Positions 1 to 64,000 of a stretch of 64,000 nucleotides of DNA are shown in pieces. Where the stretch lies: the NCBI GenBank assembly GCA_014860455.1, contig JACZJQ010000055.1, positions 1 through 64,000 on the forward strand, in the 5' to 3' direction. A program made the position numbers and the translations under genes. The notes beneath the pieces are model-generated. The model made no database searches and was not told where the DNA came from. It saw only the letters and a list, made by a program, of their open reading frames with translations. Every line of letters begins with the position of its first letter. Within the stretch, counting starts at the first letter, position 1. The stretch comes from Bryobacteraceae bacterium (GTDB lineage: Bacteria; Acidobacteriota; Terriglobia; Bryobacterales; Bryobacteraceae).

Positions 1-53
1 GGGTGGAATTGAAGCGGCGGCTGCTGGCGCTGGAGGGTGCGATTCTGCTCTGA
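1..53 (+). CDS. C-terminal tail of an unidentified protein (partial, left edge)
   Basis: An open frame enters from the left edge and stops at TGA 51-53. The visible tail reads VELKRRLLALEGAILL, a leucine-rich, probably helical end. The stop lies 10 bp from the convergent stop of the YHS protein, the tight spacing seen elsewhere in the window. Sixteen residues are too few to name a family, and the frame could be chance. Confidence 0.35.
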   Translation, partial: VELKRRLLALEGAILL

Positions 54-63
54 GGGGGCGGGA

Positions 64-363
64 TCAGGCTTGGTTTGAGTTCGACTCGCGGAATTTTTTC
101 AGGCATTCGTCGGAGCAGAAGTAGTGGGTTTCGCCACCGGCGGTGAGTTTGCGGGCGCCTTGTTCGGGGACGAAGGTGCCGCAGACGGGGTCTTTCTGGA
201 GGACTCCGCCGGGGGGGACCTGTGCGCGGCGGGCTTGCTGATGAGGCTTGGTTGCGTCACCGGAGACAGAAGAGGCGAACAGTTTGCCGAGGACGCCGAT
301 CACCATACGGATGATGGTGATGCCGAAGATGGTGAGGATGAGATAGCCGAGGAGTCGAAACAT
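64..363 (-). CDS. Membrane-anchored YHS domain protein
   Basis: This is a 99-residue protein. Residues 3-28 form one hydrophobic segment, residues 30-55 a basic, proline-containing linker, and residues 56-92 a YHS-like metal-binding module. Cysteines are at C61 (DPVCG), C83 and C87 (YFCSDECLKKF). YHS modules bind transition metals or act as accessory domains in copper and heavy-metal proteins; no partner gene is visible here, so the role is open. The layout (N-terminal helix, linker, YHS) matches small proteins often called PP0621-like. The start ATG has a weak AGGG upstream. The gene is probably monocistronic. Confidence 0.75.
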   Translation of the reverse strand: MFRLLGYLILTIFGITIIRMVIGVLGKLFASSVSGDATKPHQQARRAQVPPGGVLQKDPVCGTFVPEQGARKLTAGGETHYFCSDECLKKFRESNSNQA

Positions 364-410
364 GTCCCTGCTTCATTGATACATGAAAAGGCCGGTGCGC
401 GTGGGGAGAC

Positions 411-446
411 AGGAAAAAGGCGCCACCCGCGGGGGGAGACGCCTTT
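411..446 (-). terminator. Intrinsic terminator of the TPR gene
   Basis: Read on the minus strand, AAAGGCG pairs with CGCCTTT (7 bp, positions 446-440 with 422-416) around a 17-nt loop, and the 3' arm runs into a T5 tract (A414-A418 on the plus strand). It starts 24 bp past the stop of the TPR gene. This is the only hairpin in the window with a clean T tract. Confidence 0.8.
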
Positions 447-469
447 GGTTGCTTTGAAGTGGCGGCGGC

Positions 470-1630
470 CTACTTCTTCTTCTTCTTGGCCGGGGACTTC
501 TTGGCGTCCGGGTTCACGTAGGTGGTCTCGACAGAGGCGGTCACGGTGCTGAGAAGTCCCTGAGCGGCGGGAGCGTTGGCGCCGTTGGGGTCGAGTTCGA
601 GATACTTTTCGAGGGCAGCGACCATGCCGTCGGGGGGGATGACCTTATCGCCCTGGATCTGCATTTTGCCACTGAGGCTGTTGCCGTAGTAGTACCAGCA
701 GTTGGCGTATTTGGGATCGGCTTCGGTGCACTTTTTGAAGGCGCCGACGGCGGCGTCGGTCTGGCCGGTGTTGATCATGATGGCGCCGAGGTTGAAGTAG
801 TACTGGCCGGCTCCGACGGGGTTGAGGGCGGCGGCTTTGTCGAGTTCGGCGGCGGCGCCGTCCATGTTCTTCATCTTGGCGAGCAGCAGGCCGTAGTTGT
901 TGTGGAGGCCAGCTTCGTCGGGACGAAGCTCGATGGCCTTGCCGTAAGCCTCGGTGGCCTTCTGGTAGGAAGCGGTCTGGGCATCGCCGGTCTGCGAACC
1001 GCCGAGAGCTTCATGCGCGGCGGCGAGGTTGGCCCAGACGGCGTTCTGTTTGGGATCGAGTTCGCTGGCCTTGGTGAGCGACTCGATGGCCACAGGGTAG
1101 TCCTTGGCCTGCATGGCGGTCATGCCGGTGTTGAAAGCGTCGTTCAGAGCCTTGTTCTTCTTCATGGTCTCGGAACGTTCTTTCATCTGCCGCTCCATTT
1201 GCGCCTTCTGCTCGGGCGTCATGTCGCGGGCCATTTCCTGGGTGAGTTGGCCGGTTTCCATGGCCTTCTGCATGGCGGCGTTTTTGGCGGCAAGCTTCTG
1301 CAGGTTGCAAAGATCGACTTCAACGGGGTCGCCCATCTGGGCGCGGACGCCGTTGACCGTGTCCATCACCTTGCCGTCGACTTCGCAGGAGATCGAGTAG
1401 CGGCCACCGGACTGCATGCCGCTGTAGATCCACTCGCCCTTTTTGTTGGTTTTGGTTTTCCAGTTGCCCTTGATGTCGGTCCGTTCAATCTTGATGACGA
1501 CATCCTTCTGCGGCTTGCCGTCGGCCCCGATCACGCGGCCGATGAACGTGCCCATCTGGGCCATGCTCAGGCCAGCGAACACCGTCACGGCGCCCGCCAG
1601 GACCAATGCGCGTCGAATTGTTCCAACCAT
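470..1630 (-). CDS. Secreted TPR protein with carboxypeptidase-like regulatory domain
   Basis: A 386-residue protein. Residues 1-25 are a Sec signal peptide. Residues 30-95 resemble a carboxypeptidase-regulatory-like beta domain (IGRVIGADGKPQKDVVIKI). Residues 110-160 are charged and helical, and residues 165-350 carry about five TPR units, including KATEAYGKAIELRPDEAGLHN. The C-terminus is lysine-rich (KKSPAKKKKK). It is probably a periplasmic or surface scaffold; no catalytic motif is visible. A TTG six codons upstream is also in frame, but ATG 1630 has GGAGG 11 nt upstream and gives a cleaner signal peptide. It is divergent from the sulfatase and has its own terminator. Confidence 0.8.
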   Translation of the reverse strand: MVGTIRRALVLAGAVTVFAGLSMAQMGTFIGRVIGADGKPQKDVVIKIERTDIKGNWKTKTNKKGEWIYSGMQSGGRYSISCEVDGKVMDTVNGVRAQMGDPVEVDLCNLQKLAAKNAAMQKAMETGQLTQEMARDMTPEQKAQMERQMKERSETMKKNKALNDAFNTGMTAMQAKDYPVAIESLTKASELDPKQNAVWANLAAAHEALGGSQTGDAQTASYQKATEAYGKAIELRPDEAGLHNNYGLLLAKMKNMDGAAAELDKAAALNPVGAGQYYFNLGAIMINTGQTDAAVGAFKKCTEADPKYANCWYYYGNSLSGKMQIQGDKVIPPDGMVAALEKYLELDPNGANAPAAQGLLSTVTASVETTYVNPDAKKSPAKKKKK

Positions 1631-1681
1631 GTCTAAACAGACCTCCAAATCTCAAATGAGCACTTCTCGTCCTCACTATAC

Positions 1682-1716
1682 TACGGACGTATGCGGACCT
1701 GCCATACGTTACCGTA
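1682..1716. promoter_or_regulatory. Extended inverted repeat in the TPR/sulfatase divergent promoter region
   Basis: ACGTATG (1687-1693) and CATACGT (1703-1709) form perfect 7-bp arms 9 bp apart. They extend outward as TACGG (1682-1686) and CCGTA (1712-1716) with a 2-nt bulge, giving 12 bp of matched arm. The repeat overlaps the -35 of the sulfatase promoter, as expected for a repressor operator. The regulator is unknown. Confidence 0.45.
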
Positions 1717-1737
1717 CAGTCCGCCCTGCCGTAGAAT
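1709..1737 (+). promoter_or_regulatory. Sulfatase promoter, probably leaderless
   Basis: TTACCG (1709-1714), a 17-bp spacer and TAGAAT (1732-1737) form a good sigma-70-like promoter. The ATG at 1744 starts only 6 nt after the -10, so transcription would begin at or very near the start codon. There is no Shine-Dalgarno sequence. Confidence 0.55.
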
Positions 1738-1743
1738 GCACTC

Positions 1744-3096
1744 ATGGCCCACTTCACGCGCCGGGGTTTCCTGGCCTCTTCAGCCGCTTCGATTGCGGCG
1801 CCTATAGGGCGTCCGAATCTGCTGTTGATTCTGACGGACCAGCAGACGCATACGGCGGTCTCGGCTCTTGGCAATCCCTACTTGAAGACGCCAGCAATGG
1901 ACTCGCTGGTCCAGGGCGGCGTCTCGTTCATGCAGGCGACGTGTCCTTACCCTGTTTGTTCGCCCTCGCGCGCGGGGATTTTTTCGGGGCTGTATCCGCA
2001 CCAGGCCGGGGTGATGCAGAACGGCCTGGCGATGAAGCCCGGCATCGCGACGATGGGCGAGCACTTTCGCACGGCCGGATACCGGACGGTGTATGGCGGC
2101 AAGTGGCATCTGTATGGGAAGCAGAAGGGCGTGATCCGCGGCTTCGAGACGATCTCGGGCGAGACGGCGCTGGGCGCGCGCATGGACGCTCCGCTGGCGG
2201 CACAGTGCGGCGAGTGGCTGAGACAGGCGAAGAGCGAACCGTTCCTGATGGTGGCCTCGTTCATGAATCCGCACGACATCTGTTCGTGGATTCGCGAGCA
2301 CAAGGCCACGCGCACATATGCCGACGTCACGCGGTTTCCTCCGGCGCCGGGCAACATGGCGGCGGATCCGCGGGAACCCGCTTATATGCTTCATCACAGA
2401 GGGGCCGGGTACGACCTGATGTCGCAAGGCGTTGGCATCGCCTCGGAGTGGACGGCGGACGATTTCAGGCTCTACCTGCACGACTACTACCGGATGGTGG
2501 AGGATGTGGACCGGCACATCGGGACGCTGCTGCGCGCGTTGGACGATTCGGGCCTGGCCTCGAATACGGTGGTGGTTTTCGCGCCCGATCACGGCGAGGG
2601 CATGGGGGCGCACCGCTGGGTGCAGAAGGCGGCGTTTTATGAAGAGAGCGTGCGGGTGCCGCTGGTGTTTTCGGCGCCGTTCCTGCCGCGGCGGAACGTG
2701 AAGGATTTCGCGTCGCTGGCGTCGTTGATCGACATCTTCCCGACGTTCTGCGACATGGCGGGTATTCAGGCGCCGCCGGGCCTCGCCGGGGCTTCGCTCA
2801 GTCCGGCGATCGAGTTTGGCCGGCCGCTTTCGCGCCGGTTTGCGGTTTCCGAACAGGGAAATTTCGGCGGGCCGGAACGCGAAGGCAGGATGCTGCGCAC
2901 GGCGGGTTACAAGTATGTCGCCTACAATGGCGGCGAGCGTCCGGAGATGCTTTTCGCGCTGACGAATGATCCGGGCGAGACCAGGAATCTGGCCGCCGAC
3001 GAGCAGGCGGCGGGGCTATTGAAGCAATGCCGCGCACAGCTTGCCGACTGGTGCCGCCAGCACAACGACAGTTTCCGATCCCCTCACTCGACATGA
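1744..3096 (+). CDS. Type I sulfatase with twin-arginine signal
   Basis: A 450-residue enzyme of the alkaline phosphatase superfamily that hydrolyses sulfate esters, probably on polysaccharides. Residues 1-20 carry a Tat-like signal (TRRGFL). D32 and Q33 (TDQQ) start the metal site. C72 in CSPSR is the cysteine that must be oxidised to formylglycine. APDHGEGMGAHRW supplies further metal ligands. The formylglycine-generating enzyme is not in this window. The gene overlaps the convergent GH127 gene by 13 bp at the tails. Substrate cannot be told; the neighbouring arabinofuranosidase suggests plant or algal glycans. Confidence 0.92.
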   Translation: MAHFTRRGFLASSAASIAAPIGRPNLLLILTDQQTHTAVSALGNPYLKTPAMDSLVQGGVSFMQATCPYPVCSPSRAGIFSGLYPHQAGVMQNGLAMKPGIATMGEHFRTAGYRTVYGGKWHLYGKQKGVIRGFETISGETALGARMDAPLAAQCGEWLRQAKSEPFLMVASFMNPHDICSWIREHKATRTYADVTRFPPAPGNMAADPREPAYMLHHRGAGYDLMSQGVGIASEWTADDFRLYLHDYYRMVEDVDRHIGTLLRALDDSGLASNTVVVFAPDHGEGMGAHRWVQKAAFYEESVRVPLVFSAPFLPRRNVKDFASLASLIDIFPTFCDMAGIQAPPGLAGASLSPAIEFGRPLSRRFAVSEQGNFGGPEREGRMLRTAGYKYVAYNGGERPEMLFALTNDPGETRNLAADEQAAGLLKQCRAQLADWCRQHNDSFRSPHST

Positions 3097-5495
3097 CCCG
3101 GCGGTCCCACACGCCATTCCGAAAGCGCTGCTCCAGCCCCTGCCGGCGCTTCAAACTCGATGCGCAAGGCCGTCGTCCGCACACCCTGGTATGAAGGAAC
3201 CCGAGGAAACCCCTTGAGGGGGTCAGCGGGCGGCGGTTCCTGGTACTCGGGAAACGGCTTCCACCTCTCTCCTTCCAGGTACAGCAGCTTGATGTTAACC
3301 GCCGGTTTAAACCACTTCAGATCGCTCGCACCTACCGTCCTCAGCGTCTCGAAGCGCATCTCCGCCCAATGCGCCCTCGACCTCCTCCCCGACGCGGGGA
3401 AACGCATCGCAGTCCTCTCATCTCCATCCGTTACCACCCGCGGCTGCTCAGAGTGCGACATGGTTGACGAGGTGACCCACCCAGGATTCTCGTCCCAAAC
3501 CGCGCCCGCGTTACCATCACCGGCAACCGGGAACATCGATACCCGCAACCTCGCCACCCCCATCGGGATCAGCGTGATCTCATCTTCGCGAGGATTCGCC
3601 CTCACTGGACTCGCCTGGATCTCCCCGATCATCCCATTCGGGTACTGCTTCCATTCGGCCACCTTCCGGCCCTTAGCAATGATCGACAGCGGGGCAGCCT
3701 CATGCGTGAAGGGTTGGTCGCTCAGCGGGCCTTCTCTTCTGACGACCCGCATCTTCGACGCATCGGCCACCAGCGCATAGTTCCAGTCGGACTCAGGAAA
3801 CACTTCATACCCCGGCCACTTCTCGCTTTCGCCATACTTTCGCCAGCGCTCACCGATCTTCAGAGAGAACGTCAGCGGGCCGTAGTCGACCGATGCGGCG
3901 TTCATCATGTCCTTCCAACGGTTGACCTTGAGAGCCATGGGCAGGCGCAGCTCGATGGTGTCGCCGTTGGCCCATGAGCGATCGATTGTGGCCCAGCCGC
4001 CGCCGGCCTGAATCTTCGGCACGTCCTTGCCGTTGACGCTGACCGATGGGCGATCGCACCAGGCGGGGATGCGGAGGGCGAGCGGGAACTTCACGGCGCG
4101 CGGGGATTCGAGTTTGATGGTGACGGTTTCGCCGAAGGGGTAATCGGTGGTTTCGACGAGCTTCACTTCGGTGCCGCCGGCCACCTTCGCTTTCACTTCG
4201 GATGCGCCATAGAAGACGGCGGCGAGGCCGTCGCCGCGCGTGGCCATCCACATGCGCTCGGCGTAGTAGGGCCAGCCCATGGCGGCGTTGTGCTGGCAGC
4301 AGCGGTATTGCCAAGGGTTGTAGCTGAACATGTCGCCGCCGTTTTCGATATCGGGCGATTTGCTGGTGCGGTCGAGCTGAATTTGATTGGGCGCGGTGAG
4401 GTAGTGAAGGCCCTTGAGGTCGGGCGTCATGGAGGCGGGCAGGGAGTTGAAGGCGATCTCTTCGGCGCGGTCGATCCACTTGGGGTCGCCGGTGATTTCG
4501 GCGAGCATTTCGTGGCTGAACATCATTTCGACGAAGGAGCAGGTTTCGGTGCCCTGGCGCGGGCCGGTGAAGCCGGGGCGGGCGTTTTCATCGGCGCCGA
4601 ACATGCCGCCGGTCTGGCGGCCGTAGATGCCGCGGACGGTGGAGTAGACGCGTTCAGTGGCGTCGAGGTAGCGGCGGTCGCCGGTCTGCTGGTAGTACTG
4701 GGCGGGCTCGCGGAAGCACTCGGAGATGTTGACGCCGTGCCATGTGGGAATGGAGCCGACCCAGTCGGCGGTGCGCTCGTGATTGACGCGGGCGGCGTCG
4801 AGCAGCCACTTGTCGCCGGTGCGATTGTAGAGCCAGTACATGGAATCGAGCTGGTCTCCGGCGCGGAACTTCTGCCAGCTCCAGGGCAGGATCTGGTGGA
4901 GAGGGAGCTTGGCGAACCACTTGAAGTAGCTGGTCATGAAGGGCAGGACGCGCGGGTCGCCGGTGGCTTCGTGGTGGGTCCTGAGGACGTACATCATGAC
5001 CATGTTGGGCCAGATGTCGAGGGCTTCGATGGGACCGAGGGTGTTCTCGCCGGCGAGGTTGGATTTGGCGCCGAAGTAGCCGTCGGGACGCTGTGATTTG
5101 AGCACGGCCTCGACCCAGCGGTTCGATTCGCTGATGATGCGTTTGTCGCCGAGGACGTGGCCGAGGTCGATGTAGCCTTTGAGCCAGTAGGGGGCTTCTT
5201 CCCAGCCGGACTTGCCTGCGCCGTCGGCTGTAGTCCAGGCGTTGCCGTCGAATTTGCAGAAGTCACTGAGTTCGGTGAGGCGGCCGGAAAAACCATCGGC
5301 CATGCGGACAAGCTGGCCGCGGACCCAGCCGGCGGGCCGCACCGCGCCGGGCGGGAGTTTGGCGAGGGGGCTGGCGGTAAGCGGGGTGCGGTTTGAGACG
5401 TAGTGCCGGTTGGCGGGGCCGGTGGGGAGACCGGGGCGGACCTGGCAGAGCGCGGCGGCATGGAACAGGAGGAGAGCGGCGACGGCGAGTCTCAT
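3084..5495 (-). CDS. GH127 family beta-L-arabinofuranosidase (DUF1680)
   Basis: An 803-residue secreted glycoside hydrolase. A Sec signal (LAVAALLLFHAAALC) is followed by an (alpha/alpha)6 barrel and C-terminal beta domains. The GH127 zinc/nucleophile signature is present: GTETCSF supplies the Glu and first Cys, and YRCCQHN supplies the paired cysteines. In the characterised family these residues bind zinc and one cysteine is the nucleophile. The frame stays open upstream to 5912, but ATG 5495 starts the signal peptide and the upstream stretch contains the promoters. The C-terminal ~200 residues may be a carbohydrate-binding extension. Likely acts with the sulfatase on complex glycans. Confidence 0.88.
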   Translation of the reverse strand: MRLAVAALLLFHAAALCQVRPGLPTGPANRHYVSNRTPLTASPLAKLPPGAVRPAGWVRGQLVRMADGFSGRLTELSDFCKFDGNAWTTADGAGKSGWEEAPYWLKGYIDLGHVLGDKRIISESNRWVEAVLKSQRPDGYFGAKSNLAGENTLGPIEALDIWPNMVMMYVLRTHHEATGDPRVLPFMTSYFKWFAKLPLHQILPWSWQKFRAGDQLDSMYWLYNRTGDKWLLDAARVNHERTADWVGSIPTWHGVNISECFREPAQYYQQTGDRRYLDATERVYSTVRGIYGRQTGGMFGADENARPGFTGPRQGTETCSFVEMMFSHEMLAEITGDPKWIDRAEEIAFNSLPASMTPDLKGLHYLTAPNQIQLDRTSKSPDIENGGDMFSYNPWQYRCCQHNAAMGWPYYAERMWMATRGDGLAAVFYGASEVKAKVAGGTEVKLVETTDYPFGETVTIKLESPRAVKFPLALRIPAWCDRPSVSVNGKDVPKIQAGGGWATIDRSWANGDTIELRLPMALKVNRWKDMMNAASVDYGPLTFSLKIGERWRKYGESEKWPGYEVFPESDWNYALVADASKMRVVRREGPLSDQPFTHEAAPLSIIAKGRKVAEWKQYPNGMIGEIQASPVRANPREDEITLIPMGVARLRVSMFPVAGDGNAGAVWDENPGWVTSSTMSHSEQPRVVTDGDERTAMRFPASGRRSRAHWAEMRFETLRTVGASDLKWFKPAVNIKLLYLEGERWKPFPEYQEPPPADPLKGFPRVPSYQGVRTTALRIEFEAPAGAGAALSEWRVGPPGHVE

Positions 5496-5502
5496 GCCAC
5501 AA

Positions 5503-5533
5503 ATCGTATCAGCAGGCAGGGAAGAGGTGTAAA
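5503..5533 (-). promoter_or_regulatory. GH127 promoter, probably leaderless
   Basis: On the minus strand TTTACA (5533-5528), a 19-bp spacer and TACGAT (5508-5503) precede the ATG at 5495 by 7 nt. No Shine-Dalgarno sequence fits in the gap. Confidence 0.4.
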
Positions 5534-5573
5534 TTTCGCTGCCGGACAGTGACGCATGCGGCTCGCGGCCCGT

Positions 5574-5593
5574 TATACTCGCGTACTGAGGAG
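5574..5593 (+). promoter_or_regulatory. -10 box and Shine-Dalgarno deciding the tricorn start
   Basis: TATACT (5574-5579) is a near-consensus -10. GAGGAG (5588-5593) lies 10 nt before TTG 5604. An upstream in-frame ATG at 5556 lies before the -10 and so would not be on this transcript, which favours the TTG start. Confidence 0.5.
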
Positions 5594-5603
5594 TCCGAAA
5601 ACC

Positions 5604-8600
5604 TTGAAAACCAGCATCACCCTTGCGCTCACGCTCTTGGCCTGCACGGCGTATGCCGCGGACGGCCCGTCGATCTACCGTAATCCGGCGTTGTCGAAGA
5701 CCGCCATCGTGTTCGAACATGCGGGCGACCTTTGGTCGGTCGGCAGGCAGGGGGGAGTGGCGGTGCGGCTGACATCGGGCGCGGGCGTGGAATCGCAGCC
5801 GGTGTTTTCGCCGAACGGAACGCAAGTGGCGTTCACGGGCGAATATGACGGCAATGTCGATGTCTTCGTGGTCCCGGTGGGTGGCGGTGTGCCGAAGCGG
5901 GTGACTTACCACCCCGCGGCCGACATCGCGCTAGGCTGGACGCCGGACGGCAAGCGGATTCTTTTCACGTCGTCGAGGGCGGCGTATTCGCGGTTCTCCG
6001 AGTTATTTACAATCGCGCCCGAAGGCGGGCCGGAAGAGAAACTGCCGCTGCCGATTGGTTATGAAGGCGCCTATTCGCCGGACGGCAAGCAGATCGCGTA
6101 TGTGCCGATGCGGCGGGCATTCAGTGTGTGGAAGCGCTACCGCGGCGGCACGACGACGCCGGTGTGGATTGCGGATCTGGCGACGTCGAACGTGGAGAAG
6201 TTGCCGCGCCCGAATTCGAACGACTACAACCCGATGTGGACGGGCGGCAAGGTGTGGTTCCTGAGCGACCGCGAAGGCCCGGTGACGTTGTACAGCTACG
6301 ACTCGAAGACAAAGAAGGTCGTGCGGGCGGTGGAGAACAAGGGGCTGGATTTCAGGTCGGCTTCGGCGGCCGAGGATGCAATTGCGGTGGAACAGTTTGG
6401 GTCGATTTTGTTGTTCGATCTGAAGTCGGCGAAGATGACGCCGGTTTCGATCACCGTCTCTGGCGATATGCCGGAGGTGCGGGAGCGGCTGGTGAACGTG
6501 GGATCGAGGCTGACGCCGGGCGGGATTTCGCCGTCGGGCGCGAGGGCTTTGTTTGAGGCTCGCGGCGAAATCGTGACGGTGCCGGCGGAGAAGGGCGATC
6601 CGCGCAATATCACCAATACGACGGCCGTGATGGAGCGCGATCCGGTGTGGTCGCCGGACGGGCAATCGATCGCGTATTTCTCCGACGCCGCCGGCGAGTA
6701 TGAACTGCATGTCGCGCCGCAGAGCGGCACGGGCGAGGTTAAGAAGATCAAGCTGGCCGACATACCGACGTTTTATTCGTCGCCGGTGTGGTCGCCGGAT
6801 TCGAAGAAGATCGCTTACCTCGACGCGCATATGACGCTGTGGTACGTCGATGTGGCGACGGCGGGGGCGTCACCAGTGAAGGTGGACAAGAACCGGTTCT
6901 GGGGGCGGAATTCCCAGCTGCAGGCCTCTTGGTCGCCGGACTCGAAGTGGATAGCCTACACCAAAGCGCTGCCGAATTACCTGGGCGCGATTCATCTGTA
7001 TTCGGTCGGCGACGCGAAGATCACGCAGTTCACCGACGGCATGAGCGACGCGGCACATCCGGTGTTCGATGCGGGCGGGAAGTTCCTCTACTTCACAGCG
7101 TCGACCGATTCCGGCGCAGCGATGCAGCCGGACATTCATTCGGCGTCGCACCCGACGACGCGGAGCATCTACCTGGCGGTGCTGTCGAAGGACGAGCCGT
7201 CGCCGTTTGCTCCGGAGAGCGACGAGGAGAAGCCGGCCGCGGCAGCCAAACCGGCAGGCGAGGCGAAGCCGGCGGGTGAGGCCAAGCCGGCCGAGGGAGC
7301 GAAACCCGCCGAGGGCGCAAAGCCTGCCAGCGGGCCGAAGCCGGAAGCGGCGAAGCCTGTGGAGGTGAAGATCGATTTCGACAACATCCTGCAGAGGGTG
7401 CTGGCCGTGCCGATGCCGGCGCGGCGGTATGTCGGGCTGCAGGTGGGTAAGGCGGGTACGCTGATCGCGCTCGAGATGTCGGGCGGCATGCTGGGCGGCG
7501 GCGGCGGGCCGCAGGGAGCAACAGTGCACCGCTTTGACATGAAGGCGCGGCGAGCGGATGTGGTCACCGCCGGGGTGATGTACTTCGAGATGTCGGCCGG
7601 TGGAGAGAAGTATCTGGTGCGGCGCGGCCCGGCATGGTCGATCGCAACGCTGAGGCCGATCGCTCCCGCTAGTGCGGGCGCCGGCCCGGCTGCTGCGCCG
7701 CCATCGCCTGGGGGCGCGGCGGGTGGACAGAGTCTGAGGACATCTGGCATCGAAGTGCGGATCAATCCGCGCGACGAGTGGCCGCAGATGTACCGCGAAG
7801 CATGGCGAGTGCAGAGGGAGTTTTTCTACGACCCGAACCTGCACGGAGTGGATGTGGCGGCGATGTCGAAGAAGTACGAGCCGTATGTGGCGAACCTGAA
7901 TTCGCGGCGCGACTTGAACTATGTCTTCGCCGACATGATGGGCGAGGTGACCGCAGGCCACCTTGGAGTCGGCGGCGGCGACACGCCGGAAGTGAAGACG
8001 GTGCCGACTGGCCTGCTCGGCGCTGACTATGAAGTGGCGAACGGGCGGTACCGGTTCCAGCGGATTTACAACGGCGAGAACTGGAATCCGCAACAGCGGG
8101 CGCCGCTGACGCAGCCTGGCATCAACGTGAATGTGGGCGACTACCTGTTGGCGGTGAACGGACGCAACGTGACCTCGGCCGACAACCTGTACCGCTTCTT
8201 TGAAGCGACATCGGGCAAGCAGACCGTGATCCGGGTGGGCCCGAACGCCAATGGCGACGGGGCGCGCGAGGTGACGGTGGTGCCGGTGCCGAATGAATAC
8301 GCGCTGCGCAACCTGGCATGGATCGAAGGCAACCGCCGCAAGGTGGACCAGATGACCAACGGCCGCGTGGCGTATGTGTACATGCCCGACACGTCGATGG
8401 GCGGCTACACGAACTTCAACCGCTACTTCTACGCCCAGGTGGGCAAGGACGCCGCCATCGTCGATGAGCGCTTCAATGGCGGCGGGGCGCTGGCCACCGA
8501 CATCGTGGAGATGCTGACGCGCAAGCACATGAGCAACGTCGCCACGCGCGACGGCGAGGACGAGCAGCAGCCGCAGGGCGCGATCTTCGGCCCGAAGGTG

Positions 8601-9014
8601 ATGCTGATCAATGAATTCGCCGGTTCGGGCGGCGACGCCATGCCGTGGTACTTCCGCCGCGGCGGGGCGGGCAAGCTGATCGGCAAGCGCACGTGGGGCG
8701 GGCTGATCGGCCGCGCGGGCGCGCCGCGGTTGATGGACGGCGGGTCTGTGAGCGCGCCGAGTTCGGGCGTGTGGGATCCGGCGACGTCGAAGTGGATTGC
8801 AGAGAATGTCGGCGTGGAGCCGGACATTGAAATCGAGAACGAGCCTCATCTGGTCAGGCAGGGCAAGGACCCGCAACTGGAAAATGCAGTCGAGCTGATC
8901 CTGGCCGAACTGGCGAAGAACCCGCCGGTGAAGGCGAAGCGGCCGGCGTATCCGAACTATCAGAAGCCGGGCGGAGCGCCCGGTCCGGATACGGCGAACG
9001 CGACGCGCAAGTAG
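5604..9014 (+). CDS. Tricorn protease homologue (PD40 propellers, PDZ, S41 peptidase)
   Basis: About 1136 residues from TTG 5604. A Sec signal (residues 1-19) is followed by PD40/WD40-like propeller repeats to about residue 540 (repeated WSPDSKKIAY-type strands), then a Lys/Pro/Ala linker. The core follows: a C1-like helical domain, a PDZ domain (about residues 820-900) and a C2 peptidase S41 domain. NEFAGSGGDAMPW contains the serine nucleophile region of tricorn (GSGGD). Tricorn trims peptides downstream of other proteases; bacterial secreted homologues are common in Acidobacteriota. The catalytic Ser and Asp neighbourhood appears intact, so it is probably active in the periplasm. Confidence 0.9.
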   Translation: MKTSITLALTLLACTAYAADGPSIYRNPALSKTAIVFEHAGDLWSVGRQGGVAVRLTSGAGVESQPVFSPNGTQVAFTGEYDGNVDVFVVPVGGGVPKRVTYHPAADIALGWTPDGKRILFTSSRAAYSRFSELFTIAPEGGPEEKLPLPIGYEGAYSPDGKQIAYVPMRRAFSVWKRYRGGTTTPVWIADLATSNVEKLPRPNSNDYNPMWTGGKVWFLSDREGPVTLYSYDSKTKKVVRAVENKGLDFRSASAAEDAIAVEQFGSILLFDLKSAKMTPVSITVSGDMPEVRERLVNVGSRLTPGGISPSGARALFEARGEIVTVPAEKGDPRNITNTTAVMERDPVWSPDGQSIAYFSDAAGEYELHVAPQSGTGEVKKIKLADIPTFYSSPVWSPDSKKIAYLDAHMTLWYVDVATAGASPVKVDKNRFWGRNSQLQASWSPDSKWIAYTKALPNYLGAIHLYSVGDAKITQFTDGMSDAAHPVFDAGGKFLYFTASTDSGAAMQPDIHSASHPTTRSIYLAVLSKDEPSPFAPESDEEKPAAAAKPAGEAKPAGEAKPAEGAKPAEGAKPASGPKPEAAKPVEVKIDFDNILQRVLAVPMPARRYVGLQVGKAGTLIALEMSGGMLGGGGGPQGATVHRFDMKARRADVVTAGVMYFEMSAGGEKYLVRRGPAWSIATLRPIAPASAGAGPAAAPPSPGGAAGGQSLRTSGIEVRINPRDEWPQMYREAWRVQREFFYDPNLHGVDVAAMSKKYEPYVANLNSRRDLNYVFADMMGEVTAGHLGVGGGDTPEVKTVPTGLLGADYEVANGRYRFQRIYNGENWNPQQRAPLTQPGINVNVGDYLLAVNGRNVTSADNLYRFFEATSGKQTVIRVGPNANGDGAREVTVVPVPNEYALRNLAWIEGNRRKVDQMTNGRVAYVYMPDTSMGGYTNFNRYFYAQVGKDAAIVDERFNGGGALATDIVEMLTRKHMSNVATRDGEDEQQPQGAIFGPKVMLINEFAGSGGDAMPWYFRRGGAGKLIGKRTWGGLIGRAGAPRLMDGGSVSAPSSGVWDPATSKWIAENVGVEPDIEIENEPHLVRQGKDPQLENAVELILAELAKNPPVKAKRPAYPNYQKPGGAPGPDTANATRK
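7230..7350 (+). repeat. Tandem KPA-rich codon repeats inside the tricorn gene
   Basis: Degenerate 15-18-bp units encode AKPAGE/AKPAEG about six times, forming a flexible linker between the propeller and protease halves. Third-position differences between units show the repeat is old or diverged rather than a recent slippage product. Confidence 0.8.
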
Positions 9015-9041
9015 TCGAATACAACAATTCTCGATCCACCT

Positions 9042-9069
9042 CCGGCGCCGGGAACAACACTGGCGCCGG
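9042..9069. terminator. GC-rich hairpin after the tricorn gene
   Basis: CCGGCGCC (9042-9049) pairs perfectly with GGCGCCGG (9062-9069) around a 12-nt loop, 28 bp past the tricorn stop. There is no T tract, so it may be a weak terminator or a transcript-end stabiliser. Confidence 0.4.
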
Positions 9070-9142
9070 GGGTGTCTATGGTGGTGAACGCCACGGCTAG
9101 GCCGGCTTGCCGGGGCGCGAAAGACGGATCGAGGAGGAAGCC

Positions 9143-9907
9143 ATGTTTGAGCAGAGCTTCGTCCAGCCCGCGTCGCGCGTCCGCACCGGCTGGAGCCTGA
9201 TGACATCGTTTGGCATGCAGGCATTGCTGGTGACAGCGGCGATCGCCATCCCGCTGGTCAACCCTGAAATGCTGCCCAAGGCGATGACGCAGATCGCGCT
9301 CACCGCGCCGCCCGGACCGCCGCCTGGTCCGCCGCCCGATGCCCCACGCGTGGCCGCCTCGAACCGCGTACAACCGCGGCCAGTGACACGAGGATTGATT
9401 GAGCCGGCGACGATGCCGGCAAGGCCAGAGGTTGTCATCGATGTACCCGATCATGATGTGATTGCCGGAAACGCTGGACCTGGGATCCCTGGCGGCATCG
9501 GGACCGCTGGTGGGGGCGGGGGCTCGGATTTCATGCGTTCGCTGTTGACGGCTGCGCAGGTGCAGGCACCGCCGGTGAAGGTGGAACCCAGGCTCGAACC
9601 GCCGAAGCCGCCCGCGGCGCCGATCGTGGTGAGCAAGGGCGTGCAGGAGGCGATGATCCTGTCGAAGACGATTCCGGTTTATCCGCCGATCGCGTTGAAG
9701 GCGCGGATCGAAGGCGTCGTTCATATGACAGCGCTGATCAGCCGCGAGGGCATAGTGACGCACCTGAAGGTGATCAGCGGCCACCCGATTCTTGTGCCCG
9801 CGGCCATCGAAGCGGTGAAACAGTGGCGCTACCGGCCGACGTTGCTCAACGGTGTACCGATGGAGGTTGTGACGCAGGTAGACGCAAAGTTCAGCCTGAC
9901 GCGATAG
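9143..9907 (+). CDS. TonB C-terminal domain protein
   Basis: A 254-residue inner-membrane-anchored protein. One transmembrane segment lies at residues 24-45, followed by a proline-rich spanning region (PPGPPPGPPPDAP) and a TonB_C fold at about residues 170-254 (YPPIALKARIEGVVHMTALI to AVKQWRYRP). TonB proteins couple proton motive force from ExbB/ExbD to outer-membrane transporters; neither exbB nor exbD is here. GAGGAGG 4 nt before ATG 9143 fixes the start. Alternatively it is a TonB-like envelope scaffold, since Acidobacteriota carry many paralogues. Confidence 0.85.
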   Translation: MFEQSFVQPASRVRTGWSLMTSFGMQALLVTAAIAIPLVNPEMLPKAMTQIALTAPPGPPPGPPPDAPRVAASNRVQPRPVTRGLIEPATMPARPEVVIDVPDHDVIAGNAGPGIPGGIGTAGGGGGSDFMRSLLTAAQVQAPPVKVEPRLEPPKPPAAPIVVSKGVQEAMILSKTIPVYPPIALKARIEGVVHMTALISREGIVTHLKVISGHPILVPAAIEAVKQWRYRPTLLNGVPMEVVTQVDAKFSLTR

Positions 9908-9943
9908 CGCAACCGGCCGCCAGTGCGCTAGACTGTAATTTCA

Positions 9944-10012
9944 ATGTTCGCCGCGTGCGCAATCCAGGCCCACCATCACCATCATGAGATGGGCCCTCGA
10001 TCCGCGTCTTAG
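9944..10012 (+). CDS. hisL: Histidine operon leader peptide
   Basis: A 22-codon frame, ATG 9944 to TAG 10010-10012, reads MFAACAIQAHHHHHEMGPRS followed by Ala-Ser. Codons 10-14 (9971-9985) are five consecutive histidines (CAC CAT CAC CAT CAT). It lies immediately upstream of the his operon and overlaps the antiterminator arm, as an attenuation leader must. A TAGACT -10-like box lies 9 nt before the ATG and no Shine-Dalgarno is visible, so it may itself be leaderless. Ribosome stalling at the His run would sense charged tRNA-His. Seen directly: His run, stop, structures and position. Inferred: function. Confidence 0.88.
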   Translation: MFAACAIQAHHHHHEMGPRSAS

Positions 10013-10043
10013 CGACGAGCGAAGAGACGAGATTGGATGGCCC
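9991..10043 (+). promoter_or_regulatory. Antiterminator pairing of the his attenuator
   Basis: GGGCC (9991-9995) pairs with GGCCC (10039-10043), and ATCC (10000-10003) with GGAT (10035-10038). This gives 9 bp with a 4-nt bulge. The 5' arm lies inside the last codons of the leader peptide; the 3' arm overlaps the 5' arm of the terminator at 10037-10047, so the two folds exclude each other. A ribosome stalled at the His codons leaves the 5' arm free (read-through). A ribosome at the leader stop covers it (termination). Confidence 0.75.
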
Positions 10044-10073
10044 GCCGAGCGAAAACCGGCGGGCCATTTTGTA
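10037..10073 (+). terminator. his operon attenuator terminator
   Basis: A perfect 11-bp stem, ATGGCCCGCCG (10037-10047) with CGGCGGGCCAT (10057-10067), closes a 9-nt loop. TTTTGTATTT follows. It ends about 24 bp before the hisI start, between the leader peptide and the first structural gene. Confidence 0.85.
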
Positions 10074-10096
10074 TTTCAAGGACGGACTGAATAGAG

Positions 10097-10465
10097 ATGA
10101 ATCTGGATTTCAGCAAACTCGACGGCCTGATCCCGGCCGTGATACAGGACGAGAAGTCGGGGCGAGTGTTGATGGTCGGCTTCATGAACGAAGAGTCGTT
10201 CAGGATGACGGTCGAGACGGGCTTTGCGACGTTCTACAGCAGGTCGCGCAACAAGTTGTGGTTGAAGGGAGAATCGTCGGGTCACAAGCTGGTGGTGAAG
10301 TCGATTCAAACCGACTGCGACCGCGACACGGTGCTGGTGGCGGTGGAAGCGGTGGGTCCGGGCGTGTGCCATGAGGGCTATGAATCCTGTTTCTTCCGCA
10401 CGCTGGAGGGCGGCGAGTGGAAGGTGAGCGAAGCGCAGACCTACGATCCGAAGAAGGTGTACTAA
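10097..10465 (+). CDS. hisI: Phosphoribosyl-AMP cyclohydrolase
   Basis: A 122-residue monofunctional HisI; opens the ring of PR-AMP to ProFAR in the third step of histidine synthesis, in the cytoplasm. The [18 protein letters not shown] substrate loop, the DCDRD metal site and the C-terminal [11 protein letters not shown] cysteines are all present. It is too short to include the HisE pyrophosphohydrolase domain of HisIE fusions. It is the first structural gene after the attenuator, and hisG starts 2 bp after its stop. Confidence 0.95.
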
Positions 10466-10467
10466 CG

Positions 10468-11337
10468 ATGAAACTGAAGCTGGGTATTCCGAAGGGGTCG
10501 CTTGAAAACGCGACCGTCGACCTGTTCCGAAAAGCCGGGTTCAACATCACGATATCGAGCCGGTCGTACTTTCCGGCGATCGACGACCCCGAGATCGAAT
10601 GCATGCTGATCCGAGCGCAGGAGATGGCGCGCTATGTTGAGGACGGCGTGCTTGACGCCGGATTGACGGGCTATGACTGGGTGGTGGAAAACGACGCCGA
10701 CGTGGTGACGGTGGCCGACCTGGTCTACGCGAAGCAGAGCTTCGGCAAGGTGCGTTGGGTGCTGGCGGTGCCGGAGTCGTCGACGATCCAGTCGGCCACG
10801 GATCTGGAGGGCAAGATCATCGCGACAGAGCTTGTGGGCGCGACGAAGCGATATCTGGCGAAGTACGGCGTGACGGCGAAGGTGGAGTTCAGTTGGGGCG
10901 CGACCGAAGTGAAGCCGCCAGTGCTGGCCGACGCGATTGTTGAAGTGACCGAGACGGGCTCGTCGCTGCGGGCCAATAAGCTGCGGATCATCGAGACGGT
11001 GATGGAGTCGAACACACAACTGGTGGCGAACAAGCAGTCGTGGGCCGACGATTGGAAGCGGCAGAAGCTGGAAGACATGAAGATGCTGCTCGACGGCGCG
11101 ATCGCCGCGATGGGCAAGGTGGGGCTGATGTTGAACGTGCAGAAGGGGGAGCTGGAAGCGGTGCTGGGCGTGCTGCCGGCGTTGAAGAATCCGACGGTGT
11201 CGCCGCTGAGCCACGGCGACTGGTATGCGGTGAACACCATCCTGGACGAGACCACCGTGCGCAGCATCATCCCGCGGCTGAAACAGGCCGGGGCGCAGGG
11301 CATCGTCGAATACCCGTTGAACAAGATCGTGATGTGA
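10468..11337 (+). CDS. hisG: ATP phosphoribosyltransferase, long form
   Basis: A 289-residue enzyme joining ATP and PRPP, the committed and usually feedback-regulated step. The start [13 protein letters not shown] is the typical HisG N-terminus. [13 protein letters not shown] and the PRPP-loop region [16 protein letters not shown] are visible. The length and C-terminal [11 protein letters not shown]...[22 protein letters not shown] region indicate HisG-long with its own regulatory domain, so no HisZ is needed. ATG 10468 lies just past the hisI stop; an earlier in-frame start would overlap hisI and lacks the family N-terminus. Confidence 0.95.
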
Positions 11338-11345
11338 GGCGCGCG

Positions 11346-12590
11346 ATGATTCGAATACTTGAGAGCAAGGACGCGGCAAAGCTGCTGCGGCGCCGTGCGG
11401 CGCGGATGAGCGAAGCCGAGCAGACGGTGCGGCCGATTTTGGAGGATGTCAGAACCAAAGGCGACAAGGCGCTGCTGGCTTATGCGCGCAAGTTCGACGG
11501 GCTGAAGCGCAAGACGGTGGCCGTGCCGCGAGAAGAGTTGGCGGCGGCGGCGGGCAGGCTGGGCGCAGAGTTCCGCAAAGCGGTGAAGTCATCGGCGGCG
11601 AACGTGCGCGCTTATGCGAAGCTGCAGATGCCGCAGTCCAAGAGCGTGGAGCCTGCGCCGGGATTGAAGCTGTCGCAGATCGTCAGGCCGCTTGATACGG
11701 TGGCGGCCTACATTCCCGCAGGGCGGTATCCGCTGCCGTCGACCGTGATCATGACCGTCGTGCCGGCAGTGGCCGCGGGCGTTGAGAGGATCCTGCTGTG
11801 CGCGCCGAAGCCGGTGGACGGCATCTTCGGCACGGCGCATTTACTCGGCGCTACACACGTCTTTGAAATGGGCGGGGCGCACGCTATCGCGGCGTTCGCG
11901 TATGGGACCAAGACCGTGCCGCGCGCCGACCGCATCGTAGGGCCCGGCAACATCTATGTCGCGGCGGCGAAGAAGTTGCTCGCCGGGGAGACGGGTATCG
12001 ATTTCGTCGCCGGTCCGACTGAGATCCTGATCATCGCCGCGGACGGCAATCCGCGGTGGCTGGCCGCCGACATGTTGGCGCAGGCCGAACATGACACCGA
12101 CGCGTCGGCGATCCTGCTGACGACGTCGAAGACGCTGGCGGCAGAGGTCGCCGCGGAGATTGAGACACAACTGGCGACGCTGCCAACAGCGGGCGTGGCG
12201 CGCAAGGCGATCGATCGCAATAGCGCCGTGATTGTCGTCGAGTCGCTGGACGAGGCGGTGGAACTGTCGAACCGTTTCGCGCCGGAGCATTTGAGCCTGC
12301 ACGATGCGAAGCTGCTGGGCAAGGTCCGGCACGCGGGCAGCGTGTTCCTCGGGCCGCTGAGCCCGGAGGCAGCGGGCGATTATGCGTCGGGCCCGAATCA
12401 CGTCCTGCCGACATCGGGCGTGGCGCGACTGCGGGGCGGACTGTCCGCGGCCGATTACGTGAAGACGATCTCGGTGCAGCAGTTGAGCCTGCCCGCGCTG
12501 AAGCGGCTTGAGAGTTCGATCACCACGCTGGCACGGGCTGAGGGCCTGGAAGCGCACGCGCGTTCGGTGGAGGTGCGCACCCGTGGCTGA
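11346..12590 (+). CDS. hisD: Histidinol dehydrogenase
   Basis: A 414-residue zinc enzyme oxidising histidinol to histidine in two NAD-dependent steps, the end of the pathway. Recognised by AAYIPAGRYPLPST, RIVGPGNIYVAAAKK, AGPTEILI, AQAEHD and GPNHVLPT, which carry the zinc and substrate residues of the family. ATG 11346 lies 9 bp after the hisG stop with a weak upstream Shine-Dalgarno. Full length. The hisC start lies inside its last codons. Confidence 0.96.
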   Translation: MIRILESKDAAKLLRRRAARMSEAEQTVRPILEDVRTKGDKALLAYARKFDGLKRKTVAVPREELAAAAGRLGAEFRKAVKSSAANVRAYAKLQMPQSKSVEPAPGLKLSQIVRPLDTVAAYIPAGRYPLPSTVIMTVVPAVAAGVERILLCAPKPVDGIFGTAHLLGATHVFEMGGAHAIAAFAYGTKTVPRADRIVGPGNIYVAAAKKLLAGETGIDFVAGPTEILIIAADGNPRWLAADMLAQAEHDTDASAILLTTSKTLAAEVAAEIETQLATLPTAGVARKAIDRNSAVIVVESLDEAVELSNRFAPEHLSLHDAKLLGKVRHAGSVFLGPLSPEAAGDYASGPNHVLPTSGVARLRGGLSAADYVKTISVQQLSLPALKRLESSITTLARAEGLEAHARSVEVRTRG

Positions 12591-13641
12591 GCCATTGAAG
12601 CCGAGACCCGCCGTTGAGAAGATGGCGCCGTACTCGCCGCCGACCGCGGGCCGCGCGGGCAAACTGCGGCTGGACTTCAACGAGAACACGGTGGGCTGCT
12701 CGCCGGCAGTGGTGCGGTTCCTGGTGGAGAAGCTGACGCAGGAGCAGTTGACGATCTATCCGGAGTACGAAGCAACGCGCGCGGCGCTGGCGCGGTATTT
12801 CGGGCAGAGCGAATTGCGGTTCGCCATCACGAATGGAACCGACGAGGCGATCCAGGTGCTGGTGAACACGTATGTCGACGACGGCGATGAGGTGCTGATA
12901 TTTCACCCGTCGTATGCGATGTACCGTTTCTATTCGGAGGTGGCAGGGGCTGCGGTGCGGGAACTGGCGTATCGCGAATCGGACTTGTCGTTCCCGCTGG
13001 AGGAAGTGACCGGTGCGGTCAGCGAACGGACACGTGCGATCCTGATTTCGAATCCCAACAACCCAACTGGCACGGCCATCGGACTTGATGCGGTGGAGAC
13101 GGTACTGAAGGCGGCGCCCAGAGCGGCGGTGCTGATCGACGAGGCGTACTTCGAGTTCTTCGGTGTGACCGCGCTGGATTTGATCGATGCCTATCCGAAC
13201 CTGTTTGTCAGCAGGACGTTTTCGAAAGCATTCGGGATGGCTGCGATGCGCGTGGGCTGCCTGTTCTCGCAGGAGGCCAATGTCCAATACATGCGCAAGG
13301 CGCAGTCGCCTTACAGCGTGAACATGCTGGCTGCGCTGGCGGTGAGAGCGGCGGTGGAAGACGCGGCCTATGTCAACGACTACGTCGCCAACGCGCTGGC
13401 CGCTCGTGAGTTGATCTACGAAGGGTTCCGCAGGCGCGGTATCCGGTTCTACACGAGCCAGGCGAATTTTGTTTTATTCCACGCCGGCGAGAAGTCGTCC
13501 GCGGTGCGTGACGGACTGAGAGAGCGCGGCGTATTGGTACGGGACCGGAGTTATGAGATCCCGGGCACGGTGCGCGTCACGGCAGGCACGCCCGAGCAGG
13601 CCGCCAGATTTTTCGAAGCGCTGGACGAGGTATGGAAATGA
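12583..13641 (+). CDS. hisC: Histidinol-phosphate aminotransferase
   Basis: A 352-residue class I/II PLP aminotransferase that converts imidazole-acetol phosphate to histidinol phosphate with glutamate. Motifs in order: LDFNENTVGCSP near the N-terminus, SNPNNPTGTA, LIDEAYFEF, and SRTFSKAFGMAAMRVG with the PLP lysine. The start is GTG 12583, 8 nt upstream of the hisD stop end, with GGAGGTG just upstream; earlier in-frame codons lie inside hisD and lack the family N-terminus. Operon position supports HisC over other aromatic aminotransferases. Confidence 0.93.
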   Translation: MAEPLKPRPAVEKMAPYSPPTAGRAGKLRLDFNENTVGCSPAVVRFLVEKLTQEQLTIYPEYEATRAALARYFGQSELRFAITNGTDEAIQVLVNTYVDDGDEVLIFHPSYAMYRFYSEVAGAAVRELAYRESDLSFPLEEVTGAVSERTRAILISNPNNPTGTAIGLDAVETVLKAAPRAAVLIDEAYFEFFGVTALDLIDAYPNLFVSRTFSKAFGMAAMRVGCLFSQEANVQYMRKAQSPYSVNMLAALAVRAAVEDAAYVNDYVANALAARELIYEGFRRRGIRFYTSQANFVLFHAGEKSSAVRDGLRERGVLVRDRSYEIPGTVRVTAGTPEQAARFFEALDEVWK

Positions 13642-14330
13642 GTGTGAACGGCGATGCGAGGCCGGTCCTCGTCTTCGACATGGATGGAGTGCTGGCCGAG
13701 GTGAGTGAAAGTTACATCGAAGGCATTGTCCAGACGGTGCGCCACTTCACGGGCAAGACGGTGGACCGCGAGACGATCCACGGCTACAAGAACCGAGGCG
13801 GGTACAACAACGACTGGCTGCTGTCGCAGACGCTGTGCAGGGACCATGGTGTCGAGGTTGAATACCAGACCGTGGTCGATCACTTCTGCCGTATCTTCTT
13901 TGGCGAGAACAATGACGGGTTGATCTCGCGCGAGCAGTGGATTCCTTCGGACGGGTTATTGGAACGACTGGCCGCACGGTTCAGGCTGGCGATCTTCACC
14001 GGCCGCAACCAGGCTGAAGCTGGCGTGACGCTGCGCAAGTATGCATCGGGCATTCGTTTCGATCCTCTGTTGACGGCCGATGAAGTGGTAAACGGCAAGC
14101 CGGCTCCGGACGGGCTGAACATGATCCGCGAACAGACGGGGGCGAGCAAGTATTACTACGTCGGCGACACGGTGGACGATGCGCGGAGTTCGCGGGCCGC
14201 AGGCGTGCCGTTTATCGGTATCGCGGCGCAGTCGAATCCGCGCTGTGCGGAACTGGTGGCCGCCATGCGGGCCGAGAATGCCATCGCGATTATTGAGGAC
14301 GTGAATCAATTGGAAGGAGTGCTGCCATGA
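13638..14330 (+). CDS. HAD-superfamily phosphatase in the his operon; candidate histidinol-phosphatase
   Basis: A 230-residue HAD hydrolase with all four motifs: FDMDGV (nucleophile and acid), IFTGRN (Thr), NGKPAPDG (Lys) and [12 protein letters not shown] (metal-binding acids). A helical cap lies between motifs I and II, as in subfamily IA. It sits between hisC and hisB with ATGA overlaps at both ends, so it is co-translated with them. The downstream hisB encodes only the dehydratase domain and no PHP-type HisK is present, so this is the natural candidate for dephosphorylating histidinol phosphate. Seen: fold and context. Inferred: substrate. A metabolite-repair phosphatase is the alternative. 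Confidence 0.75.
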
Positions 14331-14914
14331 GGTCAGCGACAGTCGAGAGGGTTACCCGGGAGACGCAGATCTCCGGATCGCTGAAGATCGAGGGCAAAGG
14401 CCGATACACCATTTCGACGCAGGTGCGGTTCCTCGACCACATGCTGGAACTGTTCGCCAAACATGGCGGATTTGACCTGACCATCGACGCCAAGGGCGAC
14501 ATGGATGTTGACCAGCATCACACGGTGGAAGACATCGGCATCGTGCTGGGACAGCTGTTTTCAAAAGCGTTGGGCGACCGCACGGGCATCAACCGCGCAG
14601 GCTATTTCGTGCTGCCGATGGACGAGACGCTGGGCGTGGTGGCGGTGGACCTGGGCGGGCGGCCGTATCTGGTTTACGACGACAAGGTGAAGACGCGGCT
14701 TGTCGGCGACCTGCAATCGGAATTGCTTGAAGACTTCTTCCACGGCTTCACGACGCACGCCGGCGCGAACCTCCACGCCAAGATCATGTACGGGCGCTCA
14801 AACCACCACAAGGTGGAAGCGATCTTCAAATGCTGGGCGCGGGCGATGCGGTACGCGTGTTCGAAAGACACGCGGCTGAAAGACCAGTTGCCGTCGACCA
14901 AGGGGCTGCTGTGA
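14327..14914 (+). CDS. hisB: Imidazoleglycerol-phosphate dehydratase
   Basis: A 195-residue, monofunctional IGP dehydratase without the N-terminal phosphatase domain of enterobacterial His[26 protein letters not shown] and the second metal-binding repeat [10 protein letters not shown] supply the histidine/glutamate manganese sites; the ending STKGLL is typical. ATG overlaps the upstream HAD stop by 4 bp (ATGA). It makes imidazole-acetol phosphate for HisC. Confidence 0.96.
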
Positions 14915-15504
14915 TCACGATCATCGACTACGGCGCGGGCAATCTGCGCTCGGTGGAGAACACGCTCGGCGCGTTGGGAGCGCCATACGAACTCACACGC
15001 TCGGCTGAGGGCGTGCTAGCGGCGGAGAAACTGATCCTGCCGGGCGTGGGCCACTACGGGCAGATGATGGGCGCGCTGGATGAATTGGACCTGCGCAAAT
15101 CGATCATTGAAAAACTGAACAGCGGGTCGCCGTTTCTGGGCATCTGCCTGGGGATGCAGGCGCTGTTTGACTCGAGCGCCGAGGCGCCTGAGCAGGCTGG
15201 TTTCTCTGTGTTCAAGGGGCGTGTTGAGCGCTTCTCCGCTGATGCGCGCGTGCCGCACATGGGCTGGAACGAGATTGTGCCGGTGAAGCCGGGCCGGTTG
15301 CTGGACGGAATTGGAGTCAAGCCATATGTGTATTTCGCACATAGCTACTATTGCCCCTTAGTGGCGGCGACAGCGGCCAAATGCAACTACACGTTGGACT
15401 ACACAGCGGCCATTGAGCAGGACAACATATACGGGGTTCAGTTTCATCCTGAGAAGTCCGGTCCGCTCGGGTTGAAGATTGTGCGCAACTTCGTGGAGCT
15501 GTAG
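14911..15504 (+). CDS. hisH: Imidazole glycerol phosphate synthase, glutaminase subunit
   Basis: A 197-residue class I glutamine amidotransferase supplying ammonia to HisF. It has the start [17 protein letters not shown], the nucleophile in GICLGMQ, and the His-Glu pair in HPEKSG. GTG 14911 overlaps the hisB stop by 4 bp (GTGA), which is preferred over an upstream in-frame start inside hisB. It forms a heterodimer with the HisF encoded next. Confidence 0.95.
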
Positions 15505-15506
15505 AG

Positions 15507-16271
15507 ATGCTGGCAAAACGGATCATTCCCTGCCTCGACGTCACCGGCGGCCGCGTGGTGAAGGGCGTCAACTTCGTCGGCCTGCGCGATGCGGGCGACC
15601 CTGTTGAACTCGCCGCCCGCTACAACGAACAGAGCGCCGACGAACTGGTTTTCCTCGACATCACGGCATCGAGCGACGGCCGCGACACGATGGTGGACGT
15701 GGTGGACCGCACGGCGCGAGAGGTGTTCATTCCTTTGACTGTCGGCGGCGGAATCCGCGGCGTGGAAGACGCCCGGCGGATCCTGCACGCCGGAGCCGAC
15801 AAGGTCTCGGTGAACACGGCGGCGGTGCACCGGCCCGAACTGATCACCGAGCTGTCGAACGAGTTCGGTGCGCAGGCCGTGGTCCTGGCTATTGACGCGA
15901 AACACAATGCCCGTGGGGGTTGGAACGTGTTCACCAAGGGCGGGCGCGTGGACGAGGGCACCGACGCGGTCGAATGGGCCGCGCGCGGCGAGGCGCTTGG
16001 CGCGGGTGAAATCCTGCTGACGTCGATGGACACCGACGGCGTGCAGGACGGTTTCGATTGCGCGCTGACGCGGGCGATCTCGCGCGCGACGAAGATTCCC
16101 GTGATCGCTTCGGGCGGCGCCGGCAAGCCGGAGCATTTCGTCCGAGTGTTGACGGAGGGCGAGGCGGATGCGGCGCTTGCGGCGTCGATCTTCCACTACG
16201 GGACCTACACGGTGGATGAGTTGAAAGAGCAGCTTGAAAAGGCCGGCATCCCGGTGAGGAGAGCGCGTTGA
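15507..16271 (+). CDS. hisF: Imidazole glycerol phosphate synthase, cyclase subunit
   Basis: A 254-residue TIM barrel that closes the imidazole ring and releases AICAR. It begins [19 protein letters not shown], with the first catalytic Asp in CLDV. The second lies in [15 protein letters not shown], and the phosphate loops SGGAG and ASIFHYG are present. It starts 2 bp after hisH and its stop overlaps hisA by 4 bp. Confidence 0.97.
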
Positions 16272-16981
16272 TTATTCCCTGCATTGACCTGATGGACGGC
16301 AAGGTGGTCCAACTCATCCAGGGCCGCGAAAAGGCGCTGGAAGGCGCCGCGCCGCTGGAGATGCTGGCCCGCTTCGAGGGCTTCCCTCAGATCCAGGTGA
16401 TCGATCTGGATGCGGCGCTGGGCCGAGGGGAGAACGACGCCATCGTCGAGCTGTTGGCGTCGCGGGCCCGCTGCCGGGTGGGCGGCGGCGTGCGCACTGT
16501 CGAACGCGCGCGGACGTTGATTGGCTGTGGCGCACACCGCGTCATCGTGGGCACGTCGGCATTCACAGGCCAGGGTGTGAACCATGCGCTGCTCGAAACA
16601 GTCGCCGCAACCATCGGGCGAGAACGCGTCACCATCGCCCTGGATTCCAAGGGCGGTCGCATCGTGGTAAAGGGCTGGACCGAGTCGCTCGACTTCCCGG
16701 CCGAACAGGTGCTCACACAGCTTGAACCCTATTGCGGCAGCTTCCTCTGCACCTACGTCGACAAGGAAGGCATGATGCAGGGCACCGATCTGGCTTGGTT
16801 CGGCCGCCTGCGCGCAGGCACGGCCCACGGCATCACGGCCGCCGGCGGCATCACCACGGCCGATGAGATCCGCGCTCTTGAAGCCATGCGCATCGACTCG
16901 GCGCTCGGCATGGCCATTTACACGGGCCGGCTTGACCTTGCCGAGATGCGGCGGCTGAACGACACGTTCCTGGCCGATTGA
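16268..16981 (+). CDS. hisA: ProFAR isomerase, divergent (eukaryote-like) HisA
   Basis: A 237-residue TIM barrel starting at TTG 16268 in a TTGA overlap with his[16 protein letters not shown] gives the first catalytic Asp, and [16 protein letters not shown] holds the second; GGGVRTVER and [11 protein letters not shown] are phosphate-binding loops. The second catalytic loop lacks the usual bacterial DIxRDGT pattern and resembles the DVEG loop of eukaryotic HIS6 instead, as does the overall spacing. Position between hisF and the operon end supports HisA. No stem-loop separates it from the convergent aldo/keto reductase 10 bp on. Confidence 0.88.
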
Positions 16982-16991
16982 CCCGGCGGCG

Positions 16992-17996
16992 CTACACGCC
17001 CTGAACGTCGAAGCCGTGCTGCGTGCGGTGGTAGCCGCTGTCGTAGCGTTTACTGGTTTTGAACAGCTCGTAACGGCCGTCGCCGCGCGGTTCCTTCAGC
17101 CGCGTGATCAGCTCCTGATGTTCGTCCTGCGAAAGCGGCTTGAATGTGCGTCCCAGCTTGAGCGCGGTCTCAAGCATCGCCATCGTCGTCAGCCCCACCA
17201 CTTGTGTACTGACAGGCTGCGACAGGCAATAGCGGTAGCACTCTTCAAGCGTGACCAGTCCGGCTGCAATCATCCGACCGTCGCCGCCGCAGCCCTTCAT
17301 GCCGATGATGCCGACGTTTTTGTTGAGACAGATGGGCATGGTTTCGTGGCGGAAGCTCAGGAATCCGGCGTCCATGACGTTGTTGGGCATCTGGCAGGCA
17401 TCCCACTCGACGCTGAGGGCCAGCAGGCTGTTGTGGATCACAGGCGACTTGTGTCCGGTGAATCCGATGAAGCGCACCTTGCCTTGCTTGCGGGCGTCAA
17501 GCAGCGCCGCGAGGCCGCCCTTTTCGACGATCCACTGCGGGTCGTTGTGATAGTTGCATTCGTGGAACTGGACGAGATCGATGCGGTCTGTGTTCATGCG
17601 CTTGAGGCCGTCCTCGAGTTGCTCCATGACGCCTTTGGCTTCACGGCTGCAGACCTTGGTCATGAGGAAGGCCTTGTCGCGGTAGCCGGGCGTGAGGAAC
17701 GCCTTGCCCATCACTTCTTCACTGCGGCCGCGGTTGTATTCCCAGGCGTTGTCCATGAACGTCATGCCGCCGTCGAGGGCGGCGTGGATGATACGTACGG
17801 CTTCGGCCTCGGGCTGAACGCGGCCGACGTGTGCGCCGCCGAGGCCGAGAAACGAGACGCGGACTCCGGTGCGGCCGAGCGGGCGCGTGGGCAGGCCAGC
17901 CGGCGATGGTTGGGTTTGCGCCAGCAGGGCCGAGGCCAGCGAAGACGTGGAGGCGCTCAACATGAAGCGGCGACGGGTAAAGAAGGTATTGGTCAT
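16992..17996 (-). CDS. Tat-exported aldo/keto reductase
   Basis: A 334-residue oxidoreductase with an N-terminal Tat-like signal (TRRRFMLSAS) and an aldo/keto reductase barrel. The start of the fold is RPLGRTGVRVSFLGLGGAH. FMDNAWEYNRGRSEEVMGKA holds the catalytic Asp/Tyr region, and IDLVQFHECNY follows. ATG 17996 has GAGGG upstream, and TAGAAT 22 nt before it is a likely -10. Bryobacterales carry many such exported reductases of unknown substrate, probably acting on sugars. Confidence 0.88.
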   Translation of the reverse strand: MTNTFFTRRRFMLSASTSSLASALLAQTQPSPAGLPTRPLGRTGVRVSFLGLGGAHVGRVQPEAEAVRIIHAALDGGMTFMDNAWEYNRGRSEEVMGKAFLTPGYRDKAFLMTKVCSREAKGVMEQLEDGLKRMNTDRIDLVQFHECNYHNDPQWIVEKGGLAALLDARKQGKVRFIGFTGHKSPVIHNSLLALSVEWDACQMPNNVMDAGFLSFRHETMPICLNKNVGIIGMKGCGGDGRMIAAGLVTLEECYRYCLSQPVSTQVVGLTTMAMLETALKLGRTFKPLSQDEHQELITRLKEPRGDGRYELFKTSKRYDSGYHRTQHGFDVQGV

Positions 17997-18090
17997 TGAT
18001 GTCCCTCGTTGTGGCAATTCTAACCCCGAAGGGCGGCGGGCTGCAGCCTGTTCGCGGAAGGCGCCCAGGGTGAGGATATCTGAGCCGGAG

Positions 18091-19092
18091 CTAGCGGTCG
18101 CGGTCGGCAACAAGGCCGGTGGCTGCCTGCAAAGCGCGGCGGGCGGGCGAATCCGGGAATGCGGAGAGCAGTTCGGTGGCCTTAGAGGTGAACTGCCGCG
18201 CCCTCTGCCGTGTGCGCTCGACCCCCCCGTAATTCTCCACCATGCGGAGGACCTGAGAGAACGGAACGCGGCTGTAGGCCGCATCGTCGAGGACGGTTTG
18301 GATCGCGCCACGTTCCTCGGCGGTGGCCTGTTCCAGGGCGTAGATGAGCGGCAGGGTCACCTTGCCCTCGCGCAGGTCGTTGCCGACCGGCTTGCCGAGC
18401 ACGGACTCGCGGCTGGTGAAGTCCAGAATGTCGTCGATCAACTGAAACGCCATGCCGAGATTCCAGCCGAAATCGGCCAACAAATCGACGTCGCGCGATG
18501 TCGCGCCCCCGGCCAGGCCACCCAACTTGGTGCAGGCCGAAAAGAGGCTGGCGGTTTTGCGGTCGATCAGTTCCATCGAATCCGGCTCGCTGATGTCGAT
18601 GCGGCCGATGCGTTCGAGTTGGAGAAGTTCGCCGTCGACCATTTGTTGGGTGAGGGTGATGAGCAGGTCGAGGATCTCGAAGCTGCGCTGGCGCAAGGCG
18701 ATCTGGAAGGCCTGCATGTAGAGCCAGTCGCCGGCGAGCACGGAGGTATGGTTGCCCCAGACGACGTTGGCGGAGGGTTTTCCGCGGCGGGTGCGAGCTT
18801 CGTCGATGACGTCGTCGTGGACGAGCGTGGCCGTATGGATGAGTTCGACGACGGCGGCGAGGCGGATGGCGTCGGGTGAGGGCGCCTGGAAGAGCCTGCA
18901 TGTGACGAGCAGCAGAATGGGCCGGAGACGCTTGCCGCCATTGCCCTGGAGGTACTGTGCGATCTGGCTGACGGCTTCGAGGCTGCCCGCGGATTGCAGG
19001 CGCAGTTCTGCTTCAACCTTTTCGAGATCGGTCGAGACGAGGTTGAAGATTTCGCGTGCTGTCAGGGCTTGGCCCAGTTTGCCTGAAGCCAT
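18091..19092 (-). CDS. Long-chain polyprenyl diphosphate synthase
   Basis: A 333-residue trans-prenyltransferase that extends isoprenoids for quinone side chains. It has GGKRLRP, the first aspartate motif HDDVIDEARTRRG, and the second FQLIDDILDF; both are intact. Chain length cannot be read with confidence. ATG 19092 lies 14 bp after the tatD stop; the upstream in-frame ATG at 19137 would lie inside tatD. It is the last gene of the larC-metG-tatD run. Confidence 0.92.
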   Translation of the reverse strand: MASGKLGQALTAREIFNLVSTDLEKVEAELRLQSAGSLEAVSQIAQYLQGNGGKRLRPILLLVTCRLFQAPSPDAIRLAAVVELIHTATLVHDDVIDEARTRRGKPSANVVWGNHTSVLAGDWLYMQAFQIALRQRSFEILDLLITLTQQMVDGELLQLERIGRIDISEPDSMELIDRKTASLFSACTKLGGLAGGATSRDVDLLADFGWNLGMAFQLIDDILDFTSRESVLGKPVGNDLREGKVTLPLIYALEQATAEERGAIQTVLDDAAYSRVPFSQVLRMVENYGGVERTRQRARQFTSKATELLSAFPDSPARRALQAATGLVADRDR

Positions 19093-19106
19093 CGGCTGTG
19101 CCCAGT

Positions 19107-19901
19107 TTACCCTTTGGCCTTCGCCGCTGGCAAACACAGGCGCCTCCAGTTGGCCGACGCCGCACTGGCGAGGGCCTCGAGTTGTTCACCGCGAAACTCA
19201 GCCAGACGGCGCGCCGTCTCGACGACATAGGCTGGTTCGTTGCGCTTGCCGCGGTAGGGCACGGGCGCGAGATAGGGCGCATCGGTTTCGACCAGGATTC
19301 GATCGAGAGGGACGATCCTGGCCGCCTCATGGACCTCCGTCGCTTTGGGATAGGTGACGATGCCGCTGAAGCTGATATGAAAGCCCATGGCAAGCGAACG
19401 TTCCGCCTCGGCCGGACCGCCGGAAAAACAGTGCATGATGCCGCCGGGGCCAGCGGTGGGCCAATGGGATTCGAGGAGCGAGAACGTGTCTTCCCAGGCT
19501 TCGCGAGTGTGGATGACGATGGGCAGGTTCGACTCGCGGGCGATCTCGAGTTGCCTCACGAAGACATCGCGCTGAACCTCTGGCGGCGAGAAGTTGTAAT
19601 GGTAATCCAGGCCGATCTCGCCGATGGCGACCACCTTCGGGTGCGAGGCGAGCGAGCGGAGTTCGGTCCAGGTTGACTCATCCGCTTTGGACGCTTCGTG
19701 CGGGTGGACGCCGACGGTGGCGTAGATGAACGGATAGGCCTCGGCGAGGCGGATGCCGGCTTCGAGGTCAGGCGGTCCATCGCCGGAACCGATAGCAACC
19801 ATCGTGGTGACACCCGCGGCGAGCGCACGCTCAACAACCTGCTCCAGATCATGGGCGAAGCTGTTGCCGTCGAGGTGGCAGTGTGTGTCGATCAGCTCCA
19901 T
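19107..19901 (-). CDS. tatD: TatD family metal-dependent hydrolase
   Basis: A 264-residue TIM-barrel hydrolase. Metal ligands are in DTHCHLD, GEIGLDYHY, IHTREA, HCFSG and ETDAPYLAP. TatD/YcfH proteins are 3'-5' exonucleases or D-aminoacyl-tRNA deacylases; location right after metG is a conserved bacterial arrangement. It starts 15 bp after the metG stop. Full length with no missing ligand. Confidence 0.93.
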   Translation of the reverse strand: MELIDTHCHLDGNSFAHDLEQVVERALAAGVTTMVAIGSGDGPPDLEAGIRLAEAYPFIYATVGVHPHEASKADESTWTELRSLASHPKVVAIGEIGLDYHYNFSPPEVQRDVFVRQLEIARESNLPIVIHTREAWEDTFSLLESHWPTAGPGGIMHCFSGGPAEAERSLAMGFHISFSGIVTYPKATEVHEAARIVPLDRILVETDAPYLAPVPYRGKRNEPAYVVETARRLAEFRGEQLEALASAASANWRRLCLPAAKAKG

Positions 19902-19916
19902 TTCAAGGCGGCGGGA

Positions 19917-21890
19917 CTACTTCAGCCGCGCTCCGACGGGAATGTCCTCGTGGAAACCGGCCAACACAGCCGGCCCGTTTTCGAGTGACGCAGCGACAAT
20001 CATCCCATTACTCTCGATGCCGCGCAGCTTGCGGGGCTGCAAATTCGCAACGATGACGACCTTGCGGCCGACCAGTTGCTCGGGCGTATAGGCCTTGGCG
20101 ATGCCGGCGACGAGCGTGCGAGGCTCTTTCTCGGCCACGTCGATGGTGAGCTTCAGCAGTTTGTCGGCGCCCTCGACACGCTCGGCTGCAAGCACCTTTG
20201 CGACGCGCAGGTCGATTTTGATGAAGTCGTCGATGGTGATTGTGGGCGCCAGCGGAGGAACGCCCTCGGGGGCCTTCCACTCTTCGACAACCGGGGTGGC
20301 GGGTTCGGTGGCCGGCGGCGTGGTCTTGCCCATCAACGCGTCGAGCCGGGCAACTTCCTGTTCGTCCAATTCGTGCATCCTTTCAACGGCCTTGGCCGCG
20401 TCAATCCTGGGGAAGACGGCTTCCACCTCGCCGATGGCCTGCGCGGCGGGCAGTTGGCCCCAATCGAGTTGATCGAGCCGCACGGCGTTCAGCTCGCCTA
20501 TCATGCCGAGCATGCGCCAGAGCTTGGCCGACGAGTCCGGCATGACCGGCGCGAGCAGGGCCGCGGCCAGACGGACCACTTCGGCCGCGGTGTAGAGAAT
20601 GTCGTCGAGCTTGGACTGCGATTCGCCGTCCTGTTTTTTCGCAAGCACCCACGGCTGGTACTGAACGATGGCGCGGTCGACCGTGCCGATCAATGCCCAG
20701 AGCTGTTCCAGTGCGCGGTGGAACTGGTACTTCTCAAACTGGTCGCGGTAACCGGCGATGGTCTGGCGGGCCTCTTCGGCGATCTCCGCAACGCCTTGCG
20801 ATTGCGGGATGAGGCCGCCGCGGTACTGGCGGATCATGGTCAACGTGCGCGAGGCGAGGTTGCCGAGGCCGTTGGCCAGATCTGAATTCGCGCGCGCAAC
20901 CAGGGCGTCGTAGCTGAAGCTGCCGTCCTGGCCGAAGGGGATCTCGCGCATGAGGAAGTAGCGCATCGTGTCGGTGCCGACCCCTTCGCGCAACGGCTCG
21001 GGCCGGACGACATTGCCGCGGGACTTCGACATCTTGGCGTTGTCCTTGAGAATCCAGCCATGGGCCATGATCTGCTTCGGCAGTTCATAGCCGCCGGCCA
21101 TCAGGAACGCGGGCCAGTAGATGGCGTGGAAGCGCAGGATGTCCTTGCCGATCAGGTGGACGTCGGCGGGCCAGTAGTGTGAGCCCTCGACGGCGCTCAT
21201 GTAGCTGGTGAGCGCGTCGAACCAGACGTAGAAGACGTGGTTGCCTTCCACGGGCACCGGGATGCCCCATTTTATTGAGGTCCGAGTGATAGAGAGGTCG
21301 TTCAGGCCGCCTTTGACGAACGAAACAATTTCGTTCAGCCGTGTTTCGGGCACGATGAAACCGGGGTGGTTGGCGTAGTGTTCGAGCAGGCGGTCCTGGA
21401 AGGCGGAGAGCTTGAAGAAGTAATTTTCCTCGGTCACCGGCTCGGTGGCGCGCTGGCAGTCGGGGCAGGGATCGCCTTCGGAGGCATCGTTGACGTAGAG
21501 CTCGCAGCTAAAGCAGTACTGGCCGGTGTAGGAGCCCTTGTAGATGTAGCCGTTCTCGATGCAGCGGCGGAACAGTTCCTGCACGACATGGCGGTGCTGT
21601 TCGCTGGATGTACGGATGAAGCGGTAGTCGATGTTGAACTTGTTCCACTGGGTTTGGAACTCGTCGGCGACGCGGCCGGCAAAGTCGATCGGCTCGATGC
21701 CGACCTTTTTCGCGGCGCGTTCGACGTTCTGGCCATGCTCGTCGGAGCCCGTCACCAGCAGTGCGTCGTAGCCGGTCATGGTGCGGTAGCGGCGGATGGA
21801 ATCGGCCACGAGCGTCGAGTAGGCGGTGCCGAGATGCGGCGCGGAATTCACGTAGTAGATCGGCGTTGTCAGGTAGAATTTCTTGCTCAT
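19917..21890 (-). CDS. metG: Methionyl-tRNA synthetase with C-terminal tRNA-binding domain
   Basis: A 657-residue class I synthetase. The HIGH-like motif is APHLGTAYS near residue 20, the zinc knuckle is CFSCELYVNDASEGDPCPDC, and KMSKS is in NAKMSKSRGNVV. A Tyr/Glu/Met anticodon-binding helical region follows. The last ~100 residues (DDFIKIDLRVAKVLAAERV onward) form an OB-fold tRBD. It overlaps larC by 4 bp (ATGA), so translation is coupled. Confidence 0.97.
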   Translation of the reverse strand: MSKKFYLTTPIYYVNSAPHLGTAYSTLVADSIRRYRTMTGYDALLVTGSDEHGQNVERAAKKVGIEPIDFAGRVADEFQTQWNKFNIDYRFIRTSSEQHRHVVQELFRRCIENGYIYKGSYTGQYCFSCELYVNDASEGDPCPDCQRATEPVTEENYFFKLSAFQDRLLEHYANHPGFIVPETRLNEIVSFVKGGLNDLSITRTSIKWGIPVPVEGNHVFYVWFDALTSYMSAVEGSHYWPADVHLIGKDILRFHAIYWPAFLMAGGYELPKQIMAHGWILKDNAKMSKSRGNVVRPEPLREGVGTDTMRYFLMREIPFGQDGSFSYDALVARANSDLANGLGNLASRTLTMIRQYRGGLIPQSQGVAEIAEEARQTIAGYRDQFEKYQFHRALEQLWALIGTVDRAIVQYQPWVLAKKQDGESQSKLDDILYTAAEVVRLAAALLAPVMPDSSAKLWRMLGMIGELNAVRLDQLDWGQLPAAQAIGEVEAVFPRIDAAKAVERMHELDEQEVARLDALMGKTTPPATEPATPVVEEWKAPEGVPPLAPTITIDDFIKIDLRVAKVLAAERVEGADKLLKLTIDVAEKEPRTLVAGIAKAYTPEQLVGRKVVIVANLQPRKLRGIESNGMIVAASLENGPAVLAGFHEDIPVGARLK

Positions 21891-23041
21891 GACCGGTCCT
21901 TCTCATAGGCCGCCAATGCAGCCGACATGATCTGCTTCAAGGGCAGGCCCGTCTCGGCGGCCAGCGCGCGGCAGTCTTCGTACTCGGGCGCGGCCGAGCC
22001 GCCGCCCACTTTGATCCGGATACGGCCGTGGCCGGTTTCCACTTCAACCCAGCTGCGTTCAGCCACCATGCGCTGGGCCTGGGTGAAACGAACACCTAAG
22101 GTAGATGTTTCACTCATGATGATCCTGCACATAGCATCCCGGTTCTCCGGCTTCGCGATCACCTGGATCAACGTCGCGGGGCGCTGCTTCTTCATGTAGA
22201 CGGGCTGAAGCGTGACATCGAGCGCGCCGGCGGCGAGCAGGCGGTCCATAGCGTAGCCGAGAACCTCGGGCGTCGAGTCGTCGATGTTGGCTTCAATCAC
22301 CGACACCTCGACGGTCTCGGCCGCGCCGGACGCTTCACCGACGATCAGGCGGACGACGTTGGCCTGGCCTGGAAATTCCTTGGTTCCGGCGCCGAAGCCG
22401 GTGGACTGGATGGACAACGCCGGCATGGGGCCGAACCCCTTGGCGAGGGCGGCCATCAGCGCGGCGCCGGTGGGTGTGGTGAGCTCAGTCTCGGGGCCGC
22501 TGGCATAGACTGGTTTGCCCTTGAGCAGAAGCGCCGTGGCCGGGGCCGGCACGGGCATTACGCCGTGGTCAGCGACCACGGTCCCGGAACCGGTGTTGAT
22601 CGGCGAGCAGTAAATTGCGTCGATGTCCAGCAGGCAAAGCCCGAGGCAGGCGCCGACGATGTCGCAGATCGAATCCACTGCGCCGACCTCATGGAAGTGG
22701 ACCTTCTCGATGGACGTCCCATGCACGGCGGCTTCGGCTTCGCCGAGGACTTCGAAGACGCGGATGGCGTCGCGTTTGGCGCGCGCGGGCAGATCGGCCG
22801 CCTCGATCATTTTGACGATGTGAGGCAGGTGGCGGTGCTTTTTCTGGTCCTCATGCTCCACCGTGAAGCGCGTGGACATGATGCCTTTCATCTTTACGCG
22901 TTCGACTTTGAAACGCGCCCCGGTGCCTAGGGAATCGAGTCCCTTGATGAGAGCCTCGGCGCCGGCGCCCGCGTCGATGAGGGCGGCCACGGTCATGTCA
23001 CCGGCGATGCCGGAAAATGCGTCGAAGTATGCGATTTTCAT
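21887..23041 (-). CDS. larC: Nickel insertion protein LarC
   Basis: A 384-residue protein that inserts nickel into the pyridinium bis-thiocarboxylate cofactor (NPN) of lactate racemase-type enzymes. It starts KIAYFDAFSGIAGDM. A histidine-rich strip HEDQKKHRHLPHI and KVHFHEVGAVDSICD follow, then the C-terminal ferredoxin-like half. Here both halves are in one continuous frame, unlike the frameshift-dependent larC of Lactobacillus plantarum. The larA, larB and larE partners are not in the window. It overlaps the sirtuin gene upstream and metG downstream by 4 bp each. Confidence 0.9.
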   Translation of the reverse strand: MKIAYFDAFSGIAGDMTVAALIDAGAGAEALIKGLDSLGTGARFKVERVKMKGIMSTRFTVEHEDQKKHRHLPHIVKMIEAADLPARAKRDAIRVFEVLGEAEAAVHGTSIEKVHFHEVGAVDSICDIVGACLGLCLLDIDAIYCSPINTGSGTVVADHGVMPVPAPATALLLKGKPVYASGPETELTTPTGAALMAALAKGFGPMPALSIQSTGFGAGTKEFPGQANVVRLIVGEASGAAETVEVSVIEANIDDSTPEVLGYAMDRLLAAGALDVTLQPVYMKKQRPATLIQVIAKPENRDAMCRIIMSETSTLGVRFTQAQRMVAERSWVEVETGHGRIRIKVGGGSAAPEYEDCRALAAETGLPLKQIMSAALAAYEKDRS

Positions 23042-23751
23042 GAGATCAGTTGAGGCAGGATTTCGCCCGCCTTGCCCCTGAGCGCGAGGCCCGCCACGCC
23101 GCTCAGCGGGGTTTCTTCCAAGTTGATTTCGATGATCCTGGCGCCGCCGCGGGCCGCCAGTGGGACCAGCGAGGCGGCCGGATAAACCTGGGCGCTGGTG
23201 CCGGCGACGATGAGAAGGTCGCAGGCCGCGGCCGCGCGTTCGGCCTCCATCCACGCCTTCCCTGGCAGTGGTTCGCCGAACCAGACCACGCCGGGCCTCA
23301 CCAGCGCACCGCATCCGCAACGCGGCGGGATGACGGGCATCGGCACCCGGCCGTCGTTGTTTTCGGCGCCGCATTCGGTGCAGCGCACGCGCCAGATGCT
23401 GCCGTGGAGATGGTGAACGCGGCGGCTGCCAGCGCGTTCGTGCAGTCCGTCCACGTTTTGTGTGACGAGTTGAAAATCCGGGCTTCGATCTTCGAGAGAG
23501 GCCAAGGCGAAGTGACCGGGGTTGGGCTCCACTTTGGAGATGATCGAACGCCGCCAGTCGTACCACTCCCAGACCAGCTTCGGATCGCGGGCAAAGGCTT
23601 CGGGCGTTGCCAGATCCTCGGGCCTATGAGTCCGCCAAAGCCCGTCCTGGCCGCGGAAAGTGGGTACGCCGCTTTCGGCCGAGATGCCCGAACCGGTGAG
23701 CACGGCGATGCGCCGCGCCTCGCTCAGCCACTGCTTTGCCTGTGGGGTCAA
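23038..23751 (-). CDS. cobB: Sir2 family NAD-dependent deacylase, class III
   Basis: A 237-residue sirtuin removing acyl groups from lysines with NAD. It has the NAD site TGSGISAESGVPTFRG, the catalytic region QNVDGLHERAGS with LHGS, a four-cysteine zinc site (CTEC, then CGC) and GTSAQVYPA. The YDWRR motif corresponds to the Tyr-x-x-Arg of SIRT5-like desuccinylases, suggesting a preference for acidic acyl groups. It overlaps the ACT gene and larC by 4 bp each. Confidence 0.93.
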   Translation of the reverse strand: MTPQAKQWLSEARRIAVLTGSGISAESGVPTFRGQDGLWRTHRPEDLATPEAFARDPKLVWEWYDWRRSIISKVEPNPGHFALASLEDRSPDFQLVTQNVDGLHERAGSRRVHHLHGSIWRVRCTECGAENNDGRVPMPVIPPRCGCGALVRPGVVWFGEPLPGKAWMEAERAAAACDLLIVAGTSAQVYPAASLVPLAARGGARIIEINLEETPLSGVAGLALRGKAGEILPQLIS

Positions 23752-24128
23752 ATCTCATTATGACCCGCTGCGGCGAGCGCCCGCTTGGCTTTCTCCAGAT
23801 GTTCGCCCGGGATGAGGATCCAATCGGTGTCGAACGTGGAGATGGCGAAGATGGGCACACCGGCGACGGCCAGGGGATTGAGAATGCTGGCGAGGATGCC
23901 GGTTAACGCGAAGTCGAAAGGCCCGGCCAGTTCGATCTGGCGCCAGCCGCCCTGCTTTTTGACGGCGTCAGGGACGGCCGATTCCTCGCAGACGATCGAC
24001 AACTCTGCCGGCGTGCGGGTGATGGACGACCACCCGTCGTTCGGTAACCACGCAGGGACAGGCGAGACCGCGTCGAGACGGCAGACGGCGAACCGGCCCG
24101 GGTGAATTCGATATTCCAGCCGATGCAT
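23748..24128 (-). CDS. ACT domain protein (CASTOR/ACT_7-like)
   Basis: A 126-residue protein of two ACT-like repeats. WSSITRTPAELSIVCEE and DFALTGILASILNPLAVAGV match small amino-acid-binding ACT_7 proteins. Such proteins bind amino acids allosterically; the target is unknown. ATG 24128 shares one base with the upstream stop (TGATG); a GTG one codon earlier is possible. It is coupled to the sirtuin gene. Confidence 0.8.
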   Translation of the reverse strand: MHRLEYRIHPGRFAVCRLDAVSPVPAWLPNDGWSSITRTPAELSIVCEESAVPDAVKKQGGWRQIELAGPFDFALTGILASILNPLAVAGVPIFAISTFDTDWILIPGEHLEKAKRALAAAGHNEI

Positions 24129-25000
24129 CACTCGGCCCGGCTGACCTTCGACAGGCTGTAGCGCGACTCCATATACTCGCGCCAGCCTTCCGGCACGGAG
24201 AGTCCCGCAGTGAGCTTGAAGGCCTGCTGCCAGCTTATGGCGAGGAAGGCGACGCCGTCCTGGCGGGCCTTGAGCGCGAGGTCCTCGAGTTCGGCCTGAT
24301 AGGCACGGGCATCGCGGTCCTCGACGTCGTACCAGAGATGGACGAGGGCGAAGTTGGACCGGCCGAAGTTCTTGCGCATCACCATCAACTGGCGGATCAT
24401 CTGCGCGGCGTGAATGCGGCGCGGCGCGGATTCGCTATGGCCATCCAGCGACCGCGCGATACGCATCAGACGCGGCCAACCGTCAAGCAGGTCCTTGCGG
24501 TCGGCATAGGCGCGGGTGAGCGACGGGCGCGGTTTCAGATCGTAGGCCTCGCAGAACTTCGACTCGATGCCGTACATGAATCCTTCGCCTTTATCGTCCA
24601 CCAGCATGGTGTCCATCGACGGCGCTTCAGTTCGTTTGGGCGACAGCGGAACGCGGACGTCATACCAGGCGCGCAGCCGACGCTCCTCGTCGAATCCGAG
24701 CGCCTGCGCCAGCGATTCTGCGCCGCTGCCGCGCCAGGCCTCCATGAAGTTCAGGCACAACGCCATGGACGATGCGAGCGAGTAGACATGGCCGGTGGCG
24801 CAATCGGGCGGATTGAGTTCGCCGCCGGAACCGCGCATCAATTGGGTGCGGGCTTCGTCGGGTAGCGGGACGCGGAAGTTGTCGTCCAGGTTGACGACCT
24901 GAAGCAGAGCCTCGCCCGTCTTTTCGTCGCGGCGGGTTTCGATGCCGCGAGCCTGAGCCCATTCGAGCTGCCGTTGTTCTAGCTTGCGCCTGAGTTTCAT
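24128..25000 (-). CDS. Possible PD-(D/E)xK nuclease-like protein
   Basis: A 290-residue soluble protein. A charged N-terminal helix (RKLEQRQLEWAQARG) is followed by CATGHVYSLASSMALCLNF and a candidate nuclease core: MDTMLVDDKGEGFMYGIESK, in which an Asp is followed by E-S-K. This fits the D...(D/E)xK metal site of the restriction-endonuclease fold and resembles PGN_0703-type proteins. ATG 25000 begins the conserved helix. It heads the coupled run to the ACT, sirtuin and larC genes, an odd partner for a nuclease. Family assignment is tentative and no methyltransferase is nearby. Confidence 0.5.
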   Translation of the reverse strand: MKLRRKLEQRQLEWAQARGIETRRDEKTGEALLQVVNLDDNFRVPLPDEARTQLMRGSGGELNPPDCATGHVYSLASSMALCLNFMEAWRGSGAESLAQALGFDEERRLRAWYDVRVPLSPKRTEAPSMDTMLVDDKGEGFMYGIESKFCEAYDLKPRPSLTRAYADRKDLLDGWPRLMRIARSLDGHSESAPRRIHAAQMIRQLMVMRKNFGRSNFALVHLWYDVEDRDARAYQAELEDLALKARQDGVAFLAISWQQAFKLTAGLSVPEGWREYMESRYSLSKVSRAE

Positions 25001-25073
25001 GGGTGCCGACAGTAGGGTAACAGAAAAAGGCGGGAGTGACCTCAGGAGGGCTTGCAGCCAACGGTGATATGGA

Positions 25074-25103
25074 TTGCAATGCATATGACTTTGAGTGCAT
25101 ACT
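25074..25103 (+). promoter_or_regulatory. Promoter of the toxin-antitoxin remnant, probably leaderless
   Basis: TTGCAA (25074-25079), 18 bp, and CATACT (25098-25103) precede GTG 25110 by 6 nt. GAGT and ACTC arms (25093-25104) around the -10 could be an autoregulatory operator. The promoter survives although the toxin frame is destroyed. Confidence 0.5.
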
Positions 25104-25109
25104 CGAATT

Positions 25110-25207
25110 GTGGCGTGGCTCGTCGAACTGGCAGAGGAATTCGAGCCTCGCTGATCCGTAAGGCGGATGAGCGTTTTGACGCTCATCTGGCGAGGCTGGC
25201 AAGGTGA
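25110..25207 (+). pseudogene. Internally deleted HigB/RelE-type toxin
   Basis: The sequence from GTG 25110 reads MAWLVELAEEFEP and then stops at 25152 in that frame. From 25151, two bases out of phase, it reads LIRKADERFDAHLARLAR and stops at 25205-25207. These two peptides match the expected first and last residues of phage-Gp49-like HigB toxins, which are about 110-120 residues long, so about 80 codons plus phase have been lost between them. The remnant ends 11 bp before the antitoxin start, the usual toxin-antitoxin spacing. Confidence 0.75.
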
Positions 25208-25218
25208 GGTGTGCAGAT

Positions 25219-25557
25219 ATGGCAAAGAACATCGACGACATCATCAAGGGGCTGAGTCCAAAACGGCGGCGGAACGTTGAGGCCCGCGCGGACGAACTGA
25301 TTGCCGAAGAGATGACATTGCGGGAGCTGAGGAAGGCGCGAAAACTGACCCAGGTGAAAATGGCAAAGGCGCTGGGGATTACCCAGGACAGCGTTTCAAG
25401 ACTGGAGAAACGCAGTGACCTGTTGCTTTCGACGCTGCGCAGAACGGTCGAGGCGATGGGAGGACGCCTGTCGCTGGTCGCAGAGTTTCCTGACCGCGAG
25501 CCGGTGGTGCTGTCTGGCATCGTCGACAACGAAGATCGTCCGCCACGCGTCGGGTAG
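25219..25557 (+). CDS. XRE family antitoxin (HigA-like), orphaned
   Basis: A 112-residue DNA-binding protein. Residues 1-40 are helical (SPKRRRNVEARADELIAEE). A helix-turn-helix spans about 42-75 (LTQVKMAKALGITQDSVSRL), followed by RSDLLLSTLRRTVEAMGG and a C-terminal beta strand (LSLVAEFPDREPVVL), the standard layout of HigA antitoxins paired with HigB. ATG 25219 is preceded by GAGGT at 8 nt. The frame is intact although the toxin is deleted, so it may still repress its own promoter or neutralise other toxins. Confidence 0.85.
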   Translation: MAKNIDDIIKGLSPKRRRNVEARADELIAEEMTLRELRKARKLTQVKMAKALGITQDSVSRLEKRSDLLLSTLRRTVEAMGGRLSLVAEFPDREPVVLSGIVDNEDRPPRVG

Positions 25558-25571
25558 TGCCTTGCCCGCGC

Positions 25572-26681
25572 CTAGTCCGGCGGGTCAGTAGGTGAAAGCC
25601 CGCTGGCGTCGCCAAGGCTCGTGCGCCGATGCCGGAACGATAAGCCGGCAGCGGAATCCATCTGATGTATGAGGTATTCGGCATACTGGGCTCGGACGCT
25701 GGCAATAGCCAGAATCAAGATGAGTTCGTTCGTGGCGATATCCTCCACGGTCTCAGAACCGACAACGAGATCCGTTGATGCTCCGATGAGTTTTGAGCGG
25801 AGTTCGGCGGCCCATGTATAAAGATCTTCATCCCCCGTGTCATAAGCGGGATCCGCTACTCCCCTCACCCTCAACTCCGCCAAAACCCTTCCGCAGTATG
25901 TAATCGCTTCGTCTCGGTGAACTCGGACATCCCAGGACTCAACAGGAAGGCCCTTGGCTGCAGAACACGCCCTCTTACGGAGTTGGTCCAACGCGAGAGC
26001 CAAATCAGCTTTGGGGCAATGGGCTAGTGGCGCCAGTTCCGCATCGATCCCAAGAACCCATCGCAACAGTCGCAGTTCCTCGCTGTACACGGTGACCAAC
26101 ATCTGCTGTTCGGAGGTCCAACTGCCCTCTGGTCTTCCCATGAGATCGGCCTCGATGGGATCAAGCGATTCCCACCGAGCAGCAGATCGCAGCATCGAAT
26201 TCAGTGTCGGCCGCGCGTCAGACTCCACCAACAGATCTTCCATTCGCGCACGTTCGATCTCGACAATCCCCCGTGCAAGAAGGGCGGCGGCAACCACCGC
26301 ACGCCGTTCAAGATACCGCAGTACCACGGGGGATGGTGATTGCTTTTCCATTGCTGGCTGGACACCCGTCCCGGTCAGGGAATGAGAGAACAGCTCTTCT
26401 TGGCGCCGGCTCGATCGGCGAATGAGCCACACAACCACCAGCGCGGTGAGGAAGAGCACCAGGTAAACCAATGCTTCCTGCATCCCAGTGCCTGACTCCA
26501 GGGATGTCCAGATGACGAACGGAATGTATGCCACAAGCCAAAGGGCGAGGAAGGTGAATCGGAGAACTAACGCTCGGGCCCGGGCGTCACGTCGAAATCG
26601 GGACAGAGAGAACCAGTATTCGCGCCAGATTCTGCGTAGCGGGAGTGATCTGAAGACAGTCATGCTCAATCGGGTGAACAT
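25572..26681 (-). CDS. Membrane protein of unknown function
   Basis: 369 residues. A basic N-terminus is followed by two transmembrane helices (about residues 40-60 and 68-88), then a cytosolic, helical domain. The stretch LERRAVVAAALLARGIVEIE with a later YSEELRLLRWVLGIDAEL resembles DUF4272, but I am not certain. No catalytic motif is visible. It is flanked by the antitoxin and lhgO and is probably transcribed alone; AGGT lies 5 nt before ATG 26681. Confidence 0.7.
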   Translation of the reverse strand: MFTRLSMTVFRSLPLRRIWREYWFSLSRFRRDARARALVLRFTFLALWLVAYIPFVIWTSLESGTGMQEALVYLVLFLTALVVVWLIRRSSRRQEELFSHSLTGTGVQPAMEKQSPSPVVLRYLERRAVVAAALLARGIVEIERARMEDLLVESDARPTLNSMLRSAARWESLDPIEADLMGRPEGSWTSEQQMLVTVYSEELRLLRWVLGIDAELAPLAHCPKADLALALDQLRKRACSAAKGLPVESWDVRVHRDEAITYCGRVLAELRVRGVADPAYDTGDEDLYTWAAELRSKLIGASTDLVVGSETVEDIATNELILILAIASVRAQYAEYLIHQMDSAAGLSFRHRRTSLGDASGLSPTDPPD

Positions 26682-26789
26682 TATGACCTAGGGCTCGGCC
26701 CAAACCGCTTGGCCGCAGGATTCAAAGCAGGGTGGAAGGCCCAGTGGCAGTCACCATCCTCGGGTACTGGCCTCGCTAGTGGCATCATT

Positions 26790-27980
26790 TCACCCGATCA
26801 TCCCGGCGATCTTTTCGCCGATGGCGAGGCTGGCCGTTGCGGCGGGGCTGGGTGCGTTGAGGACATGGATGGCTGTCGCGCGTTGGATGATGTCGAAGTC
26901 TTCCACCAGCACCCCTTCGCGGCGCATGGCTTGTGCGCGGACTCCTGACCCGCCCGGCAGCAGGTGGTTCTCCTGAATCTCCGGAACCAGCGTCTGCAGC
27001 GACTCGCAGAATAGCCGCTTGCTGAACGCCCGGCGGAGTTCGTTTGTGCACATTTTCAGGTGACGTCCGGCGAAACGCCACAGGCCGGGGAAGGTGACCG
27101 CCTCGGTGGCGTCTTCCCAATCGAAATCGGTCTTGCCGTAGCCTTCGCGTTTCAGCGCCAGCACCGCGTTCGGACCCGCCTCGATGCCGCCGCGTGCAAG
27201 CCGCGTCAGGTGGACGCCGAGGAACGGGAAGCGCTTGTCGGCGACCGGGTAGATCAGGTTGCGAACCAGTTTCTCGCCCTCGGTGCTGAGCTTGTAATAA
27301 TCGCCGCGGAAGGGCACGATCTGGACTTCGGGCCGCTCGCCGGCAAGCCGCGCGATGCGGTCGGCATGGAGTCCGGCGCAGGTGACAAGATACGACGCGC
27401 TGAAGTCTCCCTGCGTCGTATTGGCGATCCATCCGCCGCCGGATAGCCTTAGGCCCGTCACCTCGGCGCTGACGACAACCCGCCCGCCGGCGGCCTCGAT
27501 CAGACGGACCAGCGTTTCGCAGTAGGCCGTATAGTCGACGATGCCCTCTTCGGGAACACGCAACCCGGCCACGCCGGCGGCATGCGGCTCAATCTCGCGC
27601 ATTCCTTCGGGCGTGAGGATTTCGAGGCCCCGGAGCCCGTTTGCAGTGCCGCGTTCGAGCAGGTCGTGGAGGCGGGGGATCTGCTCGTCCTTTGATGCGA
27701 CGACGAGTTTGCCGCAGATCTCGTGGCGGACCGCATGGCGCGCGCAGAATTCGGTGATCTGGCGGATGCCGCGTACGGCGAGCCGCGCCTTCTCCGAACC
27801 CGGACGGTAGGCGAGCCCGCAGTGCAGCACGCCGCTGTTGTTGCCCGTCTGGTGGCGGCTGACCGCCGGCTCCTTTTCGAGCAACGTCAACGCCGCGCCG
27901 GGGAAGCGTTCGAGGATGCGGTAGGCCGTGGCAAGCCCGACTGCGCCGCCGCCGACAACAATGAAACTCCGTTTGGTCAT
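26790..27980 (-). CDS. lhgO: L-2-hydroxyglutarate oxidase
   Basis: A 396-residue FAD-dependent oxidoreductase that converts L-2-hydroxyglutarate to 2-oxoglutarate, passing electrons to the membrane quinone pool. It has the Rossmann motif VVGGGAVGLATAYRI and LLEKE, then RHQTGNNSGVLHCGLAYRPG, a signature of the LhgO group within the DAO family. IVPFRGDYYKL and the ending region GSGVRAQAMRREG support the call. A TATGAT -10-like box lies 15 nt before the ATG. Confidence 0.93.
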   Translation of the reverse strand: MTKRSFIVVGGGAVGLATAYRILERFPGAALTLLEKEPAVSRHQTGNNSGVLHCGLAYRPGSEKARLAVRGIRQITEFCARHAVRHEICGKLVVASKDEQIPRLHDLLERGTANGLRGLEILTPEGMREIEPHAAGVAGLRVPEEGIVDYTAYCETLVRLIEAAGGRVVVSAEVTGLRLSGGGWIANTTQGDFSASYLVTCAGLHADRIARLAGERPEVQIVPFRGDYYKLSTEGEKLVRNLIYPVADKRFPFLGVHLTRLARGGIEAGPNAVLALKREGYGKTDFDWEDATEAVTFPGLWRFAGRHLKMCTNELRRAFSKRLFCESLQTLVPEIQENHLLPGGSGVRAQAMRREGVLVEDFDIIQRATAIHVLNAPSPAATASLAIGEKIAGMIG

Positions 27981-28016
27981 GAGCGTGAATCAACGATCAT
28001 ATCGCCGCGCCGGGGG

Positions 28017-28673
28017 TCACAGGATCTCGTTCACAGCAAACATCCGCTTGCCGGGCGCGCGGTCTCGCCGCCAGGAGTGGAACTCGGGGCCGGAGCAGCA
28101 TGTGCAGGGGGCGTCATGGGCGATGTTTGCAGGGTTGAGGCCGGCCTGGACAAGCAGTCGGCGATTGGCCTCACGGAGATCAATCGTGGTGCGGCGATCC
28201 AGGTCATCGCGTTCAGGGAAGATCGTCCGGAAGTGCTGTCCGGCGTCGGGGTCCACTTCGAAGCAGCAAGGCCCGATGGACGGGCCGAAGGCCGCCAACA
28301 GGTCAGCCGGGCGGCAGCCGTATCGCTTACCCATCGCCGCAACCGAATGCGATGCAATGCCCGCAGCCGTGCCGCGCCAGCCGGCATGGACCGCAGCCAC
28401 AACTCGTCTCGCCGGATCGGCCAGCAAGATGGGAACACAATCGGCGGTTTTCACGGCGATGCGCGTGGCGGGGGTATCCGTTGCCAGGGCGTCGGCGGAA
28501 AGATGGGGTTGCCATTCGGAGGCGTCGACGATTTGCGTGCCGTGCACTTGGTGGAGGACGAGAAAACCGTCAGCGGGCGCGGCCACGGCCGTACCGAACG
28601 AATGGGCTAGCCAGTTCTGGGTCAACAGCAGGGGCGATTGCCAGAGTCCGTCCGGCGAGCGGCGAAGTTTCAC
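28017..28673 (-). CDS. pgeF: Laccase-domain purine nucleoside phosphorylase-like protein
   Basis: A 218-residue protein of the YlmD/YfiH (Cu-oxidase_4) family; family members cleave adenosine/inosine phosphorolytically and edit peptidoglycan precursors. The metal-site residues are in [27 protein letters not shown] and CTCC...FHSWRRD, all present. GTG 28673 overlaps the nuoB stop by 4 bp (GTGA), favoured over a longer frame reaching into nuoB. Confidence 0.92.
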
Positions 28674-29230
28674 GCAGCCGGGTTCTTGGTCTGGGCGATC
28701 ATCACCCGGCTTTTGAAGTCTTCGAGCATCGTCTCGTCCAGACGAACTTCCGTCGGCCGTTCGACGAGACTCATCGTGTCGATCTTTTCCTGGAGCTTCA
28801 ACAGCCCGTAGAACAGGTTCTCGGGCCGCGGCGGGCAACCGGTGACATAGACGTCCACGGGCACGATCTTGTCGACGCCCTGCAGCGTGGCGTAGGTATT
28901 GAACGGGCCGCCGACGCTCGAACACGCGCCCATGGCCATCACCCATTTGGGCTCCGGCATCTGTTCGTAGATGCGCTTCAGCACCGGGGCCATCTTCAGC
29001 GTGACGGTGCCGGCGACGATCATCAGGTCCGACTGCCGTGGGCTGGGCCGGAAGACCTCGCTGCCGAAGCGCGCGATATCGAAACGCGCAGCCGAAGCGG
29101 CGATCATCTCAATCGCGCAGCAGGCCAAGCCGAACGTCAGTGGCCAGACCGAACTCTTGCGCGCCCAGTTGAAGACGTAATCCACGCTGGTGATGAGAAC
29201 ACTGCGGTCGTTGACGTTCTCTAAAGACAT
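28670..29230 (-). CDS. nuoB: NADH-quinone oxidoreductase subunit B (isolated)
   Basis: A 186-residue complex I subunit carrying iron-sulfur cluster N2. Cysteines are in [16 protein letters not shown] and [28 protein letters not shown] is typical. No other nuo gene is in the window, so this is either a stand-alone copy or one detached from a nuo cluster elsewhere. A TACAAT box lies 10 nt before ATG and AGGA lies between. pgeF follows with coupled translation. Confidence 0.95.
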
Positions 29231-29279
29231 AGCTGTCCTGATTGTATCAGCACTTTCGAGTCAAATCCGCACCGGTCCG

Positions 29280-30221
29280 CTACTGGAGGGCGACCGGCAC
29301 GCCACCCTTCAGCTTGCTCTGGCGGGCGGCTTCCATGAACTCGAACATCTCCATAGTTTCGGATTCGGGAACGGGCGAAACGCCGGTCTGGAAGAACTTG
29401 ACGATCTCCTTGATCAGGCCGTAGTAGCCGGAAGAAAACTCCTTGCCGGTCTTCGACAGGACGGTCTTGGGCGTGACGACGGCGGCGCCGAAATCGGAGT
29501 AGGGGCGGTTGACGCGGATGGTGCCGAGGCGGCCATCCTTCCACAGGCCGGTGACGACGTCGGAATCGGGGCTCGCTGTCATGGTGACCTGCTTGCAGCC
29601 TGTGCCCATCAGGGTATAGAGGATCTCGACAGTATGGATGCCGTACCAGGTGAGTTCGAGTTCGTGACTGGGTTCGACGGGTCCAGGACCCCAAGCCATG
29701 ACGCCTTTCAGTCCGGGCTGCTTCAGCGCGTCGATGCCCGGGCCATAGCGGAGCGAGGAGGACGAGAACCACTTCACGTTCATCTGCTTACCGATGCGGG
29801 CGATCTCGCGCGCATCCTTAATCGAAGCCGCCAGAGGCTTGTCGATGAAGACGGGTTTTCCGCCCTTGGCGATCTCGCGGAATTGGGAGAGGTGGATCCG
29901 GCCGTCGACGCTTTCGAGCAACACAGCATCCACCTTGGCGAGCAGGGTGGCGATGTCGGGCACGATTTCGACGCCGTACTTAGTCTTGACTTCGTCGGCG
30001 TATTTGTCGACGCGTGTGGCCGATGATGGAAGATCGGCGCTGCCGCCTTTGTAGGCTGCGACGATGCGCGCGCCGGGGATGTGGTTGGGGTTGGATGGGT
30101 CGTTCAACACCGCAGCGAAGGCCGGCACGTGTGACGTATCGGTGCCGACAACGCCCAGCTTGATCTGCGCCGCGCAGGGGAGCGCGAGAGCAAGGACGAG
30201 AAGAAACCGCGAATAGGCCAT
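29280..30221 (-). CDS. Secreted Gfo/Idh/MocA oxidoreductase
   Basis: 313 residues with a short Sec signal (SRFLLVLALALPCAAQ) and a Rossmann domain (KLGVVGTDTSHVPAF). FIDKPLAAS carries the EKP-like catalytic lysine motif, and a C-terminal alpha/beta domain follows. The family oxidises or reduces sugars and inositols with a bound nicotinamide cofactor. ATG 30221 begins the signal; the frame remains open far upstream inside recG antisense and is not coding there. TACAAT lies 6 nt upstream of the ATG. Confidence 0.85.
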   Translation of the reverse strand: MAYSRFLLVLALALPCAAQIKLGVVGTDTSHVPAFAAVLNDPSNPNHIPGARIVAAYKGGSADLPSSATRVDKYADEVKTKYGVEIVPDIATLLAKVDAVLLESVDGRIHLSQFREIAKGGKPVFIDKPLAASIKDAREIARIGKQMNVKWFSSSSLRYGPGIDALKQPGLKGVMAWGPGPVEPSHELELTWYGIHTVEILYTLMGTGCKQVTMTASPDSDVVTGLWKDGRLGTIRVNRPYSDFGAAVVTPKTVLSKTGKEFSSGYYGLIKEIVKFFQTGVSPVPESETMEMFEFMEAARQSKLKGGVPVALQ

Positions 30222-30227
30222 GGCCGC

Positions 30228-30237
30228 ATTGTACACT
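30228..30237. promoter_or_regulatory. Overlapping divergent -10 boxes, Gfo/Idh and recG
   Basis: TACAAT on the minus strand (30233-30228) lies 6 nt before the oxidoreductase ATG. TACACT on the plus strand (30232-30237) lies 14 nt before the recG GTG. The two hexamers share a TGTACA core, so polymerases on the two strands would compete. Confidence 0.4.
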
Positions 30238-30251
30238 GATGTTTCGCACCC

Positions 30252-32351
30252 GTGGACCTCTCGACTCCCGTCACGTATCTGAAAGGCGTAGGCCCGCAGC
30301 GCGCCGTTCATCTTGAGGCCAAGGGCCTCCGGACCGCGGCCGACCTGCTCACCTACGCGCCATTCCGTTACGAGGACCGCTCCAACGTCAAACCGATCTC
30401 CGAACTCGCACCCGGCGAAATGGCAACCGTTCTGGCGGAGGTTCGTTCGGTGCACCTGCCGCGTTTCCGCCGGCGCAACGTCGGACTGTTCGAGGCGTTC
30501 TTCACTGACTCGTCCGGCGCCCGGCTGATGGGCAAGTGGTTCAACGCGGCGTATCTCAAAAACGTGCTTGAGCCGGGCGTGCGCGTGGCCCTCTACGGCA
30601 AGGTGGAGTTCGACACCTACTCGCACGAACTCGCCATGATGCACCCCGAGCACGAAATCCTGCGCGGCGACGACGAAGACGGCGACGATTCGCTGCATAC
30701 GGGCCGCATCGTCCCGGTCTACGAAGCGGCCGGCAAAGTGAGCACGCGCGCGCTCCGGACCATCCTGAGACGACTGGTCGACCGCATCGACGTCATCGAG
30801 GACGCCATGCCTCCGCACGTGCTGATGCGAATGAAGCTGCCCGGCATTGTTGACGCGCTGCGGGATCTCCACTTCCCCGCCCCTGGAACCGACCTCCGGC
30901 TGCTGAACGCCTTCCGTACCCCGGCGCAGTTCCGCATGATCTTCGAGGAGTTCTTCTGGCTCGAAACCGGCATGGCGTTGAAGCGCCGGCAGGCGCAGAT
31001 CGAAATCGGCATCGCGTTTCAACTCACCGATCGGGTCAGGGAACAGATCCTCAAGATGCTGCCGTTCAAGCCGACGGCGGCGCAGAAGAAGGTTCTCAAG
31101 GAGATCGCTCTGGACATGGCGTCGGCGTCGCCGATGAGCCGGCTGCTGCAGGGCGACGTAGGCAGCGGAAAGACCATTGTCGCCGCGCAGGCGGCGGTGA
31201 TCGCCGTTGAAAACGGCTACCAGGCTGCCATGCTGGCGCCGACCGAAATCCTGGCCGCCCAACACCACGCAAACCTGAGCCGCGTGCTGGCGCCGCTGAA
31301 CTACACCATCGCGCCGCTGTTCGGCTCGATGTCGAAGAAGGAAAAAGAAGTCGCCAAACGGGCACTTGCGACCGGCGTTGCGAAGGTGGCCGTGGGCACC
31401 CACGCGCTGCTGGAAGAGGATGTCGAATTCAACCGGCTGGGCCTGGCGATCATCGACGAACAGCACCGCTTCGGCGTTATGCAGCGCAAGGCGATTCAGC
31501 AGAAGGGCGTCACGCCGGATGTACTGGTGATGACAGCCACGCCGATCCCGCGCACCCTGGCGCTGACCATCTACGGCGATCTCGCCGTCTCGGTGATCGA
31601 CGAACTGCCGCCGGGCCGCAAACCGATCCGGACCTTCCACAAGACGAAACTCGAACTGGAACTCGTCTATAGCTTCGTCCTGAAGCAGGTGAAGGAAGGC
31701 AGGCAGGCGTACTTTGTTTACCCGGCCATCGAGGAGTCGGAGACGCTGGCCGTAAAGGCGGCCCAGAACGCCTTTGAGGAGCTCTCGAAACACGTCTTCC
31801 CGCAGTTGAAGGTCGGGCTGCTGCACGGCAAGATGAAGCCGGCCGAGAAGGAGGCCGTCATGGACGGTTTCAAGCGCGGCGAAGTGCAGGTGCTGGTTTC
31901 GACCACGGTGATCGAGGTCGGCGTTGATGTTCCGAATGCGACGGTGATGGTGGTCGAGAACGCGGAGCGCTTCGGCCTGGCGCAGATTCACCAGTTGCGC
32001 GGACGGGTCGGCCGCGGCGCGGAACAGAGCTACTGCGTGCTGGTGACCGACAAGCTGAGCGAAACCGGGCGCGAGCGGATCCGGACGCTGGTGGATTCCA
32101 CGGACGGGTTCTACATCTCTGAGATGGACCTCCGGCTGAGGGGTCCGGGCGAGTTCCTCGGGACAAAGCAGTCGGGGCTGCCGGCGTTCCGGATCGGCAA
32201 CATCCTGCGGGACCAGGAGATCCTGGAATTGGCCAGGAGCGAGGCGGTGAACTTCGTCGAGGCGCCACCTTCTGAGGCAAATCTGGAGGAGGCCATCCGT
32301 TACATCCGCGAGAACTGGCAGTGGCGCTACGGGCTGGCGCTGGTGGGTTGA
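30252..32351 (+). CDS. recG: ATP-dependent DNA helicase RecG
   Basis: A 699-residue superfamily 2 helicase that remodels stalled replication forks and Holliday junctions. An N-terminal wedge/OB domain (residues ~60-150) is followed by Walker A GDVGSGKT near residue 305, Walker B with DEQH in IIDEQHRFGV, MTATPIPRTLALT, and the motif VI region HQLRGRVGRG. The C-terminal TRG-like region is present. It starts at GTG 30252, and rsmD follows after 35 bp. Confidence 0.97.
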   Translation: MDLSTPVTYLKGVGPQRAVHLEAKGLRTAADLLTYAPFRYEDRSNVKPISELAPGEMATVLAEVRSVHLPRFRRRNVGLFEAFFTDSSGARLMGKWFNAAYLKNVLEPGVRVALYGKVEFDTYSHELAMMHPEHEILRGDDEDGDDSLHTGRIVPVYEAAGKVSTRALRTILRRLVDRIDVIEDAMPPHVLMRMKLPGIVDALRDLHFPAPGTDLRLLNAFRTPAQFRMIFEEFFWLETGMALKRRQAQIEIGIAFQLTDRVREQILKMLPFKPTAAQKKVLKEIALDMASASPMSRLLQGDVGSGKTIVAAQAAVIAVENGYQAAMLAPTEILAAQHHANLSRVLAPLNYTIAPLFGSMSKKEKEVAKRALATGVAKVAVGTHALLEEDVEFNRLGLAIIDEQHRFGVMQRKAIQQKGVTPDVLVMTATPIPRTLALTIYGDLAVSVIDELPPGRKPIRTFHKTKLELELVYSFVLKQVKEGRQAYFVYPAIEESETLAVKAAQNAFEELSKHVFPQLKVGLLHGKMKPAEKEAVMDGFKRGEVQVLVSTTVIEVGVDVPNATVMVVENAERFGLAQIHQLRGRVGRGAEQSYCVLVTDKLSETGRERIRTLVDSTDGFYISEMDLRLRGPGEFLGTKQSGLPAFRIGNILRDQEILELARSEAVNFVEAPPSEANLEEAIRYIRENWQWRYGLALVG

Positions 32352-32386
32352 GAGAATAGAAAGAGTAGAGGAACCAGGTAGTTCAT

Positions 32387-32923
32387 ATGCGAGTGATTGG
32401 TGGTGAGTTTCGAAGCCGGCGGCTGAAGACGCCTCCGGGCGCGACCGTCAGGCCGACCCCGGACCGGCTGAGGGAGGCGCTATTCAACATCCTGACGCCA
32501 AAAATCGAGGGGGCGGTCTTCCTGGACGCTTATGCGGGCTGCGGCTCGGTGGGCATCGAGGCGTTGAGCCGCGGCGCGCGGCACGCCATCTTCATCGAAA
32601 AGAGCCGTGCTGCTTTGCGCTGTCTGGACGACAACATCAGACTGCTGGAGATCGGCGGCCGGTGCGAAGTCAGGGCCGGCAGCGCCGCGCCGCTGATCAC
32701 TTCCTTTGAAGCCGACATCGTCTTCCTCGACCCGCCGTATCCCCGCGAGCAGGAGTACGCGCTTTGCCTGGACCGGCTCGGCGTGACGCCGCGGCCGCTG
32801 GTGATTGCCCAGCACACGTCGAAATTCACCCACCACATGAAAGAGAGCTACGGGGTGCTGAAGCGGGTGCGGATTCTGAGCCAGGGCGACAATTCGCTGA
32901 GTTTCTACGAACCGAAATCCTGA
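32387..32923 (+). CDS. rsmD: 16S rRNA (guanine-N2)-methyltransferase RsmD
   Basis: A 178-residue SAM-dependent methyltransferase modifying 16S rRNA G966. It starts MRVIGGEFRSRRL with VRPTPDRLREALFN. The SAM-binding FLDAYAGCGSVGIEALSRGA and catalytic FLDPPY are present. It follows recG on the same strand, a pairing seen in many bacteria. Confidence 0.95.
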   Translation: MRVIGGEFRSRRLKTPPGATVRPTPDRLREALFNILTPKIEGAVFLDAYAGCGSVGIEALSRGARHAIFIEKSRAALRCLDDNIRLLEIGGRCEVRAGSAAPLITSFEADIVFLDPPYPREQEYALCLDRLGVTPRPLVIAQHTSKFTHHMKESYGVLKRVRILSQGDNSLSFYEPKS

Positions 32924-32941
32924 CCCGCCGCCAGACGTGAA

Positions 32942-32977
32942 TCTCCCGCCGAAACCCCGACGGGCCGCGGCGGGAGA
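32942..32977. terminator. Bidirectional GC-rich hairpin
   Basis: TCTCCCGCCG (32942-32951) pairs perfectly with CGGCGGGAGA (32968-32977), a 10-bp stem with a 16-nt loop. It lies between the converging rsmD and Ig-repeat genes and could end both. There is no T tract on either side. Confidence 0.55.
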
Positions 32978-32992
32978 CGTTGCTGAGTCAAT

Positions 32993-35596
32993 CTAGAAGT
33001 TCACGCTGGAGGCCGCCGATGTGCCCACCGGGTTGGTGAGCGTCACCGATACCGAAGCAAGCCCGTTGAGCCCCTGCGGAACGAAGAACGGAATCACCAG
33101 ACGGAACTGGCTCCCGTACGGCGTCGAGCCCGAGCCGCTGTAGTAGCTGGTAAAGATGCTGTCCACGGGCAACGTGAAGTCGCTGGTGGCAATCGCTGAA
33201 CCGGAAGCCGGCGTCAGCTTGATGTTCACCTGCGTCAACTGCCTGGGCGTTGAGTAACCGGTGATAACAAGCTCGAAGCCGTTCGAGGTCGGGGTAACTT
33301 CAAGCCTCGAAATCATTGGCGCCATTGCGGCGATGCGGATGGTGTGCCGCGGAGCCGGAGAGGGGGTGACATCCTGCTCGTCAGCCGAAAGTGAGGCCTC
33401 GAGCGTAATCGTGCCGGCGACTGTGCCGGTTTGAAGCGCGGCGAGGATCGAGCCGAAGTCGGCCGTCTGCTGTCCGGCGGGAATGCTGAACGGCATCGCG
33501 CGGCTCCCGTTGGAGAACAGGACCGCTGGGTCGTCGGCGAAGCGATCCGGCGCGAATGACAGCCTCACCTGCCCGGTGAGTGGGACCGGGAAGCCCTGGC
33601 TGAGGCTCAGCCCGAATCCTGGCTGTTGCGCCGGTCCGGCGGAGGTCCCAATCTGCGTGTAACTGATCACAGGCAGCGGGGGAAGGACGAACGTCACCGA
33701 AAAGGTTCTGGTATCGGTGCCTTCGGATGTGTCGATCACCGTGATGCCGAACGTGAAGGTGCCAGACTTCGTCGGCTGCCCGCTCAGCACGCCGGTGGCT
33801 GGATCGAGCGAGAGCCCAGGGGGAAGCCCGCCGATCGAGGACCATTGGTAATCTGGGACCCCATCGGACGCGGTGAACGTTGCAGTGAAAGGCTGGCCGA
33901 CCGTAGTCTGCGTCAGCGGGCTTGTGGTCGTGATCTGAATGTTCGACGGCACGACAAGCCTGTAGTTACGCACCACTTGCCGCTGACCGGAGTCGGTCAG
34001 GGTCACGGTGGGCTGATACACGCCGGGCGCCGTTGGCAGGCCGCTGAACAGCCCGCCGCTGAACGAAATGCCCGGCGGCAGATCGCCGCTGATTGAGAAC
34101 GTGTAAGGAGGCGCGCCCCCGGTGGCCTGAAGCTGAACATCGTAGGGTGTGGAGAGCGCGGCGCTCGGCAGGGTGTCGGGCGCGAGGGCAAGCGGATCGA
34201 GAACCACGATAGTGAACAGCGCCGACGCCTGTCGATTCCCCGAATCGTTCACTGTGACTGAGAACTGAGACGTTCCGCTTGCGGTCGGACTGCCTGTAAT
34301 CGCGCCGCCGGCGCTCAGTGCGAGCCCTGGAGGCAGAGCCCCGCCAGTGACCGAAAAGGAATAGGGCGGGATGCCGCCGGTGGCGCTCATGCTGGCGGAA
34401 TAAGGCTGGCCTGTCACGCCTTCAGGGAGCGTGGGGCTGCCAATCGACAGGGGCGGAATCACGATCTCGAGGGAGACCATCCTGTCGATTGTGAAATTGC
34501 CGTACACGAGCCGTACGTTGAACAGGAAAGACCCTGATGTGGTCGGCGTCCCGGAAACAGTGCCGGTGCTGCTCAGGGTCAGCCCTTGCGGCAACCCTCC
34601 GGACGGCGCGGAGAAGACGTATCCGCCTCCGACGCCGGTCGGCGTAAACGAGGCGGAGTAAGGCGTATTCACCGTTCCGGCTGGCAAAGTGGTGGGGGTG
34701 AAATCGACGGGTGGGGGTTGGACGACCAGCGTGAAGACGCGGTCCGCGGTCCGGGCCGCGCTATCGGTCACTCGCGCCGTGAAATTCGACGAGCCCGCGG
34801 TGAGCGGCGTACCCGAGATGACGCCATTTGAACTCATATTCAACTGCTGCGGCAAGGATCCCTGAACGATGGTGAACGTGTAGGGAGAAGTCCCTCCCGC
34901 GGCAGCCAGAGTCATGCTATACGGCTGATTCACCGTCGCGTCGGGCAGTGTGGCAGTCGTGATCGAGAGAGCCGGGCCGACAACCAGCGTGTAGCTCCTC
35001 TCCGCGTACGACTCGCTCTGATCATATACGTAGATGTTGACTGTGAAGTTGCCAGTCGATGGGGGGGTGCCGCTCAGAACACCACCGGACGTCAGACTGA
35101 GCCACGGATAGGGCTCCCCCGTTTCGTAGTTGAACCCAAAAGAATAGGGGGCGGTTCCGCCCGACGCGGAAAGTTGAATACTGAAGGGAGAATTCACAAC
35201 CACGGTAGGCAGGACCGCGGGAGAGACCGTGATTACCGCGTAGACGTAGATCGAAAAGTTACTGGACGTGGTTTGCGGTGGGACCCCTCCCGTCAATGAA
35301 TCGACTGCCTGCACGGTGAAGTTGTAGAATCCGCCGCTGGTGGGAGTCCCGCTGATCACTCCAGACGAACTCAGGTTGATGCCGGGCGGCAGCGATCCGC
35401 CTGTGATGGAAAACGTGATCGGGGGAAACCCGCCCGCCGTTTGAAACGTGGCGGAATAGAACTGCCCCACCGTGCCGTCGGGCAAGTCCGGCGTGGTGAT
35501 GATGAAGTTGCCCGTCTGGGCCGCTGCGGGAGCCGCGCAGAGGGCAAGAAGCAGGGTGAGCAGAAAAACTCGCGAGGAATAATTCTTGGAGGTCAT
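32993..35596 (-). CDS. Secreted protein with seven putative-Ig (He_PIG) repeats
   Basis: An 867-residue exported protein. After a Sec signal (VFLLTLLLALCAAPAAAQ), residues ~28-650 hold seven repeats of about 90 residues with the consensus LPxGLxLSxxGxxSGTPTxxGxxxF. One repeat ends GLPTAPG and another GQPTKSG instead of GTPT. A distinct ~200-residue beta-rich C-terminal region follows. Such cadherin-like folds mediate surface adhesion or carbohydrate contact. ATG 35596 has GGAG at a suitable distance. It lies 13 bp from the small secreted protein gene upstream and is probably co-transcribed. Confidence 0.85.
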   Translation of the reverse strand: MTSKNYSSRVFLLTLLLALCAAPAAAQTGNFIITTPDLPDGTVGQFYSATFQTAGGFPPITFSITGGSLPPGINLSSSGVISGTPTSGGFYNFTVQAVDSLTGGVPPQTTSSNFSIYVYAVITVSPAVLPTVVVNSPFSIQLSASGGTAPYSFGFNYETGEPYPWLSLTSGGVLSGTPPSTGNFTVNIYVYDQSESYAERSYTLVVGPALSITTATLPDATVNQPYSMTLAAAGGTSPYTFTIVQGSLPQQLNMSSNGVISGTPLTAGSSNFTARVTDSAARTADRVFTLVVQPPPVDFTPTTLPAGTVNTPYSASFTPTGVGGGYVFSAPSGGLPQGLTLSSTGTVSGTPTTSGSFLFNVRLVYGNFTIDRMVSLEIVIPPLSIGSPTLPEGVTGQPYSASMSATGGIPPYSFSVTGGALPPGLALSAGGAITGSPTASGTSQFSVTVNDSGNRQASALFTIVVLDPLALAPDTLPSAALSTPYDVQLQATGGAPPYTFSISGDLPPGISFSGGLFSGLPTAPGVYQPTVTLTDSGQRQVVRNYRLVVPSNIQITTTSPLTQTTVGQPFTATFTASDGVPDYQWSSIGGLPPGLSLDPATGVLSGQPTKSGTFTFGITVIDTSEGTDTRTFSVTFVLPPLPVISYTQIGTSAGPAQQPGFGLSLSQGFPVPLTGQVRLSFAPDRFADDPAVLFSNGSRAMPFSIPAGQQTADFGSILAALQTGTVAGTITLEASLSADEQDVTPSPAPRHTIRIAAMAPMISRLEVTPTSNGFELVITGYSTPRQLTQVNIKLTPASGSAIATSDFTLPVDSIFTSYYSGSGSTPYGSQFRLVIPFFVPQGLNGLASVSVTLTNPVGTSAASSVNF

Positions 35597-35609
35597 GGCG
35601 GTTGCTCCT

Positions 35610-36203
35610 CTAGCGCGGCGGACCCACTGTTGGCGTACCCGGCGTGACGCCAATCGAAGCCGGTACAGTTGCGCTACCGCCCGACTGGTTGATCGCCACT
35701 GCGCCGGCTGTCACGGCTGCGCCGGCAACAGCCAGGATGATGAGCAGTTTCGCGACGCCGATTCCTGCGGCTGCCGCCACGGCGGCATTGGTCATGGTGA
35801 ACGTGTTTGAGGCCGTCAGCCCCTGATGCGAGACGTTCACCCTCACAGGCACTTGGCCAGGCTGGCTGTTCAACCTGAGCCCGCGTGCTGCCGCCCGCCC
35901 CAGGTTGTCTGTGGCCACGGTGAAGGTATTTGACCCATTCGCGAAAACGCCGCTCGGGCCGTTGCCGGGCAGCATGAACGTGACCAGCGCGCCCGCAACC
36001 GGCTTCTTGTTTTCGTCGGTGACTTCAACGATGGGCTCACGAGCCACCCGCTGCCTGACGTTGTTGATGGCGCCCTCCCCCTCTATGATGACGACGTTGA
36101 GGGCCTTGATCGCGCCTGCCTCCTGGGCCCATGCCGGCGGCAGGGCCAAAAGTAAAGAAAGGGTCGCGGCCACAGATGACCGGACCGGGAAGTGAATCCT
36201 CAT
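35610..36203 (-). CDS. Small secreted Ig-like protein with C-terminal membrane segment
   Basis: 197 residues. A signal peptide ends near AWAQ, residues ~35-135 form a beta-sandwich of Big-1/invasin character (VEVTDENKKPVAGALVTFML, then PVRVNVSHQG). A hydrophobic Ala-rich segment lies at about 145-170 and a Pro/Gly tail (TPGTPTVGPPR) ends it. No enzyme motif. First gene of the two-gene operon with the Ig-repeat protein, divergent from the caspase operon. It may anchor or display the larger partner; that is inference. Confidence 0.75.
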   Translation of the reverse strand: MRIHFPVRSSVAATLSLLLALPPAWAQEAGAIKALNVVIIEGEGAINNVRQRVAREPIVEVTDENKKPVAGALVTFMLPGNGPSGVFANGSNTFTVATDNLGRAAARGLRLNSQPGQVPVRVNVSHQGLTASNTFTMTNAAVAAAAGIGVAKLLIILAVAGAAVTAGAVAINQSGGSATVPASIGVTPGTPTVGPPR

Positions 36204-36348
36204 AAGCTATTGCCTCTTGAGATGCTCGATAGCTGCAAACGTGTCCAGACGAAGCATTGACAGTATAGCTCCAAAGCGCGCGGGAGATGAACCTAAATTC
36301 AGGTTACAATGGGGCCAGATTGGATCCTGACGATAGGAGGACTAGGGG
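36204..36348. promoter_or_regulatory. Divergent promoter region, Ig-repeat and caspase operons
   Basis: On the minus strand TATACT (36267-36262) is a good -10 for the Ig operon. On the plus strand TACAAT (36305-36310) is a good -10 for the DUF4384-caspase operon. The latter is flanked by an AACCT/AGGTT inverted repeat (arms 5 bp, 6-bp spacer, around 36290-36305). AGGAGG lies before ATG 36349. Neither -10 has a convincing -35, which may mean activator dependence. Confidence 0.4.
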
Positions 36349-37296
36349 ATGAAGATCGTTCAGGTGGCCGCCGCCGGCGTCTCCGCGGTCGCGTTGTTGA
36401 TTCCGCTGGGCCTGTACGCCCAGACCAAGCCGTCCAAACTGACAGCGCGTGAGCTGTTCTACACGGCCCCAGCGCAGCAAAAGACTGCCCAGTCGGCCAA
36501 ACCAAAACCGCCCAAGGCCACCCAGCAGGCCGGCGTGCGCAAGCAGTCGATGACAAAACAGCAGCCTGACCGTCCCGCCGAACGGCGGGAACCGGTCCAG
36601 GCCACGCTTGCCACCTCCAAACCCGATGAAGCGTTCGTGCCCGTTGCCTACACCGCCTCTGCCCGGCCTCTCGGCCTGCGCTACAGCATCCTGAAATACG
36701 CCGGCGACGATCAGTACATGGAGGTCGACCCGGATCTCATCTTTCGTTCCGGCGACCGCATCCGGTTGCGATTGCAGGTCAATGATCCGGCGCATCTCTA
36801 CATCGTCATGAAGGGATCGAGCGGAAACTGGCGGGTCCTGTTCCCGTCGCCGGAATACGACTCCGGCTCCAACCGCGTTCTCCCTGGACGTGATTACGAC
36901 ATCCCCTCCCGCACTCGCTTTGTGTTCGACGAAACTCCAGGTGAGGAGAAGCTGTTCTTTGTCCTCTCCCGCCAGGCGGAGGCGGACCTGGACAAGCTGA
37001 TCTACGACCTGGATCAGGCAGGGCCTGCCATGCCCGCGCCGGCCGCCGCGCCGGCAAAGACCCAGCCCGTGAAGACCATGATGGCGATGAACACCGTCAA
37101 CGTCAGTGACGACCTCGTCGGCCAGTTGCGCGGCAAGGTCATGTCCCGAGACCTGGTTTTTGAGAAGGTGGACGAGAAGACGGCGCCGCCCGCCTCCGCG
37201 GGCGCTTCGGCCAGGGAGAAGGCGATTTATGTCGTCAACCCAAGCACGGGCGCCGATTCCCGGCTCGTCGTCGATGTTTCGCTAAAGCACCGCTAG
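36349..37296 (+). CDS. Secreted DUF4384 protein
   Basis: 315 residues. A signal peptide or anchor covers residues 1-25, and residues 35-85 are a low-complexity Lys/Gln/Pro region. A DUF4384 beta domain spans about 105-220 (FRSGDRIRLRLQVNDPAHLYIVMKG, then WRVLFPSPEYDSGSNRVLPG). An Ala/Pro linker and a ~70-residue tail follow. DUF4384 often accompanies caspase-like or kinase domains in bacterial signalling proteins; its ligand is unknown. AGGAGG precedes ATG. First gene of a three-gene operon. Confidence 0.82.
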   Translation: MKIVQVAAAGVSAVALLIPLGLYAQTKPSKLTARELFYTAPAQQKTAQSAKPKPPKATQQAGVRKQSMTKQQPDRPAERREPVQATLATSKPDEAFVPVAYTASARPLGLRYSILKYAGDDQYMEVDPDLIFRSGDRIRLRLQVNDPAHLYIVMKGSSGNWRVLFPSPEYDSGSNRVLPGRDYDIPSRTRFVFDETPGEEKLFFVLSRQAEADLDKLIYDLDQAGPAMPAPAAAPAKTQPVKTMMAMNTVNVSDDLVGQLRGKVMSRDLVFEKVDEKTAPPASAGASAREKAIYVVNPSTGADSRLVVDVSLKHR

Positions 37297-37312
37297 AAAA
37301 GGACTCTATCCC

Positions 37313-38008
37313 ATGAACGCTGCTCTGTTGGCGTTTCTTTCACTACTCGCACCTCAGGCGGGTCCGGCGCGAAGCGATGCGCCGAGACGGATCGTGATTC
37401 AGGTGGAATTGCGCTCCGCCGGCGAATGGAAGACGGTGGACCCTGCGACGATCTTCGACTCCGGCGCGCAGGTGCGGTTCCGCGTCAAAACCAACTTCGC
37501 CGGTTTCCTCTACGTCATGAATCAGGGCACCAGCGGGGATTACACGCTGCTGTTCCCGCGTGAGGACACCGGCAGCCAGAACCGCGTGGAGCCGGGCCGG
37601 GAGTATGTCGTGCCGGCGACAACCGGAGCTTTCCGGATCACAGGGCCGCCGGGCCAGGATGTCGTCTATTGGATGGTGACGCCGCTCGACATCGGCCCTC
37701 CAGGAGGTGACCGTTCGAGGCCAGGCTATGTCCCACTGCCGCCGGCTCCTCCGCCAGGGACGAAGATGCATACCCTCTTGCCGCGCTGCGACGACGCTGT
37801 TTTGCGGGCGCGCGGCGAATGCGTCGACTCCACAGCCGGGCCACGCAAGGTGCAGGACGCCACCACGCTGCCCGAAAACCTGAAGAAGGTGCCGAATCTG
37901 AAGTCGCGCGAACTGGTCTTTATCCGTCAGAACAACGCCGCCGTTGTTTCTTCGCCCTCGTCGGGCGACGGGCCGGTGATCTATGAATTCAGGCTGGCGC
38001 ACAAATGA
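37313..38008 (+). CDS. Second secreted DUF4384 protein
   Basis: 231 residues with a signal peptide (residues 1-18) and a DUF4384 core at about 25-125 (FDSGAQVRFRVKTNFAGFLY, then YTLLFPREDTGSQNRVEPG). A Pro/Gly linker and a short C-terminal region with two cysteines follow. It looks like a diverged duplicate of the preceding protein without the Lys/Pro spacer. Its stop overlaps the caspase start by 4 bp (ATGA), indicating translational coupling and probably a stoichiometric complex. Confidence 0.82.
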   Translation: MNAALLAFLSLLAPQAGPARSDAPRRIVIQVELRSAGEWKTVDPATIFDSGAQVRFRVKTNFAGFLYVMNQGTSGDYTLLFPREDTGSQNRVEPGREYVVPATTGAFRITGPPGQDVVYWMVTPLDIGPPGGDRSRPGYVPLPPAPPPGTKMHTLLPRCDDAVLRARGECVDSTAGPRKVQDATTLPENLKKVPNLKSRELVFIRQNNAAVVSSPSSGDGPVIYEFRLAHK

Positions 38009-40086
38009 ACTCCCTGAAACTCACCTTCCTCTGCCTGCTGGCGGCTATCGCGCTGACGGCGCAGCCGCAGACTCCGCCTCAGAAGCAGCAGCGCGACCTT
38101 CGCTATGAAGACGAGAAGCCGGCCGCGCCCGCTAAGACCGAGGTCATCTCCATCCCTCGCAGCTACGCGCTCATCATCGGAGTAGCCCAGTATCAGAACC
38201 TGCCGGCCGAAGCGCAGTTGAAGTACTCCGAACGCGACGCCGAGGCCATCTATTCGATCCTCATCAGCCCCGAAGGCGGCAACTTTCGGGCCGAAAACGT
38301 CCACAAACTAGTCGGTCCGCGCGCGACCCTGGCCAACGTCAGGAAGGAGATTGAGGAGTGGTTGCCGTCGGTGGCCAAGGACGACGACCGGGTGCTGATC
38401 TACTTCGCCGGCCACGGCTTCGTATACGAAGGCAACGGCTACCTGGCGCCCTACGACTTCAATCCCAAGAACATCTCCGGGACCGGCTATTCGATGGACC
38501 AACTGGGACGCATGTTCGGATCCAGCATCAAGGGCAAGTGGAAGGTGCTGCTGACTGACTCCTGCCACAGCGGCGCCATCACCCCGGCCGAAGACGCGGC
38601 GTATCTGAACAAGCGGCTGCTGGACCTCTCGAAGAGCCTGTTCTCTCTCACCGCCAGCCGCGACCGTGAACGTTCGTTCGAGAGCCCGGACTGGGGCGGC
38701 GGCCACGGCATCTTCACCTACTACGTGGTGAAGGGCCTGGAGGGCATCGCCGACGAAAACGGCGACGGCGTGGTGACGGCCGACGAACTGGCGGAATACG
38801 TCCGGCGCAATGTCCGCGAAGCCACCGGCGGACAGCAGAACCCGACCTCTGACCGTGGCAGCTTCGACGCCCGGATGCTGCTGGCCTATCTGCCGTCGGG
38901 CGTCAAACCAGGCGCGCCGCCGCCGCCGAAGTCGGGCGCGCTGGTGATCGAGTCAAACATGGATGGCGTCGAGGTGTTCGTCAACGGCAACAGCGTCGGC
39001 GTGGTCAACAAGGCTGCGCCTCTCCGCCTGCCGGGACTGCCGCCGGGCGCGGTCACCATCAAGGCGGTCAAGATGGGTTACGAGCCCGACGGGCCGCGCG
39101 AGGAGATGATCTATCCGGGCCAGGAATCGACCGTTTCGGTGAAGATCATGATCCCGCGCCGCCGGCCCAGAGCTGCGGTGGATAAGTTCGACGACGCTCT
39201 CGATCATTACAACAAAGGCGGCCAAACCGAATACAAGAAGGCCGCCGCCCTGTTCGCCGAAGCCCTGACGGCGGATCCAAAGTACAGCCAGGCCGCGCTC
39301 TATCTGGGGCGGACCTACGACGCCCTTTACGAGCAGGAGACCGCCGCCGGCTACTTCAAGAAGGCCATCGAGATCGACCCGGACTACATGGAAGCCCGCG
39401 CCTCCTACGGCGGGATGCTGCTGGGCCTGGGCGACGTGGATGAGGCGATCCGGCAGTTCAACGTGGTCACCCGGCGCGATGCGAAAAACCAGATGGCCTG
39501 GTATCTGCAAGCGCAGGCTTACCGCATGAAGGGCATGTATGCGGAGTCGATCGAATCGGCGCGCAGAGCCATCGCACTGGCCCCCAACAACGGTGAAGCG
39601 CACTTCTGGCTCGCGGAAAGCCTGCGCATGAGCAACAAGCCCGGCGAGTCGTCACCCGAATATCTGGCCTATCTGAAGCTAAGCGACTTCGACTCCAAAC
39701 TCGCCGGCAAGCTGAACTACTACGTCGCCGGCTTCCTGATCGGCTATGGCCGCAAGAAACGCGCCGCTCAGCGCGACATCTGGCAGGACCTGCGCAGTCT
39801 GGCCTACTTCGGCCTGTGCGAAAACGCCAAGAACCTGAAACGCTACGACGAAGCGATCACCTACTGCCAGCGCTCGCTCACCTACGATCCTGGCGACGCC
39901 TTCACCCACTACCTGCTCGGACTGAGCTTCTCCTACCAGGCCCAGAAGACCGGTTCGCTCGAACTGCTGGCCGCCGCGCGCGTCAGTTTCCAGAAGATGC
40001 TCACCCTCAACCCCGACCTCGAAGAGGCCGGTTTTGCCCGCAAGAACGTAGCCGCCATTGACGGCGCGCTGGCCGCCGCCCGTTAG
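38005..40086 (+). CDS. Secreted caspase-like peptidase (C14) with PEGA and TPR domains
   Basis: 693 residues. A signal peptide (1-19) is followed by a caspase/p20-like domain (about 50-300). The catalytic dyad is H137 (IYFAGHG) and C187 (LLTDSCHSG), both intact. DENGDGVVTADEL, an EF-hand-like loop common in bacterial caspases, lies near residue 250. A PEGA domain covers about 310-385 (SGALVIESNMDGVEVFVNG), then TPR units to the end. Orthocaspases usually cut after Arg/Lys. Export, surface-type PEGA and TPR suggest an envelope protease that recruits partners, with two DUF4384 proteins co-expressed. Confidence 0.88.
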   Translation: MNSLKLTFLCLLAAIALTAQPQTPPQKQQRDLRYEDEKPAAPAKTEVISIPRSYALIIGVAQYQNLPAEAQLKYSERDAEAIYSILISPEGGNFRAENVHKLVGPRATLANVRKEIEEWLPSVAKDDDRVLIYFAGHGFVYEGNGYLAPYDFNPKNISGTGYSMDQLGRMFGSSIKGKWKVLLTDSCHSGAITPAEDAAYLNKRLLDLSKSLFSLTASRDRERSFESPDWGGGHGIFTYYVVKGLEGIADENGDGVVTADELAEYVRRNVREATGGQQNPTSDRGSFDARMLLAYLPSGVKPGAPPPPKSGALVIESNMDGVEVFVNGNSVGVVNKAAPLRLPGLPPGAVTIKAVKMGYEPDGPREEMIYPGQESTVSVKIMIPRRRPRAAVDKFDDALDHYNKGGQTEYKKAAALFAEALTADPKYSQAALYLGRTYDALYEQETAAGYFKKAIEIDPDYMEARASYGGMLLGLGDVDEAIRQFNVVTRRDAKNQMAWYLQAQAYRMKGMYAESIESARRAIALAPNNGEAHFWLAESLRMSNKPGESSPEYLAYLKLSDFDSKLAGKLNYYVAGFLIGYGRKKRAAQRDIWQDLRSLAYFGLCENAKNLKRYDEAITYCQRSLTYDPGDAFTHYLLGLSFSYQAQKTGSLELLAAARVSFQKMLTLNPDLEEAGFARKNVAAIDGALAAAR

Positions 40087-40094
40087 CCCTTCCT

Positions 40095-40910
40095 CTACTT
40101 CGATTCCCGAACCTTGATGTTCTTGAACCAGACGCGGTCGCCGTGGTGCTGGAGCGCGATGGGTCCGCGCGGTTTGGGATGGGTGAGGTCGTTGAGGATG
40201 TCGGGGGCGGGTTTCCAGCGTTTCTGGACGCCGCCAATCACGCGCGCATCGTCGAGGGCCGCTTCCAGCACTTTAACGCCGTTCACCCAGTGTTCGACCT
40301 GTTTGCCGCGGACAACGAGGCGGCCGTGGTTCCATTCGCCCGCCGGCCGGGCCGGTTTGGCCGAGGCCGGGATCATGGAATAGAGCGCGCCGGTCTGGCG
40401 GTCCGGGCCGCGCAGGGCGTCGGGGTGGGATGAGTCGTCGATCAACTGGAATTCGAACGCGACGGTGTAGACGAAGCCCTTGCCTTCAGGCGTCAGGCGG
40501 GTGCGGTCACTGGCCTTCGAGGCGAGTTCGCGTCCGAGGATGCCTTCAAACCCATTGGGGCCAAGCTTGACGGTGGACTGGTCGACGAAAATCTCACGCT
40601 GCAGGCGGTACTTGAGACCGGTATTGCCGCGCGGCGCGACCTTCCAATCGAACTCAAGTTCGAAGTCGCCAAACGAGTCGCGGGAGATGAGATCTTCCTC
40701 GATGCGAGGCTTCAGGACGGTGGTCAGCGTGCCGTCTTCGATGGTCCAGGCCGAGCCAGGAACGTTCTTCGCGGCTGGGTCGAGCCAGCCGTTCATCGTC
40801 CTGCCGTCGAACATGAGCCGCCAGCCGGATTCGCGTTCAGCGGGAGTGAGTTGGTTGTCCTGGGCCGTGGCGGCCAGACAGAGGAGGGCGAAGGTGGCTG
40901 CGAGGCGCAT
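40095..40910 (-). CDS. Secreted DUF1080 (3-keto-disaccharide hydrolase-like) protein
   Basis: 271 residues with a Sec signal (residues 1-16) and a concanavalin-like beta-sandwich. Signature pieces are WRLMFDGRTMNGW, FELEFDWKVAPRGNTGLKYR, EWNHGRLVVRGKQVEHWVNG and IALQHHGDRVWFKNIKVR. DUF1080 proteins act on keto-glycosides or bind glycans. ATG 40910 begins the signal; a longer frame continues upstream but has no signal. No strong Shine-Dalgarno. Confidence 0.87.
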   Translation of the reverse strand: MRLAATFALLCLAATAQDNQLTPAERESGWRLMFDGRTMNGWLDPAAKNVPGSAWTIEDGTLTTVLKPRIEEDLISRDSFGDFELEFDWKVAPRGNTGLKYRLQREIFVDQSTVKLGPNGFEGILGRELASKASDRTRLTPEGKGFVYTVAFEFQLIDDSSHPDALRGPDRQTGALYSMIPASAKPARPAGEWNHGRLVVRGKQVEHWVNGVKVLEAALDDARVIGGVQKRWKPAPDILNDLTHPKPRGPIALQHHGDRVWFKNIKVRESK

Positions 40911-40952
40911 TGATGCCCATTTTCGCAGGATTGTGGCGGGATGTGGAGATTG

Positions 40953-40984
40953 GGGTCGCGCCGCCCCTCCGACCGGCGCGACCC
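40953..40984. terminator. Perfect 11-bp hairpin between ThuA and DUF1080 genes
   Basis: GGGTCGCGCCG (40953-40963) pairs with CGGCGCGACCC (40974-40984) around a 10-nt loop. It lies downstream of the ThuA gene and upstream of DUF1080 in the direction of transcription. It may end the ThuA transcript or act as a regulatory hairpin in the DUF1080 leader. No T tract. Confidence 0.45.
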
Positions 40985-41031
40985 GCCGAAGGCTTGCCAA
41001 AGTCCTCCGTGACTTCTTGCGGCAAACCTCT

Positions 41032-41045
41032 CGCTGTATACAGCG
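41032..41045. promoter_or_regulatory. Perfect 14-bp palindrome upstream of the DUF1080 gene
   Basis: CGCTGTATACAGCG is identical to its reverse complement. It lies about 120 bp upstream of the DUF1080 ATG in a 210-bp gene-free gap. The TGTATACA core suggests a dimeric repressor operator. The remainder of the gap shows no other feature besides the hairpin. Confidence 0.4.
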
Positions 41046-41120
41046 TGAAACGGCGCCGCATCCCCTCACCCGGTCCATCATTTTTTGCTGAGGGATTTTG
41101 AGGACCTGGCTGCACCCGCC

Positions 41121-41951
41121 TCAGCCCGTCTTCACCATGCCGCGGTAGGGAACCTGGATGGAGACCGCGCCCTTCCAGGCTGGCTTCTTCTTCGGGTTCA
41201 GGCTCCACTGGATAGCCTGGAAGACGAAGCGCTGGAATGGTTCGACGGCGAAGTCTTCAGGATGGCCGAGCGAAGTGAACAGGGCACGCCCGCCGTGGCG
41301 ATTGGTCCATGTCCAAGCCACAGGGTTGGGATCGGCCGGCTTATCGGGGTTGACGGCGGTCCCGGTCAGCAGCACCTGAGCATCCGGCGGCGGCCACTTT
41401 GGGGCGACACGGTAGAGCCAGGATCGAACCTTGAACTCCGCCAGTACGCCCGCGGTAACCGGGTGCTTCGCCGCGACTTTGACGTCTGTCGTCGATTTGT
41501 GGCCAAAATGCGTGTGGCCGTCGGCGCCCCATCCCGGAGGCGCGCCAAATGCCCCCGCGGCCCAGCCGTTCCACGATTCCAGAGGATCGCCTTTGGGGTA
41601 GCGGAAGGCGTGGGAGGTGGTACGAAATGCCATCACCGGGCGGCCGGACTTCACATATCGTTCGATAGGTGCAAGCTGGCTCGCCGGCAGGCGGCGCCAT
41701 CGCAGATAGAAGACGGCGAGCTGCGCCGAGTCCAGAGCGTCGAGGCCAGGAATGTCGGTCTCGCCGTTCTGGTCCGGGACGGACTTCAAGACCGTGCACG
41801 ACATCCCGTACCGTTTCTCGAGTTCTGCGGCAACCAGCGGCAAGGTGAACTCGCCCGAATACTCGTGGTCGCCGCACACGAAAGCGACTTTGGGCTTCGA
41901 AGCTGCGGCCAGCGGCGCGGCGGCGAGAGAGAGGAAGTGGCGGCGTTGCAT
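41121..41951 (-). CDS. ThuA-like protein with Tat-type signal
   Basis: 276 residues. RRHFLSLAAAPLAAAS is a Tat-like leader. The rest is a class I glutamine-amidotransferase-like ThuA fold (VAFVCGDHEYSG, then YVKSGRPVMAFRTTSHAF, ALFTSLGHPEDF). ThuA proteins are linked to trehalose and other disaccharide use through keto-sugars, matching the DUF1080 neighbour. No nucleophile Cys typical of amidotransferases is visible. TAAACT lies 9 nt before the ATG, with no Shine-Dalgarno. Confidence 0.85.
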   Translation of the reverse strand: MQRRHFLSLAAAPLAAASKPKVAFVCGDHEYSGEFTLPLVAAELEKRYGMSCTVLKSVPDQNGETDIPGLDALDSAQLAVFYLRWRRLPASQLAPIERYVKSGRPVMAFRTTSHAFRYPKGDPLESWNGWAAGAFGAPPGWGADGHTHFGHKSTTDVKVAAKHPVTAGVLAEFKVRSWLYRVAPKWPPPDAQVLLTGTAVNPDKPADPNPVAWTWTNRHGGRALFTSLGHPEDFAVEPFQRFVFQAIQWSLNPKKKPAWKGAVSIQVPYRGMVKTG

Positions 41952-42007
41952 ACCGAAGTTAGTTTACACCGCGGACCAGGGACGATTCCGGCTGCGCAAA
42001 TGAGAAG

Positions 42008-42038
42008 GGCCGGCAGGGACTCGGGATCCCGGCCGGCC
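42008..42038 (-). terminator. Hairpin after the bamA-ompH run
   Basis: GGCCGGC (42008-42014) pairs with GCCGGCC (42032-42038). After one mismatch, GGGA pairs with TCCC further in. On the minus strand it begins 24 nt after the ompH stop and is followed by a pyrimidine-rich CTTCTCATTT, so it is a plausible terminator of the whole export/bamA unit. Confidence 0.55.
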
Positions 42039-42061
42039 AGTCAGAGCTGAAAGGTCGAAGG

Positions 42062-42682
42062 TTACTTCACGCCGGCCGGCTTCTTCGGCGCGGCATCCGG
42101 AGGAGCGGTGGGCGTGGCGGGCTTGGCGGCCGGAGTTGCCGCGGCGCCAGCCGCATTCTTCTTGTCGTAGAGATCAACGATATCGCGGGTGATTTCGATG
42201 CCGCTGGCGGCCCAGAGAACCGGGCTCTGCTGGCTGGAGACATCGAGCACCAGGGCGAAGTTCTGGCCCTTGGCGTATTCATCGATGATGGAGATCATAC
42301 GGTTGCCGATTTCGCCCACCAGTTTCTGCTCTTCCTGCTGGACGTCACTCTGGAAGTCCTCGGCATCCCACTGATACTTCTTCTGCAGGTCCTCGACTTC
42401 GCGCGACTGCTTCTCGCGGGCTTCAGCGGAGAGCGTATTGGCGGCCTTCTGCAACGTTTCCCGCTTGCGGTTGATCTCGGCCATGCGCCCTTCGAGGTCC
42501 TTCGAGCGGGACTCGAATTTCACGCGTAGCGCTTCGCGGGCAACGCCCCCATCCTTGGTGGCAAGGATCGCGCTTTGAATGTTGATGATGGCGACCTTCG
42601 TGGGCGCCTGCTGGGCCTGCACGGCCGGGGCGGCAAGCAGCGCAAGCGCGGCCAGGCCAAGGTACTTTGCGTCAATTCTCAC
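42062..42682 (-). CDS. OmpH/Skp family periplasmic chaperone
   Basis: 206 residues: signal peptide (1-23), then KVAIINIQSAILAT, the OmpH N-terminal strand. A long coiled coil of about residues 50-120 forms the Skp tentacles, and an Ala/Pro/Lys tail ends it. Skp holds unfolded outer-membrane proteins for BamA, the gene immediately upstream (58 bp). Start is GTG 42682 with GAGGAG 9 nt upstream. Confidence 0.9.
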   Translation of the reverse strand: MRIDAKYLGLAALALLAAPAVQAQQAPTKVAIINIQSAILATKDGGVAREALRVKFESRSKDLEGRMAEINRKRETLQKAANTLSAEAREKQSREVEDLQKKYQWDAEDFQSDVQQEEQKLVGEIGNRMISIIDEYAKGQNFALVLDVSSQQSPVLWAASGIEITRDIVDLYDKKNAAGAAATPAAKPATPTAPPDAAPKKPAGVK

Positions 42683-42740
42683 TGTTTCAGACTCCTCGGA
42701 TTCTCTTCGATGGTAACATGCGGCGCTTGGGGTATTCGTT

Positions 42741-45731
42741 CTAGAAGGTCCGGCTGATGGTAAAGCGGAACATGGTCCTGCGCTCGTAAAAAGGTGTAAC
42801 GGCTGAATATCGGCTGGCGGCGTAGTTCATTGTCGCCTGATTGGGGAACAGCGATGCGTCGGCGGCGACCGGGGGCAGGAAGAACTCCTGAACGATGGTG
42901 GGGTTGTAGGCCCAATAGAGGCGGAACGGGGCGTTGACCACCGGCATCATGACTTGCAGTTCCACACCTGTGGAAGTGCGGATTCTCTGGGTGTTCGGGA
43001 TGCGCACGGCGGCGTTTTCAAATCCGGCCTGCGGGAATTGCCCATTGAGTTCAGCGATGCGGCTGGGGTTGAGCCGGAGCTGATTGCCAAGTGAGATGCG
43101 GTTGATGCCGGCGTCGAAGAAGGCGGCCAGCGTGACGGGTCCGAAGATCGGGACGCGGTACTCGAAGTTGGCGACGCCCTGGGTGTCGCCGCCCGGGAAG
43201 GTGATCTGGTAGATGGGGATTTCCTGGGTGACGCCGACGGTCTGCAACTGGCCATCGACAATAACTCTTTGCGTACGGGCCGAGCCGTCCTGATTGAGGA
43301 CCGGGATGGTGGCCGCCGACGGGATGTAGACGGCGGGCAGGATGGACCAGATTTCAAAGCCGCGGACGTCGTTTTCGCCTCCCATGAAGACGCGATTGAA
43401 CGGCGGGGCGACCTTGCCGCCGTAGCCGGTGATCATCCGGCCCAGCAGCCGCCAGCCCATCACGTGGCCCCGCTTGAGCCCGGGGACGAAGTGGGTGTAG
43501 GTGAGCGTGGGCTCAAACATGTTGACGCTGCCGCCAAGGGGGCCGCCGGCGAAAGACATGGAGGCGAAGTAGCTCTTGCCTCGGGAGGGGGTGATGGGGT
43601 GGTCGATGGTGTTGTAGGTATAGGCCGGGATGATGCGGCTGGTGAAGATGCCGCTCAACTGGTTGGGGCCTTCGAAGTTGAGGAAGTTGGAGAAGTTGAA
43701 GTAGCTGGTGGAAGACGTATTCAACGGCGTGATGGTGGAGCGGTCGATGCCGTAGGTGAGGCTGACGCGGGCGAAAGCACGGCGCAGCGGGTAGCTGATA
43801 AACGTCGTGGCGCCGTAGCCGTTGGTGACGTAGTTCAGAAGATTGTCCCGGCCGAGGGAATCGTAGAGGGGGATCAGGTTGCGGCCGGAGAACAGGGAGA
43901 CTTCGCGCGCCTGGTCGTAGTTGAAACGCTGGGTATAGACGGTGAAGCCGGCCTGCATCGGACGATCGAACAGATAAGGTTCGGTGAAGCCGAACGTGGT
44001 GGAGCGGATGCGGTCTCCGAGTTCCGCGTTCAGGCTGAGCGTCTCGCCGAGGCCAAGGAAGTTGTTGGTCGAATAGCCGAATCCGATGAACGATCCGGCG
44101 ATGCCCGACACGCCGCCGTTGAGCGAAACCGAGTTTTTACCGCGCTCCTTCACCTTCAGCGTGATGTCGACGGTTGAATTCTTCGTGTCTCGCGTCAGGT
44201 CCGCGGCGTCCTCAACCTTGAGCGCCTCGAAGTAACCAAGCTGGTTCAGGCGCAGGACGGAAACTTCCCATAACTGCGTGTTATAGAGGTCGCCTTCATC
44301 GATCAGGATTTCGCGTCGGATCACTTTGTCGCGAGTCGTCGTATTGCCGCGGAAGTCGATGCGGCGGACGAAGAACTGCTTGCCTTCGTCGATGTTGAGC
44401 GTCAGGTCGAGCTTGCCGTCGGGCTTGGGGTCGAAGTCGGGCTCCGGTACGGCGTCGATGTAGCCGAACTGGCCGTAGAACTTCTGAATATTCTTGAAGC
44501 CCTTCTGGAGCTTCTCCGTGGAGAAGATGTCGCCCTCGGCCATGCCGAGCAGCGCCGGGAACAGGACTTCAGGCGTCTTGAACTGCTTCACGCCGACAAC
44601 GTTGAACTTGCCGATCCGGTACTGCTGACCTTCCTCGACCGTCAACTGGATGTCGGCCTTCTTGCCGGGCTTTGTCGATTTCCAGATCAGCGGCGGGAAC
44701 CACCAGATGCGGCCCGCGCGGGTGTCGCGCATGGTCACTTTGTGGTCGGTCACGCGCGCCAGGAAGTAGCCGTTGGCGTTGTAAAGGAAGTGGCGGACGC
44801 GCTCCTTGTCCTCTTCGAGTTTCGACGAGTCATAGGTGCGCGGGAACATCTCCTCAAGGAACAGCGAATATGGGATGCCGATGGGCTTGAGGTTCTTCAT
44901 CGCCCGGCGCACGGCGCGGTCTCCAAAGATCTGGTTGCCAACGATGTCGATATTGCCTACCTTGACCTTCGCCCCCTCGTTCACGCGGAACGTCACTTCC
45001 ACCGACGACGGCGGAATTTGCCGGATCTCCGGCGTCACTGTGGCGTACTGGCGGCCGCGCTCGGCAAGGAATTCCTTAAGAACGTTGGCCGCGCGCTGAA
45101 CCCGGCCTTGCTCGAACTGCTGCTCGACGCTCAGGCCAACGCGCCGCTCCTTGAACCTGTCCAGGATCTCGGAGACTGTGACCGACTTCGCACCCTCGTA
45201 TTTAATCGAGCGCACGACTCGGCGTTCAGTAACCATGAACCGGATCACCCAGCCGGTCTCGCCCTTCTCCTGTTCGACCGTAATGTCGTCGAACCGGCCG
45301 GTGTTCCACAGCGCCATGAAGTCGCGCTGAATCGCGGCCTGATCGAGCCGGTCGCCCTTCTTGGTGAAGATGAGCGCGCGCAGGGTATCCTGCGGTACGC
45401 GGCGGGCGCCGCGAAACTCAATGTACTCGACAACATCGGAGAAGTCCTGCGCCGGAGCTTCAGGCTTGGCTTCGCCGGGCTTGGGCTCTTCCTTCGCGGG
45501 GGAGACCGTTTCAAAGGGCCCCGGCTTGGGAGCCTGAGCCGGTTTTGCCGGCTGCGCAGGCTGCTGCGAACCAGGAACCGATTCAAAAGGAGAAGCGGGC
45601 TTGCTCGTCTCTGCCGGTTTGGACGGCGGAGGCGGCTGTTGCCCGAGTAGAGAGAATGTCGAACCCGCGCCAGCTCCAGCGATAAGGAGATACAGCAGGA
45701 CGGCTTTCAGGCTCACGCGCCTGTGAGTCAT
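42741..45731 (-). CDS. bamA: Outer-membrane assembly factor BamA
   Basis: 996 residues from ATG 45731. A signal/anchor segment (residues 10-30) is followed by an unusually long Pro/Lys/Ala spacer (residues 32-105). Five POTRA domains follow (about 115-480), each with the beta-alpha-alpha-beta-beta pattern, then an Omp85 barrel (GGENDVRGFEIW contains the conserved RGF) ending in aromatic ...RFTISRTF. BamA inserts beta-barrels into the outer membrane. Transcribed with ompH downstream; the export genes lie upstream on the same strand. Confidence 0.95.
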   Translation of the reverse strand: MTHRRVSLKAVLLYLLIAGAGAGSTFSLLGQQPPPPSKPAETSKPASPFESVPGSQQPAQPAKPAQAPKPGPFETVSPAKEEPKPGEAKPEAPAQDFSDVVEYIEFRGARRVPQDTLRALIFTKKGDRLDQAAIQRDFMALWNTGRFDDITVEQEKGETGWVIRFMVTERRVVRSIKYEGAKSVTVSEILDRFKERRVGLSVEQQFEQGRVQRAANVLKEFLAERGRQYATVTPEIRQIPPSSVEVTFRVNEGAKVKVGNIDIVGNQIFGDRAVRRAMKNLKPIGIPYSLFLEEMFPRTYDSSKLEEDKERVRHFLYNANGYFLARVTDHKVTMRDTRAGRIWWFPPLIWKSTKPGKKADIQLTVEEGQQYRIGKFNVVGVKQFKTPEVLFPALLGMAEGDIFSTEKLQKGFKNIQKFYGQFGYIDAVPEPDFDPKPDGKLDLTLNIDEGKQFFVRRIDFRGNTTTRDKVIRREILIDEGDLYNTQLWEVSVLRLNQLGYFEALKVEDAADLTRDTKNSTVDITLKVKERGKNSVSLNGGVSGIAGSFIGFGYSTNNFLGLGETLSLNAELGDRIRSTTFGFTEPYLFDRPMQAGFTVYTQRFNYDQAREVSLFSGRNLIPLYDSLGRDNLLNYVTNGYGATTFISYPLRRAFARVSLTYGIDRSTITPLNTSSTSYFNFSNFLNFEGPNQLSGIFTSRIIPAYTYNTIDHPITPSRGKSYFASMSFAGGPLGGSVNMFEPTLTYTHFVPGLKRGHVMGWRLLGRMITGYGGKVAPPFNRVFMGGENDVRGFEIWSILPAVYIPSAATIPVLNQDGSARTQRVIVDGQLQTVGVTQEIPIYQITFPGGDTQGVANFEYRVPIFGPVTLAAFFDAGINRISLGNQLRLNPSRIAELNGQFPQAGFENAAVRIPNTQRIRTSTGVELQVMMPVVNAPFRLYWAYNPTIVQEFFLPPVAADASLFPNQATMNYAASRYSAVTPFYERRTMFRFTISRTF

Positions 45732-45835
45732 CGTAAGCAGAAAGATTCCTTTCTCATAATCGCCTCTCGCACCAGACGTTCTGGATTCGGGTTTCGTTTC
45801 ACGGGGAAACGCGACCTGTTGCAGGGCCAAAGAAT

Positions 45836-46594
45836 TTATTCTAGCGAACTCGGAGGCGGACTACCATCGCTCCCCGATGAATCCGGTGCAATGCGGCGGG
45901 CGTCGGAATCCTGCTTCGGCTCGATCGAGACATCCGGATCGGCATCGAAAGACAGGCCGAAGTCCGCATTCTGCTCCCCCTCGATGCCCTCCGCTACCGG
46001 TTCTGTGCCGGTCTCCGGCGCCGCCACTTCCGCTCCGGTTTCCGGCGCGGAAACCGGCGGAAGGCCGGCGATCGCAGTCCGGCCGCCCAGCAGCAACGTG
46101 AGCCGCTTGAGCCTGGACGGGAAGCGCCACAGGAAGAAGCCGAAAATCAGGTGTCCGGGCGCGATGGCAAGCGGCGCGTAATACGGGTGAGCGAAAGGAT
46201 GAAGCCGCTTCCAGAGCCACGCATCAGCGCAGAGGTGGATCAGTCCGGCGAATCCCACCGCCGTCATCAGGTTCAGCCAACCCTCCCTTGACGCAGGCAG
46301 CAGGCCGTAAGCCATGCCCAGCAGGCTGTAAATGAGCAGCAGGTGAGCCGCCCCGACCGCCGTATGCCAGCCTGCTCCGGAGGCGAACACTAGGTCGCCA
46401 TAAAACGGCGCCGCCGCCAGGTTGAAGCGGCTGAACCAAAGCCCTCCGCTGAAATGGGATCCGGCGGCAAACCAGGCCAGCAGTGCCACCGCACCCACCA
46501 ACCCCGTGTCGAGACCTGCCGCCGCCCGGCAAACGACAGCCGGCAAACCCTGCCCTGGGGCTTCAGACTGGGTCTCGCCGGATGTCTCGCTCAT
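45836..46594 (-). CDS. Membrane protein of unknown function, acidic tail
   Basis: 252 residues with four predicted transmembrane helices between about residues 28 and 160. The hydrophilic C-terminal tail (residues 170-252) is acidic and Pro/Glu/Ser-rich (PETGAEVAAPETGTEP). No family is recognised; histidines in HPFAHPYY and PGHLIFGF lie near membrane ends. It lies between the BY-kinase (26 bp) and bamA (104 bp) on the same strand, so it may belong to the export machinery. Confidence 0.65.
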   Translation of the reverse strand: MSETSGETQSEAPGQGLPAVVCRAAAGLDTGLVGAVALLAWFAAGSHFSGGLWFSRFNLAAAPFYGDLVFASGAGWHTAVGAAHLLLIYSLLGMAYGLLPASREGWLNLMTAVGFAGLIHLCADAWLWKRLHPFAHPYYAPLAIAPGHLIFGFFLWRFPSRLKRLTLLLGGRTAIAGLPPVSAPETGAEVAAPETGTEPVAEGIEGEQNADFGLSFDADPDVSIEPKQDSDARRIAPDSSGSDGSPPPSSLE

Positions 46595-46620
46595 TTGCTT
46601 GTCAGAAAGTCGCTTAGCCC

Positions 46621-47466
46621 CTATTCTGCGGGCTTCGAGTAGTAATACGAATGGTAATAGGTGTACTTGCTGTACAGTTCGCCCTTATGCGCGCCATTCA
46701 CCACCACGCCGAGCATGTTGTTCCGGCAGAGCGAACCGATCGCGCGCGTGACGGTGTCGATGGTTGTCACACCGATTCGGACCACGATCACCAGACCATG
46801 AGTGAGCGTGGAAAGCAGGTTTGCGTCGGCTGCGAACAGCAGCGGCGGCGTGTCTAGAATGATCCAGTTGAACACCGACGGCAGACGGTCCAGCAGGATC
46901 TTTACCTCGGGCAGGTTAAGCAACTCCAGAGGATTCAGGACGGCTTCACCAGCGGGCAGGATGCAGAGATTGGAGCCCTCGATCCGTTTGATGCATTCCT
47001 CGAGCTTCGCCTTGCCGCGCAGATAGTCGGTGATGCCGGGGCTGCGCTGCACTTGGAACAGGTTGTGGACCACCGGACGGCGGAAGTCGAAATCGGCCAG
47101 CAGCGTCAAGTTGCCTTCCAGTTGCGACTGGGCCAGCGCCAGATTTGTCGCCGTGAAGGATTTGCCTTCAGCCGGCGACGAAGAAGTGATCACAAGGCTG
47201 TGAATCGGCTGCAGGCTTTGAAGGTGGTTCAGACGCGTGCGCAAGCTCCGGAACTCCTCACCGGGCGCCTCACTCGGGCGCGCGGCATCCAACAACGAGG
47301 CATCCGGCGCTGGAGTAAACGGAATGATCTCGATCTTGTCGAGAAGGTCGCGCAACTCATCGGCGGGCGTCGGTGGCAGCGGACCGCGGGCGCGCCCGCC
47401 CACTGCCGGCGAGGCAGTGGCGGCGGTGGGATCCATCCGTCGCAGGGCGTCATGGACTCGGCTCAT
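46621..47466 (-). CDS. Bacterial tyrosine kinase (CpsD/CapB type)
   Basis: 281 residues. It has the P-loop SSSPAEGKSFTATNLA near residue 100, Walker A' in LLADFDFRRP, Walker B in WIILDTPP, and a C-terminal tyrosine cluster YSKYTYYHSYYYSKPAE. Such BY-kinases autophosphorylate that cluster and cycle with the chain-length determinant to control polysaccharide length. Here kinase and membrane activator are separate genes, the Gram-positive arrangement, although the partner outer-membrane export protein is Gram-negative. Fifty-one bp separates it from the upstream partner. Confidence 0.9.
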   Translation of the reverse strand: MSRVHDALRRMDPTAATASPAVGGRARGPLPPTPADELRDLLDKIEIIPFTPAPDASLLDAARPSEAPGEEFRSLRTRLNHLQSLQPIHSLVITSSSPAEGKSFTATNLALAQSQLEGNLTLLADFDFRRPVVHNLFQVQRSPGITDYLRGKAKLEECIKRIEGSNLCILPAGEAVLNPLELLNLPEVKILLDRLPSVFNWIILDTPPLLFAADANLLSTLTHGLVIVVRIGVTTIDTVTRAIGSLCRNNMLGVVVNGAHKGELYSKYTYYHSYYYSKPAE

Positions 47467-47517
47467 GGCTAATTCGAACCTCCCGGAGTAACGGCTTCTC
47501 TCAGTCGCATGGCGGTA

Positions 47518-49221
47518 TCAGGCCCTGGACGTGTAGTAGTAAACGACGGACCCGGTCATCAGCAGGACACCGAGCAGCAAAGCTGCCGCCCAGGCCAGCC
47601 AACCCAAACGGCGCCGGCGGCGGACGACGAAGTCGTTCTCCAGCAGCGGAATTGATCCCAACACGGTCAGCTTCGTATACGCTCGAACGTCTTTCAGGTT
47701 CTTGAGCGAAGAATCCTTGATCTCGCGGGCGCTGGCCATGCCAACCCCGATGCCGATGCCCACGATCAGCCCGGCAATTACGATGATCTCCCGTTTCGGC
47801 GAGAACGGCTCGGTCGGCATGACGGGCTGCTCCAGAATCTCCAGCGTCTCGCCCTGCTGGCGGCTCTCCACCTCGGTGGCCATGGCCGACATCTGAGTCT
47901 TGCCGCTGAGATCATTGAACCGGTCCTGCGCCATGGTCCGCTGCCGCACCAGTTGGATATACTCCTGTTGCGCCACGGGACTGGCCTGGATCTGGGCGTT
48001 GGCTTCCCGGATCTTGGCCTGGGTGTCGCGCAGCCGCCGCGCCATATCTTCGAGCTCCATGTCTTTGGCCTGCAGCGCCGACTGCACCCTCGCAATCGCC
48101 GAAGCCGTCTCAAAGTCCATCCTTGGGCCGGCAGGCGCAGCGGCGGACCCGGCGCCCGCCCGGCCCTGCTGGGCCGCATTGGCCTCCAGCACCGCGGCTT
48201 GCGCCTCGGCTGAAGCCTGCGCCTGTTCGCGCTTCTTCATCTCCAGGAAACTGGCCACCCGCCGCACGTCCGGGTGTGTTTCGGTGTAAGTCTCCTTCAT
48301 CACCGAGATTGAGTTCTCCAGACGCGCGATCTCACGGTTGATCTCGGCCAGCCGGGCCTCCGCCGACGTGGCCTGCCGTTGACCCCCCGGTCCCAGTTGG
48401 CCGGATCCGCCCTGTGAGGCCCGCGCCATGGCCTGGTCGCGGAGCATTCTGATATTCGTCTCGAGTTGCAGCTTCTCCTGGTTCACGCGGCTCATCGAAC
48501 TGTTGATGCTTTGCACCGAGCTTTCCAGTGCCGTCAGCCGGTTGAATAGCCCCTGCTCCTGCTCGGGCAACTGTCCAACGTTGCGCGACCGGAACATCGC
48601 CATGCGGCGGTCCAGATCTTCCAGTTCGGTCTTTGCCGCGTCCAATTGCTCCCTGAAAAACTGGGTCGTAGTCATCGTCTGCTGCGACCTGGAACTCGTG
48701 CTCTCATCAACGAATCTGGTAATGATGTCGCTGCAAACCTGCGTGGCCAGGCGTTTGTCGGAGTAAGAGAACGTGACCGAGAATGCGCTGCCGCTGGACA
48801 TGCCGCGGCCCAGCCCTCGAAGCTGGCCAACCCCGATGGCGGCGCGCATCTGCTCAATCACATCCTCCATCGGCCTGCGCTTTCTCTCATCCGGATACAG
48901 ATTGTAGGTCTGAATCACATTGGTGAGAATGGGGCGGCTGACGATGGTCTGGTGGATACCCGCCACCTTCTGAGTCATTGCCTCTGTCAGGTTCGTCGGA
49001 ACCAGTTGCGACGGAACTTTCGGCGGGACGATGCGGATCATCCCGCTGGCGCGGTACGAGTCCGGCCAGAGATAGGCCACAATCACACCGAGCACCAGCC
49101 CGGCAAAGGTCGGGGCGAGGATCCATGATCGGTGGCGGCGCAGAACATCGATGTAATCCTCTACATCGAATTGGCGCCGGGGTACGCTCAGCGGCACTTC
49201 CTGAGTGGGTTGCGGTTGCAT
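47518..49221 (-). CDS. Polysaccharide chain-length determinant (Wzz/GumC type)
   Basis: 567 residues. Residues ~15-60 hold the Wzz N-terminal cytosolic piece and first transmembrane helix (WILAPTFAGLVLGVIVAYLW). A large periplasmic coiled coil spans about 190-440 with a PxxP-like region (PVMPTEPFSPKR) before the second helix. A third hydrophobic helix lies near the C-terminus. Together with the kinase it sets polymer length and gates export. Confidence 0.88.
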   Translation of the reverse strand: MQPQPTQEVPLSVPRRQFDVEDYIDVLRRHRSWILAPTFAGLVLGVIVAYLWPDSYRASGMIRIVPPKVPSQLVPTNLTEAMTQKVAGIHQTIVSRPILTNVIQTYNLYPDERKRRPMEDVIEQMRAAIGVGQLRGLGRGMSSGSAFSVTFSYSDKRLATQVCSDIITRFVDESTSSRSQQTMTTTQFFREQLDAAKTELEDLDRRMAMFRSRNVGQLPEQEQGLFNRLTALESSVQSINSSMSRVNQEKLQLETNIRMLRDQAMARASQGGSGQLGPGGQRQATSAEARLAEINREIARLENSISVMKETYTETHPDVRRVASFLEMKKREQAQASAEAQAAVLEANAAQQGRAGAGSAAAPAGPRMDFETASAIARVQSALQAKDMELEDMARRLRDTQAKIREANAQIQASPVAQQEYIQLVRQRTMAQDRFNDLSGKTQMSAMATEVESRQQGETLEILEQPVMPTEPFSPKREIIVIAGLIVGIGIGVGMASAREIKDSSLKNLKDVRAYTKLTVLGSIPLLENDFVVRRRRRLGWLAWAAALLLGVLLMTGSVVYYYTSRA

Positions 49222-49249
49222 GGCTGTTCCTGTTGCCGTCTCTGGATTC

Positions 49250-49900
49250 CTACGGGACGAAAATGTGGTCGCCGTCCTGCAGGAAGATGTTCTGCTCCAG
49301 TTTCTTCCCTTTGATCACTTCGTCGTAATTGAACTTGATCCGTTGCGTGCCGCGCATGATGATGATCTTGCTTTTCTTCGCCCATTCGCCCAGACCCGCC
49401 GAACTGAGCGCCTGCAGGACCGTCGTCGGCACCACCAGGGGAACCCCGCCTCCCCGCCCGACCTTTCCCGAGAGGAAATACCGCTTGCTCTGGACGGAAA
49501 CCACCGAGATGGTGACCTCCGGCTTGTTCAGTATCTTGCCCAGCGATTCGGCCACCCGAACGGTCAACGCCTCGGGCGTGAACCCGGCAGCATCAATGTC
49601 GCCCACCAGCGGTAACGTGATCTTGCCGTCCGGACGCACCGCCACGCTGCCCGACAGTTCCGGCTCGCGCCAAACACGGATTCCAAGCACGTCCTGCGCC
49701 CCAATCACATAGGACTTCGGATCCACCGGCGCCGCAACCGCTGTCTCGCCCAGCCCAGGTTGCCCCAGCGCTCCGGGCGCCTGTGCCGGCTTGGCCGGCT
49801 CAGTTTTCGCTTCCTGGCCCCAAACCGCCGTTCCAAACACAAGGAAGGCAGTCAAGGCGAACCGATTGACGACCTTCGCTCCCCAAACAGCACCAGACAT
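49250..49900 (-). CDS. Polysaccharide export protein (Wza/GumB type)
   Basis: 216 residues with a signal sequence (residues 8-25), a Poly_export domain (SYVIGAQDVLGIRVWREPEL to LVGDIDAAG) and a SLBB-like repeat (RYFLSGKVGRGGGVPL). It lacks a lipobox cysteine at the signal end, so it is not the classical lipoprotein Wza. ATG 49900 has GGAGGG 6 nt upstream, better than ATG 49906, which touches it. First gene of the export unit; TACAAT on the minus strand (50028-50023) is a likely -10 with a ~115-nt leader. Confidence 0.88.
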   Translation of the reverse strand: MSGAVWGAKVVNRFALTAFLVFGTAVWGQEAKTEPAKPAQAPGALGQPGLGETAVAAPVDPKSYVIGAQDVLGIRVWREPELSGSVAVRPDGKITLPLVGDIDAAGFTPEALTVRVAESLGKILNKPEVTISVVSVQSKRYFLSGKVGRGGGVPLVVPTTVLQALSSAGLGEWAKKSKIIIMRGTQRIKFNYDEVIKGKKLEQNIFLQDGDHIFVP

Positions 49901-50165
49901 CGGCATCCCTCCACTTGTCTCGTAACGCCAGTTCCAGGCATGCGGCCGCCACGCTTTGGCCTCGCCTCCGTGTCTCAACCGACACATTTGGCGGCCTGGA
50001 TCGACAACCGATCTATCGTCTAATTGTACACCACGCTTTAGGCCGGGAACCCGTCACAATCGCCGCCGCCGCCGCGCATCCGCATGAAAACACGCGAAAT
50101 GCCGGATCCGGCTGATAGGCGCCAGTACTGCCGGCGCGAGCTACAGTCTATGCTAACTAAAGGCT

Positions 50166-50582
50166 ATGGCAATATCCTATTTTGTCGCGAAGACCGACCC
50201 CGAAACCTATTCAATCGCCCAATTCGCCGCCGAACGCCGCACCAATTGGGATGGCGTGAGAAACGCCCAGGCCCTGCAGGCGGTCAAGGCGATGAAACCG
50301 GGCGACCGCGTCTTCATCTATCACAGCGGCGGCGTCTCGGCCGTCGTCGGACTCGCCAAGGTGGCGGGACCGCCCTGTCCCGACCCGAAAGACCCCAGGA
50401 GCTGGATGGTCGCGATGGAGTTCACCGCCATGATCGACCCGCCGGTCACCCTGTCCGGGATCAAGGCATCCGGGCTCTTCAACGAATGGGCGCTCGTCCG
50501 CCAGAGCCGTCTGTCCACCATGGCCGCTCCGGAGCACTTCGTCGATTGGATGCGATCCAAATACCCGAAGCTGAAGATCTAA
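50166..50582 (+). CDS. EVE domain protein
   Basis: 138 residues, a PUA-like fold related to YTH readers of modified bases. It begins SYFVAKTDPETYSI and contains WDGVRNAQALQAVKAM, RVFIYHSGG and ALVRQSRLSTM, matching the EVE aromatic-cage scaffold. EVE proteins bind modified DNA or RNA bases. AAAGG precedes the ATG. Its stop overlaps the convergent Maf stop by 4 bp. Confidence 0.9.
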   Translation: MAISYFVAKTDPETYSIAQFAAERRTNWDGVRNAQALQAVKAMKPGDRVFIYHSGGVSAVVGLAKVAGPPCPDPKDPRSWMVAMEFTAMIDPPVTLSGIKASGLFNEWALVRQSRLSTMAAPEHFVDWMRSKYPKLKI

Positions 50583-51142
50583 GCCGGTGCCCCGTAGCCG
50601 GCCTCCTTCAGAAACCGGTAGACCAGCGAAATGGGCAGCCCCACCACGTTGAAGTAGCAGCCCTCGACACGGTCGATGAACTTCGACGCCAGCCCCTGGA
50701 TGGCGTATCCGCCCGCCTTGTCCATCGGTTCGCCTGAACCCGCATACGCCAGAATCTCGGCCTCGGAGAGTTCGACGAACCGCACCTGCGTCGATTCCAC
50801 CCCGCACCACTCGCGGCCGCCATGGCGTAGGCAGACGCCGGTGAGAACCTGATGAGTCCGGCCGCTGAGCAACCGCAGCATGCGCGCGGCATCCTCCACC
50901 GAATGCGGCTTTTCGAGGATATGGCCGGCGGCGGCGACGGTGGTGTCGGCGGCCAGGACAAACTCCTCCGTACGCGCTTCGGAAGCCGCGGCCTTGTCGC
51001 GAGCCAGCCGCAGGACATAGGCCTCGGGATCTTCGGACTCGGAGGGTATTTCCTCAACGTTGGCCGGCCGCACTTCTATGCTGAACCCGGCGTTGAGCAG
51101 GATTTCGCGGCGGCGCGGCGACTGGGATGCAAGCACGATCAT
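50579..51142 (-). CDS. maf: Maf nucleoside triphosphate pyrophosphatase
   Basis: A 187-residue house-cleaning enzyme hydrolysing dTTP/UTP or modified nucleotides. It begins IVLASQSPRRREIL, with DTTVAAAGHILEKP and PMDKAGGYAIQG, all conserved in the family. The DTTV form is typical of the dTTP/UTP-type YhdE group. ATG 51142 follows a weak Shine-Dalgarno. Divergent from the DUF721 gene. Confidence 0.93.
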   Translation of the reverse strand: MIVLASQSPRRREILLNAGFSIEVRPANVEEIPSESEDPEAYVLRLARDKAAASEARTEEFVLAADTTVAAAGHILEKPHSVEDAARMLRLLSGRTHQVLTGVCLRHGGREWCGVESTQVRFVELSEAEILAYAGSGEPMDKAGGYAIQGLASKFIDRVEGCYFNVVGLPISLVYRFLKEAGYGAPA

Positions 51143-51183
51143 CGTGGGAGAGCGTAACATGCCGGAGGGCCCGCACGGGCATG

Positions 51184-51189
51184 TTAGAA
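51184..51189 (+). promoter_or_regulatory. -10 box of the DUF721-gatC-gatA operon
   Basis: TAGAAT lies 20 nt before ATG 51210, with GGAGAG just before the start. An upstream in-frame ATG (51159) lies before this promoter and is rejected as the start. Confidence 0.45.
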
Positions 51190-51209
51190 TCTGGATTCCT
51201 GGAGAGACC

Positions 51210-51557
51210 ATGGAGCGGGCTGGACGTCTCATTGCTCAACTGAAATCGAAGTCGGCTCTGTCTCCCGGCGAAATCGCATTGGCGGCGTGGCCCCCGGCGG
51301 TCGGCAAACGTCTTGCCCAGAAGGCCAAGGCGGTCGGCTTCAACGCAGGCTCGATCACCATCGAGGTCGAAGACGAACTCTGGCGCAGGAATCTGATCCC
51401 CCTGCGCGGCCAGATCCTGGCCAACCTGCGCAAGCTCACCGGGCTGGATCTGGTCGAGAAGATCGAGTTCAGGCTGGCCGTTCCGCGCCGGCCGCCTGCG
51501 CGTGAGGATCTGCCGGCGGCATCGCATCACGAGATACGGAGGAAAAGGCGAGCGTGA
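51210..51557 (+). CDS. DUF721 (DciA-like) protein
   Basis: 115 residues. LSPGEIALAAWPPAVGKRLA and SITIEVEDELWRRNL are the DUF721/DciA core; DciA proteins load the replicative helicase in bacteria without DnaC. The short C-terminus is basic. Its stop overlaps gatC by 4 bp (GTGA). Function in replication is known for characterised relatives and inferred here. Confidence 0.7.
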   Translation: MERAGRLIAQLKSKSALSPGEIALAAWPPAVGKRLAQKAKAVGFNAGSITIEVEDELWRRNLIPLRGQILANLRKLTGLDLVEKIEFRLAVPRRPPAREDLPAASHHEIRRKRRA

Positions 51558-51853
51558 AGATAGGCGAACAGGAAGTCCGTTACGTCGCTGGACTGGCCAA
51601 CTTGAGCCTCTCCGGCGCCGAGATCGCCCGCATGGCTCACGATCTCGACGAAATCCTCACTCACATCGACAAATTGAACGAACTCGATACGTCGGCGGTC
51701 GAACCCATGGCTCAGGTCCTTTACGAGGCCGGAGAAACGGCCACTCTGCGTGAGGACGTAACCGGCGCCAGTTTCGACAACGAAACCGCGCTGGCCAACG
51801 CGCCGCTCGCCGGGGCGGGCCAATTCAAAGTGCCGAAGATCATCGAGCGGTAA
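51554..51853 (+). CDS. gatC: Asp/Glu-tRNA amidotransferase subunit C
   Basis: A 99-residue GatC that stabilises GatA in the amidation of mischarged Asp-tRNA-Asn or Glu-tRNA-Gln. VRYVAGLANLSLSGAEIARM and the ending AGAGQFKVPKIIER are diagnostic. GTG 51554 overlaps the DUF721 stop. gatA follows after 7 bp. gatB is not in the window. Confidence 0.95.
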   Translation: MKIGEQEVRYVAGLANLSLSGAEIARMAHDLDEILTHIDKLNELDTSAVEPMAQVLYEAGETATLREDVTGASFDNETALANAPLAGAGQFKVPKIIER

Positions 51854-51860
51854 ACACGGC

Positions 51861-53303
51861 ATGGATGTCCACACATTGACGATTGCATCGATTCGGGCAG
51901 GGCTCGCCTCGCGCCAGTTCACGGCCGCGGAGGTGTGCGAAGCCGCGCTACGCCTGGCCGAGGCTGAAAACTCCAAGACCAACGCCTACCTCCGCCTGTG
52001 CCCCGAACGGGCCATGGAGACAGCGAGAAAAGTGGACGCAACGATCACCGCCGGCGAGGATCCGGGCCCGCTGGCCGGCGTGCCGGTGGCGGTGAAAGAC
52101 GTCATTACAACCAGGGGCATCACCACCACCTGCGGCTCGAAGATGCTGGAGCGCTGGGTCCCGCCTTACGATGCAACAGCTGTCGAACGGCTGGAGGCCG
52201 CGGGCGGTCTGGTGATCGGCAAGACCAATTGCGACGAATTCGCCATGGGTTCGTCGAATGAAAACTCTGCGTTTGGCCCGGTCCGCAACCCTGTTGCGCT
52301 GGATCGCGTTCCGGGCGGATCCAGCGGCGGCTCGGCGGCGGTGGTCGCACAAGGCACTGCCACCGTCTCTCTCGGCTCCGACACAGGCGGCTCCATCCGC
52401 CAGCCCGGCAGCTTCTGCGGCGTGGTGGGCGTCACGCCGACTTACGGACGGGTCTCCCGCTATGGCCTGGTCGCTTTCGCCTCGTCGCTAGACCATATCG
52501 GACCCTTCGCCCGCAATGTCGGCGATGCTGCCACGCTGCTTGAAACCATCGCCGGACGCGACCCGAAGGATTCAACCAGCGCCTTCGCCCCTGTGGCTGG
52601 CTACACCGAGGCGATGAAGCAGGATGCGCGCGGCATGAGGATCGGACTTCCAACCGAGTACTTCAAGGGCCTGGCCAACGATACCGGCGATCAACTGGCG
52701 AAGGGCGTTGACCTGCTCAAGTCGATCGGCTGCGAGATCGTCGACATCAGCCTGCCGCACACCGAATACGCCATCGCCTGCTACTACATCATCTGCACCG
52801 CGGAGGCCAGTTCAAACCTGGCCCGCTACGACGGCGTGCGCTACACCTTCCGCAGCGAGCGCGCCCAAACGATGGCCGAGATGTATCAACTCACCCGCGG
52901 CGAGGGTTTCGGCGCCGAGGTGAAGCGCCGCATAATGCTCGGCACGCACGTGCTGAGTTCGGGTTATTACGACGCCTACTACCTGAAGGCGCAGAAGGTC
53001 CGCGCTCTCATCGCCCGCGATTTCGCCCAGGCGTTCGAAAAGGTGGACGCGCTGGTGGCCCCGGTGTCGCCGTTCCCGGCGTTCAAACTCGGTGAGAAGA
53101 TCGACGACCCGCTGGCGATGTATCTTTCCGACATCTACACGATCACGGGCAGCCTGGCCGGCATCCCCTGCATGAGCGTCCCTTGCGGCACAACCAGCGA
53201 CAGCCTGCCGGTGGGTATGCAGATTCTCACCCGCCATTTCGACGAACCGGGCATGTTCCGGCTGGCTGCGGCGTTTGAGCGGGCCGGCGGGTTTACCGTC
53301 TAA
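51861..53303 (+). CDS. gatA: Asp/Glu-tRNA amidotransferase subunit A
   Basis: A 480-residue amidase-signature enzyme releasing ammonia from glutamine for the transamidation. Catalytic Lys-Ser-Ser residues: Lys in VPVAVKDVITT, and the serines in GGSSGGSAA and SDTGGSIRQP. NEFAMGSSNENSAFG is typical of GatA. Full length; coupled with gatC. Confidence 0.97.
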   Translation: MDVHTLTIASIRAGLASRQFTAAEVCEAALRLAEAENSKTNAYLRLCPERAMETARKVDATITAGEDPGPLAGVPVAVKDVITTRGITTTCGSKMLERWVPPYDATAVERLEAAGGLVIGKTNCDEFAMGSSNENSAFGPVRNPVALDRVPGGSSGGSAAVVAQGTATVSLGSDTGGSIRQPGSFCGVVGVTPTYGRVSRYGLVAFASSLDHIGPFARNVGDAATLLETIAGRDPKDSTSAFAPVAGYTEAMKQDARGMRIGLPTEYFKGLANDTGDQLAKGVDLLKSIGCEIVDISLPHTEYAIACYYIICTAEASSNLARYDGVRYTFRSERAQTMAEMYQLTRGEGFGAEVKRRIMLGTHVLSSGYYDAYYLKAQKVRALIARDFAQAFEKVDALVAPVSPFPAFKLGEKIDDPLAMYLSDIYTITGSLAGIPCMSVPCGTTSDSLPVGMQILTRHFDEPGMFRLAAAFERAGGFTV

Positions 53304-53396
53304 CTCTCTGCAAACAATTGTGATCCTGCCGCATCCAACGGCGGGGCGGATTCATCTAAGGAAACGTTCGTCAGTTTTCCAACGACAGGAGAGTTC

Positions 53397-54011
<615 letters not shown>

Positions 54012-54062
54012 CCCGCGTAGAATAGTTCTTCGGGGGGCCGATGCGGCGTCCCGGAGATTTTC

Positions 54063-54530
54063 ATGCACGAAGAATTGCTCCGCCGCGCTATCCGGCTGGC
54101 CGTTGAAAACGTCCAATCTGGGCGCGGCGGTCCTTTTGGAGCGGTCATCGTCCGTGACGGCGAAGTGGTCGCCGAGGGAGCCAATCGCGTTACTAGCGAC
54201 AAAGATCCCACCGCCCACGCCGAAATCCAGGCCATCCGAGCCGCCTGCCTCAAGCTCGGCCGGTTCGACCTTCGCGGCTGCGTCATCTACTCAAGTTGCG
54301 AACCCTGCCCCATGTGCCTTGGAGCCATTTATTGGGCCCGGCTCGACGCGCTTTACTTCGCCGCCACTCACAACGACGCCTCCGCCGCCGGCTTCGACGA
54401 CAGCTTCATCTACACCCAGGTCCCGCTCAAAGCCGAACTCCGGTCTCTGCCCACCAAGCGCCTCATCGAGGCCGAGGGCAAACAGCCATTTGCCATTTGG
54501 GTGGCAAATGAGTCTAAAATTCCTTACTAA
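54063..54530 (+). CDS. guaD: Guanine deaminase
   Basis: A 155-residue cytidine-deaminase-fold enzyme. Zinc ligands: His in [10 protein letters not shown] and two cysteines in [17 protein letters not shown], with the catalytic Glu in [13 protein letters not shown] matches the Bacillus GuaD C-terminal segment, favouring guanine over cytosine or adenosine-tRNA substrates. TAGAAT at 54018-54023 may be its -10. The YbjQ gene starts 4 bp after the stop. Confidence 0.88.
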
Positions 54531-54534
54531 CACC

Positions 54535-54861
54535 ATGCTTGTCGTGACAGCACACACATTGCAGGGCAGAGAGATCAGGCAGTACCTCGGACTCGTTTCG
54601 GGCGAAGCCATCCTCGGCGCCAACATCTTTAAGGACTTCTTCGCCGGAATCCGCGACATCGTCGGCGGACGTTCGGCCGCCTACGAGGACGAACTTCGCA
54701 AAGCGAAGGATCTGGCCATCCAGGAGATGTGCGAGGAGGCCCAGCAGATGGGCGCCAACGCCGTCATCGCCGTCGACCTCGACTACGAAACCATCTCCAC
54801 CGCCCATGGCGGTGGCATGCTGATGGTGACGGCCTCGGGCACAGCCGTCGTCATCGACTGA
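54535..54861 (+). CDS. YbjQ family (DUF74) protein
   Basis: A 108-residue heavy-metal-binding-domain family protein of unknown function. It has [37 protein letters not shown] and [19 protein letters not shown] 54535 gives the exact family length; an ATG nine codons earlier overlaps guaD. Probably translated with guaD. Confidence 0.9.
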
Positions 54862-54975
54862 CGATCCCGCCAGCCGCGTCTTCGGTTACCATCGATTCAA
54901 TCGCCATGGGAACCGTACTCGAACTGCGCCAGCCCACCATGCTGGACTGAGATCAAAACGTCCTGATCCGCTGCT

Positions 54976-55785
54976 TCAGTTCCCGCTCCACACCGGCTCC
55001 GGACTCCTCCGCCAATCCCGGTACCTCGTGTCGATCGCCTTGTGAATGCCCTTCACCATGAGGATCCGCGCCGCGTAGCGGATCGACTGTTTCACCGGCA
55101 GCCAGCACCCCGCCTCCACCCTCGCCTGCGACAACTCGAATTTCGTCCCCTTCTCGATCTTCGCCAGGAATCCGCCCACCGTCACGTCGCGCACCACCTC
55201 GGCCTCCAGCCGCATCAATTGCCTCTCTTCCTTGTCCAGCCAGAGCTTGCCCACCACCCCCTCGTACACCCGTCCGCCCATCGACTTCGCCTTGTATCCG
55301 GGCTTCGGTTTGAACCCCCACACCATCGCCTTGCGCCCGTCCAGCGTCTCGTCCGGAAGCGCCGAAAACACCAGTGCGTGCGGAAACTCCTTCAGGTAGT
55401 CGGTCTCTTTCTCGGCCTTTGCCAGGGACTTCGCCCGTTCCTGCGGCGTCTTCGCCTTCCATTCGGCCGCCGCCTGGCGAGCCGCCTCCTGGCTGCGCGC
55501 CTTCTCTTCCGCGCTCAGCGGCTTGCCGTCGCGCTCGATCGTCCAGCCAACCCGCACGCCATCGACGAAATCAATGTGCTGCGTCCAGTTCTCGCGCGAC
55601 TTCAGCCGCCCGTCGCCGTCAAACTCCCGCCGCTCCGTGTTCCGCACCACGGCGAACTCCCGCATCAGCTTCGCCGACCTGAAGTAATTCTCCACCGCGT
55701 CGCGCACCAGTTCCCGCCGCTCGACAGGCACTTCGGCCTGAGCGAAAGATAGGGCCAACGGCAACAGAATGAGGACCGATCGCAT
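54976..55785 (-). CDS. Secreted hypothetical protein
   Basis: 269 residues. Signal peptide 1-18 (ILLPLALSFAQA). The body is rich in charged beta/helix segments, including REFDGDGRLKSREN and LWLDKEERQLMRLEAEVV, a pattern reminiscent of LolA-like lipoprotein carriers, but this is not firm. Convergent with the YbjQ gene, divergent from cdaA. No catalytic residue visible. Confidence 0.7.
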   Translation of the reverse strand: MRSVLILLPLALSFAQAEVPVERRELVRDAVENYFRSAKLMREFAVVRNTERREFDGDGRLKSRENWTQHIDFVDGVRVGWTIERDGKPLSAEEKARSQEAARQAAAEWKAKTPQERAKSLAKAEKETDYLKEFPHALVFSALPDETLDGRKAMVWGFKPKPGYKAKSMGGRVYEGVVGKLWLDKEERQLMRLEAEVVRDVTVGGFLAKIEKGTKFELSQARVEAGCWLPVKQSIRYAARILMVKGIHKAIDTRYRDWRRSPEPVWSGN

Positions 55786-55906
55786 TTGTTACTAATGGAC
55801 GCCTGAGACGGCCGTAGGGGTTCGACAATTCGCTTTCACCTATCTTGATTCCCTCTAGTACACTGAAAGGTCGGGAGTTTTGGCCCCGGAGGACCTAACG
55901 GGCGAC

Positions 55907-56728
55907 ATGTCGCAGGGCATCTTCACCGATCTGATCACCACCGTTCCCCGCCTGACGGTGACCGCCGTCGTGGACATTCTCCTTGTCGCCATCCTCATCT
56001 ACCAGTGCGTCATGCTGATCCGCGGCCGCCGCGCCGCACGCGTGCTGGTAGGCATCGGACTGATCGTCTTCATCTACCTCATATCGATCGCCGCGAACCT
56101 CGAACTCCTGCGGACGCTTCTGGAAACCATGGCTCCGTACAGCGCCTTCGCCCTCATCGTCATGTTCCAGTCCGAGATCCGGCGCGCACTCTCCTCGCTG
56201 GGTGAACGCCGCTGGCTCGCCTTCGGCAGCCGCCTTGAGAATCTGGAAGTCGCCGACGAGATCCTGTTCGCCGTCACAAACCTCGCCCAGAACAAGATCG
56301 GCGCTCTCATCGTCATCGAGCGCGAGGTCGGCCTGCGCACGTTCATCGAAAGCGGCGTCCCGGTGGATTCGCGCGTCACTCGAGACCTGCTGCTCGCCAT
56401 CTTCCAACCCGGCGGATCTCTCCACGACGGCGCTGTCATCGTCCAGGGCGGACGTCTAGCAGCCGCGGCCTGCTTCCTGCCTCTCACGATGAACCCCGAG
56501 CTCTCCCGCAAACTCGGCACTCGCCACCGCGCGGGGATCGGCGTCACCGAGGAGTCCGACTGCCTCTCGATCATCGTCAGCGAGGAGCGCGGCGTCATCT
56601 CTCTCGCACAGATGGGCGAACTCGAATCCGAGGTCACCATCGAAACCGTCGCCCAACGGCTCGGTCGCCGCACCAAGCGCCGCACTCTCCGCCCCGGCGC
56701 GTCCACCCCGGAGGCTCTCCGCCGATGA
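55907..56728 (+). CDS. cdaA: Diadenylate cyclase CdaA
   Basis: A 273-residue membrane enzyme making c-di-AMP from two ATP. Three transmembrane helices occupy residues ~15-90. The DAC domain carries LHDGAVIV (DGA motif) and TRHRAGIG (RHR motif), both intact. ATG 55907 gives the length of characterised CdaA; TTG 55880 is possible but atypical, and GGAGG lies 14 nt upstream of the chosen ATG. It overlaps cdaR by 4 bp. Confidence 0.94.
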   Translation: MSQGIFTDLITTVPRLTVTAVVDILLVAILIYQCVMLIRGRRAARVLVGIGLIVFIYLISIAANLELLRTLLETMAPYSAFALIVMFQSEIRRALSSLGERRWLAFGSRLENLEVADEILFAVTNLAQNKIGALIVIEREVGLRTFIESGVPVDSRVTRDLLLAIFQPGGSLHDGAVIVQGGRLAAAACFLPLTMNPELSRKLGTRHRAGIGVTEESDCLSIIVSEERGVISLAQMGELESEVTIETVAQRLGRRTKRRTLRPGASTPEALRR

Positions 56729-57414
56729 TGCGCATGGTTACAAGGAACTTCGGCTGGAAAGTGACCTCACTTGCCGTGTCCTTCCTGGTCTGGCTCAGTT
56801 TGAGCGGGTCCAGGGAATCCACCACCTCCATCACCGCCCCCGTCCAATACCGAAATATCCCGAAGTCGCTGCAGATAAGCTCGGAAATGGTCGAAAGCGT
56901 CCACTTCGTCCTTCGCGGACCCTCGCTCACCCTCTCGCGCCTCTCCAGCCAGCCCTTCCCGCTCATCATCGATCTGTCGAACGTCCGCGGCCCCGGCGAA
57001 TCCACGTTCACCATTTCCCGCGAAAACGCCGACCTGCCCGAGGCCATCATGCTCGAACGCGCCATCCCCAGCCAGGTCCGGCTGACGCTGGAAACCCGCG
57101 TCGCCCGGGCCGTACCCGTGAAGGTGCTTTACTCGAACATCCCGCAGGGCATGCAGGTCAACTCGGCATCCGTAACGCCCGCCAGCCTCACCGTGATCGG
57201 ACCCGAGAGCCGGGTGGCGGGTATTAGCGAGGTGGTCACCGACCCGGTGGATCTGCGCATGCTCGACGCCGAAGGTGAAGCCCGGACGACATGCTATGCC
57301 GGCGACCCGCAGGTCAATTTCACCTCTTCGCCACAGGTGCGCGTCAAGGTGACTATCGGCCCGGCCGATCCGGCCCCGCCGGAAACCGCCACGCCCACAC
57401 CGCCCGTCAAATAG
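56725..57414 (+). CDS. cdaR: YbbR-like regulator of CdaA
   Basis: 229 residues. One N-terminal membrane helix (VTSLAVSFLVWLSLSG) is followed by two YbbR beta domains (about 35-115 and 120-210) and a Pro/Thr tail. YbbR proteins bind CdaA outside the membrane and modulate c-di-AMP synthesis. The start overlaps the cdaA stop (ATGA). Confidence 0.9.
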   Translation: MMRMVTRNFGWKVTSLAVSFLVWLSLSGSRESTTSITAPVQYRNIPKSLQISSEMVESVHFVLRGPSLTLSRLSSQPFPLIIDLSNVRGPGESTFTISRENADLPEAIMLERAIPSQVRLTLETRVARAVPVKVLYSNIPQGMQVNSASVTPASLTVIGPESRVAGISEVVTDPVDLRMLDAEGEARTTCYAGDPQVNFTSSPQVRVKVTIGPADPAPPETATPTPPVK

Positions 57415-57431
57415 CCACCATCCACGCCCAT

Positions 57432-58784
57432 ATGTCACGACAACTTTTTGGAACCGACGGCATTAGAGGCGTCGCCGGCGAGCCGCCGTTGGACAGCCAC
57501 ACGGTCTTCGCTTTCGGCCGCGCTCTCGGCCAATGGGCGGCCGACAACGCGCCGCACGGCGGATGCCCGAGAGTCGTGATCGGAACCGATACCAGAGAGT
57601 CCGGCCCATGGCTGGCGTCACTCGTGGCCGGGGGCTTGCGTCGCGCAGGCGTCGAGGTCCATTTCGCAGGACTATCGACCACGCCCGGCGTCGCCTACCT
57701 CACCCGCGTGGAGGACTTTGTCGCCGGCATCATGATCTCGGCATCGCACAATCCTTACCGCGACAACGGGCTCAAAGTCTTCGACCACTCCGGTTTCAAA
57801 CTGCCCGATGCGACCGAACATCAGCTCGAGCAGAGCATCTTCGCCATCCTCGCTGATTCGCCGGCGCCCGTCGAACTCGCCCTGGAGACCGACTCCAGCC
57901 TCGACCAGCATTACATCGAATATCTCGCCTCCACCTTCAGCGGCCGGCTCGACGGCATGCGCATAGTCCTGGACTGCGCCAACGGCTCGGCCACCTACCT
58001 CGCGCCCGAACTCTTCTCCCGGCTCGGTGCCGAAGTCATCAGGACCGCCTGCTCGCCCGACGGCCGCAACATCAACCTGGACTGCGGCGCGCTCCATGTC
58101 GACTCGCTCCGCCAGGCCGTGCTCGATCATCATGCCCACTGCGGCGCCGCATTCGACGGCGATGCCGACCGTTGCATCATGGTTTCGGCTTCAGGCCGTA
58201 TTCTCGACGGCGACCACCTGTTGCTGATCGCCGCCCGAGACCTGCTCGCCAGCGGCGGTTACGATGGCGCCAGCCCGGCCGTCGTCGCCACTGTGATGTC
58301 CAACCTGGGCTTCGAACGTGCTCTTCAGCGCGACGGAATTTCTCTGCTACGCACCTCGGTGGGCGACAAGTATGTTCTTGAAGAGATGATCCGCGCCGGC
58401 CTGCCGATTGGCGGCGAACAGTCCGGCCACCTCATCTTCCGCCGTTTCGCGACAACCGGCGACGGAATGTTGTCGGCTTTGCGGACGCTGGATGCCGCGG
58501 TCCGGGCGGGCAAGCCGCTGGACGATCTCGTCAGCGGTTTCGAGGTCTATCCGCAGAAGCTGGTCAACGTCCGGTTCAAGGTGAAGCGGCCGATTGAAGA
58601 GCTGTCCGAAGTGCAGGCGGCTATGGACGATGCCCGCGGCGAGCTCGCCGAGCGGGGCCGGTTGCTGGTGCGGTTTTCTGGCACCGAACCGCTGGCCCGA
58701 GTGATGGTGGAAGCCGCCGATCCAGCACTGGTGGAAAAACATACGGCGCGGATCGCCGAAGCCATCCGCGCCGGGATGTGTTAG
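57432..58784 (+). CDS. glmM: Phosphoglucosamine mutase
   Basis: A 450-residue alpha-D-phosphohexomutase converting glucosamine-6-P to glucosamine-1-P for peptidoglycan and lipopolysaccharide. It starts RQLFGTDGIRGVAGEPPLD. The phosphoserine loop is MISASHNPYRDNGLK, the metal loop is DGDADRC, the sugar loop is GGEQSGHL, and the phosphate loop is RFSGTEPLARVM. ATG 57432 lies 17 bp after cdaR. The cdaA-cdaR-glmM order is the conserved c-di-AMP module, where GlmM can inhibit CdaA. Confidence 0.96.
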   Translation: MSRQLFGTDGIRGVAGEPPLDSHTVFAFGRALGQWAADNAPHGGCPRVVIGTDTRESGPWLASLVAGGLRRAGVEVHFAGLSTTPGVAYLTRVEDFVAGIMISASHNPYRDNGLKVFDHSGFKLPDATEHQLEQSIFAILADSPAPVELALETDSSLDQHYIEYLASTFSGRLDGMRIVLDCANGSATYLAPELFSRLGAEVIRTACSPDGRNINLDCGALHVDSLRQAVLDHHAHCGAAFDGDADRCIMVSASGRILDGDHLLLIAARDLLASGGYDGASPAVVATVMSNLGFERALQRDGISLLRTSVGDKYVLEEMIRAGLPIGGEQSGHLIFRRFATTGDGMLSALRTLDAAVRAGKPLDDLVSGFEVYPQKLVNVRFKVKRPIEELSEVQAAMDDARGELAERGRLLVRFSGTEPLARVMVEAADPALVEKHTARIAEAIRAGMC

Positions 58785-58796
58785 CAGGCCTTCCTT

Positions 58797-59744
58797 CTAT
58801 CTGAGTCTCCGGCCACGGACGCCGGAGCGGAACTGGACGTTAAAGGTGGCGTTGGTTTGACGGTTGCGGCCATCGAGTGTCAGGCTCTGGACTTCGTTGT
58901 TCAGGATGGTGGCGTTGCCTGACCCGGTTGCCCCGCCGTTGGCGAATCCGTTGCGGACAGTCAGCACAGCCGTGTCGCCGTTCCTCGTCCAACTCCCGGC
59001 AAATCGCACTGTCTCGGCGCCCAAAATCTCAAGCGTGAACTGCCCGTTGCGCCGCAGCCTCAGAACCGTCGAGGTGAGGTTCAGATCGGGCTGTCCGGCC
59101 ATCCGGGCCACACCCGCGCCGCGTGTGGTGGCCTCGAAATCGTTCTGCCACCAGCCTGTGGCCGAGCCGGAGCCGGAGCCCCAACCCGAACCTGTTCCGG
59201 CGGTTGAACCCGTGCCCCAGCCAGAGCCCTGGTTTGCGCCCGAGCCCCAACCCGAACCGCTTCCGGGCCTGTTGCCGGCGCCGCCCCACCCTTGCCATCC
59301 GCCGCTTTCGGCGCTCATCCCCGGATTGCGGTTGTCCCACTGGACGCGGAACGTATAGCCTTCGTCGCCGCCCTTGGAATCCTGGATTCGGACGCGCGCC
59401 GTGAAGCGGTTGCCCGAGTCAGGCGCCTCGGCCAGATCCACGCGCCCGCGCCCATCGACGCCGCGGAAGCGGAAGTTGTCCAGGGCGCTGCCTCTCGGCA
59501 TGGGCTGCGAGCATTCCGACCCCTCGTCATGCGCCTCGCGGCCGCGGACGGTTTCGAATCCGAGGCGGTTGCCGCGGATGTGGACCACCACTTCGTCGTC
59601 CACCCTTAGTCGAACCACGCAATAGCCGTTGTCCCTACGTTCGTCGTAATCTCTGGTCCGCTTCGGCTGGACCTCGACGAATCGCGACTGCGCAAACAGG
59701 GTGCCGCACGCCGCGGCAATCAAAAAGAGAAATGTCAGTCTCAC
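58797..59744 (-). CDS. Secreted Gly/Ser/Trp-rich repeat protein
   Basis: 315 residues. Signal peptide 1-18. Residues 20-140 form a first beta-rich domain with three cysteines. Residues ~145-200 hold repeats of GSGWGSG type, and residues 205-315 form a second beta domain (LRRNGQFTLEILGAE) ending in Arg-rich GVRGRRLR. No family is recognised. It may be a surface or matrix protein; the repeats resemble flexible linkers. Confidence 0.7.
   Translation of the reverse strand: MRLTFLFLIAAACGTLFAQSRFVEVQPKRTRDYDERRDNGYCVVRLRVDDEVVVHIRGNRLGFETVRGREAHDEGSECSQPMPRGSALDNFRFRGVDGRGRVDLAEAPDSGNRFTARVRIQDSKGGDEGYTFRVQWDNRNPGMSAESGGWQGWGGAGNRPGSGSGWGSGANQGSGWGTGSTAGTGSGWGSGSGSATGWWQNDFEATTRGAGVARMAGQPDLNLTSTVLRLRRNGQFTLEILGAETVRFAGSWTRNGDTAVLTVRNGFANGGATGSGNATILNNEVQSLTLDGRNRQTNATFNVQFRSGVRGRRLR
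59150..59290 (-). repeat. GSGWGSG-type tandem coding repeats
   Basis: Degenerate 12-21-bp units, read on the plus strand as repeats of CCAGAGCCC/CCCGAACC type, encode the Gly/Ser/Trp linker of the 58797-59744 protein. Confidence 0.7.
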
Positions 59745-59846
59745 GCGTTCCCTCCCTCGCCCCGATTGTAGCCCTATTCGCCCGCTCGGTTCAGCCTTGC
59801 CGCGCCTTGGTCCGGCCTGTTAGCTTCAGATTTGGACTCCCCGAAG

Positions 59847-61085
59847 ATGAATCACTCCGATTGCCCGTCCCGCCGCACCGTGCGCACCCGCCGCGTCGAT
59901 GAGGTCGCTTCGCTAGACGAACTGTTCCGCCACTGCCTGCCGGCGTTCGGCGGGGCGTATCTGCGCCGCATCTACACGATCCTGGACGCGGCCATCGGCG
60001 CCGGTTGCCCTCTCACCCTGGCGCTGGCCGGCCCGGTGACCGTCAGCGGCCAGCACCAGACGTGGCTCAACCCGCTGCTTGAAACCGGCTGGATCGCCTA
60101 CCTGAGCGGCACCGACGCCATGTGTTACCACGACGGGCACCGTTCATTGACCGGGCGGCCGGAGCCCGTTCACGAGGTCCCGATCTTCGGCGACGACGCG
60201 GCGCTGCGCGACGAACGCACGATCCGCGTCACCGATATGGCGTTCGACGAAGACGTCCTGCTGGACCAGGACCGTTTCTTTTCGGCCCTGCTCCAACTGC
60301 CCGAATTCCAGGCCAAGTTGACCGGCCCTGAGTTCCGCTACCGGCTGGGCGCATGGCTCGACAGGCTCGAACAGCGCAACGGTGTGGAGCCGGGGCTGTT
60401 GGCGACGTGCCATCGGATGGCGATTCCTTACTTTGTGGGCGCGCCGGGCGACGGGTCGATCTTCCTGAATTCGATGAAGCTGTGGGCGATGCGCGAGGCG
60501 GGGCTGCTGGAGGATTATCGCTTCGAACTGGACATTCACGCCGAGGTGTTTGAATCGTGCGCGTACCACTACTGGGGCCTGTTTGAGAGCGACGCCAAGG
60601 CGCTGGGGACGTGGATCCTCGGCGGCGGCGTGCCGAAGAATTTCAACCTGCAGCCGGAGCCGGCGCTGGGCCAGGTGCTGGGGTTGCCCGACGTGCGGGG
60701 GTATCAGTTCGATGTGCAGATCGTCTCGGCCCCGGTGACCGACGGGTCGCTTTCGTCGTGCTTCCCTGCCGAGGCGGTGACGTGGGGCAAGGTGGATAAG
60801 GATCACTACATGAAGACGACGGAGTCGATGCAAGGCGACTATTCGGCCGTGGTTCCGTTCATCGTCAAGGCGCTGCTCGACAACCGCAAACGGTATGAGG
60901 AGCGCGCGGCGGAGGTCGGCCTCGACCAGCTCTATCTCGAAGACCAGAAGTCGCGCGGCTACCTGCGATCCCGCGAAGGCTACCGGCTGTTTGAGAAACG
61001 CGAACGGCTGATGGAAACCCTGCGCGCGGCGGTCAAAGACAACGCCGAATGGCTGCGCGACAGCCTCGGCTACCCGTTGCCCTGA
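59847..61085 (+). CDS. Deoxyhypusine synthase family protein
   Basis: 412 residues. It contains ALAGPVTVSGQH near residue 60, a TGWIAYLSGTDA nucleotide-side region, and GTWILGGGVPKNFNLQPEP, which aligns with the catalytic-lysine loop (GGGxxKH) of deoxyhypusine synthase. Canonical enzymes modify eIF5A, which bacteria lack. Bacterial members are thought to use spermidine or putrescine for homospermidine or other polyamine chemistry. The catalytic Lys is kept but followed by Asn, not His. No Shine-Dalgarno; a TTG five codons upstream is possible. No polyamine gene is adjacent. Confidence 0.82.
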   Translation: MNHSDCPSRRTVRTRRVDEVASLDELFRHCLPAFGGAYLRRIYTILDAAIGAGCPLTLALAGPVTVSGQHQTWLNPLLETGWIAYLSGTDAMCYHDGHRSLTGRPEPVHEVPIFGDDAALRDERTIRVTDMAFDEDVLLDQDRFFSALLQLPEFQAKLTGPEFRYRLGAWLDRLEQRNGVEPGLLATCHRMAIPYFVGAPGDGSIFLNSMKLWAMREAGLLEDYRFELDIHAEVFESCAYHYWGLFESDAKALGTWILGGGVPKNFNLQPEPALGQVLGLPDVRGYQFDVQIVSAPVTDGSLSSCFPAEAVTWGKVDKDHYMKTTESMQGDYSAVVPFIVKALLDNRKRYEERAAEVGLDQLYLEDQKSRGYLRSREGYRLFEKRERLMETLRAAVKDNAEWLRDSLGYPLP

Positions 61086-61124
61086 TCGTCCCAGGTTCAC
61101 AGCCCGTCAATAACTTGTACCTCG

Positions 61125-61142
61125 CGCACTAGCGCGACGTTC
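61125..61142. other. Small hairpin in the gap between convergent genes
   Basis: TCGCGC and GCGCGA form 6-bp arms around ACTA in the short gap between the deoxyhypusine-synthase-like gene and the membrane protein gene. It may help end transcription; no T tract. Confidence 0.3.
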
Positions 61143-61156
61143 CCCAATCGCTTGGC

Positions 61157-61708
61157 TCACCCCCCCGTCCTGTCATCCTCATCCTGCAGGATGCTGTTGG
61201 TGCGCCACTCATCGGCCCGTGCTTGCTCCGCGTCCGGAATCTGGTGCAACCGCCTACCCAGCCACGCTGCAATCCCAAGCCCCGGCATTATACTCAGGAC
61301 GAGGCTTCGGAGAGTCCATCCGAGCGATGCGAAAACCGTCGCGATCACCGCAAAGTTGATCACTGCCCCCGCGAGTTGCCACGCCCAGTATGCCCGAAGA
61401 CCCCGCGCCCTTGGCAGGCCGAGCGCCCGGAATTTCGCGCAATGCTTCAGAAAAATCCATGCGGAGAACAGGGAGATCACGCAAAACCCCGCCGCCACCC
61501 AAACCCCGCCCTTCCGCAGCGCCTCAATCAGCGTCGCCGCCGATTCCGGCAGACACACCAGCGCCATCGCCGACCCGAGAACCGCCACCACCGCCGCAAC
61601 CGTCCGCTCACGAAACGCCCGCCGCATCTCCCGCAGCGCGGCCTTCTCGACTTCAGCCGAAGGCCCAATCCCATCCGGCAACAAACGTTCCATCACTTCT
61701 TCTGGCAT
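61157..61708 (-). CDS. Membrane protein coupled to an ECF sigma factor
   Basis: 183 residues with an N-terminal cytosolic helix (residues 1-35, rich in Glu and Arg) and about four transmembrane helices between 37 and 155. ATG 61708 has GGAGG 4 nt upstream and overlaps the sigma gene by 16 bp; a second ATG at 61693 (TGATG) is possible. Position right behind the sigma gene is where anti-sigma factors lie, but there is no ZAS zinc motif. Anti-sigma function is inference only. Confidence 0.65.
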   Translation of the reverse strand: MPEEVMERLLPDGIGPSAEVEKAALREMRRAFRERTVAAVVAVLGSAMALVCLPESAATLIEALRKGGVWVAAGFCVISLFSAWIFLKHCAKFRALGLPRARGLRAYWAWQLAGAVINFAVIATVFASLGWTLRSLVLSIMPGLGIAAWLGRRLHQIPDAEQARADEWRTNSILQDEDDRTGG

Positions 61709-62178
61709 AACGCCTCCGTCAATCTCTTCCGCGCCCTGTGCGCTCTGCTCCTCGCCGCCACTTCGGTCAGGCCCGTCAGTTCGGCAATCTCCTCGTAGCT
61801 CAATCCGCCTTCCGCCCGCATCAGCAGCACTTCACGGTCTGCTGAATCCAGTTGATCCAGAGCCAGCAGCACCCGCTCCAGTTCCAGATGTACATTCGGG
61901 TCCAGCGCTGGAGCCTGCACTCCGTCGGGCATCTGAACGAGCCGTTTCTCGCGCCTGTACTGGCTGCGAATCAGGTTCCTCACCGTGGCAATCAGGTACC
62001 CGCGCACCGTCAGTTGATCCACGCGCTCACCCGCCTGCCACACGCGCAGGAACGCCTCCGCCGTCAGATCCTCGGCTTGCGCGACATTGCCGGTCAGCGC
62101 GAGAGCGAACCGGTAAACGTCCCGGGCATGGCGCTCATACAGAGCGCCGAAACCCATTGATGAAACCGATTCGGCCAT
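61693..62178 (-). CDS. ECF RNA polymerase sigma factor
   Basis: 161 residues. Region 2 is YERHARDVYRFALALTGNVA with the -10-binding helix, and region 4 is LDSADREVLLMRAEGGLSYE followed by the helix-turn-helix IAELTGLTEVAARSRAHRAR. ATG 62178 is chosen; a later Met (62157) would also keep region 2. TATTGT on the minus strand lies 7 nt upstream of the ATG. Probably recognises its own promoter class; the coupled membrane protein may control it. Confidence 0.88.
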   Translation of the reverse strand: MAESVSSMGFGALYERHARDVYRFALALTGNVAQAEDLTAEAFLRVWQAGERVDQLTVRGYLIATVRNLIRSQYRREKRLVQMPDGVQAPALDPNVHLELERVLLALDQLDSADREVLLMRAEGGLSYEEIAELTGLTEVAARSRAHRARKRLTEALCQKK

Positions 62179-62187
62179 CCATACGAC

Positions 62188-62193
62188 AATACT
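62188..62193 (+). promoter_or_regulatory. -10-like box of the alpha/beta-hydrolase-like gene
   Basis: AATACT ends 5 nt before GTG 62199 and no Shine-Dalgarno fits, so the transcript would be leaderless. The sigma factor start lies on the opposite strand within 20 bp, so the promoters overlap. Confidence 0.35.
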
Positions 62194-62198
62194 CTTGA

Positions 62199-62939
62199 GT
62201 GCGCCCCGCGTTGCACATCCTGTTGCTGATTTGTGCGGCTGCGCCTGCCGCCCGCGCGGACTCACGCAATCAGACCTTCGATGATTTCGCCACGCCGCTG
62301 CCGGTGAAGCCCGGCGAGACACTTGTCGTCGGCATTGTCGGCGGGTGGGAAAGGTGGGACAATCCGGGGCGTTGCATTCGGCGGACGGCCATCGCCATCA
62401 AACGCCGGGAGTTGGAGGGCGTGTGGGTGGAGACGGTTGAAAATCACAAGCTAGAACTGGCCGAACGGCTGATCCGCGAGGCGTTTGACTTCAATCGCGA
62501 CGGAAAATTGGGCGAAGAGGAGGCGAAGCGGGCACGAATTGTACTGTTTGGACAGTCGCTTGGCGGGCGTGCGGCGTTGCGGCTGGCACGGACGCTGAAC
62601 GGCTGGGGTGTGACAGTTCGTTTGGTCGCGGTGGTTGACGCTTATGGCAAGGACCCATACACCGTCCCGCCCAATGTCCTCGCCGCCGCCAACTGGTTTC
62701 AGCGCGACCACTTGTTCATCAAAGGCGCACCGCTGCTCCGCGCCGAGGACCCTGAGCGCACGCGTATTCTCTTCAACCGCAAGGTCAGCTACAAGGGCCG
62801 GCGCGGCGAGTTTGAGATCGACGAACAGTCGCGTTTGCAGACGTTCTTCATGGGCGCGCACCTCGTGATGGAATTCGACATGCCGCTGTGGCGCGAGGTC
62901 GAAAAGATGGTTATCGAAGCAGCCCTCGGACGCGATTGA
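62199..62939 (+). CDS. Secreted alpha/beta-hydrolase-like protein
   Basis: 246 residues. Signal peptide 1-20. LVVGIVGGWERWD may be the first strand and oxyanion region. FGQSLGGRAALRLA is a classic nucleophile elbow (GxSxxG). Between them DFNRDGKLGEEEAKRA resembles an EF-hand calcium loop, an unusual insertion. RLVAVVDAYGKD may hold the catalytic Asp and GAHLVMEFD the His. Substrate unknown, possibly a lipase-like or esterase activity. Its end overlaps the convergent phosphodiesterase gene by 29 bp. Confidence 0.7.
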   Translation: MRPALHILLLICAAAPAARADSRNQTFDDFATPLPVKPGETLVVGIVGGWERWDNPGRCIRRTAIAIKRRELEGVWVETVENHKLELAERLIREAFDFNRDGKLGEEEAKRARIVLFGQSLGGRAALRLARTLNGWGVTVRLVAVVDAYGKDPYTVPPNVLAAANWFQRDHLFIKGAPLLRAEDPERTRILFNRKVSYKGRRGEFEIDEQSRLQTFFMGAHLVMEFDMPLWREVEKMVIEAALGRD

Positions 62940-64000
62940 AGTCGCCGTCGATGCCGGTGGGCGCGGCCACGCCCAGCAGGTGGAGGATGAGTGGCGCGAC
63001 GTCCACGGTCCTGGCCCTTTCGACGCGCGCGCCCTGTTTGAATGGCCCGCCGACGCCGATCAGCAGAGCGTCCATTTCGCGGTTCGCGACCGGGTCGTAG
63101 CCATGCATCCCTTTCAGATGGGGCACGGCAGTGGACCCGTCGCCGACGGGCAGCACCTGGACGATCCAGGGCCGGTCGGGGACGATCAGCAGATCGCCGA
63201 TGCGCGGGTTGTCGCGATAGTTCAGATGCGCGGGGATCTCGGCTCTGCGGTAGATCTTCCAGCCCTTCTCCTTCGGCTTCAGTTCGGCGTAGACGCGCGC
63301 GGGATCGTCGCAATAGAGTTGGGTTATCGGCGCCTCATTGGCGGCGATGCAGCCGCGGAAATCGGCGAGCGGGGTGAGGTCGAGATGGCCTTCGACAGCG
63401 CTCTGGCCGTGGTCTGAAACGATCAGCAGGGTCGCACCGGCCTTCGATGCCATCTCGGCGATGCGCGCCACCGAGGCATCCACTTTCTTCGCCGCTTCGA
63501 CGGTCTCCAGAGCAAGCGGACCATGGCGGTGGCCCATGGAATCGATATCGGAGAAGTAGACGACAATCGCGTCTGGCCGCCGCTTGGTCAACGCCAGCCA
63601 TTCGCCCACCTGCGCGACCTTCTCGTCGTGCTGCACCCGCCAGTCATAGCGCCGGAAATAGGTCGGCCATTTGCCGTTGACGCCGGCGTCGGTGCCTGGC
63701 CAGAAAAACGTGGCCACGGTCCTGCCGGCCTCTTCGGCGGTCTCCCAGAACGGTTCGCCGCCGTACCAGGAGCCGTCGGTGGAAGTGGTCTGGTAGTTGA
63801 ACCGGCTCTTGCGCGCACGGTCATAGAAGACCATGCCGACCAGGCCGTGGCGCGAGGGCTCAAGTCCGGTGGCCATGCTGTGGAAGTTGGGGAACGTGGT
63901 GGACGGAAAGCTCGGCTGCATGTGGGCGACGGTTGCGCCCTGTACGCGGAGGCGGGCCAGGGTTTGCATCTTGTGGACTTCGATGAAGTCGTGCCGCAGG
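62911..64000 (-). CDS. Nucleotide pyrophosphatase/phosphodiesterase family enzyme (partial, right edge)
   Basis: At least 362 residues of an alkaline-phosphatase-superfamily enzyme. The visible frame runs to the edge as RHDFIEVHKMQTLARL, so the N-terminus and first metal Asp lie outside. PSFPSTTFPNFHSMATG carries the catalytic Thr, YFSDIDSMGHRHGP and LIVSDHGQSAV the metal ligands, and HLKGMHGYDP the last His. The family cleaves phosphodiester or pyrophosphate bonds; bacterial homologues are usually periplasmic. Confidence 0.88.
   Translation of the reverse strand, partial: LRHDFIEVHKMQTLARLRVQGATVAHMQPSFPSTTFPNFHSMATGLEPSRHGLVGMVFYDRARKSRFNYQTTSTDGSWYGGEPFWETAEEAGRTVATFFWPGTDAGVNGKWPTYFRRYDWRVQHDEKVAQVGEWLALTKRRPDAIVVYFSDIDSMGHRHGPLALETVEAAKKVDASVARIAEMASKAGATLLIVSDHGQSAVEGHLDLTPLADFRGCIAANEAPITQLYCDDPARVYAELKPKEKGWKIYRRAEIPAHLNYRDNPRIGDLLIVPDRPWIVQVLPVGDGSTAVPHLKGMHGYDPVANREMDALLIGVGGPFKQGARVERARTVDVAPLILHLLGVAAPTGIDGDFNRVRGLLR

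Follow-up and report, generated by a model that had tools for sequence, protein, structure and literature searches.

A predicted, probably leaderless histidine attenuator upstream of hisI in a Bryobacteraceae bacterium and its conservation across the Acidobacteriota

Leader-peptide attenuation of histidine biosynthesis is established in enterobacteria, where the hisL leader has a layout of six segments. In Escherichia coli and Salmonella this leader (Rfam family RF00514) combines a run of His codons in a short frame with a choice between antiterminator and terminator that is set by the position of the ribosome, upstream of the his operon. Comparable elements have been predicted by comparison in several Firmicutes, where His-run leader peptides are again combined with alternative hairpins (PMC2965389, PMC9413887); these cases include the B. 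cereus group, Peptostreptococcaceae and Erysipelotrichales (PMC9413887), as well as the hisZ/hisS* leaders of bacilli (PMC2965389). Hence, a preliminary description of the present locus was correct in calling his attenuation best known in Gammaproteobacteria, although it has also been described outside that lineage. Leader peptides translated from the very 5' end of their transcripts have been described for trpL of Sinorhizobium meliloti (PMC10117765) and for leuL, trpL and ilvL of Streptomyces lividans (PMC8079986), and several of these leaders possess an intrinsic terminator. In Corynebacterium glutamicum some his operons are leaderless and control at the RNA level has likewise been proposed, but there a translation-coupled attenuator was excluded because a His leader peptide is lacking, and a T-box-like element was proposed (PMC3896937). 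As for the Acidobacteria, hardly any gene regulation of this kind has been described; according to a 2010 survey, nearly all attenuators predicted in the phylum were without an associated function (PMC2965389). A search of the open literature recovered no report of a his attenuator in Acidobacteriota, with priority left uncertain by subscription papers outside its scope, among them a comparative survey of 2010 (Lopatovskaya et al., cited in PMC4833913).

The window analyzed here is a stretch of 64,000 nucleotides from a Bryobacteraceae bacterium (contig JACZJQ010000055.1), in which the whole his operon occupies positions 10097-16981 with hisI as its first gene. The closest named HisI protein is that of 'Candidatus Solibacter sp.' (96%), followed by those of Bryobacterales/Bryobacteraceae, in agreement with the earlier assignment of the host to Acidobacteriota. 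Upstream of the operon, on the same strand, a gene for a TonB C-terminal-domain protein (9107-9907) ends 37 nt 5' of the leader frame. Within the operon, a gene for a HAD-family phosphatase (13632-14330) is situated between hisC and hisB; its best NCBIfam match, TIGR01548, falls below the cut-off, and it may be the source of the histidinol-phosphate phosphatase step. The features of the locus are as follows:

9929-9934, plus strand: -10 box TAGACT, 9 nt 5' of the ATG, assigned by its position and by the extended -10 consensus in relatives
9944-10012, plus strand: leader peptide frame, MFAACAIQAHHHHHEMGPRSAS followed by a stop codon, by direct reading, with His-rich frames conserved in relatives
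9967-9972, plus strand: segment A, partner of 9990-9995 in the A:B pause (anti-antiterminator) stem, from the minimum-energy fold and A:B co-evolution
9971-9985, plus strand: five consecutive His codons (CAC CAT CAC CAT CAT), the regulatory run, by direct reading
9990-10003, plus strand: segment B, inside the last leader codons, partner of A or C, by direct reading
10035-10047, plus strand: segment C, pairing through 10035-10043 with B (antiterminator) and through 10037-10047 with D (terminator), by direct reading
10057-10067, plus strand: segment D, the 3' arm of the terminator, by direct reading, folding and covariation of the C:D helix over 52 leaders
10068-10076, plus strand: U-tract TTTGTATTT of the intrinsic terminator, by direct reading
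10097-10465, plus strand: hisI, which encodes phosphoribosyl-AMP cyclohydrolase and heads the operon, above the cut-off of NCBIfam PRK00051
10468-16981, plus strand: hisG, hisD, hisC, HAD-family phosphatase gene, hisB, hisH, hisF and hisA, from NCBIfam models, hisA being called from its best match, yet below the cut-off of that model

Direct reading of the leader recovered the frame that had been described before hisI, with 22 codons from the ATG to a TAG stop and five His codons in succession. Its triplets are ATG TTC GCC GCG TGC GCA ATC CAG GCC CAC CAT CAC CAT CAT GAG ATG GGC CCT CGA TCC GCG TCT TAG. The four segments of the leader define two mutually exclusive states, namely A:B together with C:D on the one hand and B:C on the other. 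In the pause stem GGCCCA (9967-9972) pairs with TGGGCC (9990-9995), such that the His codons lie in its loop and the stem rivals the antiterminator. The latter consists of 9 bp, formed by GGGCC (9991-9995) with GGCCC (10039-10043) and by ATCC (10000-10003) with GGAT (10035-10038), and these are interrupted by a bulge of 4 nt (9996-9999); this pairing of 9991-10003 with 10035-10043 and its overlap with the 5' arm of the terminator can be read directly, just as the preliminary description had it. The terminator pairs 10037-10047 with 10057-10067 in a perfect 11-bp helix with a loop of 9 nt, followed by TTTGTATTT. Here the stem given earlier is exact, but the T-rich tail had been given as TTTTGTATTT, the first T of which (10067) is in fact paired. 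The folding of the 161-nt leader stands at a z of -3.8 relative to dinucleotide shuffles, none of 200 being as good, and when the upstream region was shuffled by mononucleotides 20,000 times, five His codons in a row never arose. A chance arrangement is excluded by the conservation of the leader in relatives.

In comparison with hisL, this leader thus displays four segments (A:B / B:C / C:D), as in trp, is probably leaderless, and has hisI as the first gene behind it. From the Firmicutes his attenuators it differs in phylum and sequence; further, those have been described in small groups of genomes, whereas the present element is phylum-wide and has been subjected to a test of co-evolution. 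The leaders of S. meliloti and S. lividans are those of other amino acids, belong to other phyla and come with transcript data, while the one described here concerns histidine and a predicted start. Searches at the Rfam gathering score, with RF00514 (His_leader) and the T-box among the families, recovered no match in the window or at 20 loci, and RF00514 was absent even at E<=10 from the 231-nt leader region. The best sub-threshold match, to Thr_leader (15.8 bits, the cut-off being 55), is at the level of chance and was rejected. This lack of an Rfam match fits an independent origin of the parts, as put forward in the preliminary description, and deep divergence equally well.

Upstream regions of hisI gathered from 61 relatives and 80 named contigs gave 125 distinct regions, mostly from Bryobacterales, and a His-rich short frame (at least three His within eight codons) is present in 107 of them. 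The leader peptides are 15-26 aa in length with a median of 6 His per leader (100 relatives), and an intrinsic terminator with a mean of -18.7 kcal/mol separates the frame from hisI in 100 of the 104 leaders screened. The leader is missing from 18 of the 125 regions, mainly from a large genus (g36 of family f3), most genomes of which are without it, and was therefore either lost or never gained there. In this genus (L033, L037-L041 and others) a conserved promoter-like TTGATATTCTGAGATTCTGGC still precedes hisI although the His leader is missing, which is possibly a natural instance of attenuator loss. A scan of 28 relatives for runs of cognate codons followed by a terminator before trpE-, leuA- and ilvB-like genes yielded no convincing case and a single weak Trp candidate (L230); thus, at the sensitivity of that scan, the design seems to be restricted to histidine in the home order.

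Beyond the home order, a covariance model of 28 home-order leaders gave matches in genomes throughout the phylum, in which the window belongs to family f1, and a second, broader model was built from 52 leaders. The broader model matched 86 of 396 Acidobacteriota genomes at E<1e-6, with one match per genome; at E<1e-4 it recognized all but two of the 46 genomes in family f8 (44). Since the filters of the scan are strict, these counts are lower bounds. Inspection of three batches of matches identified His-rich leader frames in 29 of 29, 32 of 40 and 18 of 20, together spanning at least 20 families, and the other 8 and 2 were dropped as His leaders, being bare terminators or other frames. Going by downstream genes named by eye from their translations, without HMMs, the His leaders are nearly all directly upstream of hisI, hisG or hisD, with one before a hisZ-like gene. 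In family and phylum alike the His run, the stop position and the stems are kept together with no independent drift, which supports the attenuator claimed in the preliminary description.

Several individual loci deserve mention. The His leaders L178 and L179 of family f10 precede a hisD-like gene, while another, MNITRAHRHHHHHHQR (L199 in genome G337), precedes a hisZ/hisS-like gene and not hisI, suggesting that the regulon may extend past the main operon in some families. In genome G218 an isoleucine-rich frame, MSHAGSTLIIAAIAIIPSREGA (L194), followed by a terminator, is found before a threonine dehydratase-like (ilvA) gene; a different family of the phylum may here possess an attenuator for branched-chain amino acids. 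In family f28 (L197 in G419, L327 in G271) a promoter is followed by a short frame without a His run, such as MNSFSAVHPRPSTLSAGGSCAPR, and by a GCGGGG-type terminator upstream of a gene, in a layout resembling that of the His leaders.

When the strength of the duplexes was compared with that of dinucleotide shuffles, B:C showed a mean z of -1.80 and A:B one of -1.32 (SE 0.12, n=100), with the significance of B:C in single leaders often being weak (46% at p<0.05; p 0.26 for the window). Because such tests are weak for single leaders and the strength lies in the set, a swap test was adopted, in which arms are exchanged between genomes while composition and motif conservation are held constant. 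In a set of 45 leaders whose similarity is below 72%, own B:C partners outperform swapped ones by 2.3 kcal/mol (z -5.8) and own A:B partners do so by 3.5 kcal/mol (z -6.9), neither being equaled in 5000 permutations. For A:C, a pairing that has no part in the model and serves as control, own partners have no advantage (z -0.6). The test was replicated on 23 leaders from outside the home family, giving z -3.5 for B:C (4 of 5000 permutations) and z -7.2 for A:B (0 of 5000), with the A:C control at z -0.9. In the helix of the terminator, C:D, changes on both sides were found in 32 cells, against 7.7 expected from shuffling (52 leaders). Covariation in the stems of related leaders, which had earlier been put forward as a check, is thus observed as co-evolution of B:C and A:B and as two-sided changes in C:D.

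These observations bear on several other ways of accounting for the locus. The terminator might merely end the tonB-like gene (9107-9907), whose strand and proximity would allow this, with the His-rich frame being incidental; however, both alternative stems co-evolve, and the joint conservation of promoter, His run and terminator does not extend to the sequence further upstream, making such a reading extremely improbable. In Firmicutes and Actinobacteria, his genes are under the control of T-box or riboswitch-type RNAs (PMC9413887), and by this precedent the RNA could be a direct sensor of uncharged tRNA-His, of a protein or of a metabolite, with the leader remaining untranslated. Almost no credence can be given to this, as no Rfam family matches in the window or at the 20 loci, and sequences that are otherwise very variable retain an open frame, a run of His codons and the geometry between stop codon and segment B, for which translation is the sole explanation. 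The His-rich peptide could itself be the product, for instance in a metal-binding or trans-acting capacity, with attenuation being secondary, given that His runs bind metals and that the trp leader peptide of S. meliloti functions in trans (PMC7298713). Outside the His run, however, the peptides differ in both length (15-26 aa) and sequence, and the conserved GGGC core of segment B is read in all three phases (43, 15 and 21 leaders), implying that it is the RNA rather than the peptide that is kept; a primary role for the peptide is accordingly very unlikely.

In an alternative of a different kind the attenuator is retained, but its transcript starts at a promoter further upstream and has a longer 5' untranslated region, so that it is leadered. 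The leader promoter in relatives has the consensus TGCTATACT...TTCATG, which is of the extended -10 type. A -10 box could be scored in 103 leaders, and in 96 of these it is followed by the start codon at a spacing of 8 nt (56 leaders), 9 nt (31) or 10 nt (9), a regularity absent from the preliminary description. This statistic derives from a set scored without any preference for spacing and excludes the outside-family set, for which a mild preference near 8.5 nt was applied. Based on this spacing, the leader mRNA is probably leaderless, with the frame beginning at the first bases of the RNA, and in the window the predicted start of transcription is at about 9941-9944. Zheng and colleagues take a TA-like signal, situated about 10 bp ahead of the start codon, as indicative of leaderless genes, and report genes of this class in Acidobacteria (PMC3160421). 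An AAGGAG-like site near or before the ATG does occur in a few leaders (L178 and L179), and family f10, to which they belong, may possess a leadered version of the attenuator. For the leaders as a whole a leadered start is nevertheless rather unlikely, in view of the fixed spacing of the extended -10 box and of the scarcity of Shine-Dalgarno-like 4-mers, which precede the leader frame in 6 of 107 cases and hisI itself in 29 of 107.

The element can be identified with high confidence as a ribosome-mediated attenuator that controls transcription of the histidine operon. It displays the run of cognate codons, the downstream his genes, the intrinsic terminator and the exclusive stems with shared segments that typify classical attenuators, and, as judged by modeling, also their stop and stall geometry. 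Whereas the anatomy of the leader, its conservation and the co-evolution of its alternative stems are direct observations, ribosome stalling, termination and a response to histidine are deduced from what is known of such attenuators elsewhere. In the proposed switch, the transcript would begin with the leader AUG or no more than about 3 nt from it, allowing a ribosome to load on the 5' end as the RNA emerges. With charged tRNA-His scarce, this ribosome would stall on the His run and cover segment A; B would then pair with C, the terminator C:D would be blocked, and RNA polymerase would continue into the his genes. With histidine plentiful, it would reach the stop codon and cover B, whereupon C:D would form and transcription would end at the U-tract, 5' of hisI. 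Without a ribosome, A:B would form and C:D would terminate. By analogy with the known systems, the his genes are almost certainly switched on when histidine is scarce.

The consequences of ribosome position were modeled by folding the nascent RNA just after the emergence of segment C, with the footprint of the ribosome, set to an E. coli-like value, being masked. In this model the mean C:B pairing over the set is 0.79 for a stall at the first His codon and 0.16 for a ribosome at the stop codon, supporting the earlier proposal that a ribosome at the stop masks the antiterminator arm and one stalled on His frees segment B. The corresponding values in the window are 0.75 and 0.03, and a switch of more than 0.3 between stall and stop is predicted for 85 of 100 leaders. 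In the ribosome-free state the model favors termination in the window (C:B pairing of 0.00), but the average of the set is 0.49.

Ribosome-mediated his attenuation is in itself a textbook mechanism; what is new, as far as searched, is the phylum, the breadth of its occurrence, the probable leaderless start and the trp-like four-segment layout without an Rfam family. For the Acidobacteriota, which are abundant in soil, the result is an annotated, phylum-wide putative histidine sensor, along with a large natural set of leaders with co-evolved stems. It is also evidence that in this phylum the coupling of transcription and translation is tight enough for attenuation to be kept. Through the combination of a probable leaderless start with his attenuation, the contribution that ribosome loading at the 5' end makes to attenuation becomes accessible to direct tests. 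Tentatively, and with somewhat less than even confidence, it is proposed that in much of the Acidobacteriota the his operon is controlled mainly by an ancestral leaderless his attenuator, with initiation at the 5' end being a part of the switch. If this is true, the ribosome would load as the AUG emerges, locking translation to RNA polymerase from the first nucleotides.
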